From contig NZ_CP053084.1 in assembly GCF_013004065.1 (NCBI RefSeq), positions 3,162,001-3,226,000 of the forward strand: a stretch of 64,000 bases of DNA, in the 5' to 3' direction. Source of the DNA: Limnobacter sp. SAORIC-580 (lineage in GTDB: Bacteria; Pseudomonadota; Gammaproteobacteria; Burkholderiales; Burkholderiaceae_B). Position 1 is the stretch's first letter. Each line of letters begins with the position of its first letter. Positions 1 to 64,000 of this stretch are shown here, piece by piece. The notes beneath the pieces were generated by a model. It was given only the letters and a program-made list of their open reading frames with translations, was not told the origin of the DNA and did not search any database. The position numbers and the translations under genes are program-made.

Positions 1-1
1 A

Positions 2-1981
2 GGCGTGTACACCGGCCTTGCCACCCTGGTGGCCGAGGAATTGGATGCCGATTGGTCCACAGTCAAAGTGGAAGGCGCAGGCGCCAGTACCAAGCACTAC
101 AACAACCTGTTTTGGGGTGCGCAAGGCACTGGCGGCAGTACCGCAATTGCCAATTCATTTGAACAAATGCGCACGGCGGGCGCCACCGCCCGCGCCATGT
201 TGGTAAACGCCGCAGCTGCGCAATGGAAAGTACCTGCCCGTGAAATTACGGTGAGCAACAGTGTTGTGTCGCACGCGAAAAGCAATCGCAAGGCCACTTT
301 TGGCGAGTTGGCCGAAGCGGCCAGCGAGCAAACTGTGCCGGGCGAAGTCAATTTGAAAGACCCGAAAGATTTCAAACTGATTGGCAAAACAGCACCCCGC
401 AAAGACAGCACTGCAAAAACCAATGGCACCGCGATGTTTACGCAAGACATGAAATTGCCAGGCATGCTGGTGGCTGTAGTTGCGCACCCGCCCAAGTTTG
501 GCGGCACCGTGAAGAACGTAGACGACAAAGCAGCACGTGCTATTGCAGGTGTATCGGATGTGGTCACCATTCCCAGTGGTGTAGCAGTGCTGGCGACCAA
601 TTACTGGACTGCAAAAAAAGGGCGCGACGCACTGAATATTGAGTGGGATTTGTCCACGGCTTACAAGGGCAGCAGCGAACAAATTGCCGTCGACTACACC
701 AAGCTGCTGGGCAAACGCGGCACCGTTGTTCGGCAAGATGGTGACACCGAAAGTCAATTCGCGCGCAGCGAACGAACCTTTGAATCCGACTATCACTTCC
801 CTTTTCTTGCGCATGCCTCAATGGAGCCTTTGAACTGCCTCATTAAACTGGACAGGGACAGCGCCGAGGTGTGGAACGGCGAACAAATGCAAACTGCCGA
901 TCAGGCCGCTGTGGCCGGGGTGTTGGGCCTTGACCCCGAAAAAGTGAAATTGAACATGCTGTATGCTGGCGGCAGCTTTGGCCGCCGAGCCAACCCGCAA
1001 GCTGATTACCTGGTTGAAACCGCCCACATTGTGAAAGCCATTGGCGGCAAAGCGCCGGTGAAACTGGTGTGGAGCCGGGAAGACGACATGAAGGGCGGCT
1101 ACTACCGCCCGGTGTACGCACACCGCTTGCGGGCAGCCTTGGGCAAAAATGGTTTGCCGGTGGCCTGGGAAAACCGCATTGTGGGCCAGTCCATTGCGAA
1201 GGGATCGCCCTTCGAAGGCTTCCTGGTGAAAGACGGTGTGGATGCCACTTCTGTGGAAGGTTCATCCAATCTTCCTTACCAAATTCCGAACATGCTGGTG
1301 GATTTACACACCACCAATGAACAGGTTCGCGTACCCATTCAGTGGTGGCGTGCAGTGGGTTCCACCCACACCGCCTATGCCACCGAAGTATTTGTTGATG
1401 AACTGGCCGTTCAAGCCAAACAAGACCCGGTTAAATATCGGGCCACCCTGTTGACCAGGCACCCCCGCCACGCAGGTGTACTGAAACTGGTGGCTGAAAA
1501 AGCCGGTTGGAACAAGCCGCTTGCGCCTGCAGGTGACGGTGCCAAACGCGGACGCGGCATTGCTGTGCATGAATCATTCAATAGTTTTGTGGCACAGGTT
1601 GTTGAAGTAACCGTTCAGAAAGACAGGAACTTCAAGGTAGACCGCGTGGTGTGCGCAGTAGACTGCGGCGTGGTGGTAAACCCCGACGTGGTGAAAGCGC
1701 AAATGGAGGGCGGAATTGGGTTTGCCCTGGCCGCTGCACTGACTGGTGAAATCACCTTGAAAGACGGCGAAGTTCAGCAGTCGAACTACCACGACTACCC
1801 AGTGTTGCGCATCAACGAAATGCCCAAGGTCGAAGTGCACATGGTTCAGTCTGGTGAAAAGCCAACCGGTGTGGGCGAACCCGGGGTTCCACCATTGGCA
1901 CCGGCATTGGCCAACGCCTTGTTCAATGCAACCGGCAAGCGCATTCGCAAACTGCCGATTGGTGAACAACTGAAAGCGTAA
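2..1981 (+). CDS. Molybdopterin-binding oxidoreductase, isoquinoline 1-oxidoreductase beta-subunit type (5' end cut off)
   Basis: The left window edge truncates this gene, so its true start and any signal peptide are not seen; 659 codons remain open. It is the large, molybdenum-cofactor-binding subunit of a xanthine dehydrogenase/aldehyde oxidase-family hydroxylase. Visible signatures are a GGSFGRR segment about 320 residues in, and GVGEPGVPPLAPA near residue 622, whose Glu corresponds to the catalytic glutamate of the family. The single-polypeptide arrangement and the C-terminal wording match isoquinoline 1-oxidoreductase beta (IorB) and membrane-associated aldehyde dehydrogenase large subunits. 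The XdhC-type and MobA-like genes follow at once, which fits a molybdo-hydroxylase operon. The 2Fe-2S alpha subunit is presumably just upstream, outside the window. The substrate cannot be told from the sequence. Confidence 0.9.
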   Translation, partial: GVYTGLATLVAEELDADWSTVKVEGAGASTKHYNNLFWGAQGTGGSTAIANSFEQMRTAGATARAMLVNAAAAQWKVPAREITVSNSVVSHAKSNRKATFGELAEAASEQTVPGEVNLKDPKDFKLIGKTAPRKDSTAKTNGTAMFTQDMKLPGMLVAVVAHPPKFGGTVKNVDDKAARAIAGVSDVVTIPSGVAVLATNYWTAKKGRDALNIEWDLSTAYKGSSEQIAVDYTKLLGKRGTVVRQDGDTESQFARSERTFESDYHFPFLAHASMEPLNCLIKLDRDSAEVWNGEQMQTADQAAVAGVLGLDPEKVKLNMLYAGGSFGRRANPQADYLVETAHIVKAIGGKAPVKLVWSREDDMKGGYYRPVYAHRLRAALGKNGLPVAWENRIVGQSIAKGSPFEGFLVKDGVDATSVEGSSNLPYQIPNMLVDLHTTNEQVRVPIQWWRAVGSTHTAYATEVFVDELAVQAKQDPVKYRATLLTRHPRHAGVLKLVAEKAGWNKPLAPAGDGAKRGRGIAVHESFNSFVAQVVEVTVQKDRNFKVDRVVCAVDCGVVVNPDVVKAQMEGGIGFALAAALTGEITLKDGEVQQSNYHDYPVLRINEMPKVEVHMVQSGEKPTGVGEPGVPPLAPALANALFNATGKRIRKLPIGEQLKA

Positions 1982-1993
1982 AGGAGCAGCAAC

Positions 1994-3016
1994 ATGGAAA
2001 GTCTTGATCTTGAAGTGTTGCAGCGCGCGCACCAGTGGCTGGAAAATGGCCACCGCGTGATGCTGGCCACAGTGGTGCGCACCTGGGGCTCTTCCCCCAG
2101 GCCACCGGGCTCGTTGCTGGCGTTGCGCGACGACGGCCATGCCCTGGGCAGCGTATCCGGTGGTTGTATTGAAGACGATTTGATTGACCGCCTGTTGAAC
2201 AAGGACGGCTTCCCGTTACAGCCCCAACTGGTGAGTTATGGTGTGGGTGCAGAGCAGGCCCGGCGCTTCGGCTTGCCCTGTGGCGGCACCATGGAGCTTG
2301 TGCTTGAACCCCTGGCTGCAGCCAATGAATTGACCGATTTGTTGAACGCATTGAGAGCCGGAAAACTGGTGCAGCGCAGCCTGAACATAAAAACAGGCGA
2401 GCGCAAACTGGAGCCCACCCACCCGGAACAAGGCCTGGTGTTTGATGGCACCACCCTGATCAGTGTATTTGGCCCACGCTACCGTTTGTTGCTGATTGGT
2501 GCAGGCCAACTTAGCCAGCAACTGGCGCGCATGGCCGTGGCACTCGACTTTGCTGTCACCGTGTGCGACCCACGTGAGGAATACGCCGATGAATGGAATG
2601 AGCCGGGCACCACGTTGACACGTGAGATGCCCGACGATGTGGTGCTTGCGATGAAACCCGACGCACGCATGGCCGTGATTGCATTGACCCATGACCCCAA
2701 GCTGGATGACCTTGCCTTGATGGAAGCCCTGCAAAGCCCTGCATTTTATGTGGCAGCGCTGGGTTCGCGCCGCAACAACGAAACCCGCCGAGCCCGCCTG
2801 CTGGAGTTCGGCGTAAGCGAGGAACAGGCGGCAACCTTGCGCGGCCCCGCGGGTATTTATATTGGCAGCCGTACACCGGCTGAAATCGCTGTTTCAATTG
2901 CCGCCGAACTGGTGGCCATGAAAAACGGCGTTGCCGGCGACAAGGTGTTGAACGTGGCACAAGCCAAAGCCGCGCTTGAAGTGGCTGCTGACACCTTGAG
3001 CGCCTGCGCAAAATGA
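1994..3016 (+). CDS. XdhC/CoxI family molybdenum cofactor insertion factor
   Basis: This 340-residue protein is a maturation factor that binds molybdenum cofactor and delivers it, usually sulfurated, to xanthine dehydrogenase-family enzymes. The N-terminal XdhC/CoxI domain has the GSVSGGCIE and CGGTMEL segments (conserved Cys near residues 56 and 96). The C-terminal half carries a Rossmann-like LLIGAGQLSQQL segment near residue 165 and the DPREE and LGSRR motifs typical of the XdhC C-terminal domain. The ATG is preceded by AAGGAG at 1981-1986. It lies 12 bp after the hydroxylase subunit, so the two are almost certainly co-transcribed, and this is probably the dedicated chaperone of that enzyme. 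Confidence 0.92.
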   Translation: MESLDLEVLQRAHQWLENGHRVMLATVVRTWGSSPRPPGSLLALRDDGHALGSVSGGCIEDDLIDRLLNKDGFPLQPQLVSYGVGAEQARRFGLPCGGTMELVLEPLAAANELTDLLNALRAGKLVQRSLNIKTGERKLEPTHPEQGLVFDGTTLISVFGPRYRLLLIGAGQLSQQLARMAVALDFAVTVCDPREEYADEWNEPGTTLTREMPDDVVLAMKPDARMAVIALTHDPKLDDLALMEALQSPAFYVAALGSRRNNETRRARLLEFGVSEEQAATLRGPAGIYIGSRTPAEIAVSIAAELVAMKNGVAGDKVLNVAQAKAALEVAADTLSACAK

Positions 3017-3029
3017 AAAAGCCCAGGCC

Positions 3030-3623
3030 ATGATTCAGGGTATTTTGCTGGCCGCAGGCCAGGGCCAGCGCTTTGACCCCAGCGGAGAAAAGGACAAGCT
3101 GCTGCAACTTCGTCCCGATTCTGGCAAGCCTGTGTTGTGGCACAGCGGCAGCACCATGTGCAAGGTGCTGCCTGGCACGCTGGCTGTGATTCAAGGCCAC
3201 CAACCCAAGCGTGTGCACTGCCTGTTCGATGCAGGCTGCGAAGTGTTGATCAGCCCCGAAGCACAACACGGCATGGGCAGCGCCTTGGCTGCGGCAGTGA
3301 GGCATTGCCTTGAGAGAAAGCCTGGCACCACCGGATTTGTGATTTCACTGGGAGACATGCCTTGGGTGCCCGTTGAAGCTGTTGCACGGGTGCATGCTGA
3401 ACTCTTGAAAGTGAGTACACAAGAGTTGCATGCTGTGGCGCCATACTTTCAAGGCAAGCGCGGGCACCCAGTGGGGCTGACGCGTGCATGGGCAGGTTCA
3501 CTGATTGCCTTGCAAGGTGACGTGGGTGCAAAACATTTGCTGCGCGGTGCAAAAATGATTGCAATTGATTGGCCAAGCGCCGATGTGTTGCAAGACGTGG
3601 ATGTGCCAGAGGACCTCGCGTAG
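3030..3623 (+). CDS. MobA-like nucleotidyltransferase (molybdenum cofactor cytidylyltransferase type)
   Basis: A 197-residue NTP-transferase domain protein. The N-terminal GILLAAGQGQRF loop and the following Lys are the nucleotide-binding signature of MobA/MocA enzymes, which attach CMP or GMP to molybdopterin. SLGDMPWV near residue 108 is the metal-binding Asp region, and GHPVGL lies towards the end. XDH-family hydroxylases such as the one upstream normally use the cytosine dinucleotide form, so a MocA-like activity is the natural inference. It starts 13 bp after the XdhC-type gene, in the same operon. The base specificity cannot be proven from sequence. Confidence 0.85.
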   Translation: MIQGILLAAGQGQRFDPSGEKDKLLQLRPDSGKPVLWHSGSTMCKVLPGTLAVIQGHQPKRVHCLFDAGCEVLISPEAQHGMGSALAAAVRHCLERKPGTTGFVISLGDMPWVPVEAVARVHAELLKVSTQELHAVAPYFQGKRGHPVGLTRAWAGSLIALQGDVGAKHLLRGAKMIAIDWPSADVLQDVDVPEDLA

Positions 3624-3660
3624 AATCAGGTTCTTCCTTCAAGGTAAGCGCAGTACGCCC

Positions 3661-5589
3661 ATGTTCAACTTTACCCTTCTCGCCACTACCACTCTGCTTG
3701 CACTGTCCGTGTCGGGCTGCGCCATGGTTAGCGTGGGGTCAGTCAGCTCGGAAGATTACCTGTCAGCGCGCCGGGGCGATGTGCTCACCACCGGCCAACT
3801 CAGCGCATCCGCGCGTACAGCCCTTCAGGTGGTTGGCACCAACGAGGGGCGTTGCAACACCAATATTTCTGAATGCAGAAAATTGCTGATTGCCTCCATC
3901 GGCCTAAGCGATGAACAACGCCTTTCCACCATTTCCGAACTGTGGCTGCAGGAAGCCCTGCAAAACGAAGAAGCGCAGAAACTGGAGCCAGCCAACGATG
4001 CGTTGAAAGCCGCCACCCTTTCCGCCTACCTTGAAAGTGCAAAGCACGCCTACGCTTACCTGTTTTTCACCGGCAGAACGCCCGACCTGCGCGCACTGGA
4101 AGACCGGCAAGCTCAAGTGCGCGACTACTACAATTTTTCAACCCAGCAGGCTGTGGTGGGTTTATTCAACCGCTACCGCGATCAATTGGAGCAGTCTGTT
4201 TCGCAGGAAAAAACTTACCTGCTCGACTTTGCCCCCTGGCAGGTTAGCGGCAACACTGCGGGCATCAGCTTAAGCCACAAGGGCCAATTGCCCAATGAAC
4301 TGCTTGCGGCGTCATCACTCACCTTCAAGGGTTTGCGCAATCAGTACCGCCGTGATGGTTTGGGTGCTGAATTGGTGGCCGTATTTGCCGACAGTGTGGT
4401 GAAACGGGAAGACGAGAACAAGCCTTGGAGCGAAACACCCTTCCCTTCTGTCACCGTGATGTTGCACTTTCCTGGCAACAGTGTTGAATCGGTGCTGGAG
4501 GGCAAACGTGTAGAACTACAGGGTTTTGATCCTCACCGGAATTCGAGTGTAGATGTTCGCGGCATACGTGTTCCCTTGGCTGCCAATTTCACGTCAGGCT
4601 ATGGGCTGTGGCTTGCCCGCTCAGGCTTTGCGCAAGAAAGTTTGCTGTCGCTGATTGGTCGCAGTGAAACACTGGACAAACCCCGCATCTATTTGATGCA
4701 ACCATTCGACCCCAACCGCCGTGTCATCTTGATGCTGCATGGCCTGGCCAGCAGCCCGGAGGCCTGGGTGAATGTGGCCAATGAAGTGCTGGGCGACGAA
4801 GAACTTCGCCAGAATTTTCAGATTTGGCAGGTGTACTACCCCACCAATTTGCCGCTGCCATTCAACAACCGCGAGATTCGCGAAGCAGTGAATGCCACGT
4901 TAAAAAACTTTGATCCGCAAGGCAAGCGAAGGGCCTCCACAGAAATGGTGCTCATTGGCCACAGCATGGGTGGCGTGTTGGCACGGCTGATGGTGTCGAA
5001 TTCGGGCGACCAATTGTGGGAATCGGTGCTGGACCGATACAACATTTCAGAACAACGAGAAAAAAGACTGCGTCAGAAAATTGAGCCCTTCGTGATATTC
5101 GATGCCATGCCGCAACCCACGCGCGCCATTTTCATTGCAGCTCCGCACCGCGGAACCCCCTACGCAGAAAATCGTTTTGCGCGTTTTGTGTCGGGGCTTA
5201 TTCGCTTGCCGGCCACCGTACTAAGCCGGGTGACTGAGATTGGTCAGCTGTTGGTCAACCCCAATGAAGCATCGAATGAACCCTTGGTGGACTCTTTCAA
5301 CAGCATCAAGAACCTCAGTGACCAAGACCCGTTCGTGCGGGAGTCTTCCAAATTGCCGATCTCGAGCAAGGTGACCTACCACTCCATCATGGGCAACGAC
5401 ACACCCGGCGTTATTCTTGAGGCCAGCAGCGATGGTGTGGTGCCCTATGCAAGCGCAAAACTGGAGGGTGCAGCCTCAGAACTGGTGGTGAACTCCTGGC
5501 ACAGCGTGCAGGAAACGCCCGAGGCCATTGTTGAAGTGCGCCGAATTCTTCACGAGCACCTGAACCGGCTACAAGAAAGCCAACGTTAA
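3661..5589 (+). CDS. Lipoprotein alpha/beta hydrolase (esterase/lipase-like)
   Basis: A 642-residue protein. I chose the ATG at 3661 because it opens a lipoprotein signal peptide ending in the lipobox LSVSGC (Cys about 20); the reading frame is open further upstream, but that part overlaps the previous gene. The first 350 residues are not recognisable beyond being a helical, tetratricopeptide-like region. The C-terminal 300 residues form an alpha/beta hydrolase: HGLASSPEAW (oxyanion loop), GHSMGG with the nucleophile at about Ser435, AAPHRGTP, and SDGVVPY near the end. The protein is probably anchored in the outer membrane facing the periplasm and acts on an ester or lipid; the substrate is unknown. 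It ends 4 nt inside the convergent HPP gene. Confidence 0.8.
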   Translation: MFNFTLLATTTLLALSVSGCAMVSVGSVSSEDYLSARRGDVLTTGQLSASARTALQVVGTNEGRCNTNISECRKLLIASIGLSDEQRLSTISELWLQEALQNEEAQKLEPANDALKAATLSAYLESAKHAYAYLFFTGRTPDLRALEDRQAQVRDYYNFSTQQAVVGLFNRYRDQLEQSVSQEKTYLLDFAPWQVSGNTAGISLSHKGQLPNELLAASSLTFKGLRNQYRRDGLGAELVAVFADSVVKREDENKPWSETPFPSVTVMLHFPGNSVESVLEGKRVELQGFDPHRNSSVDVRGIRVPLAANFTSGYGLWLARSGFAQESLLSLIGRSETLDKPRIYLMQPFDPNRRVILMLHGLASSPEAWVNVANEVLGDEELRQNFQIWQVYYPTNLPLPFNNREIREAVNATLKNFDPQGKRRASTEMVLIGHSMGGVLARLMVSNSGDQLWESVLDRYNISEQREKRLRQKIEPFVIFDAMPQPTRAIFIAAPHRGTPYAENRFARFVSGLIRLPATVLSRVTEIGQLLVNPNEASNEPLVDSFNSIKNLSDQDPFVRESSKLPISSKVTYHSIMGNDTPGVILEASSDGVVPYASAKLEGAASELVVNSWHSVQETPEAIVEVRRILHEHLNRLQESQR

Positions 5590-6605
5590 TGCGTGGCTGC
5601 TTTCACTGGCAGCCAGCGACCGTCCTGCAACACCACCTCGTAGCGCGCCCAGCGCTTGAAGGCCTCGACATTGCTCAAACCGGTTTCATACAAATCGGCA
5701 CCGGCCACATTTTTGTAAATCACTTGTTGCCCGGCCTCGCCCTTGTAAGGCGTGGTTAATGACATGTCCAGCAACTCGCGCACACACCAGCGATAACCCA
5801 CTTGGCCGTTGCTGTAAAAGGCGCCCACTGTCAGGGTTTGGGGGTGAGTGCTTTGCTCATCAGCATGCTTGGTGGCATATTCAAACAGCTCGGCCAATAC
5901 GTCTGCGCTCACGTCCACATAGGAATCCATGCGGGCAATGGCAGCTGCAAAATCCTCGTGGGTAAGGCTGGCCCCGGTTTCCGACAAGGCTTCGACCCGC
6001 TTTTTCTGCTTGCGCGCAAAATGGTTGGGGTAGCGCCGCCAGGCAAACAGCGCATTAAAACTGACTGCCACCAACAAAATAGCCAGGGTGTTTAACAACA
6101 CCGGGTTGATCATGTACCAATAACCAAGGTTTGAAATGGATTCACCGCCCAACGCGGCGGTTAGCGCCGTGGCCCCGCCCGGCGGGTGAATGCAATTGGC
6201 CCAGTACATCACGCCCACCGCCAAACCCACCGCCAAAGCCGCAGCCAAATAAGTGTGCGGAATGTAACGCGCACAGGTAACGCCAATGAGTGCCGATACA
6301 AAATGCCCACCCATCAGCGCCCAAGGCTGCGACAAGGTGCCGTTCGGCACAGCAAACAACAAAACCGCTGTTGCACCCATGGATGCGACCACCAAAATTG
6401 CATCGGTGCCCTGAACCACAAAACTGGACACCCAACACACCATCAAGATTCCCAAAAAGGCACCCAGGCCAGAAATGGCTTTCTCGCGGGGACTGGTGGA
6501 ATTGGATTCGAAGCCAAGAATCGACCTCGACACCGACAGAGCTCGCAAAGCCCGGATGGAGAGTTTCATGTTTGGAATCAACAGGTTTGTTTGAAACAAG
6601 CCCAT
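5586..6605 (-). CDS. HPP family integral membrane protein
   Basis: A membrane protein of about 339 residues with four to five hydrophobic segments between residues 40 and 190, and the family signature NCIHPPGGATAL in the middle. HPP proteins have been linked to nitrite transport in chloroplasts and cyanobacteria, but the function is unproven in proteobacteria. The C-terminal 130 residues are soluble. They lack CBS repeats, which many HPP proteins carry, and instead have a region of unknown fold rich in aromatic residues. The start is uncertain: GTG at 6626, ATG at 6605 and ATG at 6569 are in frame and none has a strong ribosome-binding site. It converges on the lipoprotein hydrolase with a 4-nt overlap. 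Confidence 0.8.
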   Translation of the reverse strand: MGLFQTNLLIPNMKLSIRALRALSVSRSILGFESNSTSPREKAISGLGAFLGILMVCWVSSFVVQGTDAILVVASMGATAVLLFAVPNGTLSQPWALMGGHFVSALIGVTCARYIPHTYLAAALAVGLAVGVMYWANCIHPPGGATALTAALGGESISNLGYWYMINPVLLNTLAILLVAVSFNALFAWRRYPNHFARKQKKRVEALSETGASLTHEDFAAAIARMDSYVDVSADVLAELFEYATKHADEQSTHPQTLTVGAFYSNGQVGYRWCVRELLDMSLTTPYKGEAGQQVIYKNVAGADLYETGLSNVEAFKRWARYEVVLQDGRWLPVKAATH

Positions 6606-6707
6606 GATGATACGCCTGTAAAACACCGGGTAGCACCAAGTTGGTGCAGTTCAGGCCAATCCATTTCAAGCCACATTTACTGAAGCAACTCGCCTTATAC
6701 TTCGCAC

Positions 6708-7748
6708 TTGCCCATCCCTTCTGCCTGCCCTGTGCGCAATTCCACCATCGACCTGCTGAAAGCCCTGGCCTCACAAATTATTGTGGTTCACCACCTGTTG
6801 CTGTACACACCCATGTCGCCGGTGCTGCAAGCCAAGTGGCCCGGTCTGCTGGGTTTGATCGCCGATGAGGGTCGCTATGTGGTGCAAATTTTTCTAGTAA
6901 TTGGCGGCTTTTTGGCGGCGCAGTCCATGTTCAGCTTGCTCAGCAAGTCACGCAATGTGGAAGTTTGGCCCTTGTTCAAAAAACGCTTTTTGCGCCTGGC
7001 CAAACCCTTTTGGGTGGCCATTGCGTTGGCTGTGCTGTTGAGCTGGTTGGGCGGCAAAATTGCGATGCACCCGGAAGTATCGGATTTGCCAGGTTTTACC
7101 CAACTGCTGGCCCATGCATTTTTGTTGCACGACATTGTAGAAGTGGAGGCGTTGTCGGCCGGGGTTTGGTATGTGGCCATTGACCTGCAACTTTACGCAG
7201 TGTTGGTGTTGATGGCGTGGGCAAGCCAAAAAACCGGCGGGCTGAAATTGCTTGAACCCCAGCAGGGATTGTTGCTGCTGGCAATTGCCATGACCATCGC
7301 CTCTTTGTTGGTGTTGAACCGAAATGCTGAACACGATGAATGGGCCTGGTATTTTTTCGGTGCTTACGGCTTGGGCGTTGCGGCCCATTGGGCTCAACGT
7401 GAAGGCAAAGTGATTTTGGTCAGCTTGCTGATTGCGGGCCTGCTGGGCATTGCACTGTGGATTGAATGGCGCGAACGTTTGTTGCTGACGGGTGTAACAG
7501 CTTTGCTGTTAATGAACAGTGCGCGTATTGAAAGCTTGGTCAGTGTGATTGTTCAAGGCCCAGTGCGCCGGCTGGGCGATATTTCATACTCGGTTTTTCT
7601 GATTCACTACGGCATTGCCGTCTTTGCAAGTTCAGTGGTGATTGCCTTGGGCTTGAGCAGTTTTGGCGCGATGCTGCTAGCGTTTTTGCTGACCTGGGTG
7701 GTGAGTGTTGCGGCGGGGTGGGTGTTGTATTGGGGGGTTGAGAAGTAA
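6708..7748 (+). CDS. Membrane acyltransferase 3 family protein
   Basis: A polytopic membrane protein of about 346 residues with around ten hydrophobic segments. The N-terminal STIDLLKALASQIIVVHHLL corresponds to the RxxAxxxVxxxH region of acyltransferase 3 proteins (OafA/NodX type), with the conserved His within the first transmembrane helix. These enzymes O-acylate cell-surface carbohydrates or other membrane substrates. The start is either TTG at 6708 or GTG at 6732; neither has a convincing ribosome-binding site. It stands alone between HPP and the toxin-antitoxin pair, so its target cannot be inferred from neighbours. Confidence 0.78.
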   Translation: MPIPSACPVRNSTIDLLKALASQIIVVHHLLLYTPMSPVLQAKWPGLLGLIADEGRYVVQIFLVIGGFLAAQSMFSLLSKSRNVEVWPLFKKRFLRLAKPFWVAIALAVLLSWLGGKIAMHPEVSDLPGFTQLLAHAFLLHDIVEVEALSAGVWYVAIDLQLYAVLVLMAWASQKTGGLKLLEPQQGLLLLAIAMTIASLLVLNRNAEHDEWAWYFFGAYGLGVAAHWAQREGKVILVSLLIAGLLGIALWIEWRERLLLTGVTALLLMNSARIESLVSVIVQGPVRRLGDISYSVFLIHYGIAVFASSVVIALGLSSFGAMLLAFLLTWVVSVAAGWVLYWGVEK

Positions 7749-7793
7749 GGTTGTTCTCCCACCTGGGGTGCGCCCTTCTCCAATAAAATTCAT

Positions 7794-7822
7794 TTGACAG
7801 GCAAAACTCCTTACTCTAAAGT
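7794..7822 (+). promoter_or_regulatory. Sigma-70 type promoter of the AbrB/PIN operon
   Basis: A consensus -35 box TTGACA lies at 7794-7799. After exactly 17 bp a -10-like TAAAGT lies at 7817-7822 (4 of 6 matches). It is placed 31 bp before the antitoxin ATG and nothing else is downstream to be driven by it. Confidence 0.6.
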
Positions 7823-7846
7823 AAGGAAATTATATCAAGGGATATA
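7809..7846. promoter_or_regulatory. Two adjacent palindromes, probable autoregulatory operators of the antitoxin
   Basis: CCTTACT-CTAA-AGTAAGG (7809-7826) is a perfect inverted repeat with 7-bp arms and covers the -10 box. TATATC-AAGG-GATATA (7831-7846) is a second perfect inverted repeat whose spacer AAGG is probably the ribosome-binding site of the antitoxin gene. AbrB-type antitoxins commonly repress their own promoter alone and in complex with toxin; these are the obvious candidate sites. No binding data are implied. Confidence 0.55.
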
Positions 7847-7852
7847 TCAATC

Positions 7853-8095
7853 ATGGCTACAGCTTCAGTAACATCCAAAGGGCAAATTACAATTCCCGCT
7901 GGGGTGCGCGCTGCGCTTGGACTGGAAACCGGCAGCAGGGTTGAATTTGTTGAAACAGAAAAGGGAAAGTTTGCAATTGTTGCAGCAACAAATTCCGTGC
8001 ACGCTCTCAAAGGCATGTTGCGCAAACCGCTATCACCTGTCAGCATCGAAGAAATGAACTCAGCGATTGCCAAGCAAGGGGCCAAAGCCCGATGA
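7853..8095 (+). CDS. AbrB/MazE-type antitoxin (swapped-hairpin DNA-binding protein)
   Basis: An 80-residue protein with the complete SpoVT/AbrB domain at residues 4-48: SVTSKGQITIPAGVRAALGL followed by G-x-VEFVE. The C-terminal 30 residues would be the toxin-wrapping tail. Its stop codon overlaps the start of the PIN-domain gene by 4 nt (ATGA), the usual coupled toxin-antitoxin layout. The neighbour decides the naming: AbrB-fold antitoxin with a PIN toxin makes this a VapB-like protein. Palindromes in its promoter suggest autoregulation. Confidence 0.9.
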   Translation: MATASVTSKGQITIPAGVRAALGLETGSRVEFVETEKGKFAIVAATNSVHALKGMLRKPLSPVSIEEMNSAIAKQGAKAR

Positions 8096-8484
8096 TCGGC
8101 CTTGATACCAACGTACTGGTCCGCTATATCGCCCAAGATGATGCCAAACAATCCCCTATCGCCACCAAACTGATTACATCGCTTACAACGGAAAACCCTG
8201 GGTTTATTTCTCAAGTTTCACTGGTTGAATTGGTGTGGGTTATGCAAAGCTGCTACAAAGCAAGCAAACCTGAAGTAGTGGCAATTCTTGAAACCTTGTT
8301 GAGCACACGCGAACTGCTTGTTGAAAATACGGAAATAGCAATTAAAGCACTGAAAATTTTCGAAACATCAAAAGCAGACTTTTCTGATTGCCTAATCGAG
8401 CGAACTGCAAACAAAGCCGGGTGCCTGCACTGTGTTAGCTTCGACACCCATGCCATCAAGACGGCGGGATTTAAACCTGTTTGA
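8092..8484 (+). CDS. PIN-domain toxin (VapC type ribonuclease)
   Basis: A 130-residue single PIN domain. The N-terminal GLDTNVLVRYIAQDD supplies the first acidic residue (Asp4). ELVWVM near residue 45 supplies the conserved Glu. KADFSDCLIE near residue 98 supplies the third acid, and the SFDTHAIK segment near residue 120 the fourth. All acids needed for Mg-dependent RNA cleavage are therefore visible, so the toxin looks intact. VapC toxins cleave initiator tRNA or rRNA; which RNA cannot be told here. It is translationally coupled to the antitoxin and converges on the lipase gene 7 bp away. Confidence 0.9.
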   Translation: MIGLDTNVLVRYIAQDDAKQSPIATKLITSLTTENPGFISQVSLVELVWVMQSCYKASKPEVVAILETLLSTRELLVENTEIAIKALKIFETSKADFSDCLIERTANKAGCLHCVSFDTHAIKTAGFKPV

Positions 8485-8491
8485 TTTAAAA

Positions 8492-9724
8492 CTAACCCCG
8501 CTGCGCCTTCAACATGGCCTGCTGCGCCCGCCCAGCCATTTCCGTGCTGAACTGGTCAAGAATCCAGTGCAGGGTTTGAATGGTGAGCGCTGTGCCGCTG
8601 ATCGGTGCACGCCCCAGAAAATCAAGCATGGAATTCACAATGGTGAACACATCCTCAGCCAGTAGCTTGCTGGCGTTTGCGGCTTTCACCAGCACTTCTG
8701 AAAGCAGATCTGCCGCTGTAACGGCAAGGCTTAATCCACCCTGCACTGTGACCAGGTAGGCGTATCCCATTGAGCGCAACACCTGCTCTGTCAGCTTGCC
8801 CACCAGGTCGAGCAGCTTGGCATTGAACATGCCACCGCCACCCAGTTTCGCAAACTCTCGGGACAAATCGGTGTATTGCGACAAGCCATGCGGCATCGGA
8901 GAAAAATCGCTCCAACTGCTGCTGTAGGCCATTTTGGAATAACCGCTGTGCAACAGGTGCGCATCAATACCCACCTTTTCGCCATGCCGTATCAATAATT
9001 CAGAAGACCCGCGCGAGGCGTGCATGTAAGGAAACAAGGGCACCATGGGCACTGGGTCGCAGGGGTTGGCAATACGCCTAATTTGCCCCGGTGCAATTTG
9101 CTTGGTGATGTCTTGCGCATAGCTAACAATACCCACACGCGGTGCGCCGATGGTGTACAGGCATACATTGAAACCTGCATCACGCAGCATGCAGGCATTC
9201 AAATTGGCCAATGCCCCGCCCAGGCTATGGCCCATGCAGTGAATGGTACTTGGCCGCTTTGCACCACTTTGCGATACAAAACTGACCAACTGGCTTTGAT
9301 AGCTTTTGAAGGTTTTCAGGAACCCACGGTGAAACACATTGCCGCGTGGGCCAATGCCATAGCCGATGTTTGCGTTGGTTGCCAAATCGAATTTGTTGTA
9401 CTGAAAGTTGGTACCGCGCGTGACAAGAACCAGCTCGTTTGCGCGGCTGCCAGTACCGTGTGCGACGAAACCGAAACCGCTGAGCAGGTCGATGTTGAAG
9501 AGGCCGGATCGGCCAGAAATCATTGTGACATGCTTACCGTATACCTCATCAATATCCAAGAGTTCTTTACCGAGCCTGGCCGCAGCCATGTTCCTAACGC
9601 TTGCAACAGACGCAGTCGGATTCATTTTTCTTGTGTCGCGAAATAAAAAATCTGCCCGGTACACGACATCTGACAAACTGTGAACCAGACTGGGTGGCAA
9701 TAGGAGTTGATTGTGCTGACTCAT
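8492..9724 (-). CDS. Class 3 (fungal-type) lipase, candidate antibacterial phospholipase effector
   Basis: A 410-residue protein with a lipase class 3 domain over roughly residues 60-260. The nucleophile elbow GHSLGG is at about Ser167, the probable catalytic Asp is in NPCDPVP, and a His follows within the next 60 residues (for example HLLHSGY). The C-terminal 130 residues are helical and unlike any domain I recognise. There is no signal peptide. The gene directly upstream (4-bp gap) encodes a small secreted protein of the DUF6795 family. Lipase plus secreted small partner is the layout of type VI secretion phospholipase effector and immunity pairs (Tle/Tli); no secretion genes are in the window, so this role is inference. 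Confidence 0.8.
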   Translation of the reverse strand: MSQHNQLLLPPSLVHSLSDVVYRADFLFRDTRKMNPTASVASVRNMAAARLGKELLDIDEVYGKHVTMISGRSGLFNIDLLSGFGFVAHGTGSRANELVLVTRGTNFQYNKFDLATNANIGYGIGPRGNVFHRGFLKTFKSYQSQLVSFVSQSGAKRPSTIHCMGHSLGGALANLNACMLRDAGFNVCLYTIGAPRVGIVSYAQDITKQIAPGQIRRIANPCDPVPMVPLFPYMHASRGSSELLIRHGEKVGIDAHLLHSGYSKMAYSSSWSDFSPMPHGLSQYTDLSREFAKLGGGGMFNAKLLDLVGKLTEQVLRSMGYAYLVTVQGGLSLAVTAADLLSEVLVKAANASKLLAEDVFTIVNSMLDFLGRAPISGTALTIQTLHWILDQFSTEMAGRAQQAMLKAQRG

Positions 9725-9728
9725 TTAT

Positions 9729-10232
9729 TCAGTTGTCCCCATGCCTCATTTTTCTGACCTTGCAATCCAAACTTGGCAGCACCCCATTGATAAGCTCTCG
9801 CGACGAAAGGTCGCAACTAAACTGAATTTCATCGTAACCAGTTTCAAATTTAGGCTTGTATGAACTTCGGGTCTTCGAATACAAAATAATTTCTTCGTTT
9901 GCTTGGATCAAATAAATCTCTTGGGAAATAACAGGCACATGAAAAAGCTTGGCTAGAAACCCAAACTCTGCTGCACCGCGCACCTCTGGAAACTGAAACT
10001 TGCCGTCCGCCTTCGTGGTGGTTATTTCTGTTCGAGCCTCTTGCTCCATATTCCAGTGAAGAACTCTTTTCACTTTCACTCCAGCCAAAGGTTTACCGTG
10101 ATCAAGTAATTGACCCTCTACCGCAGAGGACAGAACGAGGTTGTCTTGCCACACGGCATGAGCTCCTTGAGAGAAAGAGAGAAGAAAGGTGGCGCAGGCA
10201 GAAAACAGCCATCTACCTAGGTTTGGTCGCAT
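9729..10232 (-). CDS. Secreted DUF6795-like protein, possible immunity partner of the lipase
   Basis: About 167 residues. I prefer the ATG at 10232 because it opens a signal peptide (hydrophobic SACATFLLSFSQGAHA, likely cleaved after AHA); the frame remains open 20 codons further upstream. The mature part has the repeat-like GQLLDHGKPLAGVKVKR segment followed by TTTKADGKFQFPEV, the beta-sandwich pattern of DUF6795 and carboxypeptidase-regulatory-like domains. It is the first gene of a two-gene unit with the lipase, 4 bp apart. A periplasmic partner for a phospholipase suggests immunity, though a chaperone or unrelated role is possible. Confidence 0.6.
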   Translation of the reverse strand: MRPNLGRWLFSACATFLLSFSQGAHAVWQDNLVLSSAVEGQLLDHGKPLAGVKVKRVLHWNMEQEARTEITTTKADGKFQFPEVRGAAEFGFLAKLFHVPVISQEIYLIQANEEIILYSKTRSSYKPKFETGYDEIQFSCDLSSRELINGVLPSLDCKVRKMRHGDN

Positions 10233-10562
10233 ATGGTTGTGATGCGTTTTGATGGAAAGCGAATACACTATCAGACCTGTAAGGCCACTCAAAAAATCAC
10301 TTATTCGGGTAGCTCTAATTGATTAGGCTGTTCAACCTTGCAGTCGATGATCTCGCTGATCTTCCAAATCGAGCCCCTTACTCGCCATCTAGGTGGCGAA
10401 TAACCAAGGTTTATTTTTCATCCTGTTCATGCGATGCTTTGTAAATATCTGAAATAGTTAATTTAATAGGTAATTTAAAGAAATCATGTGCGATGTGCGG
10501 ATAAATGGATATCGCCGTTATTGTTCGATAAATCAAGTTAGGTGTCATCAAAAGTCCCTCAC
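10233..10562. other. Intergenic stretch between the lipase unit and the cassette run
   Basis: No convincing gene is present. The stretch holds the promoter region of the DUF6795/lipase unit, a near-perfect 18-bp palindrome TCGCCATCTAGGTGGCGA at 10382-10399 of unknown role, an AT-rich segment at 10400-10535 unlike its surroundings, and the recombination-core-like GTTAGGT at 10537-10543. No integron integrase gene and no clear attI was recognised here. Confidence 0.5.
10537..10543 (+). other. Integron core-like site GTTAGGT marking the left end of cassette 1
   Basis: GTTAGGT matches the GTTRRRY core at which integron integrase cuts between G and TT. It sits 19 bp before the first cassette gene, which is the spacing expected at a cassette boundary. 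No partner RYYYAAC box was found upstream, so it is either the remnant of a degraded attC or attI, or a genomic secondary site. Confidence 0.5.
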
Positions 10563-11447
10563 ATGGCAGAAGAAGTCCCACTGATTGATGCTTTGCGCGG
10601 TCTCGGTCTCCTTCAGTTGGAGTTCGTTCGCCTGGCGCTACACGTCGCCTCTGAGGGACCAGCCGAGCTTGAGGGAGAGAAACTTGTTTGTTCGCTAAGC
10701 GAACCGAAACGACGAACTTCCACTTTGCTGGCCATGGCCGCAGGGCAGTCCATGAATACTGTTTTGCGCATGGCAAAGCTTCGCGGCATTCCCGTCAGAG
10801 ATGCCTACCCTGTTGCGCGGTCAGCGATAGAGACCTTTGTGAACGCTGCGTACCTTTTGTCTGAAACAGATGAAGTATCCGAGCGAGCAATCCGACATGT
10901 GGACTACGCGACTTGGAAGCACCACAACCGACGGGTGGGTAGTGGCAAATACTCCCTTGAGGTCTCGTCCGACCCAAACGCCAAGCAAACGCTTGCCACA
11001 AAGTTCGCCGAGTTTGAAGGCAAGGGCATGGGAACGTGGTCAGCCTTAGACGTTCCCAGCCGGATCAGGCGCGTCGGTGAGCTCTCAGGGAACCGAGCGG
11101 GCTCACGATTACTCGCGGCTTACGCACTTATCTATGGACTATCGTCAGAGGTCATTCATGGATCGCCGTTTGGTGTTAGCTACTTCTACACAGGTCGTTT
11201 ATCCGGCAATGCGACCATGGAAGATTTCCAAGAAAGTACCGCACGGCAGCTCGAAGAAATTCTCATCGCCGTTCTTCACGCCGCATGTGGCTATATAGCG
11301 GCCTTCTCAGAGGCTCAGAATCTAGCCGCCCTCAGCGCTGCGGAGCAGAAGATTTTTGATCGACTCTTGGACCTCAGCACAAAAGATGCCTCAGCCTTTC
11401 CTGCGCCGTCCCATACAAGTGAAGCAGAGGCAAGAGATGACACCTAA
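10563..11447 (+). CDS. DUF5677-like protein carried on an integron cassette
   Basis: A 294-residue, mostly helical protein without signal peptide. ARSAIETFVNAAYLL at about residues 82-96 and the downstream LSSEVIHGSPF segment resemble the DUF5677 family, whose function is unknown. I chose the ATG at 10563; a GTG at 10542 is in frame but overlaps the cassette boundary. There is no clear ribosome-binding site, as is common for cassette genes. Its TAA stop lies inside the first core box of the attC site, the classic compact arrangement of an integron gene cassette. It may belong to a defence or stress system, but nothing in the sequence proves that. Confidence 0.65.
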   Translation: MAEEVPLIDALRGLGLLQLEFVRLALHVASEGPAELEGEKLVCSLSEPKRRTSTLLAMAAGQSMNTVLRMAKLRGIPVRDAYPVARSAIETFVNAAYLLSETDEVSERAIRHVDYATWKHHNRRVGSGKYSLEVSSDPNAKQTLATKFAEFEGKGMGTWSALDVPSRIRRVGELSGNRAGSRLLAAYALIYGLSSEVIHGSPFGVSYFYTGRLSGNATMEDFQESTARQLEEILIAVLHAACGYIAAFSEAQNLAALSAAEQKIFDRLLDLSTKDASAFPAPSHTSEAEARDDT

Positions 11448-11510
11448 CCCTTCCATCGAGAGGACTCGCCCCGGCAAGCCGGGTCGAGCCTCTCATGTCA
11501 AACGTTAGGC
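11442..11510 (+). repeat. attC recombination site (59-base element) of cassette 1
   Basis: A 69-bp site with outer cores ACCTAAC (11442-11448) and GTTAGGC (11504-11510). Between them is an imperfect hairpin: CAT/ATG, GAGAGG (11458-11463) with CCTCTC (11489-11494), an unpaired A at 11464, CTCG with CGAG (11485-11488), a C/T mismatch, then CCCGGC (11470-11475) with GCCGGG (11478-11483). Cores of the RYYYAAC/GTTRRRY type, an imperfect palindrome and extrahelical bases are the defining marks of attC sites read by integron integrases. The upstream gene stops inside the first core. Confidence 0.88.
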
Positions 11511-11527
11511 ATCACCAAGGATCGCAC

Positions 11528-12280
11528 GTGCTCGCAAACTGGAACATCGACGACCATACTCTCGCACTGTGGCGGCGCTTCGTTGCCGAAAACGAAAACA
11601 AGGACTTGCCTCGGCGTCGCTACGAGTTGAACGTCAGGCGCAACGGGATCGACCTGTCCAAGCAGAACATCTGGCGAGTTCTCGTTGGATGCCAAGTAAC
11701 GACGCAGCAGCGCTCTGGCCCGAACTCTGGAGTTAGCCGCTTTTTGAAGTCTGAGAGTCCCGCACTCGATATCCATAGGTGCCGCGAATCGAAGGATCTG
11801 GCCGACTTTCTGGAGACGGAACTGACGGGTGCGGGTCTGCGACGTGCGCCCACCATTGCGGGCAACTTGACCGAGATTTGGAAGCACCTGGAAGAAGGGG
11901 AGTGGAGGGTCCTTCTCTCCCACCTTGAAACGCTGCGGAGCTACCCGACCAGTCTGAAAGAGAAGGCTGTAGTCGCTTACATGTTGGCAGGCAAGTACCC
12001 GGGCCTTGGTCAGAAGCAATCGCGAAACTTCATCCAGTGGGTCGGCTTGTCACGCTACGAGGTGCCGCTCGATAGCCGGGTTCTGAAGAAGATGCGTGAA
12101 TTCGGTGCTAGTTTCGTTCCTTCTGGCACCGCGCTCACAGACGAAGTCGTGTATTGCTTCGTCCAGCGTTGCGTGCAGCAAGTTGCTCGCGAACTTGACA
12201 TCTACCCCTGCATGCTAGACGCCTGCATATTCGCGAGCTTCGACATCGCGGACGACACAAAGAGCGCCGATGATGCCTAA
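11528..12280 (+). CDS. HhH-GPD superfamily DNA glycosylase-like protein on an integron cassette
   Basis: About 250 residues from the GTG at 11528, which has AAGGA at 11517-11521. An ATG at 11495 is in frame but lies inside the previous cassette's attC, so it cannot belong to the mobile unit. The helix-hairpin-helix segment GKYPGLGQKQSRNF carries Lys at about 163, and VPLDSRV carries Asp at about 182. A Lys/Asp pair spaced about 19 residues is the catalytic arrangement of bifunctional 8-oxoguanine glycosylases of the archaeal Ogg type. The rest is helical, as in that family. The TAA stop sits inside the next core box. A base-excision or modified-base-sensing role is inferred. Confidence 0.68.
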   Translation: MLANWNIDDHTLALWRRFVAENENKDLPRRRYELNVRRNGIDLSKQNIWRVLVGCQVTTQQRSGPNSGVSRFLKSESPALDIHRCRESKDLADFLETELTGAGLRRAPTIAGNLTEIWKHLEEGEWRVLLSHLETLRSYPTSLKEKAVVAYMLAGKYPGLGQKQSRNFIQWVGLSRYEVPLDSRVLKKMREFGASFVPSGTALTDEVVYCFVQRCVQQVARELDIYPCMLDACIFASFDIADDTKSADDA

Positions 12281-12308
12281 CTGGTCGGTCGACTCGGACA
12301 CGTTATGC
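12275..12308 (+). repeat. Short attC-like site between cassettes 2 and 3
   Basis: GCCTAAC (12275-12281) and GTTATGC (12302-12308) are outer cores with one mismatch in their pairing. Only 20 bp lie between them, much less than in a normal attC, and the inner arms pair poorly. The upstream gene stops inside the first core, exactly as in cassette 1. It is probably an internally deleted or degenerate attC, perhaps no longer recombined. Confidence 0.6.
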
Positions 12309-12338
12309 ACCAACAACCCGTTCTACGGAGTAAACGAA

Positions 12339-12947
12339 ATGAGTATGCGATTTTTATATGTCATGGATCCCATGTGTGCCTGGTGTTATGGGTTTCAACC
12401 GGAGTTGGATCGGTTTCTAGAACAATATCCTTCAGCGGAGGTGGACTGGATAATGGGAGGGTTAGCGCCTGATACCAAAGAACCCATGAGCGAAAACCTG
12501 AAAGAGGCTATTTCTTCCTATTGGCATCAAATAGAAAAGGTTTCTCAAGTAACGTTTAATCACAGTTATTGGGAACGGAACACACCTTATCGTTCAACAT
12601 ACCAAGCTTGTAGAGCAGTGATAGCAGCTGAGAAGTTAGCTGCCAGAAGCTCACCAAATATGGCAAAAGCAATTCAATCTGCTTATTACCGTGAGGCCAG
12701 GAACCCGTCTTTAGATGAAACGCTGATTGATTGCGCTGGCACCACAGGGTTGTGCGAGGAGCAGTTTTTAACTGTCCTTCACGCCAAAGAAACTGAACTT
12801 GAGTTTCAAAAACATTTGGCAATTACACGTCATCTTCAAGTTAGTGGGTTTCCCGCCCTCTTTTACATTAACAAAGAGAATCAGGCTTACCCACTAACTC
12901 ACGGTTTTTGCAAAGCTGAAGCGCTTTTTGAACGTTTCAGGGATTGA
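12339..12947 (+). CDS. DsbA-family thioredoxin-like protein (FrnE-like)
   Basis: A 202-residue cytoplasmic thioredoxin-fold protein. The ATG at 12339 is chosen because ACGGAG sits 8 bp upstream. The redox motif CAWC is at residues 13-16, in the MDPMCAWCYGF context typical of FrnE and 2-hydroxychromene isomerase-like DsbA proteins, followed by a helical insertion. The conserved cis-proline region is SGFPALFY near residue 170. It begins just after a cassette boundary, so it looks like a third cassette, but no attC follows it. Its base composition is clearly AT-richer than the neighbouring cassette genes, a sign of separate origin. Confidence 0.8.
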   Translation: MSMRFLYVMDPMCAWCYGFQPELDRFLEQYPSAEVDWIMGGLAPDTKEPMSENLKEAISSYWHQIEKVSQVTFNHSYWERNTPYRSTYQACRAVIAAEKLAARSSPNMAKAIQSAYYREARNPSLDETLIDCAGTTGLCEEQFLTVLHAKETELEFQKHLAITRHLQVSGFPALFYINKENQAYPLTHGFCKAEALFERFRD

Positions 12948-12948
12948 G

Positions 12949-13362
12949 CTATTTGCGTGCGAAAGCAAGAAGTGGCGAGATGTCGCCTTGGTCGGCTGCT
13001 CGCAGGGCGGCCAGATATTCGGCCCGCATTTCGCTCTGGCTCACAAGGGAAGCATGTCCACCGCTGCCCCAAGTAAAAGGTTCCAAGCCCATTTTCTGGA
13101 GTAAAAGATCGGCGATCAAACGGCAGCATCTCCCATTGCCGTTCGGAAACGGGTGGATGAGCACAAGCTGGTGGTGAAATCGTGCTGCCAGCTCATCCAG
13201 AATATCCTGCTTGAGCTGGCGCCGAGCCCACCGGGCACCCTAGATGATATTGAGCTGTTCCCATTCATTGAGCTCACCCTGCGTCGAGATGTGCTTGGGC
13301 TTCAGGCCCTCTTTTTCATCCGGATCAAGCGGGGTCTGCCCGGGCTGGTATGTGAACTCCAT
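12949..13362 (-). pseudogene. Mobile mystery protein B-like Fic-domain gene with an in-frame TAG
   Basis: The frame opens with the ATG at 13362, whose A is shared with the stop of the mmpA-like gene. It runs to TAG at 12949-12951 and is interrupted only by TAG at 13240-13242 (codon 41). Everything on both sides reads as one Fic protein: a QPGQTPLDPDE start, an ELNEWEQLNII segment just before the stop, and the catalytic loop HPFPNGNGRCCR from codon 70 (HxFxxGNGRxxR, with Asn at the usual acidic position). The C-terminus EYLAALRAADQGD is typical of mobile mystery protein B. One C-to-T change (CAG to TAG) would explain the break. Re-initiation at GTG codon 67 could still give a fragment containing the Fic loop. 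Confidence 0.82.
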
Positions 13363-13820
13363 CACCACAACTCGCGCCAGTTGCCGTCAAGCAGCTCTTT
13401 TGCAATCAGCTCTAATTGAGCCTGCTGCGCTTTGGTACCAACGGCTTGATCCTCAAGCGACATGGTATGCGCCACGGGTTGCATATGCCTTCTAGCCACG
13501 GTATTGGCTTGCTCCTTCAGCTTGGCCTCTAGGGGCATTTTCGGCACGAGAACATAGTGCAGTTCGCAGTCGAGTGCAGCGGCAACCTTGCGCAGAGAGG
13601 CTAGCGAGATGCTATCGTCGGCCTCACTTTTCTCTAGCTTATGCACCGTGGAGTTTCTTACATTGAGGCGCTGAGCGAGCGATACAGCAGTCATGCCAAG
13701 AGCCTCCCGAATGGCCTGTATCCAACCGCAGGACGGCCGCGGCGGGAAGGTTTTCTTAAGCAAAGGTTTTAATTGCTTGTCGGCCTGGCGCAATTGCAGC
13801 CAGCGGTAGGACTTGTCCAT
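13362..13820 (-). CDS. Mobile mystery protein A-like XRE-family regulator
   Basis: A 152-residue protein with a helix-turn-helix at about residues 35-95: IREALGMTAVSLAQRL, then VRNSTVHKLEKSE and SLASLRKVAAALDCELHYVLVP. This matches mobile mystery protein A, an XRE/Cro-type protein always paired with the Fic-domain mobile mystery protein B. The pair is known from plasmids and other mobile regions. The stop overlaps the partner's start. It probably represses its own operon and acts as antitoxin or regulator for the Fic partner. Here it appears intact although its partner is broken. Four palindromic sites lie directly upstream. Confidence 0.85.
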   Translation of the reverse strand: MDKSYRWLQLRQADKQLKPLLKKTFPPRPSCGWIQAIREALGMTAVSLAQRLNVRNSTVHKLEKSEADDSISLASLRKVAAALDCELHYVLVPKMPLEAKLKEQANTVARRHMQPVAHTMSLEDQAVGTKAQQAQLELIAKELLDGNWRELW

Positions 13821-13825
13821 AAACT

Positions 13826-13940
13826 TATCCCTGCAGGGCGAGAAATAAGCCTACAGTGTATCCTTACAGGGATAAAAAGAAAACATATTAATATCCCTAC
13901 AGGGCTATTTTTATTAACATCAAATAGCCATATAGGGATA
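13826..13940. promoter_or_regulatory. Phased array of four 16-bp palindromic operators upstream of mmpA
   Basis: Four copies of a TATCCCTACAGGGATA-like palindrome start at 13826, 13859, 13892 and 13925, that is, exactly every 33 bp (about three helical turns). The copies read TATCCCTGCAGGGCGA, TATCCTTACAGGGATA, TATCCCTACAGGGCTA and TAGCCATATAGGGATA. The 17-bp spacers are AT-rich and not conserved. The first copy begins 6 bp before the mmpA start codon. The spacing places all four sites on one face of the DNA, suggesting cooperative binding by the adjacent helix-turn-helix protein. Confidence 0.75.
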
Positions 13941-13980
13941 TTTCTTCGATTGGGAATTTAGCAAAAACTCGATAACCTTC

Positions 13981-14007
13981 CCGCCAATCTGTTCACTAAA
14001 TTGGCGG
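13981..14007 (-). terminator. Hairpin after the redox operon, probable terminator
   Basis: CCGCCAAT (13981-13988) and ATTGGCGG (14000-14007) form a perfect 8-bp stem with an 11-nt loop, 23 bp beyond the stop of the ferredoxin reductase gene. On the minus strand a TTTTT run follows about 13 nt after the stem, further than in a textbook intrinsic terminator. Confidence 0.5.
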
Positions 14008-14030
14008 AGGAAGTAGCCCGCAACCAAAGC

Positions 14031-14810
14031 CTACTTCTCCACAAACGCCCGCTCAATCACATAATCCCCGCGCTCGCCCTGCCTGGGGCTAATCTTTAAG
14101 CCCTTCGCATCCAGCAGTTTGCAGGTGTCTTCCAGCATGCTGGGGCTGCCGCAAATCATGGCGCGGTCGTGTGCAGCGTCCAATGCTGGCAGGCCCAAAT
14201 CTTCAAACAACTTGCCGCTGTGCATCAGGTCGGTCAAGCGGCCGCGGTTGCGGTAGGGTTCGCGGGTTACGGTGGGGTAGTACAGCAAGCGGCCTTGCAC
14301 CAGTTCGCCAATGTATTCCTGCTTGGGCAGTTCTTCGCGAATGTAATCGGAATAGGCCAATTCGCTCACGGTGCGCACGCCGTGTACCAGCACCACTTTG
14401 TCGAATCGCTCGTAGGTGTCGGGGTCGCGAATAATGCTCATGAAGGGCGCAAGGCCGGTACCGGTGGCCAGCAGGTACAGGTTTCGCCCGTCGTTCAAGT
14501 CGTCGATCACCAAGGTGCCCACTGGCTTTTGGCCCACAATCAATTGGTCGCCGGGCTTTAAGTGTTGCAGGCGGGAAGTCAGCGGGCCATCGGGCACTTT
14601 GATGCTCAAAAATTCAAGATGTTCTTCGTAGTTGGCGCTGGCGATGCTGTAAGCGCGCAGCAGCGGTTTGCCTTCGGCTTGTAAACCGATCATCACGAAG
14701 TGCCCGTTGTGAAAACGCAAGCCGGGGCTGCGGGTGGTTTTGAAGCTGAACAGCGATTCGTTCCAGTGGTGCACTTCCAGCACGGTTTCAAATGCCAAAT
14801 TGCTCATCAT
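14031..14810 (-). CDS. fpr: Ferredoxin--NADP reductase
   Basis: A 259-residue flavoprotein of the bacterial Fpr class. The FAD-binding domain has the RAYSIAS motif near residue 55 (RxYS). The NADP domain has LLATGTGLAPFMSI near residue 112 and the AMICGSPSM segment near residue 215. The aromatic residue expected at the C-terminus is replaced by the ending FVEK, as in subclass II reductases that extend past the tyrosine. It moves electrons between NADPH and ferredoxin or flavodoxin. It is the last gene of a ten-gene operon that also encodes two ferredoxins and an AprA-like flavoprotein, so it is probably the NADPH gate of that pathway. It overlaps the DUF971 gene by 4 nt. Confidence 0.92.
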   Translation of the reverse strand: MMSNLAFETVLEVHHWNESLFSFKTTRSPGLRFHNGHFVMIGLQAEGKPLLRAYSIASANYEEHLEFLSIKVPDGPLTSRLQHLKPGDQLIVGQKPVGTLVIDDLNDGRNLYLLATGTGLAPFMSIIRDPDTYERFDKVVLVHGVRTVSELAYSDYIREELPKQEYIGELVQGRLLYYPTVTREPYRNRGRLTDLMHSGKLFEDLGLPALDAAHDRAMICGSPSMLEDTCKLLDAKGLKISPRQGERGDYVIERAFVEK

Positions 14811-15100
14811 GCAACTCCAAGTTCACGCAGGTAGGCCCAGGGGAAAATTCCACGTTCGTGGCCGTCTGCAAATTTAAAGTTCAGGGCGTGTTCGCCCACC
14901 ATTTCAATGCCGGTAATGGCGCTGCCCTGCACCACGGCTTGCCCTGCGCGCTGCGCAGCCACGCATTCTGCACACTTGCAATGTGTACGCAGCAAACTGT
15001 GGGGCAATTCGCTAACCGCGCCGTCGGCCCATTCAATGCGCAACAGTTGCGAGGCGCGTTGGTCTGTAACCGCAACGGGTTGGATTGATGCGCTGTTCAT
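14807..15100 (-). CDS. DUF971 domain protein
   Basis: A 97-residue stand-alone DUF971 (gamma-butyrobetaine hydroxylase-like N-terminal) domain. It shows the RIEWADG-x-SELPHSLLR start and a CKCAEC cysteine cluster near residue 42, then FADGHERGIFPWAYLREL at the end. The related eukaryotic domain binds zinc, and related bacterial proteins have been connected with Fe-S cluster handling. The Cys cluster and the position between the importer ATPase and ferredoxin reductase genes, overlapping both by 4 nt, suggest a metal-related accessory role in the operon's Fe-S enzymes. That role is inference. Confidence 0.82.
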   Translation of the reverse strand: MNSASIQPVAVTDQRASQLLRIEWADGAVSELPHSLLRTHCKCAECVAAQRAGQAVVQGSAITGIEMVGEHALNFKFADGHERGIFPWAYLRELGVA

Positions 15101-15963
15101 CGCAACGTCTCCATGCCTTCTTCGCCCAAGTGCCAGCTTTGGCCCATGGTGGCGGGGTCAATTTCGCCACCCATGGCAGCCAGGCTTTCTTCGCGAATCA
15201 GGCTTTTCAGTTGGCGGTGCAAGGCTGTGAACACGGGCGAAGCGGTCATGGCAGCCGAACGTGGCCGTGGCAAATCGATGGGAATTTCCGCCTTGATTTT
15301 TCCGGGGCGGGCGGTCATCACATACACACGGTCGGACAGAAAAATGGCTTCTTCAATGTCATGCGTAATAAACAGCACCGAGATTTTCCATTGCTGCCAC
15401 ATGTGGGTCAGAATTTCCTGCATCACTACGCGGGTTTGGGAATCGAGTGCACCGAAGGGTTCGTCCATCAGCAACACGCGCGGGCCGGTGGCCAGTGCCC
15501 GCACAATGCCCACGCGTTGTTTCATGCCACCGGAAAGCTGATCAGGATAATGGTTCTCGAAAGGCAGCAAACCAGCCAAACCCAACAAGGTGCGCGCCTT
15601 GCCTTCTCGCTCGTGGCGAGCCATGCCTTGCAGCTTCAAACCGAACTCCACGTTCTCGCGCACCTTGAGCCAAGGAAAGAGTGAGTACTGTTGAAACACC
15701 ACACCACGTTCGGCACTGGGGCCATGAATGGCCTGACCATCCATGGTGACCACACCATCGCTGGGCTTCAGGAACCCGGCCACAATGTTCAACAGCGTAC
15801 TTTTACCGCAACCTGATGGGCCAACCACCGACACAAACTCACCGGGCTGCACATTCAGGGAAACATCCTGAACAGCAGCAAAACGCGCACCGTTTTGAAT
15901 GAAGTTCACCTGCACATTGCTCAGTTCAATACAGCCCTCGGGCTTTTTCACAGTGCTGTTCAT
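15097..15963 (-). CDS. ABC transporter ATP-binding protein (nitrate/sulfonate/taurine type)
   Basis: A 288-residue ATPase of the SsuB/TauB/NrtD class. Walker A is GPSGCGKST near residue 47, the signature is LSGGMKQRVGIVRAL near residue 143, Walker B is VLLMDEP, and the switch His lies in FITHDIEEA. I use the ATG at 15963, which has GGAGG 7 nt upstream and overlaps the permease stop by 4 nt; the longer open frame has no support. It energises the importer made with the next two upstream genes. The C-terminal 40 residues contain the usual SsuB-like extension. Confidence 0.92.
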   Translation of the reverse strand: MNSTVKKPEGCIELSNVQVNFIQNGARFAAVQDVSLNVQPGEFVSVVGPSGCGKSTLLNIVAGFLKPSDGVVTMDGQAIHGPSAERGVVFQQYSLFPWLKVRENVEFGLKLQGMARHEREGKARTLLGLAGLLPFENHYPDQLSGGMKQRVGIVRALATGPRVLLMDEPFGALDSQTRVVMQEILTHMWQQWKISVLFITHDIEEAIFLSDRVYVMTARPGKIKAEIPIDLPRPRSAAMTASPVFTALHRQLKSLIREESLAAMGGEIDPATMGQSWHLGEEGMETLR

Positions 15964-16949
15964 TTTCCACCTCCGGGCCCGGCAATCTGTTGCCAAGGCA
16001 TGAGCAAACGGGCCAGCAGCAAAATACCGCCACTGCACAACAAACCCAACACGCCAATCACGATCATGCCCAGCACAATGTTGGGGTACTCAATCAGCGA
16101 GTACGCTTCCCAAGTGAAATAACCCACACCGAACTGGCCTGAAATCATTTCCGCTGCAATCAGCGACACCCAAGCCACGCCCATGCCCACCGCCAAACCG
16201 GTGAATACATTGGGTAGGGCTGCAGGCAATATCACTTTGGTCAGCATGGTGAACTCATTTGCACCCAAACTTTTTGCAGCGCGCAGCAGCACAGGGTCAA
16301 CGCCCTTCACACCCGCCATGGTGTTGATCAGGATTGGAAAGAAGGCGCCAATGAAGGTGATGAAAATAATGCTGCTTTCTGTGGTGGGCCACAGCATGAT
16401 TGAAATGGGCACCCAGGCAATCGCAGGAATTGGGCGCAACACTTCAAGCGCTGGAAACATGAGGCCCCGCACCACCGCAAAGCGGCCGCACAGCAGGCCC
16501 AAGGTGACACCCAGGGCTGTGGCCATGGCAAAGCCCTGCATAATGCGCACCACGCTTTTCCAGATGTTGGTTTGGAAGCGCTGGTTTTGCATCAACTCCA
16601 CCATGTTGGTGAACACTTCACCCGGCGTGGGAATATTGTTGAAGCGCACATAAAAGTCGAGCTTGTACAAAGTGGCCACATACCAGAAGGCCACCAATGC
16701 GCCGATCGACAAAAACGTCATCAACGCAGCCAGGCTGTGCTTTTTTGCACTGATCAAAAACAGTTCACGTGCAGGCAGTTTTTCAGCCACTTCGGCTTTG
16801 GCACGCACTGCAACGCGTGGCGCACTGCCGGGTGCGTCCACCGCTTGCAAGGCAGGTTCTTTCGCCCCGGGGGCGAGGGTACTGGCTTTCACCACCGGGG
16901 CATAAGGCTTCGCAGCCGCGGGCATTTGAATTTCAAGAGGTCGGGACAT
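15960..16949 (-). CDS. ABC transporter permease (nitrate/sulfonate/taurine type)
   Basis: A 329-residue permease with about six transmembrane segments and the EAA-like loop GVKGVDPVLLRAAKSLGA near residue 220, typical of SsuC/TauC/NrtB proteins. The N-terminal 70 residues are unusually long, soluble and rich in Ala, Pro and Lys. Gene spacing is 3 bp after the binding protein and a 4-nt overlap with the ATPase, so the three make one importer. Transported substrate is unknown: the family covers nitrate, cyanate, taurine, alkanesulfonates and thiamine precursors. Confidence 0.9.
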   Translation of the reverse strand: MSRPLEIQMPAAAKPYAPVVKASTLAPGAKEPALQAVDAPGSAPRVAVRAKAEVAEKLPARELFLISAKKHSLAALMTFLSIGALVAFWYVATLYKLDFYVRFNNIPTPGEVFTNMVELMQNQRFQTNIWKSVVRIMQGFAMATALGVTLGLLCGRFAVVRGLMFPALEVLRPIPAIAWVPISIMLWPTTESSIIFITFIGAFFPILINTMAGVKGVDPVLLRAAKSLGANEFTMLTKVILPAALPNVFTGLAVGMGVAWVSLIAAEMISGQFGVGYFTWEAYSLIEYPNIVLGMIVIGVLGLLCSGGILLLARLLMPWQQIAGPGGGK

Positions 16950-16952
16950 GGT

Positions 16953-18416
16953 TTATTTCCCCACTACTGCAAGTGCAAGTGCATCGTCATAGAGGCCCAC
17001 TTTGCCGCCGTTCTTCGCGGCAAAAGCCTCTGCGTCTTTCTTCAACAGAAAGGGCACAATCTCGGGAGTTTTGGCACCGGCTTTCAGGGAATAAAATGCT
17101 TTGTCGGCAAACACCTTGATCTTCATGCTTTGGTCGTACACATAGGCCACGCCAATTTTCTTGCCTTCTCCTTGGGCTTTCTTGATGGCAGCCAGCGTGC
17201 AATTGGCCGACTTGTAGGCAGTAATAGCGCCGCCCTCTATCCACACTTCGCCAGCTTGGCGTGGTTCGGTAATTTTGCCGCCGCACAGCGGGTCGGTGCC
17301 GCTAATTTCATAGTTGGTGGTGCTGGCCTTTTGCTTGGCGTAGTCCAAACCCAATTCCTTGAAGGCTTGCTTCACGTAGGTTTCGTCTACCCAGGCATCT
17401 GCATCGAATTCCTTCACGCGGCCCATGCGCTTGAGTACACCGTGATCGTATTTCACGGTTTCAACCCACTTGGGTTTGATGGTGGGGTCTAGGGTGTGTA
17501 CACCGCCTGGGCCCAAAAACATGTACGCCACTTCTTTCTCAATGCGGGTCCATTCTTCAATTTTGGCTGCGGCCTGCACCGGGTTTTTGCGTACCCAGTC
17601 GTTGGCTTCCATCAATGCCTTGATGTAGGCCACCACAAACTCGGGGTACTTCTTGGCGAAGTCTTCGCGTACCACCACGCCGTGGAATGTGGGCACTTTG
17701 GTTTCAGCGCCGTCGAAAATTTTGCGGGCAAAACCACGGTAAGGAAGAAGCTCGGCAAACGGTACAAAGTCAGCATGGCCATCAATGCGCTTTTCTTGCA
17801 AGCTGGAGGTGCCCACTTCCGGACTTTGGCTGGAAAGCTCGAAGTCTTCGGCAGTCCAGCCACGGTCTTCCAGCGCCTTGAGCAACATACCATGTGCTGC
17901 CGACCCAAAAGGCACGGAGAGTTTTTTGCCTTTCAGGTCAGCCAGCTCATAGTAAGGGGAGTCTTTGTGCACCACCACGCCATTGCCCGCACCTTCCGCG
18001 TTGTAGGCAATCAGCGCAATCAGGCGGCTTTTGGTTTCATTGCCGTTTTGAAACGTGGCACCGTTCACCAGCAGCGGGTAGTCGCCCATCATGCCGATTT
18101 GCAAAGTATTGGCCACCATGCCGTTGGTCACGGGTGGGCCAGAAGTGAAGTTTTGCCATTCAATCTTGAACTGAATGTCTTTGAAACGTGGCACCTTGGC
18201 CAGGTGCTTTTCAATCAAGCCGAGTTCTTTCAATACAACACCGCCAGTTACTGTGTTGGTGGTGGTGTTCTGTGTACCAATTCCCACCGTGACCACTTCG
18301 GCCAATGCTGGAAATGAAAGTGTGCAGGCCACCAGCGCGCTGGCTGCGCGAATGCCGATGAACCTGCCAACTACCTTGCCCTGTGCTGCGATTCCTTTGA
18401 AGATTCCCGTGTTCAT
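16953..18416 (-). CDS. ABC substrate-binding protein (NMT1/SsuA-like) fused to a NosL-like domain
   Basis: A 487-residue secreted protein. The ATG at 18416 has AAAGGA upstream and opens a signal peptide ending near FPALAEV. Residues about 40-350 form an NMT1/THI5-like binding domain (LNGMVANTLQIGMMGDYPLL, FGSAAHGMLLKAL). This family usually stops near 330 residues. Here about 110 further residues (378-487) follow. They contain CGGKI, VAYVYD, DKAFYSL, a VPFLLKKDAEAFAAKNGGKV stretch and LYDD, which resembles NosL, the copper-binding accessory lipoprotein of nitrous oxide reductase. The canonical NosL CGM is CGG here. Such a fusion is unusual and may report a metal-linked substrate. It is followed within 3 bp by the permease. 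Confidence 0.82.
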   Translation of the reverse strand: MNTGIFKGIAAQGKVVGRFIGIRAASALVACTLSFPALAEVVTVGIGTQNTTTNTVTGGVVLKELGLIEKHLAKVPRFKDIQFKIEWQNFTSGPPVTNGMVANTLQIGMMGDYPLLVNGATFQNGNETKSRLIALIAYNAEGAGNGVVVHKDSPYYELADLKGKKLSVPFGSAAHGMLLKALEDRGWTAEDFELSSQSPEVGTSSLQEKRIDGHADFVPFAELLPYRGFARKIFDGAETKVPTFHGVVVREDFAKKYPEFVVAYIKALMEANDWVRKNPVQAAAKIEEWTRIEKEVAYMFLGPGGVHTLDPTIKPKWVETVKYDHGVLKRMGRVKEFDADAWVDETYVKQAFKELGLDYAKQKASTTNYEISGTDPLCGGKITEPRQAGEVWIEGGAITAYKSANCTLAAIKKAQGEGKKIGVAYVYDQSMKIKVFADKAFYSLKAGAKTPEIVPFLLKKDAEAFAAKNGGKVGLYDDALALAVVGK

Positions 18417-18506
18417 GTCAACAATCCTTTTCAATAGACTCGTTTCAAAATTGGTGCCAGGTGGTTGGCTGTATTTGACAGTCGGAATATTTGAATGCTC
18501 TCGGGC

Positions 18507-18848
18507 TTAGGCCTTGTCTGTGCAGGCTTCCTCCAGGTACTGCTTTTTGTTCGTGATATCAACCCAGGCGTCAGCGTCTTCCAGCGGCTCTTTGGCGCTG
18601 TCAATCACCGGCCACAGCTGAGCCAACCTTGCATTGATTTCAATGAATTCCTGCTGGTCCGCTGGAACATTGCCTTCTTCGTAAATTGCACTGGCTGGGC
18701 ATTCAGGAATGCACACACCACAATCGATACAGCCTTCAGGATTAATCACGAGGAAGTTCGGCCCCTCGTGAAAGCAATCCACCGGGCACACCGACACGCA
18801 GTCGGTGTATTTGCATTTAATACAGGCTTGCGTCACCACGAATGTCAT
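18507..18848 (-). CDS. fdxA: Seven-iron ferredoxin (3Fe-4S/4Fe-4S)
   Basis: A 113-residue FdxA-type ferredoxin with [17 protein letters not shown] at the N-terminus and [16 protein letters not shown] near residue 40. That gives the Cys pattern for one [3Fe-4S] and one [4Fe-4S] cluster, and the C-terminal helical tail is typical of the Azotobacter FdI family. In this operon it is the second ferredoxin, lying between the HEAT-repeat protein and the importer. It is the natural electron carrier between the operon's ferredoxin-NADP reductase and its flavoprotein. It is not the housekeeping [2Fe-2S] ferredoxin. Confidence 0.9.
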
Positions 18849-18859
18849 GGCAAATCCCC

Positions 18860-19807
18860 TTAGCTGTGTTTCAGCGTGATGTTGGTCAGTGCCAGGCGGG
18901 CCAGTTTTCGCACATCCGGGTCGTTGTCTTCCAGCGCTTTTTCAAGTGCGGGAATGGCCCGTTTGTCACCAATTTCACCCAAGGCAATGGCCGCCTCTTT
19001 TCTCAAATTGCTCACGGTGTCGTTCATGGCTTCCACCAGTGCAGGAAGCGCAGGCAAAGCCTTCATGACACCCAAGGCACGCGCTGCTTTCACACGCACT
19101 TGCCAGTAATCGTCTTGCATGGCTTTCACCAGTTCATCGGTGGCCTGTGCCATGCCCAGCTTGCCAATGGTGGCTGCGGCTTCTTCTCGCACCATCCACA
19201 CGCTGTCGTTCAAAGCCCGCATCAGTGAAGGCAGCACACTAACCTCGTTCGTGTAACCCAATGCACCCACGGCAATTCGGCGTACTTCACCATCGGGGTC
19301 GTGGGCCGCCACTTCAGCCAGCTCACCCACTGCCTCTGCACGCTTGAGGTAACCCAGCACACCCACTGCTTCACGGCGAACTGCCGGGCTGGGGTCTTTC
19401 AACTGGTTCAAGGCGGGCTCGTAAGCTTCAGGCACCCGCAACGCACGCACAGCTTTCAAGGCCAGCGAACGCACAGTGGCATCCGCGTGGGTCAGCAGCG
19501 GAATCAAGGGCGGCGCCGATTCAGATTCTTTCAATTCGGCAAGCACCAAACCGGCCGCTTCTTGAACCACTGCTGATGTATCTAGCAGCATCTGTGCCAA
19601 AGCTGTGACCGTGGTTTGATCCTCGAATCCTTCCAGTGCACGCACTGCTTCCAGGCGCACATTGGCATCGGCATCGTGCAGGCAAGGCAGCAACAACAAC
19701 TCAATGTCGTCTTCATCGCTGTAAGGCAAGTCAATCACAGCCAGTCGGCGTACTTCGGCATCGGGGCTGTTCAGCCGTTCTTGCAAGGTAGGAATTGCAA
19801 TGCTCAT
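18860..19807 (-). CDS. HEAT-repeat protein (PBS lyase-type repeats)
   Basis: A 315-residue all-helical solenoid of about nine 31-residue HEAT repeats, with recurring blocks such as D-x-EVRRLAV, [20 protein letters not shown] and VRKLARLAL. The start at 19807 has AAAAGGAG 7 nt upstream. Similar repeats occur in phycobilin lyases and in scaffold proteins that bring redox partners together. In this operon it lies between the two ferredoxin genes, so a scaffold or assembly factor for the flavoprotein/Fe-S complex is the best guess. No catalytic motif is seen. Confidence 0.85.
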
Positions 19808-19820
19808 GGTGTGCTCCTTT

Positions 19821-20054
19821 TCAGCGCAGCAAGAATGGAATGTCCACATGCACAGCACCTGTGGGGCAATCTTTTTCACAGGGCAGGCAATACCAGCATT
19901 CATCAAATTTCATGAATGCCTTGCCGGTGACGTGGTCAATGGCAAGCACATCGAGCGGGCACACATCCACGCACACGGTGCAGCCTTTTTCGGCAATGCA
20001 TTTCTCGGAATCCACCTTGACGGGGACTTGGGTAATTGTTGCGGCCATGGTCAT
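19821..20054 (-). CDS. AprB-like 2[4Fe-4S] ferredoxin
   Basis: A 77-residue protein with two four-Cys motifs: CIAEKGCTVCVDVCP at residues about 19-33 and CWYCLPCEKDCP at about 53-64. The first has a widened Cys spacing and the second follows DECWYC, both as in the N-terminal ferredoxin part of adenylylsulfate reductase beta (AprB: CWECYSCIKICP). The AprB C-terminal tail that wraps the alpha subunit is missing. It sits 34 bp after an AprA-like flavoprotein gene, so the two very probably form the redox enzyme, with this subunit feeding or taking electrons from FAD. Confidence 0.85.
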   Translation of the reverse strand: MTMAATITQVPVKVDSEKCIAEKGCTVCVDVCPLDVLAIDHVTGKAFMKFDECWYCLPCEKDCPTGAVHVDIPFLLR

Positions 20055-20088
20055 GTTCAGTACCTCTCGTGTTGTGTGTTAGGGCAAA

Positions 20089-21813
20089 TCAAGCGGCTTC
20101 ACCGACCACGCGCAAGCGCTGGTAAGCATCCATTTCCTTTTCATCGATGGGCACAATGTAGGGCTCGATTTCCTTTTTCTTCATGGCCATTTGGCCTTGC
20201 GCGTTTTTGTACAGCAGGGTGTGGCAGAACCAGTTGGCGTCATCGCGCTCGGGGTGGTCTACGCTGTAGTGGTAAAGGCCCCACCTGCTTTCGGTGCGGA
20301 ACAGGCTGGCGCGCGCGGCCATTTCGGCGCAGTCGATGATCGAATGCGTTTCCATGGCGCGCATCAATTCATGGGCATTGGTGGCCACCATGTTTGCCGC
20401 ATCGGCGCGTACCTCGTCCATGCGGCGCAAACCGATTTGGTATTTGCGGGTTACTTTGGGCGGCTGCAAATAGTCGTTGACCAAGCGGCGTGTTTTATAT
20501 TCCACCTGGAAGGGTGTAGGCCCCTCGGTGCGCAGCAGCGGCGCTTCAATGCGATCGTGCTCGGCTTTTACTTGTAACTCGTCCAGTTCATTCAGTGTGT
20601 TTTCAGCGCAGTAGGCGGCGGCGTTTACACCGCAAATTTTCCCGTACACAAATGCACCCAGCATGTAGTTGTGCGGCACGCTGGCGCAGTCGCCGGCAGA
20701 ATACAAACCAGGTACTGATGTTTCACCTTGCGCATTGATCCAGATACCGGAGGCACTGTGACCACTGCAAAACCCGATTTCGGAAATGTGCATTTCAATC
20801 ATTTCCTTGCGGTAGTTGTTGCCACGCTGCTCGTGGAAACGGCCACGGCTTGGGCGCTCGTTGGTGTGCAAAATAACCTCAATCTCGCTGATGGTTTCTT
20901 CAGCGAGGTGGTCCAGCTTCAAGAACACAGGGCCATTGCCACTTTGCAGTTCGCGATAGAACTCCATCATCATTTGGCCACTCCAGTAATCGCATTCAAT
21001 GAAGCGCTCACCGGCTGCGTTGGCCGTGTAACCTCCGAAGGGGCCGGTCACATACGCACAAGCTGGGCCGTTGTAGTCTTTGATCAACGGGTTGATCTGG
21101 TAGCACTCCAGGTTGGCTAATGCAGCACCTGCGTGGTAGGCCATGGCATGGCCATCGCCGCAGTTGGTGGGGTTCTCGTAGGTGCCCATCAAATAGCCTG
21201 AAGAAGGCAAGCCCATGCGGCCGGCTGCGCCCGTGGCAATAATGGCGGCCTTGCAGCGAATAACATAAAAATCTGCCGTGCGGCAATCAAAGCCCATCAC
21301 ACCGGTGATCTCGCCATTGGCACCAGTCAGCAAGCGCGTACACACCACGCGGTTGGTGACTTCCACACGGGTGCGCTTTAGCTGGCGGTACAGCACGCGC
21401 TTCATGTTGTGGCCCTCGGGCATGGGCAACACATAGCTGCCCAGGTGGTGAACCTTGCGCACCGAATAGTCGCCGGTTTCATCTTTCTCGAATTTCACGC
21501 CCCATTTGTCGAGTTCCTGAATCATGTCAAAGCTGTTCGCGGCATACGCCATGACTGCCTCTTGGTCCACAATGCCGTCGTTGGCAATCGTGATTTCCTT
21601 CACATACTGCTCGGCTGTGGCGTGGCCAGGAATCACGGCATTGTTCAAGCCATCCATGCCCATGGAAATTGCGCCGCTGCGTTTTACGTTGGCCTTGTCC
21701 ACCAGCAGCACACGCAGCTTGGGGTTTTGTTCTTTCGCTTTGACGGCAGCCATGGGGCCGCCTGTGCCGCCACCAATCACCACCAGGTCGTATTCCAAGT
21801 CGATGCGTTTCAT
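20089..21813 (-). CDS. AprA-like FAD-dependent oxidoreductase (fumarate reductase/succinate dehydrogenase flavoprotein superfamily)
   Basis: A 574-residue flavoprotein. The start at 21813 has GAGGAG 7 nt upstream. The dinucleotide fold VVIGGGTGGPMAAV is near residue 12, and VDKANVKRSGAISMGMDG near residue 40 matches the FAD loop of adenylylsulfate reductase alpha. IIATGAAGR lies near residue 197. The late SGHSASGIWINAQG and GLYSAGDCA segments are shared with AprA more than with SdhA/FrdA. True AprA is about 620-660 residues and pairs with a longer AprB. No sat, dsr or aprM genes are nearby. I therefore call it AprA-like with unknown substrate, probably a sulfur or nitrogen compound brought in by the operon's importer. 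Confidence 0.85.
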   Translation of the reverse strand: MKRIDLEYDLVVIGGGTGGPMAAVKAKEQNPKLRVLLVDKANVKRSGAISMGMDGLNNAVIPGHATAEQYVKEITIANDGIVDQEAVMAYAANSFDMIQELDKWGVKFEKDETGDYSVRKVHHLGSYVLPMPEGHNMKRVLYRQLKRTRVEVTNRVVCTRLLTGANGEITGVMGFDCRTADFYVIRCKAAIIATGAAGRMGLPSSGYLMGTYENPTNCGDGHAMAYHAGAALANLECYQINPLIKDYNGPACAYVTGPFGGYTANAAGERFIECDYWSGQMMMEFYRELQSGNGPVFLKLDHLAEETISEIEVILHTNERPSRGRFHEQRGNNYRKEMIEMHISEIGFCSGHSASGIWINAQGETSVPGLYSAGDCASVPHNYMLGAFVYGKICGVNAAAYCAENTLNELDELQVKAEHDRIEAPLLRTEGPTPFQVEYKTRRLVNDYLQPPKVTRKYQIGLRRMDEVRADAANMVATNAHELMRAMETHSIIDCAEMAARASLFRTESRWGLYHYSVDHPERDDANWFCHTLLYKNAQGQMAMKKKEIEPYIVPIDEKEMDAYQRLRVVGEAA

Positions 21814-21824
21814 GTTCACACTCC

Positions 21825-22592
21825 TCAAGTTCGGTTGATGCGCAAGCGATACTGGAATGCATCGCCCCGGTAATACAGGTATTCAAAGTCGATGGGCTTG
21901 TCGCCCGCGTAAGTCATTCGTTCCATGCGCAGCAAGGGGCAGCCCTCGTCCACACGCAGTTGTTGGGCCAGCGATTCATCGGCTGAAATGGCTTCAATTT
22001 GCAAATCCGCGTGGGTCAGGTTGTAGCCGTGGTCGTTTTCCAGAATTGCAAAAATGTCGCGCACAGCCAAATCCTCTTGCAGCAACTTTTCCCCAATCTC
22101 GATTGGGAAATAACTGACATCCACTGAAATGGGTTCGCGATTCAAAAAGCGCAGGCGCTGAATTTCAAATACAGGCTGACCAGGTTTGACATGCAGGCGA
22201 TTGGCCACCTGTGCGGTAGCTTCAACCGGCTTTGCGCTGAGCACGTTCGAGTAGGTTTCATAACCCGAGGACGACATGGCTTCACCAAAACCCTGCAAAC
22301 GCGACAGGCTTTGAAACGCTTTGGGTTTGGACACAAAACTGCCCTTGCCCATCACTTTGAATATCAGGCCTTCTTTTTGAAGGTCGCCCAGCGCCTGGCG
22401 AATGGTGATTCGGCTTACGCCAAACATACGGATCATTTGGCTTTCAGAGGGCATTTGTGTGTGCGGTGCGTAGGTGCCATCGAGAATGCTTTTGCGCAAC
22501 TTTTCCCGCACCTGGGTGTACAAGGGCAAGGCCGACACATTGGTATCGAATGCTTGCTCTTCCACTACTTTGATCGCTGATTTCCCGTTCAT
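21825..22592 (-). CDS. GntR family regulator, HutC/UTRA subfamily
   Basis: A 255-residue repressor. The winged helix-turn-helix is at about residues 20-90 (MPSESQMIRMFGVSRITIRQAL), and the UTRA ligand-binding domain at about 105-245 shows the family segments PVFEIQRLRF and CPLLRMERMTYAGDKPIDFEYLYYRGD. It is the first gene of the ten-gene redox/importer operon and ends 11 bp before the flavoprotein start. It most likely represses this operon and is relieved by the imported compound or a product. A perfect palindrome lies just upstream. Start at ATG 22592 preferred; 22610 is also in frame. Confidence 0.9.
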   Translation of the reverse strand: MNGKSAIKVVEEQAFDTNVSALPLYTQVREKLRKSILDGTYAPHTQMPSESQMIRMFGVSRITIRQALGDLQKEGLIFKVMGKGSFVSKPKAFQSLSRLQGFGEAMSSSGYETYSNVLSAKPVEATAQVANRLHVKPGQPVFEIQRLRFLNREPISVDVSYFPIEIGEKLLQEDLAVRDIFAILENDHGYNLTHADLQIEAISADESLAQQLRVDEGCPLLRMERMTYAGDKPIDFEYLYYRGDAFQYRLRINRT

Positions 22593-22617
22593 ATTTGCTG
22601 CCTGAATCAAACTTGTT

Positions 22618-22629
22618 ATGACAGGTCAT
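22618..22629. promoter_or_regulatory. Palindrome ATGACAGGTCAT upstream of the GntR-led operon
   Basis: ATGAC-AG-GTCAT is a perfect inverted repeat 25 bp before the gntR ATG. Its size fits a GntR/HutC operator and nothing else in the 130-bp gap does so clearly. A single copy was found. Confidence 0.4.
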
Positions 22630-22740
22630 GATATGCATAGACCGTGCCAGCTTTTGTTGCACCGTAGCAGTGCTGTTTTTGCTGCTTTACCTATTTATTA
22701 CTTGCACTTGTGCGGCATTGCGTTTTCTGGGCAACCCAAA

Positions 22741-23778
22741 TTAATGCGCTGCAGCACCGCTTTGAATCACGTGCACCAAGACGAATCCTGCTGCCCAAAG
22801 GTGAATGCACAAGGCACCACCCAGCACCCACACCTTCCCGCCCGCAGCGCGCAAATCAAGCCAGCGCGTGCCCACGCCCAAAGCCGCCAGCCCGGTGGCC
22901 ATTAACAACTGGGACAAATCAACCAAAGCAGTTTCCAGTGGAATACTCAGCACACCCGTGGATTTCAACACCACTGCCAACAAGAACCCCCACAGAAACA
23001 AAGGGGGTTGCATGGACACATGGCTGACTTGAGCGCCTGGCTGTTTGCGCTGCTCGCGCACCATGTGCCAGGCCAGCCACACCATGGCCGGCGCCAGCAA
23101 GGCCACACGCAACATTTTCTCGATCAATGCGAATGCGGGTGCTTCACCACCCACCAGCGCAGCGCCCGCTACCACATGCCCCAATTCATGCACGCTTAAG
23201 CCCAGCCAAAGGCCAGTGAAATCGGCCTGCAAATTAAACAGCCACTGAAACCCCGGTATGGCAAACATGCTAAGCGTGCCAAACACCACGGCTGTGCCCA
23301 AGGCAGCTGAGGTGGCCGCGGGTGGCGCACGCAATACCGAATCTGCCGCAGCAATGGCTGCACCCCCGCAAATTGCGCTGCCAGCACCAATCAGCAGAAA
23401 ACTGCTGGCCTGCAAGCCCATGCGCTTGCCCAACCAAGCCGCCAACCCCAAAGTACTTGCCACAACAAACACCGCCGCCAATACACCTTGCCAACCCACG
23501 GCGAGCAAATCCGCAAACCCCAACTGGAAACCAAACAAGGCAATGCCCGTGCGCATGACATGGCGGCGAGCAAAACCAAACCCAACTTGACCGTGCCGAA
23601 CCAAGGCAGGAGCGGTATTGCCAAGTGCCATGCCCAGGAACATGGCCAGAGGCAACAAGCCAAGGCCCCAACTTGCAAGGCCACCCGGTACAGCGCCCAG
23701 CCAGGCCAATGCAGCCAGCAAAAAGCTGAGCAGCAAACCAAAAGGCAAGGCGGTGTTGGGGGCTTGAAGAACGCGCAT
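22741..23778 (-). CDS. YeiH family putative sulfate exporter
   Basis: A 345-residue membrane protein with about ten hydrophobic segments. Family segments are GIALFGFQLGFADLL near residue 78, an AGSAICGGAAIAA stretch near residue 130 and GLSVHELGHVVAG near residue 195. YeiH proteins (PSE family) are annotated as sulfate or sulfite exporters, with little biochemistry. It is divergent from a LysR regulator 94 bp away, the same pairing as yeiH/yeiE in enteric bacteria. Its position next to an AprAB-like operon and the occurrence of two TauE permeases in the window make a sulfur-export role plausible. Confidence 0.87.
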   Translation of the reverse strand: MRVLQAPNTALPFGLLLSFLLAALAWLGAVPGGLASWGLGLLPLAMFLGMALGNTAPALVRHGQVGFGFARRHVMRTGIALFGFQLGFADLLAVGWQGVLAAVFVVASTLGLAAWLGKRMGLQASSFLLIGAGSAICGGAAIAAADSVLRAPPAATSAALGTAVVFGTLSMFAIPGFQWLFNLQADFTGLWLGLSVHELGHVVAGAALVGGEAPAFALIEKMLRVALLAPAMVWLAWHMVREQRKQPGAQVSHVSMQPPLFLWGFLLAVVLKSTGVLSIPLETALVDLSQLLMATGLAALGVGTRWLDLRAAGGKVWVLGGALCIHLWAAGFVLVHVIQSGAAAH

Positions 23779-23854
23779 GGATCATGAATTCAAAAAAGAC
23801 ACCTTATGGTGATGCTTTTTTTCTCATACCCATAGACAATAGAATTTCTGTATT

Positions 23855-23871
23855 CATAACTATAGGTTATG
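23855..23871. promoter_or_regulatory. LysR-type operator between yeiH and lysR
   Basis: CATAACTATAGGTTATG is a 17-bp inverted repeat (arms CATAAC/GTTATG) that contains the T-N11-A signature at 23857 and 23869. It ends 1 bp before the start codon of the LysR gene and lies in the divergent yeiH/lysR gap, where such regulators bind for autoregulation and control of the neighbour. Confidence 0.6.
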
Positions 23872-23872
23872 C

Positions 23873-24742
23873 ATGAATTTACACCTTCTTAAAATTTATG
23901 TTTGCGCGGTGGAAGAAAACAGTTTCACCAAGGCAGCAGAGCAACTGGGCATCAGCCAGCCCGCAGTTTCAAAAGCCGTGCGAGAACTGGAAGCGCAACT
24001 GGATACCCTGCTGCTTGAACGCCAGGGCAAGTACTTCAAACCCAATGAGGCCGGGCAAGTGTTGTTTGACTATGGCAAAAGCCTGTTTGCCATGGAACGC
24101 GAAGCCAGCGAAGTACTGCGCGCCTTCAAGAACCTGGAACGCGGGCGCCTGATTGTGGGTGCAAGTACCACGATCGCCAGTTATTGGCTGGCGCCTTACC
24201 TGAAGAAGTTTTCAGACAAACACCCCGGCGTGGATGTACAGATGGTAGGCGCCAACACCGAGAACGTGGCTCAACTTTTACTGGACTGCAAAGTGGATGT
24301 GGCCCTGGTGGAAGGCGAGGTGGTCGACGAACGCATTGAAACCCGTTTGTGGCGCACCGAAGAAATGGTCGCCATTGCACCCAGCTTTGAGAATGGCGCG
24401 CGCAAACGCGAACTGGAGCAGCAGGTGTGGATACTGCGCGAACAGGGCTCAGGCAGCCGCAACGTGGCGGAGCAATTGCTGCAGAACATGGGGATACAAG
24501 CCCAGCGCACACTGGAGATGAACAGCAACGAGGCGATTATCCAAGCTGTTGCAGCGGGTTGCGGTGTGGGCATTGTGCCTAAAATTACCGCACGAGATCA
24601 ACTTGCCTTGCGCCGCGTAAAACGCTTTGCACTGGGTTCAGGAAAAATGGAACGCCCCTTGTTCAGGCTGCGCTTGCCACACAGGCCGCTGAGCAATGCG
24701 GCGCTGGCGTTTGAGGCTTTGTTGGGGGCTCCCAAGCACTGA
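23873..24742 (+). CDS. LysR family transcriptional regulator (YeiE-like)
   Basis: A 289-residue LysR protein. The N-terminal helix-turn-helix is clear (SFTKAAEQLGISQPAVSKAVRELE, residues 18-41). The effector domain starts near residue 90 (GRLIVGASTTIASYWLAPYL), with AAGCGVGIVPK near residue 225. It is divergent from the YeiH exporter gene and separated by a palindromic LysR box, so it most likely controls that exporter. The start ATG lies 1 bp after the palindrome, which leaves an unusually short leader; a downstream start would remove part of the helix-turn-helix, so I keep it. Confidence 0.9.
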   Translation: MNLHLLKIYVCAVEENSFTKAAEQLGISQPAVSKAVRELEAQLDTLLLERQGKYFKPNEAGQVLFDYGKSLFAMEREASEVLRAFKNLERGRLIVGASTTIASYWLAPYLKKFSDKHPGVDVQMVGANTENVAQLLLDCKVDVALVEGEVVDERIETRLWRTEEMVAIAPSFENGARKRELEQQVWILREQGSGSRNVAEQLLQNMGIQAQRTLEMNSNEAIIQAVAAGCGVGIVPKITARDQLALRRVKRFALGSGKMERPLFRLRLPHRPLSNAALAFEALLGAPKH

Positions 24743-24748
24743 TCAATT

Positions 24749-25798
24749 CTATTTAAGCCGGTACCACGCACCACGCCCACTGCCCAACTGCTCCAAATGC
24801 CCTGCCTCAGTCAGATTTCGAAAATGTTGTTTCAAGGTATTTCTGCTGGCGCCAGTCAAGCGGACCATTTCGCCGATGGTGACACGGCCATGTTCTTTGG
24901 CGAACTCGACAATACTTAACGACCAGGGTGGCAAAGCGGCAAGCACAATTCTTTCGCGTTCAACTTTCTTTTCCAATCGACGCACTTGCTCAGCCAAGGA
25001 ACGCAAAAAAAACACAATCCAGGAATTCCAGTTCGGAGACTCGGATCGAATGGTACCTTGGGTTTGCCGCAAGGCCAGATAATAGGCCTCTTTGTTCAGC
25101 TCGATCACACTTTCAAGCGAGCTGTAAGGAACATAGGCATAACCTGCCTGCATGAGCAGTAAGGTGGTTAGCACCCGGCTTAGTCGGCCATTCCCATCTT
25201 GAAACGGGTGTATTTCAAGAAACACCACAGCGAAAATGCCGATGATCAGCAAAGGATGCAGCTCGCCTTTTTGGCGCTCTTCGTTGACCCACTCAATCAA
25301 TTCAGCCATCAAGCGGGGGGTATCAAACGGAGTCGCTGTTTCAAAAACAATTCCGATTTGCACACCACTAAGGTCAAACGCAGCCACACTGTTGGAGCTG
25401 GTTTTATAAGCGCCGCGATGTCGGCTGTCTTTGTTGCTGTGCTTGAGCAAAACCTGATGCAGTTGCTTGATGTGATTTTCGTTAAACGGAATGTCTTGCC
25501 AAGCGGAAAACACCAAATCCATCAGCTCTGCGTAGCCAGCAACTTCCTGCTCGTCTCGTGAATCAAAAGACTGAATAGAGAGATTGGAAAGCAATCGCTC
25601 CACATCGCGATCGCTCAGTTTGCTGCCCTCTATTCGAGTGGAGGAACCGATACTTTCAATGGTTGCAATTCGTCGCAAGGCGGAAAGACGGTCTGGCGCC
25701 AGTGTACCCAAAGCACGCCAAGCGCCTTTGAACTCGTCGATGCGAGCAATCAGGCGCAAAATTTCGGGAGAAATTTGAAGTGAGTGTGTATTCAGCAT
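24749..25798 (-). CDS. Fic family AMP-transferase with C-terminal winged helix
   Basis: A 349-residue class II Fic protein. The autoinhibitory motif (S/T)xxxE(G/N) is STRIEG at residues 53-58. The catalytic loop HPFQDGNGRLSR is complete at residues 197-208, so AMP transfer to a hydroxyl should be possible once inhibition is relieved. The last 60 residues form a winged helix (GRVTIGEMVRLTGASRNTLKQHFRNL), suggesting DNA binding and self-regulation. It stands alone, convergent with lysR. Direct repeats of TTACACCCA precede it. Confidence 0.92.
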   Translation of the reverse strand: MLNTHSLQISPEILRLIARIDEFKGAWRALGTLAPDRLSALRRIATIESIGSSTRIEGSKLSDRDVERLLSNLSIQSFDSRDEQEVAGYAELMDLVFSAWQDIPFNENHIKQLHQVLLKHSNKDSRHRGAYKTSSNSVAAFDLSGVQIGIVFETATPFDTPRLMAELIEWVNEERQKGELHPLLIIGIFAVVFLEIHPFQDGNGRLSRVLTTLLLMQAGYAYVPYSSLESVIELNKEAYYLALRQTQGTIRSESPNWNSWIVFFLRSLAEQVRRLEKKVERERIVLAALPPWSLSIVEFAKEHGRVTIGEMVRLTGASRNTLKQHFRNLTEAGHLEQLGSGRGAWYRLK

Positions 25799-25807
25799 TG
25801 CCCATTA

Positions 25808-25860
25808 TTACACCCATTTACACCCAATTAATAGCCAATTTCAAATTATTGGGTGCAAAT
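25808..25860. promoter_or_regulatory. Repeated TTACACCCA boxes upstream of the Fic gene
   Basis: TTACACCCA occurs at 25808-25816 and again at 25818-25826, exactly 10 bp apart. The inverted form is present as TTGGGTGCAAAT at 25849-25860. Together CACCCAATTAAT and ATTATTGGGTG form an imperfect inverted repeat about 35 bp long. They begin 10 bp before the fic start codon and may be sites for the Fic protein's own winged helix. Confidence 0.5.
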
Positions 25861-25896
25861 AGGCTTTTAAATGGTTGTATAAGCTGATCTTTCGAA

Positions 25897-26433
25897 TCAA
25901 TTCACCGCCCAGAATCGGTACTCGGCCTTGTAACTTACCTCGGCTTTCTCGCCATCATTGTCAGCCGAGCACTTTTTGGCTGGCGCTACACCACCTTGCG
26001 TATTCACGCGCTGCACATAACTGACTCCGGTCAAGGCACCCTGCCCGCCGGCCACATCGGCTTTCACCAGTTGAAGGGGAATGTTTTTGCTGCCGTTGGG
26101 CGACACAGCCACTTGTGAGCCGGTGACAAACGAACCATCTTGGTGTGTCCAGCGCGCGGGCGGACCCGAATAGTCGCCAATCTTCTTTCCTTTGGCATCG
26201 TTCAACACTGCTTTGGGGCCAGCCATGGTCCACTTGTAAGCAGTCAGCGGGTCTTTCTCTTTGCTGCATTCATAAGTAATTTGTCCCTCGGCGCGGGTTT
26301 CCAGCACCAAAGTGTTGCCTGTGGCCACTTGAATCAATGCGGGTAAATTCCTCTGGTCGGTGTGCATTTGGGCATATGACGTTGCGGCAAGCAGCGTTAT
26401 CGACAAAAACAAAAAGCATTGTTTGATTTTCAT
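25897..26433 (-). CDS. Secreted DUF3455 protein
   Basis: A 178-residue protein with a signal peptide (FLFLSITLLAATSYAQ, cleavage near residue 21). The mature part reads as a DUF3455 domain: GQITYECS near residue 50, AYKWTMAGPKAVLND, GPPARWTHQDGSFVTG near residue 90, and the last third with Cys and YRFWAVN. The family is extracellular and of unknown function in bacteria and fungi. It stands alone between the Fic gene and the sensor kinase. Confidence 0.85.
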   Translation of the reverse strand: MKIKQCFLFLSITLLAATSYAQMHTDQRNLPALIQVATGNTLVLETRAEGQITYECSKEKDPLTAYKWTMAGPKAVLNDAKGKKIGDYSGPPARWTHQDGSFVTGSQVAVSPNGSKNIPLQLVKADVAGGQGALTGVSYVQRVNTQGGVAPAKKCSADNDGEKAEVSYKAEYRFWAVN

Positions 26434-26707
26434 TGAACAAACTCCTTCAATTCGGGTATTGGTGCATTGGGGCCAAAGCTTGATTGTTTTTAACGTTCTC
26501 GCACCAATCTAGGCGGACATGGTAATGGATGTGCTTACCCCACAAGAAATTCATTACCACTCAACGTTACCCCGATGTTGGGGGTTTAGCAAAAATGGGG
26601 GTTGCGTAAAAGCCCCGATACACCGCAATATGATTTTCGGCGTACCAGAAGGAATACATTGCATTCATGGCGGTTGTCGATCCGTGTGTCGTACCTTTGA
26701 ATTAACA

Positions 26708-29302
26708 ATGACAACTTCTATCCGGTCTTTACAAACACGTTATAAATTAATCGCCGTTCTATTGGGCGTATCGCCGTTCCTGGCCTATTGGTTTTTGGAA
26801 TTGAGTGCCGGCCCCTCGATTTCAGATGATGTCTGGAACAGCGTTGCGTTGGTGACCTTGTTCTGGTCTCTGAACAACATGTTGGTGCTTGTTTATTTCG
26901 GTTATGGAAACAAAACGATAAAAGCATCGTTGCTTCAACATGAAAACGCCGAGAAAGCACGTGCAAAGGCGCAGCGCGATCTGGAGTCGCTGTTAAACGG
27001 TGTCCCCTACATGCTGGGGTACTGGGACCATACCCTTCACAACCGTTTTTCAAATAAGGCTTATGCCCAATGGTTTTCCATGAAGCCCGAAAGGTTGCTA
27101 GGTAACCACATCAGCACACTTCTTTCCCCGCAGCGTCTTGAAATTGCGATGCCACTGATTAACAAGGCGCTGGCCGGGGAGCCATGCGACTACCTGGTCA
27201 CTTTAAAAAACACAGCAAACGACCGCCCAAGTCACATTCTCGTGCAGTATTTGCCCGATGTGGTGGGGAGTGAGGTCAAAGGCTTCTACACAATCGGGCA
27301 AGACATCTCGGAAAAGCACCTTGCCAAACAAAACCTGATTTTGAGAACAAAACTTCTTGAATTGGCCAGTGAAATTGCCCATGTGGCCAGCATTGTGATT
27401 GACCCCAAAACCGGTGAGGTGCAGCTGACACCCGAAGCGCAGCGGCTGCTGAATTCACCCCGTGACAGTTTTTCCAACCTGGGCGAATTTTGCCAACAGT
27501 TTGTTTGCACTACGCAGCAAACGCAGGTGGAGGAAAACATGCGCCATGCTGTGCAGCAGGAAAGCAGCCTGTCCATTGAATTCCAAACCAGCGACAAAAA
27601 AGCTTATTTTGGATGTTCAGGCGAGTCTGTGGTTATTCAGGAAAAACCCAGCTATTTGATGTGCCTGATGGACATTACAGAATCAACCCTTGCGAAAACC
27701 CGTCTGATTGAGGCCAAAGAAAAAGCCGATCAACTTACCGCTGCGAAAAGCCAGTTTGTGGCGACCATGAGCCATGAAATCAGGAACCCGCTTCACACAA
27801 TTCTTGGTCTTTGCAATTTGCTGAATGAGCAATGCGACACGGACACACAACAAGACCTCACGGAGAAATTGAAGTACTGCACAGAAGACCTGGTCGACCT
27901 GTTGACGAATTCGCTGGATTCTTTCCGGCTGGACCGGGGCGAACTGCATTTTGAAGAGGACGAGTTTGATTTGTGGTCACTGATTTATAACCTGTCGACC
28001 CACCTGTACGGCGGGGCTAAAAATCACGATCTTGAGCTGCGCATTGAAATGAAAGGAAGTATTCAAAGGCACTGGATTGGCGATGCCTTCAGGATTAAAC
28101 AAATGGTGGGCAATTTGATCAGCAATGCCTGCAAATTTACAGAGGCCGGGCATATCCGCCTGCGTGTCGAGCAATTGTCAACCAACTTGCTGCAGTTCTC
28201 GGTGAACGACACAGGCCCTGGCATTCCAGAGGAAAGCGTGAACAACCTGTTCGATCAACTGGCACAATCCACTCCCTCTACGGCTCGCCTCTACGGTGGT
28301 TCGGGCCTGGGTTTGAATTTGGTGAAGTCGTTGGTTGAACACGTTGGCGGCACAATACAAATTACCAGCAGCGAGGGCGCTGGCACCACCGCCACCCTTC
28401 ATGTGCCCTTGAAACCCGGCAAGAAACAAAACACGGAAACGCTTGAATTGCTGACTTCACAAACAATTCAATTGGCTGTGGCAAACCCACAATGCGATGT
28501 ACATGCACGGGAAATGCTGGCAAGCATGGGTTGCCAGTGTGTAGATCACGGTGCATTACTAATGATCACGGATCGCATTGAAACCGCGCACGCGTACCTT
28601 GCCAGCAACACCAATCACCGGGCCTTGATACTGCCCGGGATGAATGGGCATGTGCAAACATCAAACCACCCCGACTACGCAAATCGAATTTTCCTGGTGC
28701 AGGGGCCGCTTCAGCCTGCGGCAATCGTGAAATGGCTTTATTCACTTCAAACCCCCACAGACAGCAAAAGCAACAGGCCCCGCTCAACTGAGCCCGCAAC
28801 CGAGCTGGTGGTGTTGCTGGTTGAAGATGTCAAGATGACCCGAACTGTGATCAAGGCACTTTTGAACAAGAGGGGTATACATTGCATTGAAGCGGAAAAC
28901 GGTCAACGTGCTGTCGAAATCATCAAGGCGCAAGGTGACACCATTGATTTCGTGCTGATGGACATCAACATGCCAGTGTTAAACGGTATTGATGCAACCC
29001 TGGAAATTCGCAAGGACTGCCGTTATGGCAACCTGGTGGTGTATGCATTGACTGGTGAAGACGAGTCCACCACCACACACAGCCGGGATTGGTCGGTATT
29101 CGACAAAGTACTGAGCAAGCCTTTAAAAATGCCCACGCTTGAAGCTTTGCTGGACACACACCGCGCTACAAAAGCCCCTGAACCATATTCACCGCAATGC
29201 CAAACACCACCGCCGCAAACACTTTTCGAAGCAGGGGTGCAGGCAGAATGTGTGCCGCCTGCGCACCCCATGGGGCAAGCAACACGCTGGCCACCACCGT
29301 GA
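26708..29302 (+). CDS. Hybrid sensor histidine kinase/response regulator
   Basis: About 864 residues from ATG 26708, the first start that gives a normal membrane N-terminus; the frame is open to 26519 but codes for an implausible Cys-rich stretch. Two transmembrane helices lie near residues 12-30 and 45-65. Then come a coiled stretch, PAS-like domains at about 95-210 and 220-330, HisKA with SHEIRNPL (His356), and HATPase with GNLISNACKF, NDTGPGIP and GGSGLGL. A degenerate receiver-like region follows, then a C-terminal receiver with phospho-Asp at about 752 (VLMDINMP). No separate output gene is adjacent. The last 136 bp overlap the convergent TauE gene, giving a Pro-rich tail beyond the receiver. 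Confidence 0.9.
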   Translation: MTTSIRSLQTRYKLIAVLLGVSPFLAYWFLELSAGPSISDDVWNSVALVTLFWSLNNMLVLVYFGYGNKTIKASLLQHENAEKARAKAQRDLESLLNGVPYMLGYWDHTLHNRFSNKAYAQWFSMKPERLLGNHISTLLSPQRLEIAMPLINKALAGEPCDYLVTLKNTANDRPSHILVQYLPDVVGSEVKGFYTIGQDISEKHLAKQNLILRTKLLELASEIAHVASIVIDPKTGEVQLTPEAQRLLNSPRDSFSNLGEFCQQFVCTTQQTQVEENMRHAVQQESSLSIEFQTSDKKAYFGCSGESVVIQEKPSYLMCLMDITESTLAKTRLIEAKEKADQLTAAKSQFVATMSHEIRNPLHTILGLCNLLNEQCDTDTQQDLTEKLKYCTEDLVDLLTNSLDSFRLDRGELHFEEDEFDLWSLIYNLSTHLYGGAKNHDLELRIEMKGSIQRHWIGDAFRIKQMVGNLISNACKFTEAGHIRLRVEQLSTNLLQFSVNDTGPGIPEESVNNLFDQLAQSTPSTARLYGGSGLGLNLVKSLVEHVGGTIQITSSEGAGTTATLHVPLKPGKKQNTETLELLTSQTIQLAVANPQCDVHAREMLASMGCQCVDHGALLMITDRIETAHAYLASNTNHRALILPGMNGHVQTSNHPDYANRIFLVQGPLQPAAIVKWLYSLQTPTDSKSNRPRSTEPATELVVLLVEDVKMTRTVIKALLNKRGIHCIEAENGQRAVEIIKAQGDTIDFVLMDINMPVLNGIDATLEIRKDCRYGNLVVYALTGEDESTTTHSRDWSVFDKVLSKPLKMPTLEALLDTHRATKAPEPYSPQCQTPPPQTLFEAGVQAECVPPAHPMGQATRWPPP

Positions 29303-30002
29303 ACAACAAGGCGGGTGTGTATACAAAACCGAGGCTGCCTGTGGGCAGGCCGGGTGCAGTCCAGCCATTGAATATGAAACCGATGGTGCCACCCAAAGCA
29401 ATTGGAAAACCCATGGCCGATGCGGTGCCAATGGCATTTTTAATCGACACATTGCACCACACCAGAAACGGCACGGTGAGTGCACCGCCACCCACAGCCA
29501 CCAGCGACGACGCAGTACCAATAAAGGTGGCTACACCCATTTGCCCGTTGCGCCCGGGCAGTACACGCCCCGGTTTAGGCTTGTATTCGAAGAACATTTG
29601 AAACGAGGCCAAGCCCATGAAGAGCGCGAAAAACACGATCAGGAAAGTGGTGGACACATGCCGCGCAAGGAAGGTACCGAACAAGGTACCCAACAAAATA
29701 CCGGGAATGAAATTTTTCACAACATCCCAGCGCACTGCGCCGTGGAGGTGGTGCGAACGCACGCTGGACACCGAGGTAAACAGGATGGTGGCCATGGAAG
29801 TGCCGAGGGCCAAACGGAAGTTCCACTGCCCGGGCAATGCGGCCAGTTTGAAGGCCCACACCAATGCAGGCACCAGCACACTGCCCCCACCCACGCCCAA
29901 GAGGCCCGCCAGAAAACCGGCAACAATGCCGATTGCAATGTACGCAGCAACTGCCTGCACCGTAAAAATTTCAGCAAACAGTGCTGCGTTCAGCTCAACC
30001 AA
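29166..30002 (-). CDS. TauE/SafE family permease at the end of the malonate operon
   Basis: A 278-residue membrane protein with about eight hydrophobic segments. It has the family glycine motif GFLAGLLGVGGGSVLVPAL at the N-terminus and its repeat VAVGGGALTVPFLV in the second half. TauE/SafE proteins move small organic or sulfur anions across the inner membrane. The best start, TTG at 30002, overlaps mdcH by 13 nt, so it is translated with the malonate decarboxylase genes. An acetate, malonate or related anion is a reasonable substrate, sulfite an alternative. Its 3' part is antisense to the sensor kinase tail for 137 bp. Confidence 0.85.
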   Translation of the reverse strand: MVELNAALFAEIFTVQAVAAYIAIGIVAGFLAGLLGVGGGSVLVPALVWAFKLAALPGQWNFRLALGTSMATILFTSVSSVRSHHLHGAVRWDVVKNFIPGILLGTLFGTFLARHVSTTFLIVFFALFMGLASFQMFFEYKPKPGRVLPGRNGQMGVATFIGTASSLVAVGGGALTVPFLVWCNVSIKNAIGTASAMGFPIALGGTIGFIFNGWTAPGLPTGSLGFVYTPALLFTVVASVLLAPWGAQAAHILPAPLLRKVFAAVVFGIAVNMVQGLL

Positions 30003-30895
30003 TTCAATGCGCCTTCAAAGGTTTGAAACTCGGACAAGGAACGCGCTTTCACATTCGGAAATCGCTCACGCACCATGCGGGTCAGCGTATTGCCCGGGCC
30101 CACTTCGAAGTAAACCGTGGCGCCCATTTCAGAAGCCAAGTCCAAAGTACGCGCCCACTGAAGGGGTTCAGAAATTTGACGCGCAAGGCAATCGATTGCG
30201 CCATTGCGATTCTCTACAGGGCTTCCGTCCAGCGCGCTGAGCACCGGGCAATCGAATCTGCGCCAACTGGCCGCATCCAGTGCATTCTTGAATTGCGCAC
30301 TTGCATCCCTTAACCACGTGGTGTGCGAAGGCACTTGCACATTCAAGTGCACCACATGCGCGCCCAGTTCGCGTTCCATGCCTTTGCAAATCGACTTCAT
30401 CACCGCCGTGGGGCCAGCGAGTACGGCATGCTGTTCATCATTCACAATCGCCACAGCCAAGCCGTGCTCAAGTGCAATGGCTTGCAGCTTTTCAAGACGC
30501 ACACCTTTCACGGCCATCATGCCGTGGGCTGCGGGTGCCGCCTGGTCCATGCACTGCGCACGCTTCACCGCCAAACCCACTCCGTCCAACGCCTGCAAAC
30601 TGCCGGCCACCGTGTGGGCGGTCAGCTCACCAATGCTGTAACCCGCGCTTAAATCAGCATGAATGCCATGCGCCTGCAGGGCCTGGGCAACTGCGGCGCC
30701 TGAAGCCACAATCAAAGGCTGGGCATGCGCGTTGGCGAAACACAATTCGGAATTCTGCGACACCGCCATGGCATCAAAAGGCATGGCATCCAACAAAGGT
30801 TCCAAGTGTGGAGCAATCAATGTCTCAGCCAGCAAACGTGGAAGCATGTCGACGGTTTGGCTACCCTGCCCCGGGCACAAAATGCACAAAGTCAT
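29990..30895 (-). CDS. mdcH: Malonate decarboxylase epsilon subunit, malonyl-CoA:ACP transacylase
   Basis: A 301-residue acyltransferase of the FabD fold. PGQGSQTVDML is at residues 8-18 and the nucleophile motif AGYSIGE has Ser at about 87; an SHTTWL segment supplies the catalytic His near residue 200. In malonate decarboxylase, MdcH primes the acyl carrier subunit with malonyl groups after the prosthetic group is attached. It overlaps mdcB by 4 nt and the TauE gene by 13 nt. The order A-C-D-E-G-B-H is that of the Acinetobacter mdc operon. Confidence 0.92.
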   Translation of the reverse strand: MTLCILCPGQGSQTVDMLPRLLAETLIAPHLEPLLDAMPFDAMAVSQNSELCFANAHAQPLIVASGAAVAQALQAHGIHADLSAGYSIGELTAHTVAGSLQALDGVGLAVKRAQCMDQAAPAAHGMMAVKGVRLEKLQAIALEHGLAVAIVNDEQHAVLAGPTAVMKSICKGMERELGAHVVHLNVQVPSHTTWLRDASAQFKNALDAASWRRFDCPVLSALDGSPVENRNGAIDCLARQISEPLQWARTLDLASEMGATVYFEVGPGNTLTRMVRERFPNVKARSLSEFQTFEGALNWLS

Positions 30896-31770
30896 GAGCG
30901 TGCAACCATAAAGTTGGGCAGCTCGGAATTGACTTGCACCAAGGCTTGCACAAACAGCGCGGCAGACAACAAATCAGCACTGCCACCAGGGCTTAACCTC
31001 TGCGATTCAAACTGTGCACACAGGTGCTGCGCCCTGCTTTTCCAGCCGGGCGCAAACACGCCGCCCTCAGCCAGAAACTGGTCCACTCTGCCCTGGGCCC
31101 ATTGCAAACCTTTCAAACCGCCGCGATGGGCAAGGTTGGTGTCAGGCAGCTTGCCAATGGTGCACACCAAGGCATGTAACTGCGCTTGCTCTTGCGAAAG
31201 CCCTTCAGACAAAGCCCAGCGAAGTTGTGGCACCGTGGTCCAGAACAGCACCGGAAAACCTTCGGCTGCCTGCTCGCGCGCGCCGGGCAAACCAAAGGCA
31301 TCTTTCACACGGCGACCATGCGTGGGTGAGTCAAGGCGTTGAACCTGGTCTTGCACCCCTGCCAACAATATATTCACGCCCCATTTGGCCGCCACCAACC
31401 TGCCCAGGCTGATCGGGTCGAAACACCCGTGTTCACGAAACTGGGCACCCGCTGCACCCGCCAACAACCCCATCAGGAAAATGGCGCCTTTGTGGGTGTT
31501 TACACCTTCAGTGGCCTTGAACATGGCTTTCTCGGCGACCAGGCCATGCGCCTGCAGTGTTCTGAATTCTGCACCCTCAATACCCGCTGCAAAACAGTTT
31601 CCGAAGTACCCCCGCAAAGCGGCTATGCTGCGGTAGAACGTTGTGGCATTCATGTCGGCATGGCTGCCATTGTTGCCTGGGCATACCAAGCCAGGTTTGT
31701 ACTCCAGGTCCACTTCCTGTCGAAGCGCTTGGCAGGCTGCTGTATCAATTCGTGCGACCAGTTCTTTCAT
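30892..31770 (-). CDS. mdcB: Triphosphoribosyl-dephospho-CoA synthase
   Basis: About 292 residues from ATG 31770, which overlaps the mdcG stop by 4 nt; the frame extends 7 codons further without support. The CitG/MdcB fold is shown by LEYKPGLVCPGNNGSHADM near residue 20, which here reads GNNGSHADMNATTFYRS, and by GVNTHKGAIFLMGLL near residue 110. The enzyme makes 2'-(5''-triphosphoribosyl)-3'-dephospho-CoA, the precursor of the MdcC prosthetic group, from ATP and dephospho-CoA. It works with MdcG, encoded directly before it. Confidence 0.93.
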   Translation of the reverse strand: MKELVARIDTAACQALRQEVDLEYKPGLVCPGNNGSHADMNATTFYRSIAALRGYFGNCFAAGIEGAEFRTLQAHGLVAEKAMFKATEGVNTHKGAIFLMGLLAGAAGAQFREHGCFDPISLGRLVAAKWGVNILLAGVQDQVQRLDSPTHGRRVKDAFGLPGAREQAAEGFPVLFWTTVPQLRWALSEGLSQEQAQLHALVCTIGKLPDTNLAHRGGLKGLQWAQGRVDQFLAEGGVFAPGWKSRAQHLCAQFESQRLSPGGSADLLSAALFVQALVQVNSELPNFMVARS

Positions 31771-32465
31771 GCAGCACTCCCAACCGGGCATTGAAAACCC
31801 TGCTGATACGTCGCCAATGCAACAAGCTTCACGGTGTGATTGGTTTTCACCATCAACTTCGAATTGGGATCGGAAAAGCTTCGATGCAATTCACGCCACT
31901 GCACAGCCTGACCACTTGGATTGAGCACTTCGCCATCCACCTTAAACTCGGGGTATTCGGTTTGAAGTGCAATTAGAAAAAGACACAGCTTTTCAGCGTC
32001 AAGCCAACTCACTGGTTTGAACAGCACATCAAGATCAGAACTTTCAGTAAGGCATGGCAAACCGGTCAAGACCTGCACAGCACTTGAACCGTACACATGT
32101 GCGGCAATATTGTGCTCATCCAAAAACGCCTGCAAAGCAACAGCCCCCGCTTGCCAATGCTGCGGTAAGCCTGGCAACACATTGGCCAGGTTTGGTCCTT
32201 GCTGGTGCTTTTCAATGCCTTGACTATTCACGATGAAGGACAAGCGCTTTTTGCCCCAAGAGGGTGGCTCGGCCAAACCCACCCGCAGACAATGCGGCAA
32301 GACATCCTCTTGACGCGCCACAATCAACGGGTGTCCACTGAGCACCCACCGATGCAAAAGCGACAATGCGCTGATGGGCTCCATAGGTGCTGGCCCGGCA
32401 TACTCAGCATGCCTTACTGCATCCAGTTTTAACCACACCAGGTCGTGGCGATTGAATGTGATCAT
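31767..32465 (-). CDS. mdcG: Phosphoribosyl-dephospho-CoA transferase (holo-MdcC synthase)
   Basis: A 232-residue nucleotidyltransferase. The paired acidic residues DLDVLFKP near residue 145 and the preceding GSSAVQVLTGLPCLTESSDLD segment fit MdcG. The protein attaches the MdcB product to the serine of the acyl carrier subunit. The N-terminal HDLVWL and HPLIVAR segments are also typical of the family. It overlaps mdcB by 4 nt and lies 18 bp after mdcE. Confidence 0.9.
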   Translation of the reverse strand: MITFNRHDLVWLKLDAVRHAEYAGPAPMEPISALSLLHRWVLSGHPLIVARQEDVLPHCLRVGLAEPPSWGKKRLSFIVNSQGIEKHQQGPNLANVLPGLPQHWQAGAVALQAFLDEHNIAAHVYGSSAVQVLTGLPCLTESSDLDVLFKPVSWLDAEKLCLFLIALQTEYPEFKVDGEVLNPSGQAVQWRELHRSFSDPNSKLMVKTNHTVKLVALATYQQGFQCPVGSAA

Positions 32466-32483
32466 GGGGTGCTCATCGGCCTG

Positions 32484-33209
32484 TCATCGATTGGCTAAAA
32501 CACGCTCAACAACCACACCTGCGGCCTGTCGCCCCCCGCGTTCCACGCCCCGTTCAATGCGAAGGTCTTTGCCAATTTCCTCGCGCGATTTGGCCTGCAA
32601 ACTTGTGATGGATGCAGCCAGCTGCGCCGCATAATCACCTTGCCACACAGCATCCAGGTGACCCATGCGCAAATAATTTTCCACACCGGGCGAGAACACA
32701 GGGGACTGCTTGGCCAGCGCTTGCAAATGATCCAAAGGAATTTTGGTAATGCGCGACATGGCAGGCAAATTCATCACCTTGATTTCCGCATCGGCCAAGG
32801 CATAGCAAGCGTCTGCCATCATGCCAGTGCTAATGTAACCACCGCTCACTGCCTCACCATACACCACACTCACAATCACATGGCCTCGCTGGCGTGCCAG
32901 CTCAACTGCTTTGGCCAGGTGTGCCATGTAGCCATTCAAACCCATGAGTTCATCCCGGCGACGAAGGCGTTGGCCCTGCGTGTCCAGCAAAAAGACAATC
33001 GGTTCGCCCGGGCGCTGCTTGATGGTTTCAATCACCACACGCGCCATGGTCAAGGCCATGTCCGCACCCACCTCTGCTTTCTCGGCAGTGCCAATCACAG
33101 TCACCTGCTGGTTGCCGACCGTTACGCGGCCATAAAAATGATCAGCCTCCAGGTACTCGGCTTTCCAGCCATCAGCAAACAAGGCGTTCAATACTTGATC
33201 CCGATTCAT
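32484..33209 (-). CDS. mdcE: Malonate decarboxylase gamma subunit
   Basis: A 241-residue crotonase-fold carboxyltransferase subunit. VVIETIKQRPGEPIVFLLDTQGQ near residue 55 and VSVVYGEAVSGGYISTGMMAD near residue 110 are typical of MdcE and of acetyl-CoA carboxylase-like alpha parts. With MdcD it removes CO2 from malonyl-S-MdcC to give acetyl-S-MdcC. The start overlaps the mdcD stop by 4 nt, as expected for subunits made in equal amounts. Confidence 0.93.
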   Translation of the reverse strand: MNRDQVLNALFADGWKAEYLEADHFYGRVTVGNQQVTVIGTAEKAEVGADMALTMARVVIETIKQRPGEPIVFLLDTQGQRLRRRDELMGLNGYMAHLAKAVELARQRGHVIVSVVYGEAVSGGYISTGMMADACYALADAEIKVMNLPAMSRITKIPLDHLQALAKQSPVFSPGVENYLRMGHLDAVWQGDYAAQLAASITSLQAKSREEIGKDLRIERGVERGGRQAAGVVVERVLANR

Positions 33210-34105
33210 TGCGCACCCCTTGCCACGTCACGTGCAACACTTGTAGCGCGTACAAATTCATCAGCCGGCATCAGTGCCAATTCTTCGGCACTGGGCAGCC
33301 CCAGGCGTTGCCAAATTTCTTTGGCATCCCGGCAGTCACCAAACTGCTCAAGCCGCTGCGTCAACATGGCGTGCTCTGCTTCCAGATTCTCAAGGTCAAA
33401 ACTCACCTTGCCGGAATCAAGTGCTTGCAAGGCTGCCTGTCTGAAGGCTTCTACTTCATCGGCCACCAAGGCTTGAATGTCGCCCATGACATAACGGTGC
33501 TTGCCACCGCTGACACGCCACACCAGGGCGCGGTCACGTGAATCGAATTCTTCCACGCCGTACACCGTTTCAATCACCTCCGGGCCCGACATGGCCAGGC
33601 GCCCTTCTTCGGACATCACCAACACATCGCAGCAACGGGCAATCAAGCCAGTACCGCCGAAGCAACCTGCCGCGCCGCCAATCAAACCAATGAATTGAAT
33701 GCCTTGCGCACGGGCTGCGCACACGGCACGCATAATTTCAGACACGGCAATTAACCCGGCATTGGCCTCGTGCAAACGCACACCGCCACTTTCAAAAATC
33801 AGCAGCACCGCGCGGGGTTTTTCTTTCACAGCCTTGGCGATGAGCGCGGTAATTTTTGCACCATGCACTTCGCCAATGGCACCGCCCAGAAACTCACCTT
33901 CCTGGGCGGCCACCAGCACAGGTGCGCCACCCAAAGTGGCTCGCCCAATGACCACGCCATCGTCAAATGCAACCGGTTGTTCAAGCAGCGCCATGTGCGG
34001 GCTGCTGATGCGTTCCGATGGTTTCAGGATTTCCTGAAAACTACCCTCGTCGCACACGGCCTGCACACGCTCGCGCGCACTGGCTTCCAGAAAACTATTG
34101 GCCAT
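33206..34105 (-). CDS. mdcD: Malonate decarboxylase beta subunit
   Basis: A 299-residue carboxyltransferase-like subunit starting at ATG 34105, 11 nt inside mdcC. VIGRATLGGAPVLVAAQEGEFLGGAIGEVHG near residue 55 and FIGLIGGAAGCFGGTG near residue 135 form the oxyanion-hole region shared with acetyl-CoA carboxylase beta. Together with MdcE it makes the decarboxylase active site. Unlike AccD it has no zinc-ribbon Cys motif at the N-terminus, which is normal for MdcD. Confidence 0.93.
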   Translation of the reverse strand: MANSFLEASARERVQAVCDEGSFQEILKPSERISSPHMALLEQPVAFDDGVVIGRATLGGAPVLVAAQEGEFLGGAIGEVHGAKITALIAKAVKEKPRAVLLIFESGGVRLHEANAGLIAVSEIMRAVCAARAQGIQFIGLIGGAAGCFGGTGLIARCCDVLVMSEEGRLAMSGPEVIETVYGVEEFDSRDRALVWRVSGGKHRYVMGDIQALVADEVEAFRQAALQALDSGKVSFDLENLEAEHAMLTQRLEQFGDCRDAKEIWQRLGLPSAEELALMPADEFVRATSVARDVARGAQ

Positions 34106-34418
34106 GTTGGTTCTCCCATGCCTCAATGGCTTGGTCCAGGCGCAGGCTGACCACAGCCGGTGTTGCGCCCACATCGTGAATTTCAATCTTCAAACCGCCT
34201 GCATTTTTTCGCTCTGCGAAATCGGCCAGTACGGCTTGCCAAATTTGCCCGAAACCGCGTGCGGAGGTTTGAATGTCCACTGAACACTGCGCGGTATCCT
34301 CGCCTTTCTCCAACAACACTTCGCAGTTGCCGCTGGCAGTGACGCCCACCAGCACGGCATCGCGATTTGTGGGCTGCGCCTTGCTGGGCAAGTTGTATTT
34401 CAGTTGTTCCATACTCAT
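34095..34418 (-). CDS. mdcC: Malonate decarboxylase acyl carrier subunit (delta)
   Basis: A 107-residue carrier protein. The serine that receives the phosphoribosyl-dephospho-CoA group is in VGVTASGNCEVLLE (Ser29 from this start, Ser27 if the ATG at codon 3 is used). CEVLLEKGEDTAQCSVDIQT is the conserved continuation. Acyl groups ride on this arm between MdcA and MdcDE. It starts 12 bp after mdcA and overlaps mdcD by 11 nt. Confidence 0.92.
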   Translation of the reverse strand: MSMEQLKYNLPSKAQPTNRDAVLVGVTASGNCEVLLEKGEDTAQCSVDIQTSARGFGQIWQAVLADFAERKNAGGLKIEIHDVGATPAVVSLRLDQAIEAWENQHGQ

Positions 34419-34430
34419 GATGAAAGCCCC

Positions 34431-36095
34431 TTACCAATTGCGGAAGCGGCTAGGCGGGTTGTACAAACCGCCCGAAGCACGCACCAAGTCTTTCACGGTT
34501 TTCGCAGCCAACAGATCGCGTGTGGCATCACGCCGGGCAATGCCCAGGTCTTCGGCGCGTTTGATCACACCACGCGCACGCAGTTCTTCGACCTTTTTCT
34601 TGTCGCGTGCCATGCCCACTTCGGTGTAGCCAGCCACGCCACGAATGGCCTGCTCGCGTTCTTCCTCGCCACGACACAACAGCAAATTCGCAATGCCTTC
34701 CTCGGTCACAATGTGGGTTACGTCGTCACCAAAAATCATCACGGGCGGGTTGTTCAAACCCATGCTGTCGGCCAAATCCCAAGCGTCCAGGCGTTCAACA
34801 AATGCGGGCGCCATATGCTCGCGGAATGTTTCAACCATTTGCACCACCAGCTTGCGGCCACGTGGCATGTGTTTTGGGTTGGCTTGCGCTTCACGGCCTG
34901 CTTTCACCCAGGCTTCGCTTTCATGCCTGCGGCCACGTGCATCTGCGCCCATATTGGGTGCGCCACCGAAACCGGCAATTCGACCCTTGGTGGCCGTGCT
35001 GCTGTTGCCATAGGTGTCAATTTGCAAGGTTGAGCCAATGAACAGGTCGCAAGCATAGTGCCCTGCCGCCTGACAAAAAGCGCGGTTGCTGCGCATGCTG
35101 CCATCGCCCCCGGTGAAGAACACATCGGGCCTTGCGGCAATGTATTTTTCCATACCCAGCTCACTGCCGAAGCTGTGCACGCTTTGAACAAAACCGGCTT
35201 CAATCGCGGGTATTAGCGCGGGGTGTGGGTTCAGTGCCCAGTTGGTGCAAATTTTTCCTTTCAAACCCAATTGCTCGCCGTAGGTGGGCAACAGCAATTC
35301 AATGGCAGCGGTATCAAAGCCAATGCCGTGGTTCAAACGCTTTACGCCATACTCTGCGTAAATGCCCTTGATCACCATCATGGCCATCAACACTTGAATC
35401 TCTGAAATTTGTGCAGGGTCGCGTGTAAACAAAGGCTCAATGTAATTCGGGCGCGGAGCGTGTATTACAAAATCGACCCAGTCCGCAGGCACATCTACAC
35501 GGGGCAGTGTGTCGCGTATTTCATTCACCTGCACAATCACAATGCCGTTTTTGAATGCCGCCGCTTCCACGATGGCTGGCGTATCCTCAGTATTCGGGCC
35601 GGTGTACAAATTGCCCTGGGCATCGGCGGCTTCAGCCGCGATCAAGGCCACATTGGGCGTCAAATCGACAAAGTACCGACCAAACAATTCAAGGTAAGTG
35701 TGAATCGCATTGATCTTGATTTTGCCGGCCGCCACCAGGTTGGCCAGTCGCGCACCTTGCGGACCAGAAAACGAGAAATCGATTTCTTTGGCAATGCCTT
35801 TGTCGAACAAAGCCGTATGTTCAGGCAAAGCCACCACCGATTGCAACAAGTGCAAATCATGCACCTGTTGCGGGTTCACTTTGGCCAAACATTGCGCCAA
35901 AAAATCCGCCTGCTTCTGGTTGTTGCCCTCCAGGCACACACGGTCACCGGGTTCAATCACACTTTCCAGCAAAGCCACGGCGTGCTCTGCCTTCACCACC
36001 TTGCTGGAATGTCCGCCGGCAAGGTGGGCAGCGCGACCCAACCGGGCGGCCTTGGATTGTTGCCCTTGGCGCCATGTTGTGTTGGTCATGCTCAT
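34431..36095 (-). CDS. mdcA: Malonate decarboxylase alpha subunit, acetyl-S-ACP:malonate ACP transferase
   Basis: A 554-residue CoA-transferase-like subunit. It swaps malonate for acetate on MdcC, keeping the cycle going without ATP. The N-terminus WRQGQQSKAARL and CLEGNNQKQADFLA, and the middle VNEIRDTLPRVDVPADWVD and YGVKRLNHGIGFDTAAIELLLP segments, are standard MdcA. It is the first mdc gene and follows the TRAP permease by 14 bp, so uptake and breakdown are made from one transcript. Confidence 0.95.
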   Translation of the reverse strand: MSMTNTTWRQGQQSKAARLGRAAHLAGGHSSKVVKAEHAVALLESVIEPGDRVCLEGNNQKQADFLAQCLAKVNPQQVHDLHLLQSVVALPEHTALFDKGIAKEIDFSFSGPQGARLANLVAAGKIKINAIHTYLELFGRYFVDLTPNVALIAAEAADAQGNLYTGPNTEDTPAIVEAAAFKNGIVIVQVNEIRDTLPRVDVPADWVDFVIHAPRPNYIEPLFTRDPAQISEIQVLMAMMVIKGIYAEYGVKRLNHGIGFDTAAIELLLPTYGEQLGLKGKICTNWALNPHPALIPAIEAGFVQSVHSFGSELGMEKYIAARPDVFFTGGDGSMRSNRAFCQAAGHYACDLFIGSTLQIDTYGNSSTATKGRIAGFGGAPNMGADARGRRHESEAWVKAGREAQANPKHMPRGRKLVVQMVETFREHMAPAFVERLDAWDLADSMGLNNPPVMIFGDDVTHIVTEEGIANLLLCRGEEEREQAIRGVAGYTEVGMARDKKKVEELRARGVIKRAEDLGIARRDATRDLLAAKTVKDLVRASGGLYNPPSRFRNW

Positions 36096-36109
36096 TGTTT
36101 TGGTCCTGC

Positions 36110-37453
36110 TTAGTAGTCGTAGAACATGTCGGGCAAGAACATCACCACTTCCGGAAACACTGACAGGAAGGCAATGTAGCCCGCAATAATCAGAATGAAC
36201 GGAACGATGCCGCGGAAAATTTCACCGAACTTGATGTCAGGCGCAATGCCGTTGATCACGAAAAGGTTCAAACCCACAGGCGGTGTAATCAGCCCCAGTT
36301 CCATGTTGATGGTCAAAATAATGCCGAACCAGATTGGGTCGAAACCAGCTGCCAAAATGGGCGGCAAAATAACGGGCGTAATCATCAGGATAATGGCCAC
36401 AGGTGGCAGGAAGAAACCCAGCACCAGCAACAACATATTCACCCAGAACAACAAGGCCCATTTCGACATTTCCAGTGCCACCAGCCATTCCGCCATGCTT
36501 TGGCTAATGCGAAGGTAGCTCATCACATAGGTGAACAGGAATGACATGGCAATGATCATCATCACCATGCAACTTTCTTTCGCAGTGCCTGTGAAAATGG
36601 CGCGAAGGTCTGTCCACTGGTAACACTTGTATAGCGCAATCACCAGAATTAACGCGGCCACTGCACCCACACCTGCCACTTCAGAAGGAGTACCGAAGCC
36701 GCCGTACATGGCACCCATGATCAAACCGATCAACAAGAGGAAGGGCAGCAGTCGTGGCAACGACTCCATTTTTTCCTTCCAGGTGAAATGTTCCTTTTGG
36801 GCTACCTTTGCGATTTCTTCCGGGCTTGCAGTTTTCATCCATTCATGACGATCACGAATAAACTTCACCACCACCCACACCGAGAACAGCACGGCCAACA
36901 AGATGCCGGGCACAATGCCCGCAATAAACAATTTGCCTATCGATTGCTCGGCCATCACGCCATAAATGATCAGCGTAATACTGGGCGGAATCAGAATACC
37001 CAGTGTGCCGCCCGCGGCAATCAAACCCGAGGCCAGGGCACCGCTGTAACCACGCTTGCGCATTTCAGGAATGCCCATGCCGCCAATGGCTGCACAGGTT
37101 GCCGGGCTTGATCCACACAAAGCTGCAAAAATGGTACAACCCGCCACGTTGGCCACGCCCAGGCTACCCGGCATGCGGTACAACCAGCGGTAAGCGGATT
37201 CGTACAGATCAACCGCTGCACGGGTTTTGCCAATGGCTGCCCCCATGAGAATAAACAGCGGAATGGTAAGCAAAGTGAAGTTTTCAAGTTCACCGAAAAT
37301 GGTTTCTGCAATCAAATGAATATTGGTTGCAGGCATGAAAAAATACATGATGATCACTGCCGAGGAACCCAATGCAAATGCAATGGGCATGCCAGAAAAC
37401 AGCAACACCAAGGTGAGGGCCGTATAAATCAGGCCAATTTCGACAACACCCAT
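36110..37453 (-). CDS. dctM: TRAP transporter large permease
   Basis: A 447-residue DctM-type permease with about twelve transmembrane segments. It has the family strings MGAAIGKTRAAVDLYESAYRWL, GGTLGILIPPSITLIIYGV and MELGLITPPVGLNLFVINGI. The ATG at 37453 overlaps nothing and sits 1 bp after the dctQ stop. It exchanges substrate for sodium with the help of DctP and DctQ. Its place directly before mdcA suggests malonate uptake (as in MatPQM), with maleate or other small dicarboxylates possible. Confidence 0.93.
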   Translation of the reverse strand: MGVVEIGLIYTALTLVLLFSGMPIAFALGSSAVIIMYFFMPATNIHLIAETIFGELENFTLLTIPLFILMGAAIGKTRAAVDLYESAYRWLYRMPGSLGVANVAGCTIFAALCGSSPATCAAIGGMGIPEMRKRGYSGALASGLIAAGGTLGILIPPSITLIIYGVMAEQSIGKLFIAGIVPGILLAVLFSVWVVVKFIRDRHEWMKTASPEEIAKVAQKEHFTWKEKMESLPRLLPFLLLIGLIMGAMYGGFGTPSEVAGVGAVAALILVIALYKCYQWTDLRAIFTGTAKESCMVMMIIAMSFLFTYVMSYLRISQSMAEWLVALEMSKWALLFWVNMLLLVLGFFLPPVAIILMITPVILPPILAAGFDPIWFGIILTINMELGLITPPVGLNLFVINGIAPDIKFGEIFRGIVPFILIIAGYIAFLSVFPEVVMFLPDMFYDY

Positions 37454-37454
37454 G

Positions 37455-38003
37455 TCAGCCCCCTTGTCCGCTGGTTGTGGTTGCGTGCCCATGTTTTGGC
37501 AGTTCAGGCGCTTTGCCCATTAAGCCTTCAACAATTTGCACAATGAATTGCAATGTCAGCAGCAACATGCCGAGCGACATGAAAAAGTATGGGATCAGGG
37601 TTGGACCCCAGGTGGAACTGGTGGTCCAACCCTGATCCCAGGCTTCGTGGCAATACACTGCTGACAAATAAGCCACCAAACCACAGAACAGCATCGAGAG
37701 AATGTCGCCGAAGAGCAAACGGATCCGGCTGGCGCGTTTGGACATCACTTCGTCCAGAATTTCAATGCCCACATGCCCACGCTCGCGTTGCGTGTGCGCC
37801 GCTGCCAGAAAGGTGGCTGCGATCAACATGAAAATGCTGAGTTCGATGACCCAGTCATTGGAAATATTCAGAATGTAGCGGGTGACCACTTCGTACACCA
37901 GCACGAGTGAACACACGAGAATCAGGGATGCAGACAGGTACGCCATGGCTTGGTTAATGCCGCGCACGGTGCCGCTGAACAGTCGCCACAATGGGTTGTT
38001 CAT
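37455..38003 (-). CDS. dctQ: TRAP transporter small permease
   Basis: A 182-residue DctQ protein with four transmembrane segments. It includes YEVVTRYILNISNDWVIELSIFMLI and the cytoplasmic loop AHTQRERGHVGIEIL typical of the family. The start at 38003 is preferred to the longer frame because it fits the first helix. It is separated from dctP by 66 bp containing a strong hairpin. Confidence 0.9.
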   Translation of the reverse strand: MNNPLWRLFSGTVRGINQAMAYLSASLILVCSLVLVYEVVTRYILNISNDWVIELSIFMLIAATFLAAAHTQRERGHVGIEILDEVMSKRASRIRLLFGDILSMLFCGLVAYLSAVYCHEAWDQGWTTSSTWGPTLIPYFFMSLGMLLLTLQFIVQIVEGLMGKAPELPKHGHATTTSGQGG

Positions 38004-38027
38004 AGTTGTCTCCGAATGGAACTTGAA

Positions 38028-38060
38028 CACCAAACCCTCATCAGTGGAGAGGGTTTGGTG
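38028..38060 (-). terminator. Perfect 12-bp hairpin between dctP and dctQ
   Basis: CACCAAACCCTC (38028-38039) and GAGGGTTTGGTG (38049-38060) pair perfectly around a 9-nt loop, 9 bp after the dctP stop. No T-run follows on the minus strand, so it is more likely an RNA-stabilising or attenuating stem than a full terminator. It would raise binding-protein output over the membrane subunits from the same transcript. Confidence 0.7.
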
Positions 38061-38069
38061 CGCTTTGCT

Positions 38070-39089
38070 TTACTTAACTGCAGTGGCCATGTCCAGCCAC
38101 TTCTGGCCGTCTTTCACTTCTTCAGCGAAATCTTTCCAGGCTGACTTCTCTGCAACTGCACGCCACTTGGCGAATGTTGCATCGTCCATGGCATAGGCCT
38201 TCTTGCCAGCTTTCTTCCACACTTCGGCGGCCATCATGTCGTCTTTCTTGGACTCTTCAATCGAGAACTTCTCGAGGCTTGCACCCACTTCCATCACGGC
38301 CTTCTGCTGCGCAGGTGTCAGGCGATCAAAAGTGGACTTGGCCATCAAGAGGGGTTCGAACATATACCAGAATGAGTTCTGGCTGGCGTCGGTCAAGTGA
38401 TCGCCCACTTCCTCAAGACGGAAAGAAATGATGGACGTGCTGGATGTGACAGCAGCGTCCAACACGCCAGTTTGCATGGCGCTGTAAACTTCGTTCGATG
38501 GCACGTTGGTGATTGAACCGCCAGCACCCTTCAACATCAAATCCATGTGCTTGGAGGCACCGCGAATTTTTACGCCTTTCACTTCGGATGGATCAACCAC
38601 TTTCTTCTTGGAGGCGATACCGCCCGCTTGCCAAATCCAGCTAACTACTTTCACGCCTTTGCTCTCCAGCAACTTTTCCAGTTCGTTGCCGATCGGCTGG
38701 CCTTTCCAGCGATGACCTTGTTCGTAGCTCGTAATCAAGCCAGGCATCAGGGTAATGTTCACCTGAGGGATTTTGCCGCCTTCGTAAGCCAAGGGGTACA
38801 AAGTCATGTCCACAGAGCCATTTTGCAAAGCGCCAAACTGCGCAAAGGTTTTCACCAGTGAGCTGCCTGGGTAAATTTCAAACTTCAGGCTGCCATTGGT
38901 TTTTTCTGCAACCTGACGCGCAAACTTGCGCACCAATCGGTCACGGAAATCGCCTTTTTCTTCGGTGCCACCCGGGAACTGGTGAGACACCTTGATGGTG
39001 GTGGTTTGTGCCGACGCAGTATTGGCAAAGCCAAAGGTGATTGCGGCTGCGGCCATGCCGGCCACCAGGGGTTTGATCATGAACTTCAT
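38070..39089 (-). CDS. dctP: TRAP transporter substrate-binding protein
   Basis: A 339-residue periplasmic protein with signal peptide (GMAAAAITFGFANTASAQ). The DctP signature follows: KVSHQFPGGTEEKGDF, FEIYPGSSL, GVKIRGASKHMDLMLKGAGGSITNVPSNEVYSAMQTGVLDAA and the conserved Arg of VKIRGAS that binds the substrate carboxylate. The start at 39089 is the first that gives a signal peptide. The operon suggests malonate or maleate as ligand. Confidence 0.92.
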   Translation of the reverse strand: MKFMIKPLVAGMAAAAITFGFANTASAQTTTIKVSHQFPGGTEEKGDFRDRLVRKFARQVAEKTNGSLKFEIYPGSSLVKTFAQFGALQNGSVDMTLYPLAYEGGKIPQVNITLMPGLITSYEQGHRWKGQPIGNELEKLLESKGVKVVSWIWQAGGIASKKKVVDPSEVKGVKIRGASKHMDLMLKGAGGSITNVPSNEVYSAMQTGVLDAAVTSSTSIISFRLEEVGDHLTDASQNSFWYMFEPLLMAKSTFDRLTPAQQKAVMEVGASLEKFSIEESKKDDMMAAEVWKKAGKKAYAMDDATFAKWRAVAEKSAWKDFAEEVKDGQKWLDMATAVK

Positions 39090-39185
39090 GAGTAAGTCTC
39101 CTCTCTTGCTTCTAATTGAACGCCTTTGAATCAGGTGAGTGATCCGCAAACGCTTTCCACATCCGAACGAAATTTCTGGGTTCGT

Positions 39186-39938
39186 TCAATATTTCCCGGA
39201 CAGCAGCGAACCGAAGCCCGGGGCATAGGTCTTAAGACCCAATTTCTTTAACATCATGTAAGTAGTGGCTACCGACGAAGACAGCACCGGCATGCCCGCA
39301 CGGTCTTCAATCGGTTGAATAGAGCCCAGCGATGGCATTTGTACGCAGGCCGACGCCACAATCGCATCCACATTGGCGGTATTCAATTTCTTGGTGTGTT
39401 CAATCGGCGCCAGCGGGTTGAGTAAACCCACTTCCAGGTTGTTCGACACTTCCAGCGAAATGCTGTCGAGCACCTCAATGCCTTCGTTCTCGATGTAATC
39501 AATCACCAGACAGGTCAGCGGTTTCATGTAAGGCGTCAGAATGGCCACTTTCTTGGCGCCAATCGCTTTCAAACCATCGACCAAAGCACCTGCACTGGTC
39601 ACCACAGGTGCCGGGCCACCGGCTTCCACGGTGCGGCCGTGCAAACGTTCTTCCGATTTTTTGTGATAACCCAAACCCATGCTCATAATGGCCACCAGGC
39701 AGGCATAACCCAGCACATCCACACGGGCATCGGCCAACTCCAAAGCACACCGATCCGAATCGGCGTCCATCTTGGCCAACTCTTCTTTGGTCACATGCTG
39801 CATGCGCATGCGGCTGGAGTGAAACGTGAAACGCTCCGCCTCTACGGCTTCGCGGGCCCGCAAAATGGCGGGAATTTCCGTTTCCATGGTGGTGTTTGAA
39901 CTTGGCACAATCTGGCCAATTCGGTAAATCTTGCTCAT
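39186..39938 (-). CDS. maiA: Maleate cis-trans isomerase/Asp-Glu racemase superfamily protein
   Basis: A 250-residue protein of the Asp/Glu racemase superfamily. IVPSSNTTMETEIP at residues 10-23, DVLGYACLVAIMSMGLG with Cys80, and VASACVQMPSL with Cys198 give the two-Cys active site of maleate isomerase, which turns maleate into fumarate. Arylmalonate decarboxylases are related but lack the first Cys; both Cys are present here. It lies between a haloacid dehalogenase gene and the TRAP genes, in the malonate operon. The symbol is by analogy and the substrate could be another cis-dicarboxylate. Confidence 0.8.
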   Translation of the reverse strand: MSKIYRIGQIVPSSNTTMETEIPAILRAREAVEAERFTFHSSRMRMQHVTKEELAKMDADSDRCALELADARVDVLGYACLVAIMSMGLGYHKKSEERLHGRTVEAGGPAPVVTSAGALVDGLKAIGAKKVAILTPYMKPLTCLVIDYIENEGIEVLDSISLEVSNNLEVGLLNPLAPIEHTKKLNTANVDAIVASACVQMPSLGSIQPIEDRAGMPVLSSSVATTYMMLKKLGLKTYAPGFGSLLSGKY

Positions 39939-39972
39939 TCAATGCTCCGTGTAGGTGGGCCTAAGTTGCCAA

Positions 39973-40692
39973 CTAAGTAGCCAGTTGGCGGGCCAGGTCC
40001 ACAAAGTCTTGTGCGACAAAATCAAATTCGCCCGCTTCCACTTTGGGCAAGGGCACATGCTCGCCAAATTCAAAGGGGCGCATCACGTAGGCTGTGCGCA
40101 TGCCTTGCGCCTTGGCAGCACGCAAATCACTGGGGTGGCTGGCGCACAGCATCACTTGCTCAATTGGCAAATTCAGCAGGCCGGCTACACCGTGGTAAGT
40201 TTCGGGATCGGGTTTGTAATGCTTAAACAGTTCGGCCGATACGATGCAGTCCCACGGCAAACCGGCATTTTTTGCCATCGCGGTCAGCAAAGAAAAATTG
40301 CCATTGGACAGGGTGGTAATCGTGAATTGTTTTTTCAGGGCATGAAGGCCTGCAACAGTGTCTGGCCAAGGGCTAAGGCGGTGCCACACTTTGTTCAGGT
40401 TTTCGCGCTGTTCATCGTTCAATTTGCCCAGGCCGAACTGCTCAACGATGGAATCCAGAATCATCCGGTGCAGGCTGTCAATGTGCATCCAGGGCAGCTC
40501 ACCCTTGCGCACACGGTCCATGGCTGGTGCATAACCCGCGCGCCAGGCATCGGCAAACGCCAAAGCATCCACCTGAATATTCATGTGTTTGGCAATCATC
40601 GCAACTTCGCGTGCAACACTGCCGCGCCAGTCTACAACGGTGCCAAAAACATCAAATGCAAGCGCTTTGACTGCGCTGGCTGCGTGGTTCAT
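39973..40692 (-). CDS. Haloacid dehalogenase, type II
   Basis: A 239-residue HAD hydrolase. The ATG at 40692 has GGAGACAGG upstream. The nucleophile Asp14 is in LAFDVFGTVVDWRGSV, the type II haloacid dehalogenase version of the motif. ITTLSNGNFSLL (Ser/Thr motif) and a Lys in FKHYKPDPETYHG, with the SHPSDLRAAKAQGM segment, complete the active site. Such enzymes hydrolyse (S)-2-haloacids to 2-hydroxyacids; some act on other substrates. It is the first gene of the malonate operon, a setting that invites a role on a substituted malonate or other dicarboxylate. Confidence 0.87.
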   Translation of the reverse strand: MNHAASAVKALAFDVFGTVVDWRGSVAREVAMIAKHMNIQVDALAFADAWRAGYAPAMDRVRKGELPWMHIDSLHRMILDSIVEQFGLGKLNDEQRENLNKVWHRLSPWPDTVAGLHALKKQFTITTLSNGNFSLLTAMAKNAGLPWDCIVSAELFKHYKPDPETYHGVAGLLNLPIEQVMLCASHPSDLRAAKAQGMRTAYVMRPFEFGEHVPLPKVEAGEFDFVAQDFVDLARQLAT

Positions 40693-40751
40693 TCCTGTCT
40701 CCTCGAGGGTTTGCCGAAACTGATTGTGTTTGGGCGGGCGCTCTCTTATGA

Positions 40752-40825
40752 TTGTATGTAGAGCGTCGCATTTTGCATGCGTTATTTGATTTCTTGTATA
40801 CAAGACTAATTGCGGTCGTATACAT
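40752..40825. promoter_or_regulatory. Operators for the divergent FadR-type regulator
   Basis: TTGTATACAA at 40794-40803 lies within a perfect 14-bp palindrome (TCTTGTATACAAGA, 40792-40805). Related copies are TTGTATGTAG at 40752-40761 and TCGTATACAT at 40816-40825. The copy centres are about 42 and 22 bp apart, close to whole helical turns. TTGTATACAA-like sites are typical of FCD-domain GntR regulators. The array covers both start regions of the divergent haloacid dehalogenase and gntR genes. Confidence 0.68.
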
Positions 40826-40860
40826 TGTCAATAACGTTGATTCATTTTTTTTATTGCCTC

Positions 40861-41532
40861 ATGAAGAAAAAACTGTCAGAAGACGTACGGGACCAAATTG
40901 AAGAACTGATCGCTTTTGGCAAACTGCCGCCTGGCGAACACCTGGACGAAACCGAGCTGGCAGACCGCTTTGGCGTGTCCAGAACGCCGATTCGAGAGGC
41001 TTTGAACCAGCTGGCCACCGCCGGCTTGGTCGAGCTGCGCGCGCGCAGGGGCGCTGTGGTGGCGCAATTCACGGCCCAGCAACTGGTCGAAATGTTCGAG
41101 GTGATGGGCGAATTTGAAGGCATGTGCGGCAGGCTTGCCGCCCGCCGCCTGACAGATGAAGAACAGCAGGAACTGGTGGCCACGCACGAAGAATGCAAAG
41201 CTGCAATGGCCAAAGGTGGCGACCCCGATGAGTACTACCAGCTCAATGACAAATTTCACGGTGTAATTTACCGTGGCAGCCACAATGAGTTTTTGATTGA
41301 ACAGGCTTGGGGCCTGCGCAGAAGGCTGCGACCTTATCGCCGCTTGCAACTGCGTGTGCGCGGCCGCATTCCAACTTCGCTGGATGAACACGACGCAATC
41401 GTGAAAGCGATTCTGGCGGGTGATGGCGACACGGCGAACGAATTGCTGCGCAGCCATGTGATGGTGCAAGGCCAGCGCTTCGCTGACTTGGTGGCCTCGC
41501 TGCCCTTACTAAAGGCACGCTCAGCAGCTTAA
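40861..41532 (+). CDS. GntR family regulator, FadR/FCD subfamily
   Basis: A 223-residue regulator starting at ATG 40861. The winged helix is at residues about 10-70 (LPPGEHLDETELADRFGVSRTPIREAL), and the FCD domain at about 80-210 contains the metal/ligand residues in DEYYQLNDKFHGVIYRGSHNEFL and LDEHDAIVKAIL. It is divergent from the thirteen-gene malonate operon with operator-like sites between, so it very probably represses that operon until a pathway acid is present. Confidence 0.92.
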   Translation: MKKKLSEDVRDQIEELIAFGKLPPGEHLDETELADRFGVSRTPIREALNQLATAGLVELRARRGAVVAQFTAQQLVEMFEVMGEFEGMCGRLAARRLTDEEQQELVATHEECKAAMAKGGDPDEYYQLNDKFHGVIYRGSHNEFLIEQAWGLRRRLRPYRRLQLRVRGRIPTSLDEHDAIVKAILAGDGDTANELLRSHVMVQGQRFADLVASLPLLKARSAA

Positions 41533-41544
41533 GGCCCAGTTCAT

Positions 41545-42153
41545 TTAAACCTTCGGCCTTGCCAAATCAAAATTGCTGCGGGTGGTGCAATAGCCATCAC
41601 CCGCCAGTTTACCCACCGCATCGAGCAAGTCGTTGGCAATCAGGCCACCCCGCATGGCTGAATCATTCACTTCCACACCCAACACATCCAACAACATCAT
41701 CGAGCCGCCCATGGCGCCTTCGCCAATCAGCTTGACCTCGCGCAAATTGCATTCAAAACGCACCATTGCATCTTCCACACCAGGTGCCGTCACGGCTTTG
41801 CTCAGCGATTTTTTCAAACCCGCCTTTTCGAATTCATCCACTTCGGGTGGGTAGTCGCCGCAACTGGTGTTCATTGCATCCACCAGCACATGGCTCACAA
41901 TGTTCACCACGCATTCCTTCGTGGCTTGCAAATTGGTCAGGGTGTCTTTCTCGCTGCGGTCGCGAGGGTTTACTTGCACCACGCACAGCACTGGTGGTTT
42001 GCAGCTGGCGACTGTAAAGAATGAATAGGGCGCCAAATTGGCGATGCCATGTTCACTCAGCGTGCTAACCCACGCGATGGGGCGCGGCACCACTGCGCCA
42101 GTCAGCAACTGATAATTTTCACGGGGGCTGATTTCTGAGGTGTTGAAGTACAT
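41545..42153 (-). CDS. Flavin reductase family FMN-binding protein
   Basis: A 202-residue split-barrel flavoprotein. The N-terminal YQLLTGAVVPRPIAWVSTLSEHGIANLAPYSFF and the KDTLTNLQATKECVVNIV segments are the flavin-binding signature of this family. Members reduce FMN with NAD(P)H or act as flavin-bound proteins of unknown activity. It converges with the gntR gene (12 bp) and starts 15 bp after the YaeQ stop, so the two form a likely pair. Confidence 0.88.
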   Translation of the reverse strand: MYFNTSEISPRENYQLLTGAVVPRPIAWVSTLSEHGIANLAPYSFFTVASCKPPVLCVVQVNPRDRSEKDTLTNLQATKECVVNIVSHVLVDAMNTSCGDYPPEVDEFEKAGLKKSLSKAVTAPGVEDAMVRFECNLREVKLIGEGAMGGSMMLLDVLGVEVNDSAMRGGLIANDLLDAVGKLAGDGYCTTRSNFDLARPKV

Positions 42154-42168
42154 GCGAACATTGCCTCC

Positions 42169-42726
42169 CTACACGGTTGTATTTTTCAAAGTGATTGGCT
42201 GCACCGCAGCCTCACCCAGGTACACCGTGCCTTCCTGAATGGTACAAGCCAGGTTCATGTTGCGTTGGGCCAGCCCAGCGAGCGTTGCGCCATCTTCCAC
42301 ACCAAGTTGCAGCACCTGTACTTTGTCCAGTTTGTTCAACCAGTCCTGGTTTTGTTTCCACCACACTTCCGCTGAGCGTGTATAGCAGTAAATCACCACG
42401 CGGTCTGAACGGCCACAGGCTTTTTTAATGCGGCTTTCATCGGGTTGGCCCACATCAATCCACACCTTGATTTGACCAGTGGGGTCCACTTCCCACACCG
42501 CAGCTTCATCCTCCGCCGACAAACCTTTCCCGAACTGAACGTCTTGCCCGGCGTGCATGGCAAAGGCCAGCAGACGGACCATCATTCGCTCTTCAGTTTC
42601 CGAAGGGTGCAATGCAAGCGTAAGTGGGTATTGGGCGAAGTGGTTGCGGTCCAGGTCGGACACATCCAGTTGAACTTTGTAAACGGTGGCTCGAAGGGCC
42701 ATGGGGCGACTCGCGGTTTGAAACAT
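42169..42726 (-). CDS. yaeQ: YaeQ family protein
   Basis: A 185-residue protein with the YaeQ signatures MALRATVYKVQLDVSDLDR near the N-terminus, HPSETEERMMVRLLAFAMHA near residue 45, and WIDVGQPDESRIKKACG near residue 95. YaeQ has a PD-(D/E)XK nuclease-like fold with the D-Q-P-x-E cluster, but its function is unsettled. The start at 42726 or the ATG at 42708 are both possible; the latter begins MALRA, like most family members. Confidence 0.9.
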   Translation of the reverse strand: MFQTASRPMALRATVYKVQLDVSDLDRNHFAQYPLTLALHPSETEERMMVRLLAFAMHAGQDVQFGKGLSAEDEAAVWEVDPTGQIKVWIDVGQPDESRIKKACGRSDRVVIYCYTRSAEVWWKQNQDWLNKLDKVQVLQLGVEDGATLAGLAQRNMNLACTIQEGTVYLGEAAVQPITLKNTTV

Positions 42727-42758
42727 TCAAACCGCGATTATCACCGATTACTGCAGGA

Positions 42759-44096
42759 TTAACGACCCATGCGGCGCAGGGCGGCCGTGGAGAAGTCCGC
42801 AGGCGAGTACTTCTTGCCAAACTCGGCAAACTTTTCTTCGTTGGTCAAACCACCCACCAGGTAGCGGCGAGATTGCAAGTCGTAAATAACCTCGCCAGAG
42901 GATGCAAACGCAGGTGCATGGTAAGCCTGCGTACCGAACACTTCACGAACACGCCACAAGGTATTGCGGCTGTCATACTGGTCCGCGTGCAATACACCCC
43001 ATGAATCTTCGTCGATGTAAAACACGCGCTTGGCATAAATGTGACGCTTGCCGGGCTTCAGCGTAGCCTCAACCACCCAAACGCGGTGCAACTCATAACG
43101 AACCATGTCAGGATTCACATGGCTTTTCTGAATAATGTTGCTGTACTTCAAGGTTTGATCGGCCAACTTGTAGTTGTTGTAGGGCACGTACATTTCTTTC
43201 TTGCCCACCAACTTCCACTCGTAACGATCGGGGGAACCGTTAAAGCCGTTCAAGTCGTCGTTGGTACGCAAGCCGTCTGCGCCAATACCGGGTGAATCGT
43301 AAGCCAGCTCAGGAGCACGAATGACACGGCGTTGTCCGGGGTTGTACTGCCAGGCCAAACGCGGCTCAGCCACCTGATTGATAGGCTCATGAACCAAAGC
43401 AACTTCGCCGGCCGCGTTGGCGGGCGCTGTAATCTGGTTCATGAAGTACAAAATTCGGTTGGGCTCCGGGCTGTCCATGTGAGATGCCAACGACACAGTC
43501 TCAATTCGCTTGCCCACTGTGAAGGATCCATCGGTCTGAACCGGGAAGTCCGCTGAATAGCGAGTGAACGAGCCGCCGAGATCACGGAAGTTGTGATTCC
43601 AGATCACCTCAACGCCGCTCTTGGGCACCGGGAAAGGAATGTTGGACTTCTTGATGCCTTCCACGCCATTGCCACCATCGACCAGCTTCACATTCGGTGC
43701 TTCAGCCTTGGCGTTGTCATAAACTGACTGGCGATACCCGGCTGTGCGATGTGTTTTGTACACGTTCATTTTGTAAGTGGGGTAACGCTTCATCATTTCC
43801 ATCTGGCCAGGAGTCAAGTTGGCCGCGTACTGCGCCATGTTGGCTGCACTGATGGTAAACAGTGGTTTCTCGTCTGCAAAAGGATTGATGTAGCCTTTGG
43901 CTGGATCAAAACCCTTGGGCACTGCCACCAAGCCACCCGTCCAGTCGGGAATCGTGCCAGCAGCGTTGCCTTTTTTCTCAGCCCCCACTGGTGTCAGGCT
44001 TTTGCCCAGTTCAGACAGGTCATTGGCCAGTGCTGCGCCACTCCCCAGAACGATTGCTGCGGCCAGCAACCCGTGTTTCAACTTTTGCACTGCCAT
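42759..44096 (-). CDS. Secreted DUF1329 protein
   Basis: A 445-residue protein with signal peptide (LAAAIVLGSGAALAN). DUF1329 features are seen along its length: GAEKKGNAAGTIPDWTGG after the signal, KYPTYKMNVYKTHRTA-like segments near residue 105, WQYNPGQRRVIRAPELAYD near residue 230, and YDSRNTLWRVRE near the end. DUF1329 proteins share the LolA/LolB-like outer-membrane lipoprotein-sorting fold and often accompany DUF1302 and RND transporters. Here the partner is a lipoprotein gene 26 bp upstream under TetR control. Confidence 0.88.
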   Translation of the reverse strand: MAVQKLKHGLLAAAIVLGSGAALANDLSELGKSLTPVGAEKKGNAAGTIPDWTGGLVAVPKGFDPAKGYINPFADEKPLFTISAANMAQYAANLTPGQMEMMKRYPTYKMNVYKTHRTAGYRQSVYDNAKAEAPNVKLVDGGNGVEGIKKSNIPFPVPKSGVEVIWNHNFRDLGGSFTRYSADFPVQTDGSFTVGKRIETVSLASHMDSPEPNRILYFMNQITAPANAAGEVALVHEPINQVAEPRLAWQYNPGQRRVIRAPELAYDSPGIGADGLRTNDDLNGFNGSPDRYEWKLVGKKEMYVPYNNYKLADQTLKYSNIIQKSHVNPDMVRYELHRVWVVEATLKPGKRHIYAKRVFYIDEDSWGVLHADQYDSRNTLWRVREVFGTQAYHAPAFASSGEVIYDLQSRRYLVGGLTNEEKFAEFGKKYSPADFSTAALRRMGR

Positions 44097-44122
44097 TTCA
44101 TAGTCTCCTCAAGAATGAGTGG

Positions 44123-45583
44123 TTATTGATTGGTGTTTTGATCTTGTTCACACAGCGCGAACACCTCGCCACTGCGATTGCTTTGTGTAAAAACGTTTGG
44201 ATCGCAATAAATGCCGACAGGCGCGAAATCTTTCATCACATCGGCCAGCGCGTCGCCCTTCTCCACATTCTGGATCGCCTCCGTAAACTCCGGGTTGTGA
44301 AGCATGTGGCGATACAACAGCAGTTGATCAGGATACGGTCCCCAAGGCAACCACAGGAATCCGTTCTCGGCCGTGGCATTGGCTGGACGATCAGCGGGAT
44401 CGGAAATTACCACCGTAAAAAATCCTTGATCATCCAGTGGCACTTGAAAATCGGCGGCGCAATCGGTGAAGCGTTGTGTGGCAAATTCATTGCCGCACAG
44501 CGACCAGTAACGCAACTGCTCCTGCCCAAATTCCACGCCTGCCTGGCCACGATAGGTAGGCGCTTTGGCACGCACCATGGCAAGGCTGCCGTAGCGGCGA
44601 GCAAAACCAGTACTGGTGTAGGCATTGTGTACATTGCTCAAAAAGCCGCCCGAGCCTGAATCAACCCGGCCACCCAGCATGCTGGTGTCTTGCCCGGTCA
44701 CATTGCCTGCAATTCGAAATGCGGTGTCACCGAGGCTGAAAAATTTCAAGGTGTTGGGCGGATTGGTGGCCGTTGGGAAAGGCAAAGCCAACTGATTGGG
44801 GTAGTCCAGACCCAACAACAATTCATTCAACCCCAAAGGTGGAGTCGCTCCTCCAGCACTGGGCAACAGGGGCTCGGCACAATTCGGGAGTGTTCCCAAT
44901 TCACGACTGCCATCGGCAGTTTCAAGCGTCAGGGTAGGCAGGCCCACACCACCGTCGAAAAACTCGCCGGTGTTCGACACATAAACCCGGTAAATAAACA
45001 CGGCCAGGGCATTTGGAATATTCAGGGGGCCAAAGCCAATTTCGCCTGTGTAAAACGTGTTGGGCTTGCGTTGCACATCCGGATTTTGAACTGGAGATGC
45101 GCCGTACTCCAGATAAGCCGTGTAAGCACCACCTGGTTTGGCACCCTTGCGCGCGAAGGGATTGCCTTCACGACCTTTATCAGAAGGTGTGAGTTCAAAG
45201 TCGGCCACCGCATCGGTTGGGCGCAGCGCGGCATCGTATGCGTTGTAGGAAAAATAACGGGCATCCGGGTAACGGCCGTCAATTCGCAGCCTTGTTTGCG
45301 GCGAGACAGGCGCAGCGGCCACCCAGTATTTGGCCTCGCTGTCGGGAAACGCAATATTCGCTTTGTCGGGATCGCTGGCGGCAATCCAGCCGCACCCCAA
45401 ACCCAAGGGAGTTTCGCTACCGCCCATGGCCTGGGCCAAGGATTCACTGCTGAGCACATTGCTGCTGGCCGCAGGCGAAGCGCCAGGGTTGGCTGTGGTG
45501 CGTACGTCTTCAGACGAACAGGCACCCAACAAGGCGAATGCAGTGCCAGCAACAGCCGCCGTGAATACTTGGGAAAGTTTCAC
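44123..45583 (-). CDS. Lipoprotein of unknown function, TetR-controlled
   Basis: A 486-residue protein with a lipoprotein signal peptide ending in LLGAC (Cys about 22) followed by SSEDV, so it is likely anchored to the outer membrane. I do not recognise the mature domain. It contains RIDGRYPDARYFSYNAYD near residue 105, a Pro/Gly-rich middle and WLPWGPYPDQLLLYRHML near residue 430. The first resembles the beta-sandwich part of DUF1214-like proteins, weakly. It is first in a unit with the DUF1329 gene and divergent from tetR with a palindromic operator between. A cell-envelope or hydrophobic-compound role is inferred from that company only. Confidence 0.6.
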   Translation of the reverse strand: MKLSQVFTAAVAGTAFALLGACSSEDVRTTANPGASPAASSNVLSSESLAQAMGGSETPLGLGCGWIAASDPDKANIAFPDSEAKYWVAAAPVSPQTRLRIDGRYPDARYFSYNAYDAALRPTDAVADFELTPSDKGREGNPFARKGAKPGGAYTAYLEYGASPVQNPDVQRKPNTFYTGEIGFGPLNIPNALAVFIYRVYVSNTGEFFDGGVGLPTLTLETADGSRELGTLPNCAEPLLPSAGGATPPLGLNELLLGLDYPNQLALPFPTATNPPNTLKFFSLGDTAFRIAGNVTGQDTSMLGGRVDSGSGGFLSNVHNAYTSTGFARRYGSLAMVRAKAPTYRGQAGVEFGQEQLRYWSLCGNEFATQRFTDCAADFQVPLDDQGFFTVVISDPADRPANATAENGFLWLPWGPYPDQLLLYRHMLHNPEFTEAIQNVEKGDALADVMKDFAPVGIYCDPNVFTQSNRSGEVFALCEQDQNTNQ

Positions 45584-45628
45584 GCATGTCTCCCGAAATT
45601 GTCGTTATAGTGTGTTTGATCACCCTAG

Positions 45629-45648
45629 ATTAATACCAAGGTATTAAT
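45629..45648. promoter_or_regulatory. TetR operator ATTAATACCAAGGTATTAAT
   Basis: A perfect inverted repeat with 9-bp arms (ATTAATACC/GGTATTAAT) and an AA centre. It sits midway in the 101-bp gap between the divergent lipoprotein and tetR genes. Size and place are those of a TetR operator that controls both directions. Confidence 0.75.
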
Positions 45649-45684
45649 TCAGGCAAGCGGAAATTTACTCACAAAAACAAATAC

Positions 45685-46344
45685 ATGAATCAAGCAGCCG
45701 ACCCAACCCTTGTTGTTGATACTCGCGAACAGCTGTTACGGATTGCGTTGAATGAATTTGCACAGCATGGCATTGAAGGCGTCACGCTGAGCAAAATTCG
45801 GCAGCTGTCGGGCCAGGGCAACCGGTCGGCGGTGCACTATCATTTCAAAACCAAAAATCGATTGGTGGAAGAAGTGGTGGATTTTGTGACAGGTCAGCTT
45901 GATGTTCACTGCAAGCAGGCCCACACCGAATTTGCACGCAACGCGCCCGAACACAAAGAATGGACCCGCCTGTGCGAACTGATTTTTGATCCCTTTGTGC
46001 AACTGTTTTCAAGCGGCGAAACCGGTGCGGTGTGCATACAGTTTTTGTCCCGCCTCACTTGGCAAACCGGCGAACAGGGACAGCGGTTTCTGACCCGCTA
46101 CTTCAACCCCTACATGGATGTGTTTGCGCCCACTTTGCTTGAATTTTTCCCGCAATACTCTGAGGCACAGCTGCGTTTTAAGGTGCATTTGGCCGTGAAT
46201 ACGGCCATTCATGGTCTGGCCGACTTTTCAATGGTGATGCACGATGAAAGGCTATTGCCCTTGGTCAACCAAAGCGGTGGTTTGAAGGAAATGCGACGGC
46301 TGTTTCACGAATATATCAGTGCGGGGCTGAAGGGGTACTCCTGA
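45685..46344 (+). CDS. TetR family transcriptional regulator
   Basis: A 219-residue protein with the TetR helix-turn-helix at residues 12-58 (QLLRIALNEFAQHGIEGVTLSKI, then NRSAVHYHFKTKNRLVEEVVDF). The C-terminal ligand domain is long and unassigned, with WQTGEQGQRFLTRYF near residue 130. It is divergent from the lipoprotein/DUF1329 unit and has a perfect palindrome in the gap, so it most likely represses that unit and itself. The ligand is unknown; a hydrophobic compound would fit the envelope genes. Confidence 0.9.
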   Translation: MNQAADPTLVVDTREQLLRIALNEFAQHGIEGVTLSKIRQLSGQGNRSAVHYHFKTKNRLVEEVVDFVTGQLDVHCKQAHTEFARNAPEHKEWTRLCELIFDPFVQLFSSGETGAVCIQFLSRLTWQTGEQGQRFLTRYFNPYMDVFAPTLLEFFPQYSEAQLRFKVHLAVNTAIHGLADFSMVMHDERLLPLVNQSGGLKEMRRLFHEYISAGLKGYS

Positions 46345-46357
46345 CGCACAATCCTAT

Positions 46358-47737
46358 TTAATCGAGCCGGCTCTGGCGCATGGCATGCAAGCGCGCCTTG
46401 CCCAGCTTTAACGATTCCGCATTGTCGACGATAGGCGCTGGGTAATTGGCAGTGCCATGTTCCGGCAACCAGCGCTTCACAAACTCGCCTTTGGGGTCTT
46501 GCTCGGCCTGTTGTTTCAAGGGGTCATACACCAGCATTTGCGAAAAGTGGCTGGTGCCACTTGCAATGCGCACCTGACCATAGTGAATGGCGGGCTCGAA
46601 GTCGAGAAACTGCTGTGCCAAAAACAAGGCCACGGGTTGCCAGGGCAAACCCAATTGCACGCACGCAAACGACACCAGCGTGGCCCGCGCCCGCATGTTC
46701 AGCCAACCTGTTTGTTGCAAAAAGCGCTGGCAGGCATCCACATAGGCAAAGCCTGTTCGGCCCTGCTGCCAGGCATTCAAGAATTCCTCATTCACTTCCG
46801 CAGGTTCATCGCAGTAAAAAGCATCGGTTTCCAAACCCGTGTGGTTCTCCAGCTGCTGCAAATAACCTTGCCGCCAAATCAGCCTGTCCACATAAAACCG
46901 CGCAGCATCTTCAACTTTTGCAATGTGTGTCGCATCACCCTGCCCATGCACCCTGTTCACCAAGGCATTGAGTTTTTGCAGCACCTCGCGGTCGCTCACT
47001 ACACCATAAGCCAGATAAGGCGACAGGCGTGAACAACCACTCCATGCTTTCAAAGGGCTGGAAATTGAGAAGGGATAACTTCTCAACTTGGCGGGTGTAA
47101 AAAATTTCGCGGCCACTGCCCGGGCCTGCGCACGGCCACCTATCATGCGCAATGGTTTGTCATCGCCCGCAGCCAGCGGCACAGTGGCACGGTTGAGTTC
47201 AACAGCGGGTTGGGGTGCGAAGAAGGCCTGCAAATTTCGCCCGGCCGGGTTTTTGATTTCTTCTTGGGCGGCCCGATCCAGGTAAGTTTGAAAATTAATT
47301 TTTTCAGCAAACGGATTGACCATGAAGGTGGCACGCTGCACATTGTTTTGGGGCAATTCATGAAGCGCCACACCCATGCTTTTGCACCACGCCGCCACGG
47401 CCTGATCGCGTCGGTATTGTGCAAGCTGCGTGGTTTCCTGGTGCGCCCACACGTGGGTGAATTTGAACTGTGCATGCAGGCGGGCCAACACATCCACCGC
47501 CTCGCCCAATTCCTCATGCAAATAACCACCCACCTGTGCAAACTGCTGCTTCAAATCATCCAGGCATTCATGCACAAACAACTGGTGTTGGCGCGCGGTG
47601 TGCGCATCTGCAATTTGGCTGGGTTCGTGAATGTACAAGGGCAGCACAAGCCCGTGATGCTTGGCATTGCGCATGGCTTCAAACAGCGGCAGGTGGTCGC
47701 TTAAACGCAAATCCCGTTTGAACCACAACACCTGCAT
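46358..47737 (-). CDS. Photolyase/cryptochrome family FAD-binding protein
   Basis: A 459-residue protein from ATG 47737, which has AGGAACG upstream; the longer frame runs into uppP. The N-terminal antenna domain starts LWFKRDLRLSDHLPL. The FAD domain has LSPYLAYGVVSDREVL near residue 240 and WRQGYLQQLENH near residue 300. The late stretch QFLDFEPAIHYGQVRIASGTSH differs from the DGDPASNxxxWQWxAGTGTD of CPD photolyases, so it belongs to a divergent photolyase-like subgroup. DNA repair or blue-light sensing cannot be separated by eye. Confidence 0.85.
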   Translation of the reverse strand: MQVLWFKRDLRLSDHLPLFEAMRNAKHHGLVLPLYIHEPSQIADAHTARQHQLFVHECLDDLKQQFAQVGGYLHEELGEAVDVLARLHAQFKFTHVWAHQETTQLAQYRRDQAVAAWCKSMGVALHELPQNNVQRATFMVNPFAEKINFQTYLDRAAQEEIKNPAGRNLQAFFAPQPAVELNRATVPLAAGDDKPLRMIGGRAQARAVAAKFFTPAKLRSYPFSISSPLKAWSGCSRLSPYLAYGVVSDREVLQKLNALVNRVHGQGDATHIAKVEDAARFYVDRLIWRQGYLQQLENHTGLETDAFYCDEPAEVNEEFLNAWQQGRTGFAYVDACQRFLQQTGWLNMRARATLVSFACVQLGLPWQPVALFLAQQFLDFEPAIHYGQVRIASGTSHFSQMLVYDPLKQQAEQDPKGEFVKRWLPEHGTANYPAPIVDNAESLKLGKARLHAMRQSRLD

Positions 47738-47754
47738 ACTGCGTTCCTGCAACT

Positions 47755-48612
47755 TTAAAGCGGCTGCAACACCCCGGCTGCCAACAGCGCCAACACCACC
47801 ACACCCAGCACCACACGGTACACCACAAACAGGCCGTAGCCACGCGTACTGACCAGCTTGAGGAACCACACAATGACGGCATAGCCCACAAAGAAGGCAA
47901 TGAAGGTTGCCAATGCCGTGTTGGCCGGGCTGACCGGGCCGGCCACGCCCCAGCTTTTGTACAACTGGTAAAAGCCGGAAGCAAACACCGCGGGCACCGC
48001 GAGCAAAAAGGAATAACGCGCGGCTGCCTCTCGGGTGTAGCCCATCAGCAAACCTGCGGTGATGGTGCCGCCTGAACGGCTCACACCGGGAATGAGTGCC
48101 AAGGCTTGCGCAAAACCAAACACAATGCCGTCGCGCCAGGTCATTTCCCTCAGCTCGGTTTGGCGCCTGCCCACTTTGTCGGCGAAACCTAGGATGAGGC
48201 CAAACACAATCAACATGATCGCGGTGAGGTACAGGTTGCGCAGATAGGTTTCAATCAGGTCTTGAAACAACAGGCCCAAAACAGCAATGGGCAAGGTGCC
48301 CACAATCACCAGCCAGCCCAAGCGGGCATCGGGACTCATTGGCACACCACTGGCGGCCTTGCGTTTGAAGGACCCACACCAGGCGAGAAAAATTCGGGCG
48401 ATGTCGTGGCGGAAGTACACCAGCACCGCGAGTTCGGTTCCCAGCTGGGTAATGGCCGTGAAAGCTGCGCCGGGATCGAGGCCTGAGGGCAACATGGGTC
48501 CAATGATACGCAAATGCGCACTCGATGAAATGGGCAAAAACTCGGTTAGCCCCTGGATCAGCCCCAAAATAACGGCCTCAAGCCAACCCACACCGTTGCC
48601 GGCAACAAACAT
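47755..48612 (-). CDS. uppP: Undecaprenyl-diphosphate phosphatase
   Basis: A 285-residue membrane enzyme with about eight transmembrane segments. [18 protein letters not shown] at residues 17-34 holds the catalytic Glu and Ser region. [17 protein letters not shown] near residue 175 is the second conserved motif with the essential Arg. It recycles undecaprenyl phosphate for peptidoglycan and other surface polymers and gives bacitracin tolerance. It is divergent from the glycosylation operon 177 bp away and ends 17 bp before the photolyase gene start. Confidence 0.95.
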
Positions 48613-48789
48613 GGTGAATTCCCGGTAAATAGATCAATAAAGGCCGTTTTCAAGCCAAATTCAATGCGAACTATAGCAAGCCTGAATGGGGGAAAACATT
48701 TTTCTGAAGGGGAAAGAGGCCTGATATTTAACAAATGATTGTGTAACCCTGCCGGGATAATGAAGAAAATCAAATAGAAAGGCTTGGGT

Positions 48790-49908
48790 ATGGATCATCG
48801 GAAAATTTATGTGACGCAGCCAGCGCTGCCGCCGCTTGCGGAGTTCATACCCTACCTGGAACAGATTTGGGACAGCAAAACCCTGACCAACAACGGGCCG
48901 TACCACCAGCAGCTTGAAAAGGCGCTGTGCGAGCATTTGGGTGTGCCTTTCATTTCCCTGTTTTGCAATGGCACCATTGCTTTGATGACTGCGTTGAAAG
49001 CCTTGCGCATTCAAGGCGAAGTGATTACGACTCCTTATTCATTCGTGTGCACCAGCCACTCGCTGCTGTGGAACGACCTGCAACCGGTGTTTGTGGATGT
49101 GGACCCAGTCACATTGAACCTGGACCCACGCCGCATTGAAGAAGCCATTACCCCGCAAACCAGTGCCATTTTGCCGGTACATTGCTATGGCCTGCCCGCC
49201 AACACCACCGAGATTCAACGCATTGCCGATGTGTACGGCCTGAAGGTGATTTACGACGCGGCCCACGCCTTTGGCGTAAAGCAAAACGGCGAGAGCATTT
49301 TGAATGCCGGTGATTTGTCGGTACTTAGCCTGCACGCCACCAAGGTGTTCAACACCTTTGAAGGCGGCGCGATTGTGTGCAAAGACACCAAAACCAAACA
49401 ACGCATTGATTACCTGAAAAACTTCGGCTTTGCCGATGAGGTCACCGTGATGGCACCGGGCATCAACGGCAAGATGAGCGAGCTGAACGCCGCCATGGGC
49501 ATGCTGCAATTGAAGTATGTGGACCAGGCCATTGAAAAGCGCCACCGCATACAGGCCCTGTACCGCGAATTGCTGGCCAACGTGCCCGGAATCGAACACA
49601 TGGCCGTACCCGAGAATGTGGAATGGAACGGCGCTTACTTTCCGATTTTCGTGAATGCCCACTACCCCATTACACGCGATGCGCTGTACGCCCGTTTGCA
49701 AGAACACGGTGTCAATGGTCGCCGCTATTTTTTCCCATTGATCAGCAGCATGCCCATGTACCGTGGTTTGTCCTCGGCTGCGCCACGCAATTTGCCCAAT
49801 GCCCACAAGGCCGCTGAACAAGTGTTGTGCCTGCCGATTTACCCTGACCTGCCACTGGAAGACGTGGCGCGCATTTGCGTGATTATCGACGAGGCCAGCC
49901 GTGGCTAA
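48790..49908 (+). CDS. DegT/DnrJ/EryC1/StrS family aminotransferase
   Basis: A 372-residue PLP-dependent sugar aminotransferase, starting at ATG 48790. VIYDAAHAFG holds Asp156 and SLHATKVFNTFEGG holds the PLP lysine at about 185. The N-terminal LTNNGPYHQQLEKAL and the SPYSF-like TTPYSFVCTSHSLLW stretch are typical of VioA-like enzymes, which aminate nucleotide-linked 4-keto sugars. It is the first gene of a four-gene operon (ATP-grasp, Gfo/Idh/MocA, HMW1C-like), suggesting assembly of an amino sugar that is further decorated and transferred. Confidence 0.93.
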   Translation: MDHRKIYVTQPALPPLAEFIPYLEQIWDSKTLTNNGPYHQQLEKALCEHLGVPFISLFCNGTIALMTALKALRIQGEVITTPYSFVCTSHSLLWNDLQPVFVDVDPVTLNLDPRRIEEAITPQTSAILPVHCYGLPANTTEIQRIADVYGLKVIYDAAHAFGVKQNGESILNAGDLSVLSLHATKVFNTFEGGAIVCKDTKTKQRIDYLKNFGFADEVTVMAPGINGKMSELNAAMGMLQLKYVDQAIEKRHRIQALYRELLANVPGIEHMAVPENVEWNGAYFPIFVNAHYPITRDALYARLQEHGVNGRRYFFPLISSMPMYRGLSSAAPRNLPNAHKAAEQVLCLPIYPDLPLEDVARICVIIDEASRG

Positions 49909-51046
49909 AGTGCTGTTGGTGGACACCAATTTCTCGTCAGGGCCTATCCTGAATTACCTGCGCAACGCCGGGCACACAGTGATGTTTGCGGGTGGCAAGC
50001 CCAACGACTTTTTGGCAAAAGCCACGCCGGGCTACCAGCAATTGGATTATTCCAACCCCGCTGAATTGGCCGATTTATGCACCCAACTGGGCATTGAGTA
50101 CCTGGTGCCGGGTTGCAATGATCGCTCGTATTACTCCTGCGCAGAAGTGTCGGAAACCTTGCACTTTCCCGGCATTGATCGCCTGGAAGCCACAGAGACC
50201 ATCAACCACAAGCAGAAGTTTCGCAGCTATGCGCAACGCGAAGGTTTGTCGGTGCCGCGCGTGTTTGACAACGATGAAACACCCGCTTGCGCCGTGATTG
50301 TAAAACCGGTCGATGCCTACAGCGGCCGCGGCATAACCGTGGTGCAGGCCGGCGAAACCAGCCAGCTGCACAAGGCGATTGGCACAGCCAAAGCCGAATC
50401 GAGAAGTGGCGATTGTTTGGTCGAAGAATATGTGGAGGGCCAGCTGTACAGCCATTCTGCATTTGTAGTGAATGGCCGCGTGGTGCAAGACTTTGTAGTG
50501 ATAGAGCATGGCTCGGCCAACCGCTTTGTGGTCGACACCAGCCACCTGGCCATCGACTTTCCGGTGGAGGTGCACACCCGTATTCGCCGCGAAATTGAAC
50601 ATTTGGCGCAAAGCCTGCGCCTGTGTGATGGTTTGGTGCACACCCAGTTTTTGCTGAAAGGCAATGAATTCTGGCTGGTTGAAATTACCCGCCGTTGCCC
50701 CGGCGATTTGTACAGTCAGTTGATTGAACTTTCAACCGGCTTTCCCTATGTGGCCAGCTACGCCAAAGGCTTTTTGGGGCAGCGTGCTGCGCCTGGCCCC
50801 TTGAAGCAGAATTTCATTTTGCGCCACACACTGACCCTGCCGCACGAAGGCTTGTTGCAACACCTGCACTTTAACCACCCGGTGCACATGGAGCGTTGGG
50901 TGCCCATTGCCGCCACTGGCGACTTTATTGCGCCCAGCCCTGTAGGCCGCATCGCCCTGCTGTTTGCACGCTGCGCCAACGCAGCCGACCTTCAAACACT
51001 GGCCAGCCTTGCCACACAGCGCAGGCTTTACACCTTCAATGGTTAA
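49901..51046 (+). CDS. ATP-grasp family ligase
   Basis: A 381-residue ATP-grasp protein. It begins at GTG 49901, 8 nt inside the previous gene. The N-terminal pre-ATP-grasp fold is at residues 1-85. VIVKPVDAYSGRGITVVQ near residue 130 and VEEYVEGQLYSHSAFVVNG near residue 175 are ATP-binding. The Mg-binding end is FWLVEITRRCPGDL near residue 255. The enzyme should activate a carboxylate as acyl phosphate and join it to an amine or thiol. In this operon a natural acceptor is the amino group put on the sugar by the DegT enzyme. The exact substrates are unknown. Confidence 0.85.
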   Translation: MAKVLLVDTNFSSGPILNYLRNAGHTVMFAGGKPNDFLAKATPGYQQLDYSNPAELADLCTQLGIEYLVPGCNDRSYYSCAEVSETLHFPGIDRLEATETINHKQKFRSYAQREGLSVPRVFDNDETPACAVIVKPVDAYSGRGITVVQAGETSQLHKAIGTAKAESRSGDCLVEEYVEGQLYSHSAFVVNGRVVQDFVVIEHGSANRFVVDTSHLAIDFPVEVHTRIRREIEHLAQSLRLCDGLVHTQFLLKGNEFWLVEITRRCPGDLYSQLIELSTGFPYVASYAKGFLGQRAAPGPLKQNFILRHTLTLPHEGLLQHLHFNHPVHMERWVPIAATGDFIAPSPVGRIALLFARCANAADLQTLASLATQRRLYTFNG

Positions 51047-51070
51047 AGCCCTACGCAAAGGAAATTGAAC

Positions 51071-52213
51071 ATGAGCAAATACAACGCACTGAAACCACTG
51101 CACAAACCCATCAGGGTCGCCATGATAGGCGGTGGTGTAAATTCAGCCGTGGGCCGCGTGCATGAAATTGCCATGAAAATGGACAATGAATTCGACCTGG
51201 TGGCGGGGTGCTTTAGCCGCAATCCGGAATTCAATGCCGAATCGGGCCGCCAATACAATGTGCCGGCCGACAAACTGTACCCCAGCGCAGAAGCGCTGAT
51301 CGATGCGGTAGCGCACGAAGTGGATGCGGTGGTGATTGCCACGCCAATCAAATCGCATGCGCAGTACATTCATTTGGCACTCGACCACAACTTGCGGGTC
51401 ATCTCCGACAAGCCCCTGTTGGCCAATGTGCAGGAATGCAAGGAACTGCTGGCCCGCATTCACCCCGACAACACCCAGGTGTTTTCAATTTTCAATTACA
51501 CCGGCTACCCCGCTGTGCGCGAGATGAAACGCCGCGTGGAAAGCGGGGCGATTGGCAGCGTGTTCAAGGTGATGGTCGAAATGCCGCAAGACTCCTACAT
51601 GCGGCTGAGCAACCAAAACAAAACCCACGCCATTCAGGCATGGCGGCTTGAAGACGGCGACATCAGCTGTGTGTCGCTCGACCTGTTTGTACACCTGCAC
51701 AGCCTTGTTAATTTTGTATGCGGCAACACACCACAAGCCGTGAATGCCTGGCAACGCGCAATCACCAACGTATCGCCGGGGCTAATTGATGAAGTGGATG
51801 CTGTCATTCAATACAGCAACAACCTGATGGTCAACGCGTGGTATGGCAAAGCCGTGTTGGGTTATCGCAATGGCTTGCGCATACGCGTGTTTGGTACCAA
51901 GGGCAGTTTGCAATGGCATCAGGAAAGCCCGGAAATGATTGAGGCTGCCGATGAAGCAGGCAACCGCATGTTGCTCGACCGAATTTCAACTGGCAGTGAA
52001 ATAACCGCACAGCCCCGCTACAACCGCTTCAAGGCCGGCCACCCCTCGGGTTTTATCGAGGCGTTTGCCAACTACTACGCCGACATTGCGCAAGCCATGC
52101 GCGATGAAAAGCTGAATGCCTACACTTTGTCGACTGGCGTTGCTGCAGAAGGCCTGGCCTTGAGCCAGGCGATTGCACAAGCCTCGGCCACTGGCCGCAC
52201 CGTTCAACTTTAA
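51071..52213 (+). CDS. Gfo/Idh/MocA family NAD(P)-dependent oxidoreductase
   Basis: A 380-residue dehydrogenase, starting at ATG 51071 with AAAGGAAA upstream. The Rossmann motif VAMIGGGVNSAVGRVH is near residue 17 and the family EKP motif reads VISDKPLLAN near residue 112, where Lys is kept and Glu replaced by Asp. VSLDLFVHLHSLVNFVCG holds the likely catalytic His near residue 210. In sugar pathways these enzymes oxidise or reduce C3 or C4 of nucleotide sugars (WbpB/WlbA-like). It follows the ATP-grasp gene by 24 bp. Confidence 0.9.
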   Translation: MSKYNALKPLHKPIRVAMIGGGVNSAVGRVHEIAMKMDNEFDLVAGCFSRNPEFNAESGRQYNVPADKLYPSAEALIDAVAHEVDAVVIATPIKSHAQYIHLALDHNLRVISDKPLLANVQECKELLARIHPDNTQVFSIFNYTGYPAVREMKRRVESGAIGSVFKVMVEMPQDSYMRLSNQNKTHAIQAWRLEDGDISCVSLDLFVHLHSLVNFVCGNTPQAVNAWQRAITNVSPGLIDEVDAVIQYSNNLMVNAWYGKAVLGYRNGLRIRVFGTKGSLQWHQESPEMIEAADEAGNRMLLDRISTGSEITAQPRYNRFKAGHPSGFIEAFANYYADIAQAMRDEKLNAYTLSTGVAAEGLALSQAIAQASATGRTVQL

Positions 52214-52232
52214 GTTTGAGATTGTCTAAGCC

Positions 52233-54128
52233 ATGACCACAGCCAGCCTGGAAGAACAACTACAACCGCTGTTTGATGACATTGATGCAAAATTGCAAAA
52301 CATCGAGAGTGGGGTATTCATTCAACAGCAGGACGCAGAAAAAACCATCAACCAATTGGCACTGCTGGTGAATGAATGCCAGAACAAACCCTATGCCAGC
52401 TTGATGCAATTGAACATACAAGGCACAACCGAATTGTGTACGCGGTTTGCCACGCTGTACGTGAATGTGCTGACCGATCTGAAGCACACCCTGAGCTTGA
52501 ACAGCCTGTTGGTGCTGACCAAACAAAAGCGCTTCATGAGCCATGTATTTGAAGTTTCTGGCTATGGCAACAGCCGCGCCGTGCTCAAGCTGTTGTTGAA
52601 CAAAGCGCACGAGCGCAAAGCCAAACAACTGACTGACAACCCCGCTTTGGTACGCGCCCTGCTGCTGGCCAGCGTGGGCGACCTGGACCCTGCCGACCTG
52701 GTGGAACTGACCCTGGAAAGCACGGAAACCTCGGCCCTGTTGGCGATTGGGCTGTTGCTGGACCGCCTGCCCTTGACCGTGACAGGCGACGCTGGCCGCA
52801 CCTTCCTGCTGGAAGAGTACAACCCCTACAGTGCCCTGCGCCCTTTGGACCAATACCGTGCATTGATATCGAATATCTGGATGCTGTGCAGCTACAGCAC
52901 CTCACCTAAAAAACATGAAATCAAAAAACACCTGAACCAGTGGTTCAAACGTGTGCACAAGGCCAAAGGCATACAGGCCAAACCTGCTGGCAGCGTGCGG
53001 CATGCAGGCAATATCGACAACAAACCCGTGATGGTGGTGATTGCCGAAACGTTCAAGTCGGTACACGCCATGTACCGTTGGTATGCCCCCATGATCAAAC
53101 GCCTGAAACGCGATTACTACCTGGTGATGGTGTCAATGAAAGCCGATGTGGATGATCAATCCATTGGCCTGTTCGATGAGTTCATTGAAGTGCCCGAAGA
53201 AGAAATGAACCTGCAACCGGTGCTGAACCAATGCACACCCGACATTGCCTGGTTCATGAGTGTGGGCATGCGCTCTTGGGGAATTTCACTCGCAAACCTG
53301 CGTTGGGCAGCCCTGCAAGCCATGAGCTTTGGCCACCCAGCCAGCAGCTTTAGCAGCGAGATGGACTTGGCTTTTGTGACCACCCGTGTATTTGGCGGCC
53401 CCGGCGTGGTGAATGAGAACATGCTGATTCTGGAGAGTGAAATTGGCAATGTGGCCGAGGCCCACAAAGACTTGAAACTGCCACCACCCCCAGTGCTGGA
53501 TGACGCTGTGGTGTCAATTGCAGTGCCTTGCAACACCATGAAAATCAACCTTGGGTTTATCACTGCGTTGAAGGAGATTGAACGCCTGTCGGCCAAGCCG
53601 ATTCGCTTCACCTTCTTCCCCAATGAATATGGTGTTGGCCACCTTTCAACCGAGAAACGCCTGCGCAGCTTCTTCCCCACCGCCGTGGTGGCCCGCCGCA
53701 CGGGTTATGAAGCCTACCTGAACATGCTCAACCAGCACCACCTGGCACTCAGCCCCTTCCCGTTTGGCAACGCCACCAGCACCATCGATTGCATGGTGTT
53801 GGGCCTGCCCGTGATCAGCCTGATCGGTGCCGAACCCCATTCTCGCAGTGACTACGACATTTTGGCTTCGCTAGGACTGGCTGAATACTGCGTGGCCGAT
53901 TCAGTTGAAAACTATGTGCATGGCGTGGTGCGTTACATCAACGAGCCGGGCCTGCTTGAGGAATTGCGCGCCATGGTGGCATCCAAACAGTTCATGGATT
54001 TGCATCAGCAACACGAAAACGAGTTTTCAGATGAAATGTGCAAGGCCTTGAACTGGGCCTATGCAAACCAGAATGAAGTGCGTGGGCCGCGAGGTTTGGT
54101 GATTGAAGCGCAAGGTAGGTGGAAGTAA
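52233..54128 (+). CDS. HMW1C-like GT41 protein glycosyltransferase
   Basis: A 631-residue enzyme, the length of Haemophilus HMW1C (about 620). The N-terminal half is all-helical. The first GT-B half has VVIAETFKSVHAMYRWY near residue 268, a QPVLNQCTPDIAWFMSVGMRSW segment and LQAMSFGHPASSFSSEMDL near residue 365. The second half has RFTFFPNEYGVGHL near 460 and SPFPFGNATSTIDCMVLGLPV near 510. These correspond to the HMW1C strings HFHSAHSIYRTHS, ALGHPATTHS and PFPFGN, the UDP-sugar site of O-GlcNAc-transferase-like family GT41. HMW1C N-glycosylates adhesins in the cytoplasm. No adhesin gene is adjacent, but sugar-making genes precede it in the same operon. Confidence 0.85.
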   Translation: MTTASLEEQLQPLFDDIDAKLQNIESGVFIQQQDAEKTINQLALLVNECQNKPYASLMQLNIQGTTELCTRFATLYVNVLTDLKHTLSLNSLLVLTKQKRFMSHVFEVSGYGNSRAVLKLLLNKAHERKAKQLTDNPALVRALLLASVGDLDPADLVELTLESTETSALLAIGLLLDRLPLTVTGDAGRTFLLEEYNPYSALRPLDQYRALISNIWMLCSYSTSPKKHEIKKHLNQWFKRVHKAKGIQAKPAGSVRHAGNIDNKPVMVVIAETFKSVHAMYRWYAPMIKRLKRDYYLVMVSMKADVDDQSIGLFDEFIEVPEEEMNLQPVLNQCTPDIAWFMSVGMRSWGISLANLRWAALQAMSFGHPASSFSSEMDLAFVTTRVFGGPGVVNENMLILESEIGNVAEAHKDLKLPPPPVLDDAVVSIAVPCNTMKINLGFITALKEIERLSAKPIRFTFFPNEYGVGHLSTEKRLRSFFPTAVVARRTGYEAYLNMLNQHHLALSPFPFGNATSTIDCMVLGLPVISLIGAEPHSRSDYDILASLGLAEYCVADSVENYVHGVVRYINEPGLLEELRAMVASKQFMDLHQQHENEFSDEMCKALNWAYANQNEVRGPRGLVIEAQGRWK

Positions 54129-54139
54129 TTACTTCCACC
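54118..54139. terminator. 22-bp perfect palindrome at the convergent gene junction
   Basis: The arm GGTGGAAGTAA is followed at once by its exact complement, covering the stop codons of both the HMW1C-like gene and the Trp-rich gene. As RNA it would fold into a 9-bp stem with an AATT loop in either direction. No T-run follows, so it may act as a bidirectional end stem rather than a standard intrinsic terminator. Confidence 0.5.
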
Positions 54140-54350
54140 CCTGCAACCACCGCGTTTCGTCTTGCAAATCCCGCCAGTGAATAATTTGCGTTCGGCCTGA
54201 ATGCACAGCTTCCAGTTCAAAGAGTTCAATGGGTAAATCTTCGCTGGCAGGCTTCACCGCACTGCGAACCAGAAAATGCTTTTCCTTGTTCACGGGCTTT
54301 GCGGCGGTCCACTTGCTGAGCAGCAATTTCTTGGGGTTCAACTGGCGCAT
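54129..54350 (-). CDS. Small Trp-rich protein (TIGR02450 family)
   Basis: A 73-residue protein that fits TIGR02450: an N-terminal NPKKLLLSKWTA, KHFLV in the middle, and a C-terminal IHWRDLQDETRWLQGW with three of its four Trp. The function is unknown. It abuts the HMW1C-like gene tail to tail and starts 3 bp after the lipocalin stop, so it is co-transcribed with the lipocalin. Confidence 0.82.
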   Translation of the reverse strand: MRQLNPKKLLLSKWTAAKPVNKEKHFLVRSAVKPASEDLPIELFELEAVHSGRTQIIHWRDLQDETRWLQGWK

Positions 54351-54353
54351 GGT

Positions 54354-54899
54354 TTAACTGCCTTGCGGCGACAGTTCAAGCTTGTTCAAATCAAAACCTT
54401 TGGCTTTCAGGCGTTGCAGCAGTGCATCGTATTTGGCTTTGTCCACTTGTTGCGTGCGGGCCAATACCCACAGGTATTCACGGCTGGGTTCGCTCACAGC
54501 CACCAACTGGTATTCCGGATCCAGGTCGATCACCCAGTACTTGCCCCATACCATGGGCAGCCAACTTAACCACGCGGGTGCAAAACGCACTTCCAGTTTT
54601 GGCGACTTCAAACCTCCAATTTGACGAGCCTGGCCCTCGGCTTCATCCATGTCGCCGCTGGCCTGTTGGCAACGGTTCAATACTTTCACAGTGCCGTCTT
54701 TTTGTAATGAATACTCAGCGCTGGTATTGCGCACACATTGTTTCTGAAACCGGTTTGGATACTTCGCAATTTCAAACCAGGTGCCCATGTAACGGGGAAT
54801 ATCCAGCGACTGAATTGTTTGAAGCGGTTGAGGCGGGTTGGCCGCAAGTGCGGGCACGAGAATCATGAAACTCGTTAAACACGAAATTAGTAATTTCAT
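54354..54899 (-). CDS. blc: Bacterial lipocalin
   Basis: A 181-residue secreted lipocalin. The signal peptide is cleaved near ALAANPP. The lipocalin motif DIPRYMGTWFEIAKYPNRFQ near residue 35 (GxW) and the YWVIDLDPEYQLVAVSEPSREYLWVLAR stretch near residue 120 are those of Blc. There is no lipobox Cys, unlike E. coli Blc, so it is probably periplasmic rather than membrane-anchored. It binds fatty acids or lysophospholipids in the envelope, by family knowledge. Confidence 0.92.
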   Translation of the reverse strand: MKLLISCLTSFMILVPALAANPPQPLQTIQSLDIPRYMGTWFEIAKYPNRFQKQCVRNTSAEYSLQKDGTVKVLNRCQQASGDMDEAEGQARQIGGLKSPKLEVRFAPAWLSWLPMVWGKYWVIDLDPEYQLVAVSEPSREYLWVLARTQQVDKAKYDALLQRLKAKGFDLNKLELSPQGS

Positions 54900-54980
54900 C
54901 GAATACTTCCAATGGCTGCGCGCGGGCTGAAAGGTGAAGGATATCCTGGAGAACTTGCATTACTTAGGTCCCAAAACAAC

Positions 54981-55526
54981 CTATCTAAGCAGCCGAATGT
55001 CCACTTCACGCTCCACATACTTCCATTCCTCCGAAGCCCGTAATTTCACGAGCAACTCATCAAATACATCGGTGTGCTCTGGCGCAAATTCAAACCAGGT
55101 TAAAAAGTCAAAAGGCTCACCAAGATCACGCGAGTGATGCAATTGCCGGGCAATTTCGGGCAGGTAAGCCAATCCAATTTCAGTGTGGTGCGACTGTGCC
55201 TCGAATATTGCACGGCGTTCATCTTGCGACAAAGCCCACCACTGCGCATTTTTCTTGATTGGAATAAGCGCAGCACAGGTAGAGGCAGGTCGATTCAAGC
55301 CCTCTTGCCTGGCGCGCAGTTGGGTAATTTCATGGCGCTCGGCATAACGCACATTGCTGGTAAAACCCTGAAGCACCCAAGTACCGCGCTGGTTTAGCTG
55401 GCTTGCTGGGGTGTTCACCACGTTCAGCCTTTGAACAGCATCAACAGGCTCGCCCACAACTGCGTGGCAACGGGTAACTCGCCATGGGCCCTCGTGGCCA
55501 CCGATGAATGAATAGTGATTGTTCAT
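54981..55526 (-). CDS. Chlorite dismutase family heme protein
   Basis: A 181-residue protein of the short (dimeric) chlorite dismutase lineage. KKNAQWWALSQDERRAIFEAQSHHTEIGLAYLPEIARQLHHSRDLGEPFDFLTWFEF at residues 92-149 is the heme-binding core; His in QLHHS is the expected axial ligand region. I cannot place the distal Arg that true chlorite-splitting enzymes need, so the activity may be peroxidase-like or none. No perchlorate or chlorate reductase genes are nearby. It stands as a single gene. Confidence 0.8.
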   Translation of the reverse strand: MNNHYSFIGGHEGPWRVTRCHAVVGEPVDAVQRLNVVNTPASQLNQRGTWVLQGFTSNVRYAERHEITQLRARQEGLNRPASTCAALIPIKKNAQWWALSQDERRAIFEAQSHHTEIGLAYLPEIARQLHHSRDLGEPFDFLTWFEFAPEHTDVFDELLVKLRASEEWKYVEREVDIRLLR

Positions 55527-55596
55527 GTGAAATCTATGTATTAGGCAACTAATACAATTAGCTTAATCTGAACCGGATGATTTGCGGACAAATTTT

Positions 55597-56316
55597 TCAG
55601 TTCAGGCGCTGTACATAGGCATAAATCGCCCACAGGTTACCCGCTACAAGCAATGGCACAATCATGCTGGGTGCCAAGGCCATTGGAAACTGCATGGCCA
55701 CCTCAAAAGTAGGTGGCTCAGCCCACACCTGAAAAATGCCGGGCAGACTCATGTTGATGACCACCATGCCAAGCATCAAAATAATACCCGCTCCAATCGC
55801 ATGCCATGTAATCCAGAAATTGCGTGTGACAGGGCGTTTTGTCATATGCCATGCCACTGCGATTGCGGACAATCCGAACAACAAATCGGGTACACCCACC
55901 CAAAGCTCAACGGATCGTGGGAACTCGCCTTGATAAGTTCTTATTGCAGTGCCAATTGCCGCAACACGCAGTACCTGGAAATATGCAAACCAACGCAAGG
56001 GCACGACCTTACCTGCTGTGTTTAATGCACTGCGTAATCGAGGGAACAGCAGCAATGGAATGGCCACCACCAAGAGGGGAATGAAAGGAAACCACAACCC
56101 TGGGTAGAGCGAAAAAAATTCTGGGCTGGAATAGAAACCCTGATAAGCCAGAGCAGCCGAGATAACACCCCATGTAAAAACCAGGAATGACAAAGCTGCG
56201 ACACTGTTACGCTGTGCTTTGTCGATAAAGTTGTTGGCATACGCATGGCGCGCAAGCAGGTATGGAAATGCTGACACAGCAACCATCAAAAACGGGATCG
56301 AGGAGAACTGGATCAT
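55597..56316 (-). CDS. Multi-pass membrane protein of unknown function
   Basis: A 239-residue protein with about seven hydrophobic segments and no recognised motif. Charged loops are short; WHAIGAGIILMLGMVVINMSLPGIFQVW near residue 165 is the most distinctive part. It stands alone with 70 bp to the chlorite-dismutase-like gene start and 111 bp to the SRPBCC gene end, all on the minus strand. No function is proposed. Confidence 0.7.
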   Translation of the reverse strand: MIQFSSIPFLMVAVSAFPYLLARHAYANNFIDKAQRNSVAALSFLVFTWGVISAALAYQGFYSSPEFFSLYPGLWFPFIPLLVVAIPLLLFPRLRSALNTAGKVVPLRWFAYFQVLRVAAIGTAIRTYQGEFPRSVELWVGVPDLLFGLSAIAVAWHMTKRPVTRNFWITWHAIGAGIILMLGMVVINMSLPGIFQVWAEPPTFEVAMQFPMALAPSMIVPLLVAGNLWAIYAYVQRLN

Positions 56317-56427
56317 GGTTGGCCTTACTCAAAATCAGATTATGGTTGAAAAGGGGTGTCTCAGCAGAAAAAACGGACTTCACGCCAACAAAAATCCGAC
56401 ACCCCAGAGTTTGATCTGATGTTCTTT

Positions 56428-56892
56428 TTAGCCGTTGTCCGGAATACTGGGTTCAACCAATTTGACAAGTTGTTCAAGCGATTCTTGCCAGCCCAGATAA
56501 CACATTTCAACGGGAATTACGGCGGGAATCCCTTCTTGAACGATGTGCAGTTCTGTTCCACAAAACACAGTTTTCAAATCGATGGTCACCATCATTTCAC
56601 CAGGAAGGCTTTCGTCGTCAAAGCGATCCGTGTGGCGAATGCGTTGATTGGGTACAAGCTCAATGTATTTCACCTCGAATGAGTGCCTACCGCCAGTGCT
56701 GAAGTTAATGAACGACATACGGTAGCCACCACCCACACGCGCGTCAATCTCTTGAATACTGCCAGTGAAACCATAAGGCGGCAGCCAATACTCCAACGCA
56801 CTTTTATCGGTAAACGCCTTGTAAACCCGTTCTGCTGGCGCGCGCAATACCCTGTGCAACTTCACTGTACCTGTGTTGTTCGACATCGTCAT
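56428..56892 (-). CDS. SRPBCC/AHSA1 family protein
   Basis: A 154-residue START-like protein. LHRVLRAPAERVYKAFTDKSALEYWLPPYGFTG at residues 12-44 is the hallmark of AHSA1-type SRPBCC proteins, and GWQESLEQLVKLVE the closing helix. The fold makes a hydrophobic pocket; most bacterial members are uncharacterised and many pair with ArsR regulators, which are absent here. Confidence 0.88.
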   Translation of the reverse strand: MTMSNNTGTVKLHRVLRAPAERVYKAFTDKSALEYWLPPYGFTGSIQEIDARVGGGYRMSFINFSTGGRHSFEVKYIELVPNQRIRHTDRFDDESLPGEMMVTIDLKTVFCGTELHIVQEGIPAVIPVEMCYLGWQESLEQLVKLVEPSIPDNG

Positions 56893-56984
56893 CTCCTTGA
56901 AAATTGTGCCTACCTAGATAGTCGAACGGGACAAGGCAGAATCGACAGTTGTACAGAAATCTTTTTGTTCAAGGATGCTATGGA

Positions 56985-57839
56985 TCAGCCCTTGGCCTTC
57001 ACCCGAATTTCCAAAGCCCTGGCATCGCCCTTCTTCGCATGGTAACGCACCGCATGGCGCACCACCCACTTCAATTCATCGGACGCATTCGCCTGAAGCC
57101 AACGCTCACAAGTTGAAAAGGCAATCTCTGGGTGGTCTTTGGCGATATCCCCAAGATGGTTGGCCACACTGCGGCGCACATACAACGACTCGTCGTTTTT
57201 AAGGTGTTCGAGTATGGGCAATGTGGGCTGCGGGTTCGCCACAAATGACTGAATCCGTTTTCCCCAAGGCAGCTTGGGGCGTGTGCCCTCACTGCACAGT
57301 CGCCTTACATGCGGGTTGGGGTCAATTAGCCACTTGCCAACCTGTTCCAGAGTGCGCACTTGATGGTGTATGAGAAAAGGTCGAATGGCAAACTCTGCCG
57401 TAAACCGCATGGTGAGTTCACGCAACGCCTGCATGGAGATATCGAATGGATCGTTGCCGTCGTTGTGCCTTGGGTCCAAACCGAAATCAGCAATGAAAAA
57501 ACTGTGTGGCATGTAGAAAAACCCAGCCAGTCCCAAGGTCCCCACTTCAGTGTCCGCCGGAGTGAAGGAATCAATCAGAATGGACACAGCTTGCTGGTAA
57601 TTGCCGGGTAAAAATTCCCGCAACGATTTTGCAATATGTTGTGCACGCTGCATCAGCTCCAAGGGTTCAAGATTGGTCAGTGCATGCTTGCAAAACGCTT
57701 CGGCGGGAAATGCCTTGTGCACATACAAAATGTTTTGAGCCAGGCACTCAATCGACTCCCGGTTCATCAAGACCTTCAGCGGTGTGCCTTTTTGAATCGC
57801 GTTGGGCGCCAGAGGAACAGTGGGGGGACGTGGCTGCAT
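56985..57839 (-). CDS. DNA alkylation repair protein (AlkD-like HEAT repeats)
   Basis: A 284-residue helical-repeat protein similar to DNA alkylation repair enzymes of the AlkC/AlkD superfamily. The N-terminal ALTNLEPLELMQRAQHIAKSL, the middle RFTAEFAIRPFLIHH, and the repeat segments PNPHVRRLCSEGTRPKLPWG and VRRSVANHLGDIAKDHPEI match the AlkC-type pattern. Its role is removal of alkylated bases. The ending ALEIRVKAKG is basic, as in family members that contact DNA. Confidence 0.82.
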   Translation of the reverse strand: MQPRPPTVPLAPNAIQKGTPLKVLMNRESIECLAQNILYVHKAFPAEAFCKHALTNLEPLELMQRAQHIAKSLREFLPGNYQQAVSILIDSFTPADTEVGTLGLAGFFYMPHSFFIADFGLDPRHNDGNDPFDISMQALRELTMRFTAEFAIRPFLIHHQVRTLEQVGKWLIDPNPHVRRLCSEGTRPKLPWGKRIQSFVANPQPTLPILEHLKNDESLYVRRSVANHLGDIAKDHPEIAFSTCERWLQANASDELKWVVRHAVRYHAKKGDARALEIRVKAKG

Positions 57840-58167
57840 TAGATTTCAATTCCGAGAAGTGTTTGCCAAGCCGACAGGTCTGCGGTTGATGAGGGTGGCG
57901 ATGTGTAGGGCGTTGTACATTTGATTCGACAATACTTTAGATTAATTGAGACTGGGAGATCATTCATGAATCGAAGCTAATATTTTCTTGCCCACAGATC
58001 AAATGAACATACCGATTGGTTGCAACTAGAAAACTGATTCCAATAGTCAATATGAAGAGACTCCACAGCCCGCTTCCAATAGCGAAGTTTCCAAGAAGCA
58101 GCATGCCATGCAACCGTGCTGCGCCAGAGATTCGATCTTGCTTTTATATGGCTGGGAGCCCCGCTCC
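57840..58167. other. Intergenic stretch between the alkylation-repair and VOC genes
   Basis: No convincing gene is seen. A 24-codon frame (57846-57920, minus) with ATG ends 6 bp before the alkylation-repair start and could be a leader peptide, but nothing supports translation. A 78-codon frame at 57977-58213 overlaps the VOC gene and looks non-coding. The stretch is AT-richer than its surroundings. Confidence 0.4.
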
Positions 58168-58587
58168 TTAACTCGTTGAACCGCTCGAAGGCATAGCTGC
58201 TAGGTCCATCCACATCGCCTCCCAGACGTGACCGTCGGGATCCGCAAGGTTACGGTTATACATAAAGCCAAGCTCCTGAGCGGGGTTGATGTCTGCTGTT
58301 CCGCCATTTGCTGCAGCCGCCTCGTTCATGGCATCGACGGCTTCGCGACTATCGCACGACAAGGCAAGCATGACTTCGCTAGATGTTGCTGGCGGAATAG
58401 GACGGTTGGTGAAAGTACGCCACTTGGCGTGGGTAAGCAGCATGACGTTGATCGCCTCGCTCCACACCATACAAGCAGCGGTATCGTCAGTGAACTGTGG
58501 GTTGTTCTCAAAGCCGATGGACTTGTAGAAAGTTATTGATGCGTCGAGATCCATTACGGGCAAATTCACGAAAATCATTTTGGACAT
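58168..58587 (-). CDS. VOC family (glyoxalase/bleomycin resistance) protein
   Basis: A 139-residue VOC protein. FVNLPVMDLDASITFYKSIGF at residues 6-26 begins the first beta-alpha-beta-beta-beta unit, and FMYNRNLADPDGHVWEAMWMD near residue 107 ends the second, with the conserved DPDGHxWE. Members bind a metal and act on, or sequester, small molecules; this subgroup is often annotated as lactoylglutathione lyase-like without evidence. It stands alone beside the tRNA. Confidence 0.87.
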   Translation of the reverse strand: MSKMIFVNLPVMDLDASITFYKSIGFENNPQFTDDTAACMVWSEAINVMLLTHAKWRTFTNRPIPPATSSEVMLALSCDSREAVDAMNEAAAANGGTADINPAQELGFMYNRNLADPDGHVWEAMWMDLAAMPSSGSTS

Positions 58588-58851
58588 GGTTTGGTTCCCC
58601 CAGGTTGTTGAAATAGCGACATCTTTGTACGGTGTCTTCTATTAGTCGAGCAGAGAACCGCAATTTCGACAGTGTCCAGAAAGTATTTACGATACCGCCC
58701 ATTTTTGCTGGGTTCAGTTTAGCAGTACGTGGTTTTTCTCAACACTGAATTTGGGGGCATCATAAAGTAGCCGGCTCGCAGTATTGAATCTTGCAGGCAG
58801 GTTTTTGCGAACGTCACCGAACTGGCGAATATTACGAGGAGCCGAGAATGG

Positions 58852-58924
58852 CGCGGCTGGCGGGGATCGAACCCACGACCCTTGGCTTCGGAGGCCAATA
58901 CTCTATCCACTGAGCTACAGCCGC
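58852..58924 (-). tRNA. tRNA-Arg (anticodon CCG)
   Basis: A complete cloverleaf of 73 nt. The acceptor stem GCGGCTG pairs with CAGCCGC, the D arm is GCTC-AGTGGATA-GAGT, the anticodon arm is TTGGC-CTCCGAA-GCCAA giving anticodon CCG, and the T arm is GTGGG-TTCGATC-CCCGC with one G-U pair. The CCA end is not encoded. It reads rare-to-moderate CGG codons. tRNA genes are common integration sites, but I found no duplicated 3' end nearby. Confidence 0.95.
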
Positions 58925-59000
58925 GCAAGAAGGCGTTAGTGTACACCAGCGCTGGGATCTAGGATACTGACGGCATATGTCCACCGTATAACCAATAAAA

Positions 59001-62000
59001 ATGAAAATCGCCAATATTCTTCGCTCCAAAGTGGTGTTAATACCGCTTTTCATCCTCGTTTTTGTTTACCTGTTCGCTTGGGCCGGGCTGCCGCGCCTGG
59101 TGCACTGGCAGGCCGAAAAGCAGGTGCTTGAACGCTCGGGCCATGTGCTGAAAATGGACTTGCCCGAGGTCAACCCCTTCAAGTTGACCGTTCGGATCCC
59201 CAAACTGAGCCTGACCACACCCGAGGGCGAGCAGCTGGTGGCGTTTGATCACCTGTTTGTAGACGTTTCCGGTACCGACCTGTTCACTGGCCTTGTTGCG
59301 CTGGATCAAATTGACCTGAAAAACCTGAACCTGAATGTGGCGCTGCTGCCCGAGGGAAAGAACAACTTCACCGCGCTTTTGAATGCTTTCAAAACCGAAG
59401 AGCCTGAAGAGGAAAACACCGAGCCGCCCGCGTTTTTGTTAAACCATTTGCTGATTAGCGAGGCAGCTGTTGATTTTGAAGACCGCCGCAAACCCGATGG
59501 CCTGAAAACCCGCTTTGCACCGCTAAACCTAGAGCTGCGCGATCTGGCCACCCGTTCTGAAACCGATGGCGACTTTGTGCTGAATGCCGTGACCGGGCTG
59601 GACGCCGAACTGAAACTTCGTGCGCAAATTCAGTTGGCCGACCCCTCGGCCACAGGTGAATTCTCGCTGACTGGTTTGAACCTTGCCAAGCTTGAACCCC
59701 TATTGGCACCGCTTTTGCCCACAGCACCGCCCGCTGGTAGCGCCGACCTGGCCTTGAACTTTGATGTGAACCTGAAGGAAGCAGCCACATTGCAGGCCAA
59801 TGAAACCGCCCCTGCCGATGGTGCCCCCCAAGCCAATCAAGCTGCGCAACCCAAAGTACTGATCAACAACATCAATGCTGAGGTGCGTGAATTCAACATG
59901 GCCGCCAAGCCACAGGGTGCCAGTGCGACTGCCCAATTCAGCAAACTGAACATCAACAACGCCAGTTTTGATTTGCAGGCCAACAAAGCTGAACTTGCCG
60001 GAATTGTGCTGGCTGGCCTGCAGTTGAACCACGGCAGCAAAGCCAAGGCGATTGGTCTGGACACGATTGAAGTTGGCCCTATCCTCGTAGACCTTGCCGA
60101 GCAACATGCAGAGGTTAACGCCGCCACGGTGAAAGGTGGCGCTGTGAATGTGAAGCGCAACGCCCAAGGCGAACTCGATTTGATGGCGGCGATCAACGAC
60201 TGGATTCCCGCAAAAAAACCGGTGGATAAAAGCGCGCCTGAAACAAGCGACGAAGCCCCTGCAAAACCTTGGACCTACGCCGTCAATACCATCGATGTTT
60301 CGGGTATTAACGCCAGCATTGAAGACCAAACAGTGAACCCTGCGCTGAATATTGGCTTAAACAATATTGCAGTGTCCACGAACGGCGTTACTCAAGACCT
60401 TTCCAAAACCCTGCCACTGAAAGCCAGCCTGAATGTGGCCAGTGGTGGAAACATTGCCGTGAATGGCGACATCAACCCCAGCACCGCAGCCACTCAAATG
60501 AACGTGGAGGTGAATGCGCTGGCCTTGAAACCCGCACAGCCTTTCATCGGCCAATTTGCCAAACTGAACCTGGTCAGCGGTGCCATTTACACCAAGGGCA
60601 AAGCCACCTACAACGCCAGGGAACAGGGCTATTCAGGTAGCCTCACTGTGGCAGGCTTGCGCCTGAATGAAGCGGGCACCAACAACTCGTTTTTCGAATT
60701 CAAAAAGCTGTTTACCCCCGGCCTGCGTGTGAATGCCCAAGGCTTGAATATTCAACGCCTGACGCTTGAAGGCCTGGATACAGCGCTGTTGATTGCGAAA
60801 GACAAATCAACCAATATCAGCCGAATTCTGGTGAACAAGGAAGAACCAACAACGGCCACGCAGCAACAAGCTGAACCTGCAAAACCAGCCGCCAACACAC
60901 CCCCCGCATTCGCGGTCAACATTGACCGCTTCAATATTGCCAACAGTGAAATGGACTTTGCCGACGAATCGCTGTTCATCCCTTTTGGCACTCGCATTCA
61001 CAGCCTGGAAGGAGTGGTGAACGGTTTGTCGAACAAGCCGGGAACGCGCGGCGAACTTGCGTTGAAAGGCGCTGTGGATGAATTTGGCGAAGCCGATGCA
61101 CAAGGCACCATCAACCTGCTGGACCCGACAGCCTACATGGACATTGCCGTGAAATTCAGCAATGTGGAAATGCGCAATTTGACGCCTTATTCCGGCACAT
61201 TTGCCAACCGCAAAATTGAGTCGGGCAAGTTGTCGCTGAACCTAGTGTACAACATTGAAAACCAGCAGCTCAACAGCAGCAACCAGGTGATTGTCGACAA
61301 ACTTAAACTGGGCGAGCGTGTGCAAAGCCCGCAAGGTCGCGACCTGCCCCTGGAATTGGCCATCGCGATTCTGGAAGACAGCAACGGCCGTATCGATTTG
61401 GGCCTGCCCATTACAGGCGACTTGAACGACCCGCAGTTCAGCTACGGCGCCATTGTGTGGAAAGCCATTGGCAATGTGCTCACGAAAATTGTGACCGCAC
61501 CCTTCCGGGCCTTGGGTGCCTTGTTTGGCGGCGGCGATGCAGATGAGCTGGGCAAAATTGAATTCACCGCCGGGGCCAACACACTCAGCCCTTCTCAGCG
61601 AGAAGGCTTGAAAAAACTGGGCGAAGCATTGACCACCCGCCCCAACCTGGCTTTGACGGTGCAAGGCACTTGGGCGCCGGTCGACAAAACCGCTATTCAA
61701 AACCTGCAAATGCGCCGCGCAGTGGCCACGCAAGCGGGAGAGAAATTGCAGCCTGGCGAAAACCCTGGCCCCCTGGCCCTGAACAATGAGGCCACCCAAA
61801 AAGCGATTGAGGCCTTGTTTGAAAAACGTTTCAGTGGCGGTGAACTGGCCTCGATGAAAACTGGCTTCAGAAAGGCCAACCCGGGCCAACTGGAACAAGG
61901 TGTGGCAGGAAAGGCCTTGGGGCAACTTACCAATTTGTTCAAAGACACCCGCGAGCTGAGCGATGCGGAAGTCAACGCACTGAAAGGCAAAAACTTTTAT

Positions 62001-62210
62001 GCAGTGCTTGCGCAAAAGCTGCAAGATTCAGAGGAAGTGAGCACTGCACAACTGCTGGCCTTGGCCACACAACGCCAGCAATTGATAAGCACTGGGCTGA
62101 CTTCAGCGGGTGTACCCGCCGAGCGCGTGAAAACCGACGCGCCCAAAGAAACCAAAGCCAATGACGACAAAACCGTGCCGATGGAACTGGGTATGGCCGT
62201 GAACAAGTGA
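59001..62210 (+). CDS. DUF748 family envelope protein (AsmA-like)
   Basis: A 1069-residue protein with one N-terminal transmembrane helix (VVLIPLFILVFVYLFAWAGL) and a long periplasmic part of beta-rich repeats. It has FDHLFVDVSGTDLFTGLVALDQIDLKNLNL near residue 75 and IPFGTRIHSLEGVVNGL near 655, matching DUF748. The last 220 residues carry KIEFTAGANTLSPSQREGLKKLGEALTTRPNL, an OmpA-like peptidoglycan-contact pattern. DUF748 belongs to the AsmA/TamB-like group thought to move lipids or assist outer-membrane assembly. Low-complexity Ala/Glu/Pro linkers occur near residues 270 and 415. It is divergent from the tRNA and stands alone. Confidence 0.88.
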   Translation: MKIANILRSKVVLIPLFILVFVYLFAWAGLPRLVHWQAEKQVLERSGHVLKMDLPEVNPFKLTVRIPKLSLTTPEGEQLVAFDHLFVDVSGTDLFTGLVALDQIDLKNLNLNVALLPEGKNNFTALLNAFKTEEPEEENTEPPAFLLNHLLISEAAVDFEDRRKPDGLKTRFAPLNLELRDLATRSETDGDFVLNAVTGLDAELKLRAQIQLADPSATGEFSLTGLNLAKLEPLLAPLLPTAPPAGSADLALNFDVNLKEAATLQANETAPADGAPQANQAAQPKVLINNINAEVREFNMAAKPQGASATAQFSKLNINNASFDLQANKAELAGIVLAGLQLNHGSKAKAIGLDTIEVGPILVDLAEQHAEVNAATVKGGAVNVKRNAQGELDLMAAINDWIPAKKPVDKSAPETSDEAPAKPWTYAVNTIDVSGINASIEDQTVNPALNIGLNNIAVSTNGVTQDLSKTLPLKASLNVASGGNIAVNGDINPSTAATQMNVEVNALALKPAQPFIGQFAKLNLVSGAIYTKGKATYNAREQGYSGSLTVAGLRLNEAGTNNSFFEFKKLFTPGLRVNAQGLNIQRLTLEGLDTALLIAKDKSTNISRILVNKEEPTTATQQQAEPAKPAANTPPAFAVNIDRFNIANSEMDFADESLFIPFGTRIHSLEGVVNGLSNKPGTRGELALKGAVDEFGEADAQGTINLLDPTAYMDIAVKFSNVEMRNLTPYSGTFANRKIESGKLSLNLVYNIENQQLNSSNQVIVDKLKLGERVQSPQGRDLPLELAIAILEDSNGRIDLGLPITGDLNDPQFSYGAIVWKAIGNVLTKIVTAPFRALGALFGGGDADELGKIEFTAGANTLSPSQREGLKKLGEALTTRPNLALTVQGTWAPVDKTAIQNLQMRRAVATQAGEKLQPGENPGPLALNNEATQKAIEALFEKRFSGGELASMKTGFRKANPGQLEQGVAGKALGQLTNLFKDTRELSDAEVNALKGKNFYAVLAQKLQDSEEVSTAQLLALATQRQQLISTGLTSAGVPAERVKTDAPKETKANDDKTVPMELGMAVNK

Positions 62211-62221
62211 GCAGCCAAAAA

Positions 62222-63142
62222 CTAAACAATAAACCCCGCTTTGCTGGCCAACACCTCGCGGGTTACGCGAATAAATTCGCGAGTCTTGGCGGGCATGGGG
62301 TTGGCGTAGGGACACACGGCAAATATATCGGCCGGTGCACCCGCCCATTCAGGTAGCACCCGCACCAGCGCGCCGGTTTTCAGTTCCTGCTGAATGTCCC
62401 ATTCTGAACGCAGCAGTACACCCTTGCCCTGCAAGGCCCATTGCACGGAAACATCACCATCGTTTGAACTCACAGGTCCATGCACTTTCACGGTGGTTTC
62501 CTGCTTGCCGTTGCGCAACTGCCAATTGTTGAAAGTGTGGTTCTCTTGCCGAATCACCAGGCAGTCGTGCCGGGTTAAATCGCCCGGTGTGCTCAATTCA
62601 CCCGCCGCAGCCAAATAGGAAGGCGCTGCACACAATATGCGCCGGTTACTGGCCAACTTTTGGGCAATCAGCCTTTGGTCAGGCGGCTCGCCAAAGCGCA
62701 CCGACAAATCAAAACCACCCTCAATCAAATCAATGGGGTGGTCCGTCAATTCCAGAATCACTTCCACCGCCGGGAATTCCGCATGGTAGGCCGACACCAC
62801 ATTGGCCACATGCTTGCGGCCAAAACCCAGGCTGGCGTTGACCCGAAGCAGACCACGCGGGGTGTCTTGCCCGGCACGCAAGGTGGCCTCCAACACATCG
62901 ATTTGGCGAAGAATATTGGTGCCCTCGGCCAGGTAACGTTCACCTTCAGCACTTAAACCAACGCGCCGTGTGCTGCGGTGAAGCAAGCGAACGCCCAGCC
63001 TTTTTTCCAGTGCCGCCAGGCGGCGGCTAACGGCAGGCGGAGTGACATCAAAGGCCATGGCAGCGCTGGCCAGGCTTTCATGGCGCACCAGTTCGCTGAA
63101 AAAAGCGAGATCAGACAATTGCTTCAAAACTTGCTCCAACAA
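62222..63142 (-). CDS. LysR family transcriptional regulator
   Basis: About 305 residues from TTG at 63142 or 63139. No ATG or GTG start gives a normal length, and the longer open frame overlaps the divergent TauE gene. The helix-turn-helix reads SLASAAMAFDVTPPAVSRRLAALEKRL, and the effector domain starts near GLLRVNASLGFGRKHV. This is the LysR subgroup of small-effector regulators with the RSTRRVGLSAEGERYL segment. It is divergent from a TauE/SafE permease gene about 100 bp away and is the likely regulator of it. Confidence 0.87.
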   Translation of the reverse strand: MLEQVLKQLSDLAFFSELVRHESLASAAMAFDVTPPAVSRRLAALEKRLGVRLLHRSTRRVGLSAEGERYLAEGTNILRQIDVLEATLRAGQDTPRGLLRVNASLGFGRKHVANVVSAYHAEFPAVEVILELTDHPIDLIEGGFDLSVRFGEPPDQRLIAQKLASNRRILCAAPSYLAAAGELSTPGDLTRHDCLVIRQENHTFNNWQLRNGKQETTVKVHGPVSSNDGDVSVQWALQGKGVLLRSEWDIQQELKTGALVRVLPEWAGAPADIFAVCPYANPMPAKTREFIRVTREVLASKAGFIV

Positions 63143-63244
63143 GGATTCGTGCGTATTTGTTAATAATATTTTAAATATCGAATCATTGTAGATATTTTTA
63201 TAACGAATACACTGAGCGCTTCCACATCTACGGCACACCACCCC

Positions 63245-64000
63245 ATGTCTTGGCTCGCTCTTCCTGATTTGCTCCTTGTTTTGTCCTTGGGCGCGGCTTT
63301 GGGTTTCTTCGGTGGGCTGTTTGGTATCGGGGGCGGCATTATCGCCGTCCCGCTTTTTATTATCGGGTTTGGCATGGACCAGGCCCTGGCCCAAGGCACC
63401 GCACTGGTGCTGATGGTGCCCAATTTGCTGATTGGCTGGTGGCGTTACAACCAGCATCACAAGCTGCCCTGGCTGGCCGTGGCTGCAATTGGCATTACTG
63501 CGACTGTAACCACCTGGTTAACAGCCAAGCTGGCCGTACGCCTTGATCAAGACATACTGCACTGGATATTCAACCTGTTCATTTTGATGGTGGGCCTGCG
63601 CATGTTGATGCTGCGAAAAAACCCCAGCGCCAATTCAAACAACAGCGATCAACCTCGCACTGCCACCATGCCCATCGTCGGCGTACTCGGTGGCACCAGC
63701 ATGGGCCTGCTGGGCATGGGGGGCGGCCTGGTGGCCACACCCATGTTAACCACCGTGTTCAAACACACCCAAACCACGGCGCAGGCTTTGTCGCTGGCTT
63801 TGGTGGCCCCCAGTTCGGTGATGGCACTGAGCACCTACGCCAATGCCCACCGCGTGAACTGGGAATTGGGCTTGCCTCTGGCTTTTGGCGGGCTGTTTAC
63901 CGTGTCGGCGGGTGTGGCCATCGCCCACTACCTGCCTGAAAAGGCCCTGCGCCGAAGTTTTGCGGCAGTCATGATCATTGCCGCTTTCTGGCTCATTTTG
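63245..64000 (+). CDS. TauE/SafE family permease (3' end cut off)
   Basis: 252 codons are open from ATG 63245 to the window edge, where the gene is truncated. FFGGLFGIGGGIIAVPLFIIGF near residue 22 and GGTSMGLLGMGGGLVATPML near residue 145 are the two glycine-rich repeats of TauE/SafE permeases. About seven hydrophobic segments are visible. It is a third candidate sulfur or organic anion exporter in the window, here under a divergent LysR gene. Confidence 0.87.
   Translation, partial: MSWLALPDLLLVLSLGAALGFFGGLFGIGGGIIAVPLFIIGFGMDQALAQGTALVLMVPNLLIGWWRYNQHHKLPWLAVAAIGITATVTTWLTAKLAVRLDQDILHWIFNLFILMVGLRMLMLRKNPSANSNNSDQPRTATMPIVGVLGGTSMGLLGMGGGLVATPMLTTVFKHTQTTAQALSLALVAPSSVMALSTYANAHRVNWELGLPLAFGGLFTVSAGVAIAHYLPEKALRRSFAAVMIIAAFWLIL

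Follow-up and report, generated by a model that had tools for sequence, protein, structure and literature searches.

A conserved cluster of an AprAB-like flavoprotein, ferredoxins and a TauA/SsuA-like importer in Limnobacter, a candidate system for sulfur scavenging

Sulfur is scavenged from sulfonates through the FMNH2-dependent SsuD and the 2-oxoglutarate-dependent TauD oxygenases. The importers SsuABC and TauABC are alike in binding-protein fold and ABC layout to the importer of a ten-gene cluster that we analysed in a window of 64,000 nucleotides from Limnobacter sp. SAORIC-580, and alignments reveal a Ser-x-x-His loop common to the cluster's binding protein, TauA (6ssy) and E. coli SsuA (2x26). 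The cluster importer differs in carrying an extra NosL-like domain and in scoring below the SsuA and TauA cut-offs, and its host genome holds no match to an SsuD-type luciferase-family (PF00296) or TauD-family (PF02668) protein. The arylsulfonate system AsfRABC, as described, likewise combines a reductase, a ferredoxin, a binding protein and an ABC transporter for sulfonates; its regulator is of the LysR family, whereas that of the cluster is a GntR protein.

The closest solved structure to the flavoprotein is the PAPS reductase of Methanothermococcus thermolithotrophicus (MtPAPSR, 8a8o). MtPAPSR and dissimilatory AprAB have, like the cluster, an FAD-carrying alpha subunit of the same superfamily branch and a small beta subunit that combines 2[4Fe-4S] clusters with the Trp of a CW.C motif, and the flavoproteins have Asn, Lys-Asp, Glu and His residues in common. 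In contrast to both, the cluster brings its own importer, HEAT partner, ferredoxin-NADP reductase (FNR) and FdxA.

Organosulfonate uptake and assimilation have already been predicted in a 2025 paper for such modules, termed 'ferredoxin/APS reductase/GntR' and 'NirT/TauT sulfonate transporter', on the Acidithiobacillus caldus plasmids pAca1.1/pTcM1 (PMC12375680). The section with this prediction contains no analysis of spread, phylogeny, residues, exporters or operators and no experiment; pTcM1 is locus L108 of the present set. Among the open-licence matches listed, including PMC3506598, PMC7661421, PMC13352529, PMC8792954 and PMC6971185 in their excerpted text, PMC12375680 was the sole exception to the lack of a description of the cluster.

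Layout and conservation of the gene set

The minus strand carries all ten genes between 22592 and 14031, and they belong to one conserved system (Table 1). Counted from likely start codons, the gaps measure 11 bases (GntR to flavoprotein), 34 (flavoprotein to AprB-like), 13 (AprB-like to HEAT), 11 (HEAT to FdxA), 72-90 (FdxA to binding protein) and 3 (binding protein to permease), and the pairs permease-ATPase, ATPase-DUF971 and DUF971-FNR each overlap by 4 bases. Profile searches returned GntR/UTRA, FAD_binding_2 with Succ_DH_flav_C, HEAT, 4Fe-4S/FdxA, NMT1, BPD_transp_1, ABC_tran, GBBH-like_N (DUF971) and FAD/NAD reductase domains. The tight operon described in the initial annotation is thereby borne out in genes, order, spacing and domains. 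The NosL-like domain of the binding protein, the YeiH-like gene with its divergent LysR gene and the palindromic operator are additions to that annotation. Scans for promoter-like and terminator-like elements stayed at chance level (4 vs 5.4 and 16 vs 15.8, respectively).

Table 1 Features of the cluster and its upstream neighbours (window positions)
Feature	Positions	Strand	Remarks
LysR-family regulator, YeiE-like and selenium-LysR-like	23873..24742	+	divergent from YeiH-like gene
YeiH-family putative sulfite/sulfate exporter	22741..23778	-	PF03601 219.7 bits
Putative palindromic GntR operator, core ATRACNNGTYAT	22611..22636	-	recurs before GntR genes
GntR/UTRA regulator	21825..22592	-	open frame from 22610
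AprA-like FAD flavoprotein, family NF006131	20089..21813	-	open frame from 21828; 1060 bits
AprB-like 2[4Fe-4S] ferredoxin, 77 aa	19821..20054	-	motifs
HEAT-repeat protein	18860..19807	-	HEAT domain, PRK13800
FdxA-type 7Fe ferredoxin	18507..18848	-	NF045490 157.4 bits
Periplasmic binding protein, TauA/SsuA-like lobes and NosL-like C-terminal domain	16953..18434	-	likely ATG 18416
NosL-like domain of binding protein, residues 383-484	16983..17288	-	PF05573 29.2 bits
ABC permease	15960..16949	-	BPD_transp_1
ABC ATPase	15097..15963	-	open frame from 16038; likely ATG 15963
DUF971 (GBBH-like_N) protein	14807..15100	-	domain match
Ferredoxin-NADP reductase	14031..14810	-	best model NF008178 156.6 bits, below cut-off 390

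We counted partners on the same strand within 9 kb of the flavoprotein gene in the best 80 named flavoprotein loci. The small AprB-like ferredoxin was present in 80, GntR in 79, HEAT in 78 and the binding protein in 72; importer, GntR and HEAT each stand beside the flavoprotein in 70 to 79 of these loci. This linkage is beyond chance, and the genes hold together in relatives as initially supposed. Relatives of the cluster occur in alphaproteobacteria, Pseudomonas, cyanobacteria and actinobacteria. Among 73 loci with long flanks, 7 had no detected importer, which counts against the function favoured below. The palindromic operator upstream of the GntR gene occurs a single time in the host genome, and its core lies within 61 of 102 GntR start regions, where 1.0 is expected.

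Flavoprotein, ferredoxins and binding protein

The flavoprotein is a member of NF006131 (PRK08275), scoring well beyond the cut-off of 587 bits. In the tree, 16 rows of this family group together in a single clade (100/99) that is separate from the Apr clade (100/100); the row L012 has a long branch and an unsure placement. By sequence, the flavoprotein is placed in a clade of its own, sister to APS/PAPS reductases, and the phylogenetic comparison suggested in the initial annotation puts it outside the characterised groups.

We take Arg265 and Trp234 to be APS-binding residues of AprA in A. fulgidus numbering. Gln145 is given as a further one in the available text of PMC10322725. In contrast to MtPAPSR and AprAB, the corresponding positions hold Leu, Tyr and Val in 12 of 12 family members compared. 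The AprA-type Asn, presumably Asn74, is kept in 12 of 12 members compared, and the His of the conserved GH motif, presumably His398, in the four members aligned as well as in the AprA rows. Judged from these alignments, the flavoprotein keeps some Apr-type residues and is without the APS-binding Arg, Trp and Gln. Because Arg and Trp are lost, an attack on sulfur is not guaranteed; the structure model, weak at the active site (mean pLDDT 65.8), is too weak for an active-site reading. On the lost residues, the separate clade and the host genes we reject identity as an APS reductase. No aprA match was found in the host at E <= 1e-60, in line with the earlier view that this is not ordinary sulfate dissimilation.

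NF006131 and PRK13800 bear the name 'fumarate reductase/succinate dehydrogenase flavoprotein subunit', which implies dicarboxylates, whereas the flavoprotein lacks the Sdh active-site residues compared: at the positions of the E. coli SdhA catalytic residues, which we take to be His242, Glu255, Arg286, His354 and Arg399, an alignment read by eye has Asn, Gly, Gln, Ile and a gap. On these absences and the clade we reject a succinate dehydrogenase or fumarate reductase.

The 77-aa protein has two [4Fe-4S] motifs in 130 of 133 loci and the CW.C Trp motif in all 133, and scores 37.9 bits with the AprB model TIGR02060, below its cut-off of 135.65; the 7Fe ferredoxin exceeds the FdxA cut-off of 135 bits. 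In fold comparison the binding protein comes nearest to TauA and SsuA, and nitrate and bicarbonate binders resemble it also. Its score with the SsuA model TIGR01728 (123.5 bits) is below the cut-off of 163.5, which counts against the favoured function.

The NosL-like domain passes its cut-off of 24 bits. Read by eye, an alignment of 30 binding proteins shows the domain's Cys pair in 13, one of which is the protein encoded in the window. Copper as a general family feature is ruled out by this count, and with it the earlier suggestion of a metal-bound substrate loses its general form; within the Cys-pair subgroup, which includes the window's protein, the residues make a metal role possible.

Sulfur context and proposed function

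The YeiH-like gene lies 130-148 bases upstream of GntR in the direction of the operon; its product passes PF03601 and reaches 171 bits with TIGR00698 (cut-off 232.6). Published work links YeiH-type exporters to sulfite resistance. Of 27 cluster genomes, 12 have such an exporter within 10 kb of the cluster, where 0.14 would be expected, and 3 of 12 genera are represented, a linkage above chance in unrelated genera. The other 15 genomes, including all six Pseudomonas-like ones (family f31, taken for Pseudomonadaceae), have none close to the cluster, which counts against the favoured function. The LysR neighbour falls below the cut-offs of NF040786 (selenium metabolism-associated; 208.4 bits, cut-off 250) and YeiE NF040889 (173.2 bits, cut-off 480), and its relatives adjoin a YeiH relative in six loci (L024, L025, L027, L028, L030 and L032). 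Sulfur genes surround 9 of 18 annotated plasmid copies vs 2 of 8 control windows, or 3 of 8 when an LLM-class oxidoreductase is counted, a share not clearly above the controls.

On balance we lean towards a substrate-inducible sulfur-scavenging system, in which an imported sulfonate-type compound would be reduced via NADPH, ferredoxins and FAD with release of sulfite. Gene linkage, kinship, loss of APS residues, binding-protein fold, exporter linkage and the operator are computed results; the reaction, its direction, the substrate class and the partner roles are what we infer. The TauA/SsuA-like ABC importer would take up the compound, and electrons from NADPH would enter at the ferredoxin-NADP reductase, move by way of the 7Fe ferredoxin to the AprB-like 2[4Fe-4S] subunit, whose Trp may bridge the path, and reach the FAD of the AprA-like subunit, where the sulfur group would be cleaved reductively to give sulfite. 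The HEAT protein may act as scaffold of the flavoprotein-ferredoxin enzyme and the DUF971 protein may serve its iron-sulfur clusters, while sulfite would enter the cell's sulfite reductase and any surplus leave through YeiH or TauE where present. The dedicated importer and the NADPH-ferredoxin-FAD path under local control, as first proposed, are supported at the level of sequence. Among the substrates then suggested, a sulfonate gains from the TauA/SsuA-like fold and the nearby sulfite exporters; nothing was found in favour of a cyanide-like compound. The poor leaving group of ordinary C-S sulfonates counts against this function. That the cluster represents a third kind of sulfonate-sulfur scavenging in proteobacteria, cyanobacteria and actinobacteria, a reductive desulfonation that needs no oxygen and is catalysed by an AprAB-like FAD/[4Fe-4S] enzyme, is a tentative extension that we regard as possible but doubtful.

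The leaving group also bears on an alternative, unlikely though deserving attention, in which an S-S, N-S or O-S bond (S-sulfocysteine, sulfamate, thiosulfonate, polythionate) rather than a C-S bond is broken in the manner of an APS reductase, through attack of FAD N5 on sulfur. The kinship to APS reductases agrees with it, as does the N5 attack proposed for MtPAPSR in the available text of PMC10322725, which by our reasoning requires a good leaving group; the nearest folds, TauA and SsuA, speak against it as binders of C-S sulfonates, though nitrate and bicarbonate binders are similar too. That the substrate contains no sulfur and the exporters are incidental is quite unlikely: nitrate, bicarbonate and thiamine precursors are ligands of NMT1-type folds too, the APS residues are lost and 9 of 18 annotated plasmid loci, by our reading, have no sulfur gene outside the core, but YeiH linkage exceeds chance, the flavoprotein is kin to Apr and TauA and SsuA head the fold list. 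An uptake and reduction system for an organic or oxidised selenium compound is highly improbable. The best NCBIfam models SaoA (ATPase), SaoP (permease) and selenium metabolism-associated (LysR), where Sao is presumably a selenium-linked gene set, point to it, but all stay below cut-off, and no selenium gene was noticed on reading the annotated loci.

It is very unlikely that the flavoprotein and ferredoxins merely supply a separate desulfonating oxygenase with electrons, like the reductase-ferredoxin pair described for AsfA/AsfB (PMC4267179, PMC2864759, excerpts). The core cluster has no oxygenase, and PF00296 and PF02668 are unmatched in the host. Identity with AsfA is rejected because NC_007974, which we take to be CHR2 of C. 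metallidurans CH34 and which is said to carry asfRAB, is absent from the complete list of 56 records with a flavoprotein homolog at E <= 1e-30. This rejection does not draw on the CH34 stretch L112, which was picked by gene-number interpolation; it matched none of the ten proteins and holds TcuA/TcuB-type genes, which may or may not be Rmet_4334/5. An alternative APS or PAPS reductase for sulfate assimilation, suggested by the nearest solved relative, is hardly to be expected, given the residue replacements, the presence of two PAPS_reduct-family genes at other places in the host genome and an importer of organic-anion type that travels with the cluster.

If the sulfur-scavenging function holds, common soil, water and plant-associated bacteria would own an O2-free reductive release of sulfur from sulfonate-type compounds, which would explain a sulfonate-type importer and reductase in a Limnobacter without SsuD/TauD-family proteins, and would offer a new enzyme for trial on persistent sulfonates. 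The 'fumarate reductase' label on this widespread family would then need correcting. PF00296 is absent from 5 of 6 cluster-bearing Limnobacter genomes and from 6 of 10 without the cluster, a co-occurrence that is not decisive. PRK13800 covers flavoprotein and HEAT repeats, and in Tsukamurella the two are one fused protein; on three plasmids of cyanobacteria, HEAT is followed by an Mrp/NBP35 gene. Clustering of the flanks yielded, in our reading, mostly antisense frames and species-conserved neighbours, from which YeiH and a PRK06567-like gene stood out.

Organization and conservation of the cluster

The initial annotation had described a ten-gene operon, and all ten genes are indeed found: they lie on the minus strand, and their order and domains agree with that description. 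With likely start codons, neighbouring genes overlap by 4 bases or lie 3 to 34 bases apart, with one wider gap of 72–90 bases 5′ of the binding-protein gene. The window (3,162,001–3,226,000) belongs to a 3.3-Mb one-contig genome, and its flavoprotein is 99% identical to the counterpart of Limnobacter alexandrii and 98% to that of Limnobacter sp. MED105, so the host is taken as a Limnobacter.

We determined linkage, defined as location on the same strand as the flavoprotein gene and within 9 kb of it, for the best 80 of at least 595 flavoprotein matches (72–99% identical). Among these 80 loci, the 77-aa ferredoxin is linked in all, GntR in 79, HEAT in 78, the binding protein in 72, permease and ATPase in 70, DUF971 in 63, FdxA in 24 and FNR in 18. 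Contigs end early at some loci; at the 73 with long flanks, the binding protein is linked in 66 and was not found in seven (L048, L049, L053, L069, L071, L094, L098). These seven Ralstonia-type and Caballeronia copies hold flavoprotein, ferredoxin and HEAT, and an adjoining importer was not detected. The Limnobacter-type gene order is flavoprotein–ferredoxin–HEAT–FdxA–importer, and that of Pseudomonas is flavoprotein–ferredoxin–importer–HEAT.

The flavoprotein family is above cut-off in 21 of 398 Pseudomonadota genomes drawn and in 6 of the 16 Limnobacter genomes, host counted. Homologs occur on 56 plasmid records at E ≤ 1e-30, 50 of them covering at least 80% of the query; those of Klebsiella and Ilyobacter share only ~26% identity with it. 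Plasmids add rhizobia, Methylobacterium, Methylocystis, Acinetobacter, Acidithiobacillus, Pseudanabaena, Nostoc, Leptolyngbya, Tsukamurella and Nonomuraea as hosts, and in Tsukamurella flavoprotein and HEAT repeats form a single 893-aa protein. The Acidithiobacillus caldus copy is named in one paper (excerpted text of PMC12375680), the excerpted text of PMC3826726 does not mention it, and a search of open-licence papers found no further account of the cluster. On the A. caldus plasmid the importer lies on the opposite strand. A GNAT acetyltransferase gene, together with amidase or M20 aminoacylase genes, recurs close to the cluster in three distantly related hosts (L110, L114, L116).

Coordinates of the cluster, its neighbours and selected loci in relatives
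Feature	Coordinates	Strand	Remark
Ten-gene cluster	window 22592–14031	−	GntR to FNR
ATPase and permease	window 15097–16949	−	top NCBIfam models SaoA and SaoP
YeiH-family gene	window 22741–23778	−	directly upstream of the cluster
LysR gene	window 23873–24742	+	top NCBIfam model selenium metabolism-associated
Fic-domain protein	window 24749–25798		past the LysR gene
DUF3455 protein	window 25897–26433		past the LysR gene
A. caldus pTcM1	L108:16065–20432		ISL3-type element apparently splits the binding-protein gene
Pseudanabaena LysR	L113:6646–8661		with NMT1-like stretch

Putative sulfite exporters, sulfur genes and the proposed reaction

Twelve of 27 cluster genomes have a YeiH gene (PF03601) no more than 10 kb from the flavoprotein (G000, G001, G004, whose copy contains one TAG, G006, G011, G014, G071, G169, G217, G257, G417, G436), against 0.135 expected under random placement with rounded genome sizes; by genus, linkage occurs in 3 of 12 (P roughly 3e-5). 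No YeiH was found within 10 kb in the other 15, including all six of a family taken as Pseudomonadaceae. By BLAST, relatives of the window YeiH occur at 17 of the best 80 of at least 595 matches, upstream of the cluster in Limnobacter and Rhodocyclales and downstream in other Burkholderiales, with none at the Pseudomonas loci among them. On two Pseudanabaena plasmids the cluster is immediately followed by YeiH and TauE/SafE, and in Aquabacterium TauE/SafE precedes GntR. In Salmonella, YeiH is activated by YeiE for resistance to sulfite (abstract of PMC12880088).

Judged from product names, other sulfur genes lie near 9 of 18 annotated plasmid copies (L104, L105, L107, L113, L114, L116, L164, L168, L169; candidates ~7 kb away at L106 and L109 left out) versus two of eight 20-kb control windows (three if an LLM-class oxidoreductase is counted), a comparison that alone proves nothing. 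They encode taurine dioxygenase, sulfonate/sulfate ABC components, LLM monooxygenases, 3-mercaptopropionate dioxygenase and exporters. Outside the cluster, the host carries two PAPS_reduct-family genes and NIR_SIR-family genes; its genome gave no match to aprA at E ≤ 1e-60, nor, at E ≤ 0.001, to PF00296, the luciferase family that includes SsuD, or to PF02668 (TauD). Absence of PF00296 (5 of 6 Limnobacter genomes with the cluster) is not specific, because 6 of 10 cluster-free genomes lack it too.

The best reading, to which we give slightly better than even chances, is that (i) a sulfonate-type compound would be taken up, (ii) it would be reduced at FAD and (iii) sulfite would be set free. Linkage, kinship, residues, fold, exporter linkage and operator were computed; substrate, direction, cleavage and partner roles are inferred. 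With the APS-binding Arg and Trp lost, the enzyme would bind the sulfur group otherwise than it is bound in APS reduction, and the bond cleaved may be C–S, S–S, N–S or O–S.

Proposed electron path and regulation

Of 133 loci compared, some of them near-copies or duplicate entries of one gene, all encode a 77-aa-type ferredoxin with a CW.C motif, and in 130 this protein shows two [4Fe-4S] motifs; it shares Cys-Trp-x-Cys with AprB of 3gyx. For Trp42 of MtPAPSR, a PAPS reductase, a role in electron transfer is proposed (excerpted text of PMC10322725). FdxA and FNR would complete a path from NADPH. FdxA without detected FNR occurs at 6 of the best 80 of at least 595 matches, one (L033) on a short contig; three of these (L051, L079, L085) and A. 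caldus L108 (606.9 bits to PRK06567, under the cut-off of 1072) carry a large oxidoreductase, as does L160. In all five this PRK06567-like protein of about 1160–1260 aa adjoins a cluster without detected FNR, which agrees with a reductase. DUF971 would serve iron–sulfur cluster assembly, since a gene for an Mrp/NBP35 iron–sulfur carrier lies immediately 3′ of HEAT in Pseudanabaena L113 and L168 and a short way past it in Nostoc L114.

Near the GntR start, the core ATRACNNGTYAT occurs in 61 of 102 regions, near-copies included, versus 1.0 expected from the same loci, in both beta- and gammaproteobacteria; it was not found in the other 41. The half-site TGACNNGTCATAACNAG, allowing at most one mismatch, has a single occurrence in the host genome, and thus the regulator seems specific to this operon. 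At L107, L111, L116, L166, L167, L169 and L148–L156, the place of GntR within or next to the cluster is taken by a Crp/Fnr-type regulator. The NMT1-like stretch of the L113 LysR regulator (PF13379, 20.8 bits, under the cut-off of 24.7) reads as if it sensed the importer's ligand. The top models of the window ATPase, permease and LysR, all below cut-off, seem to come from selenium-linked sets, of which Sao is one.
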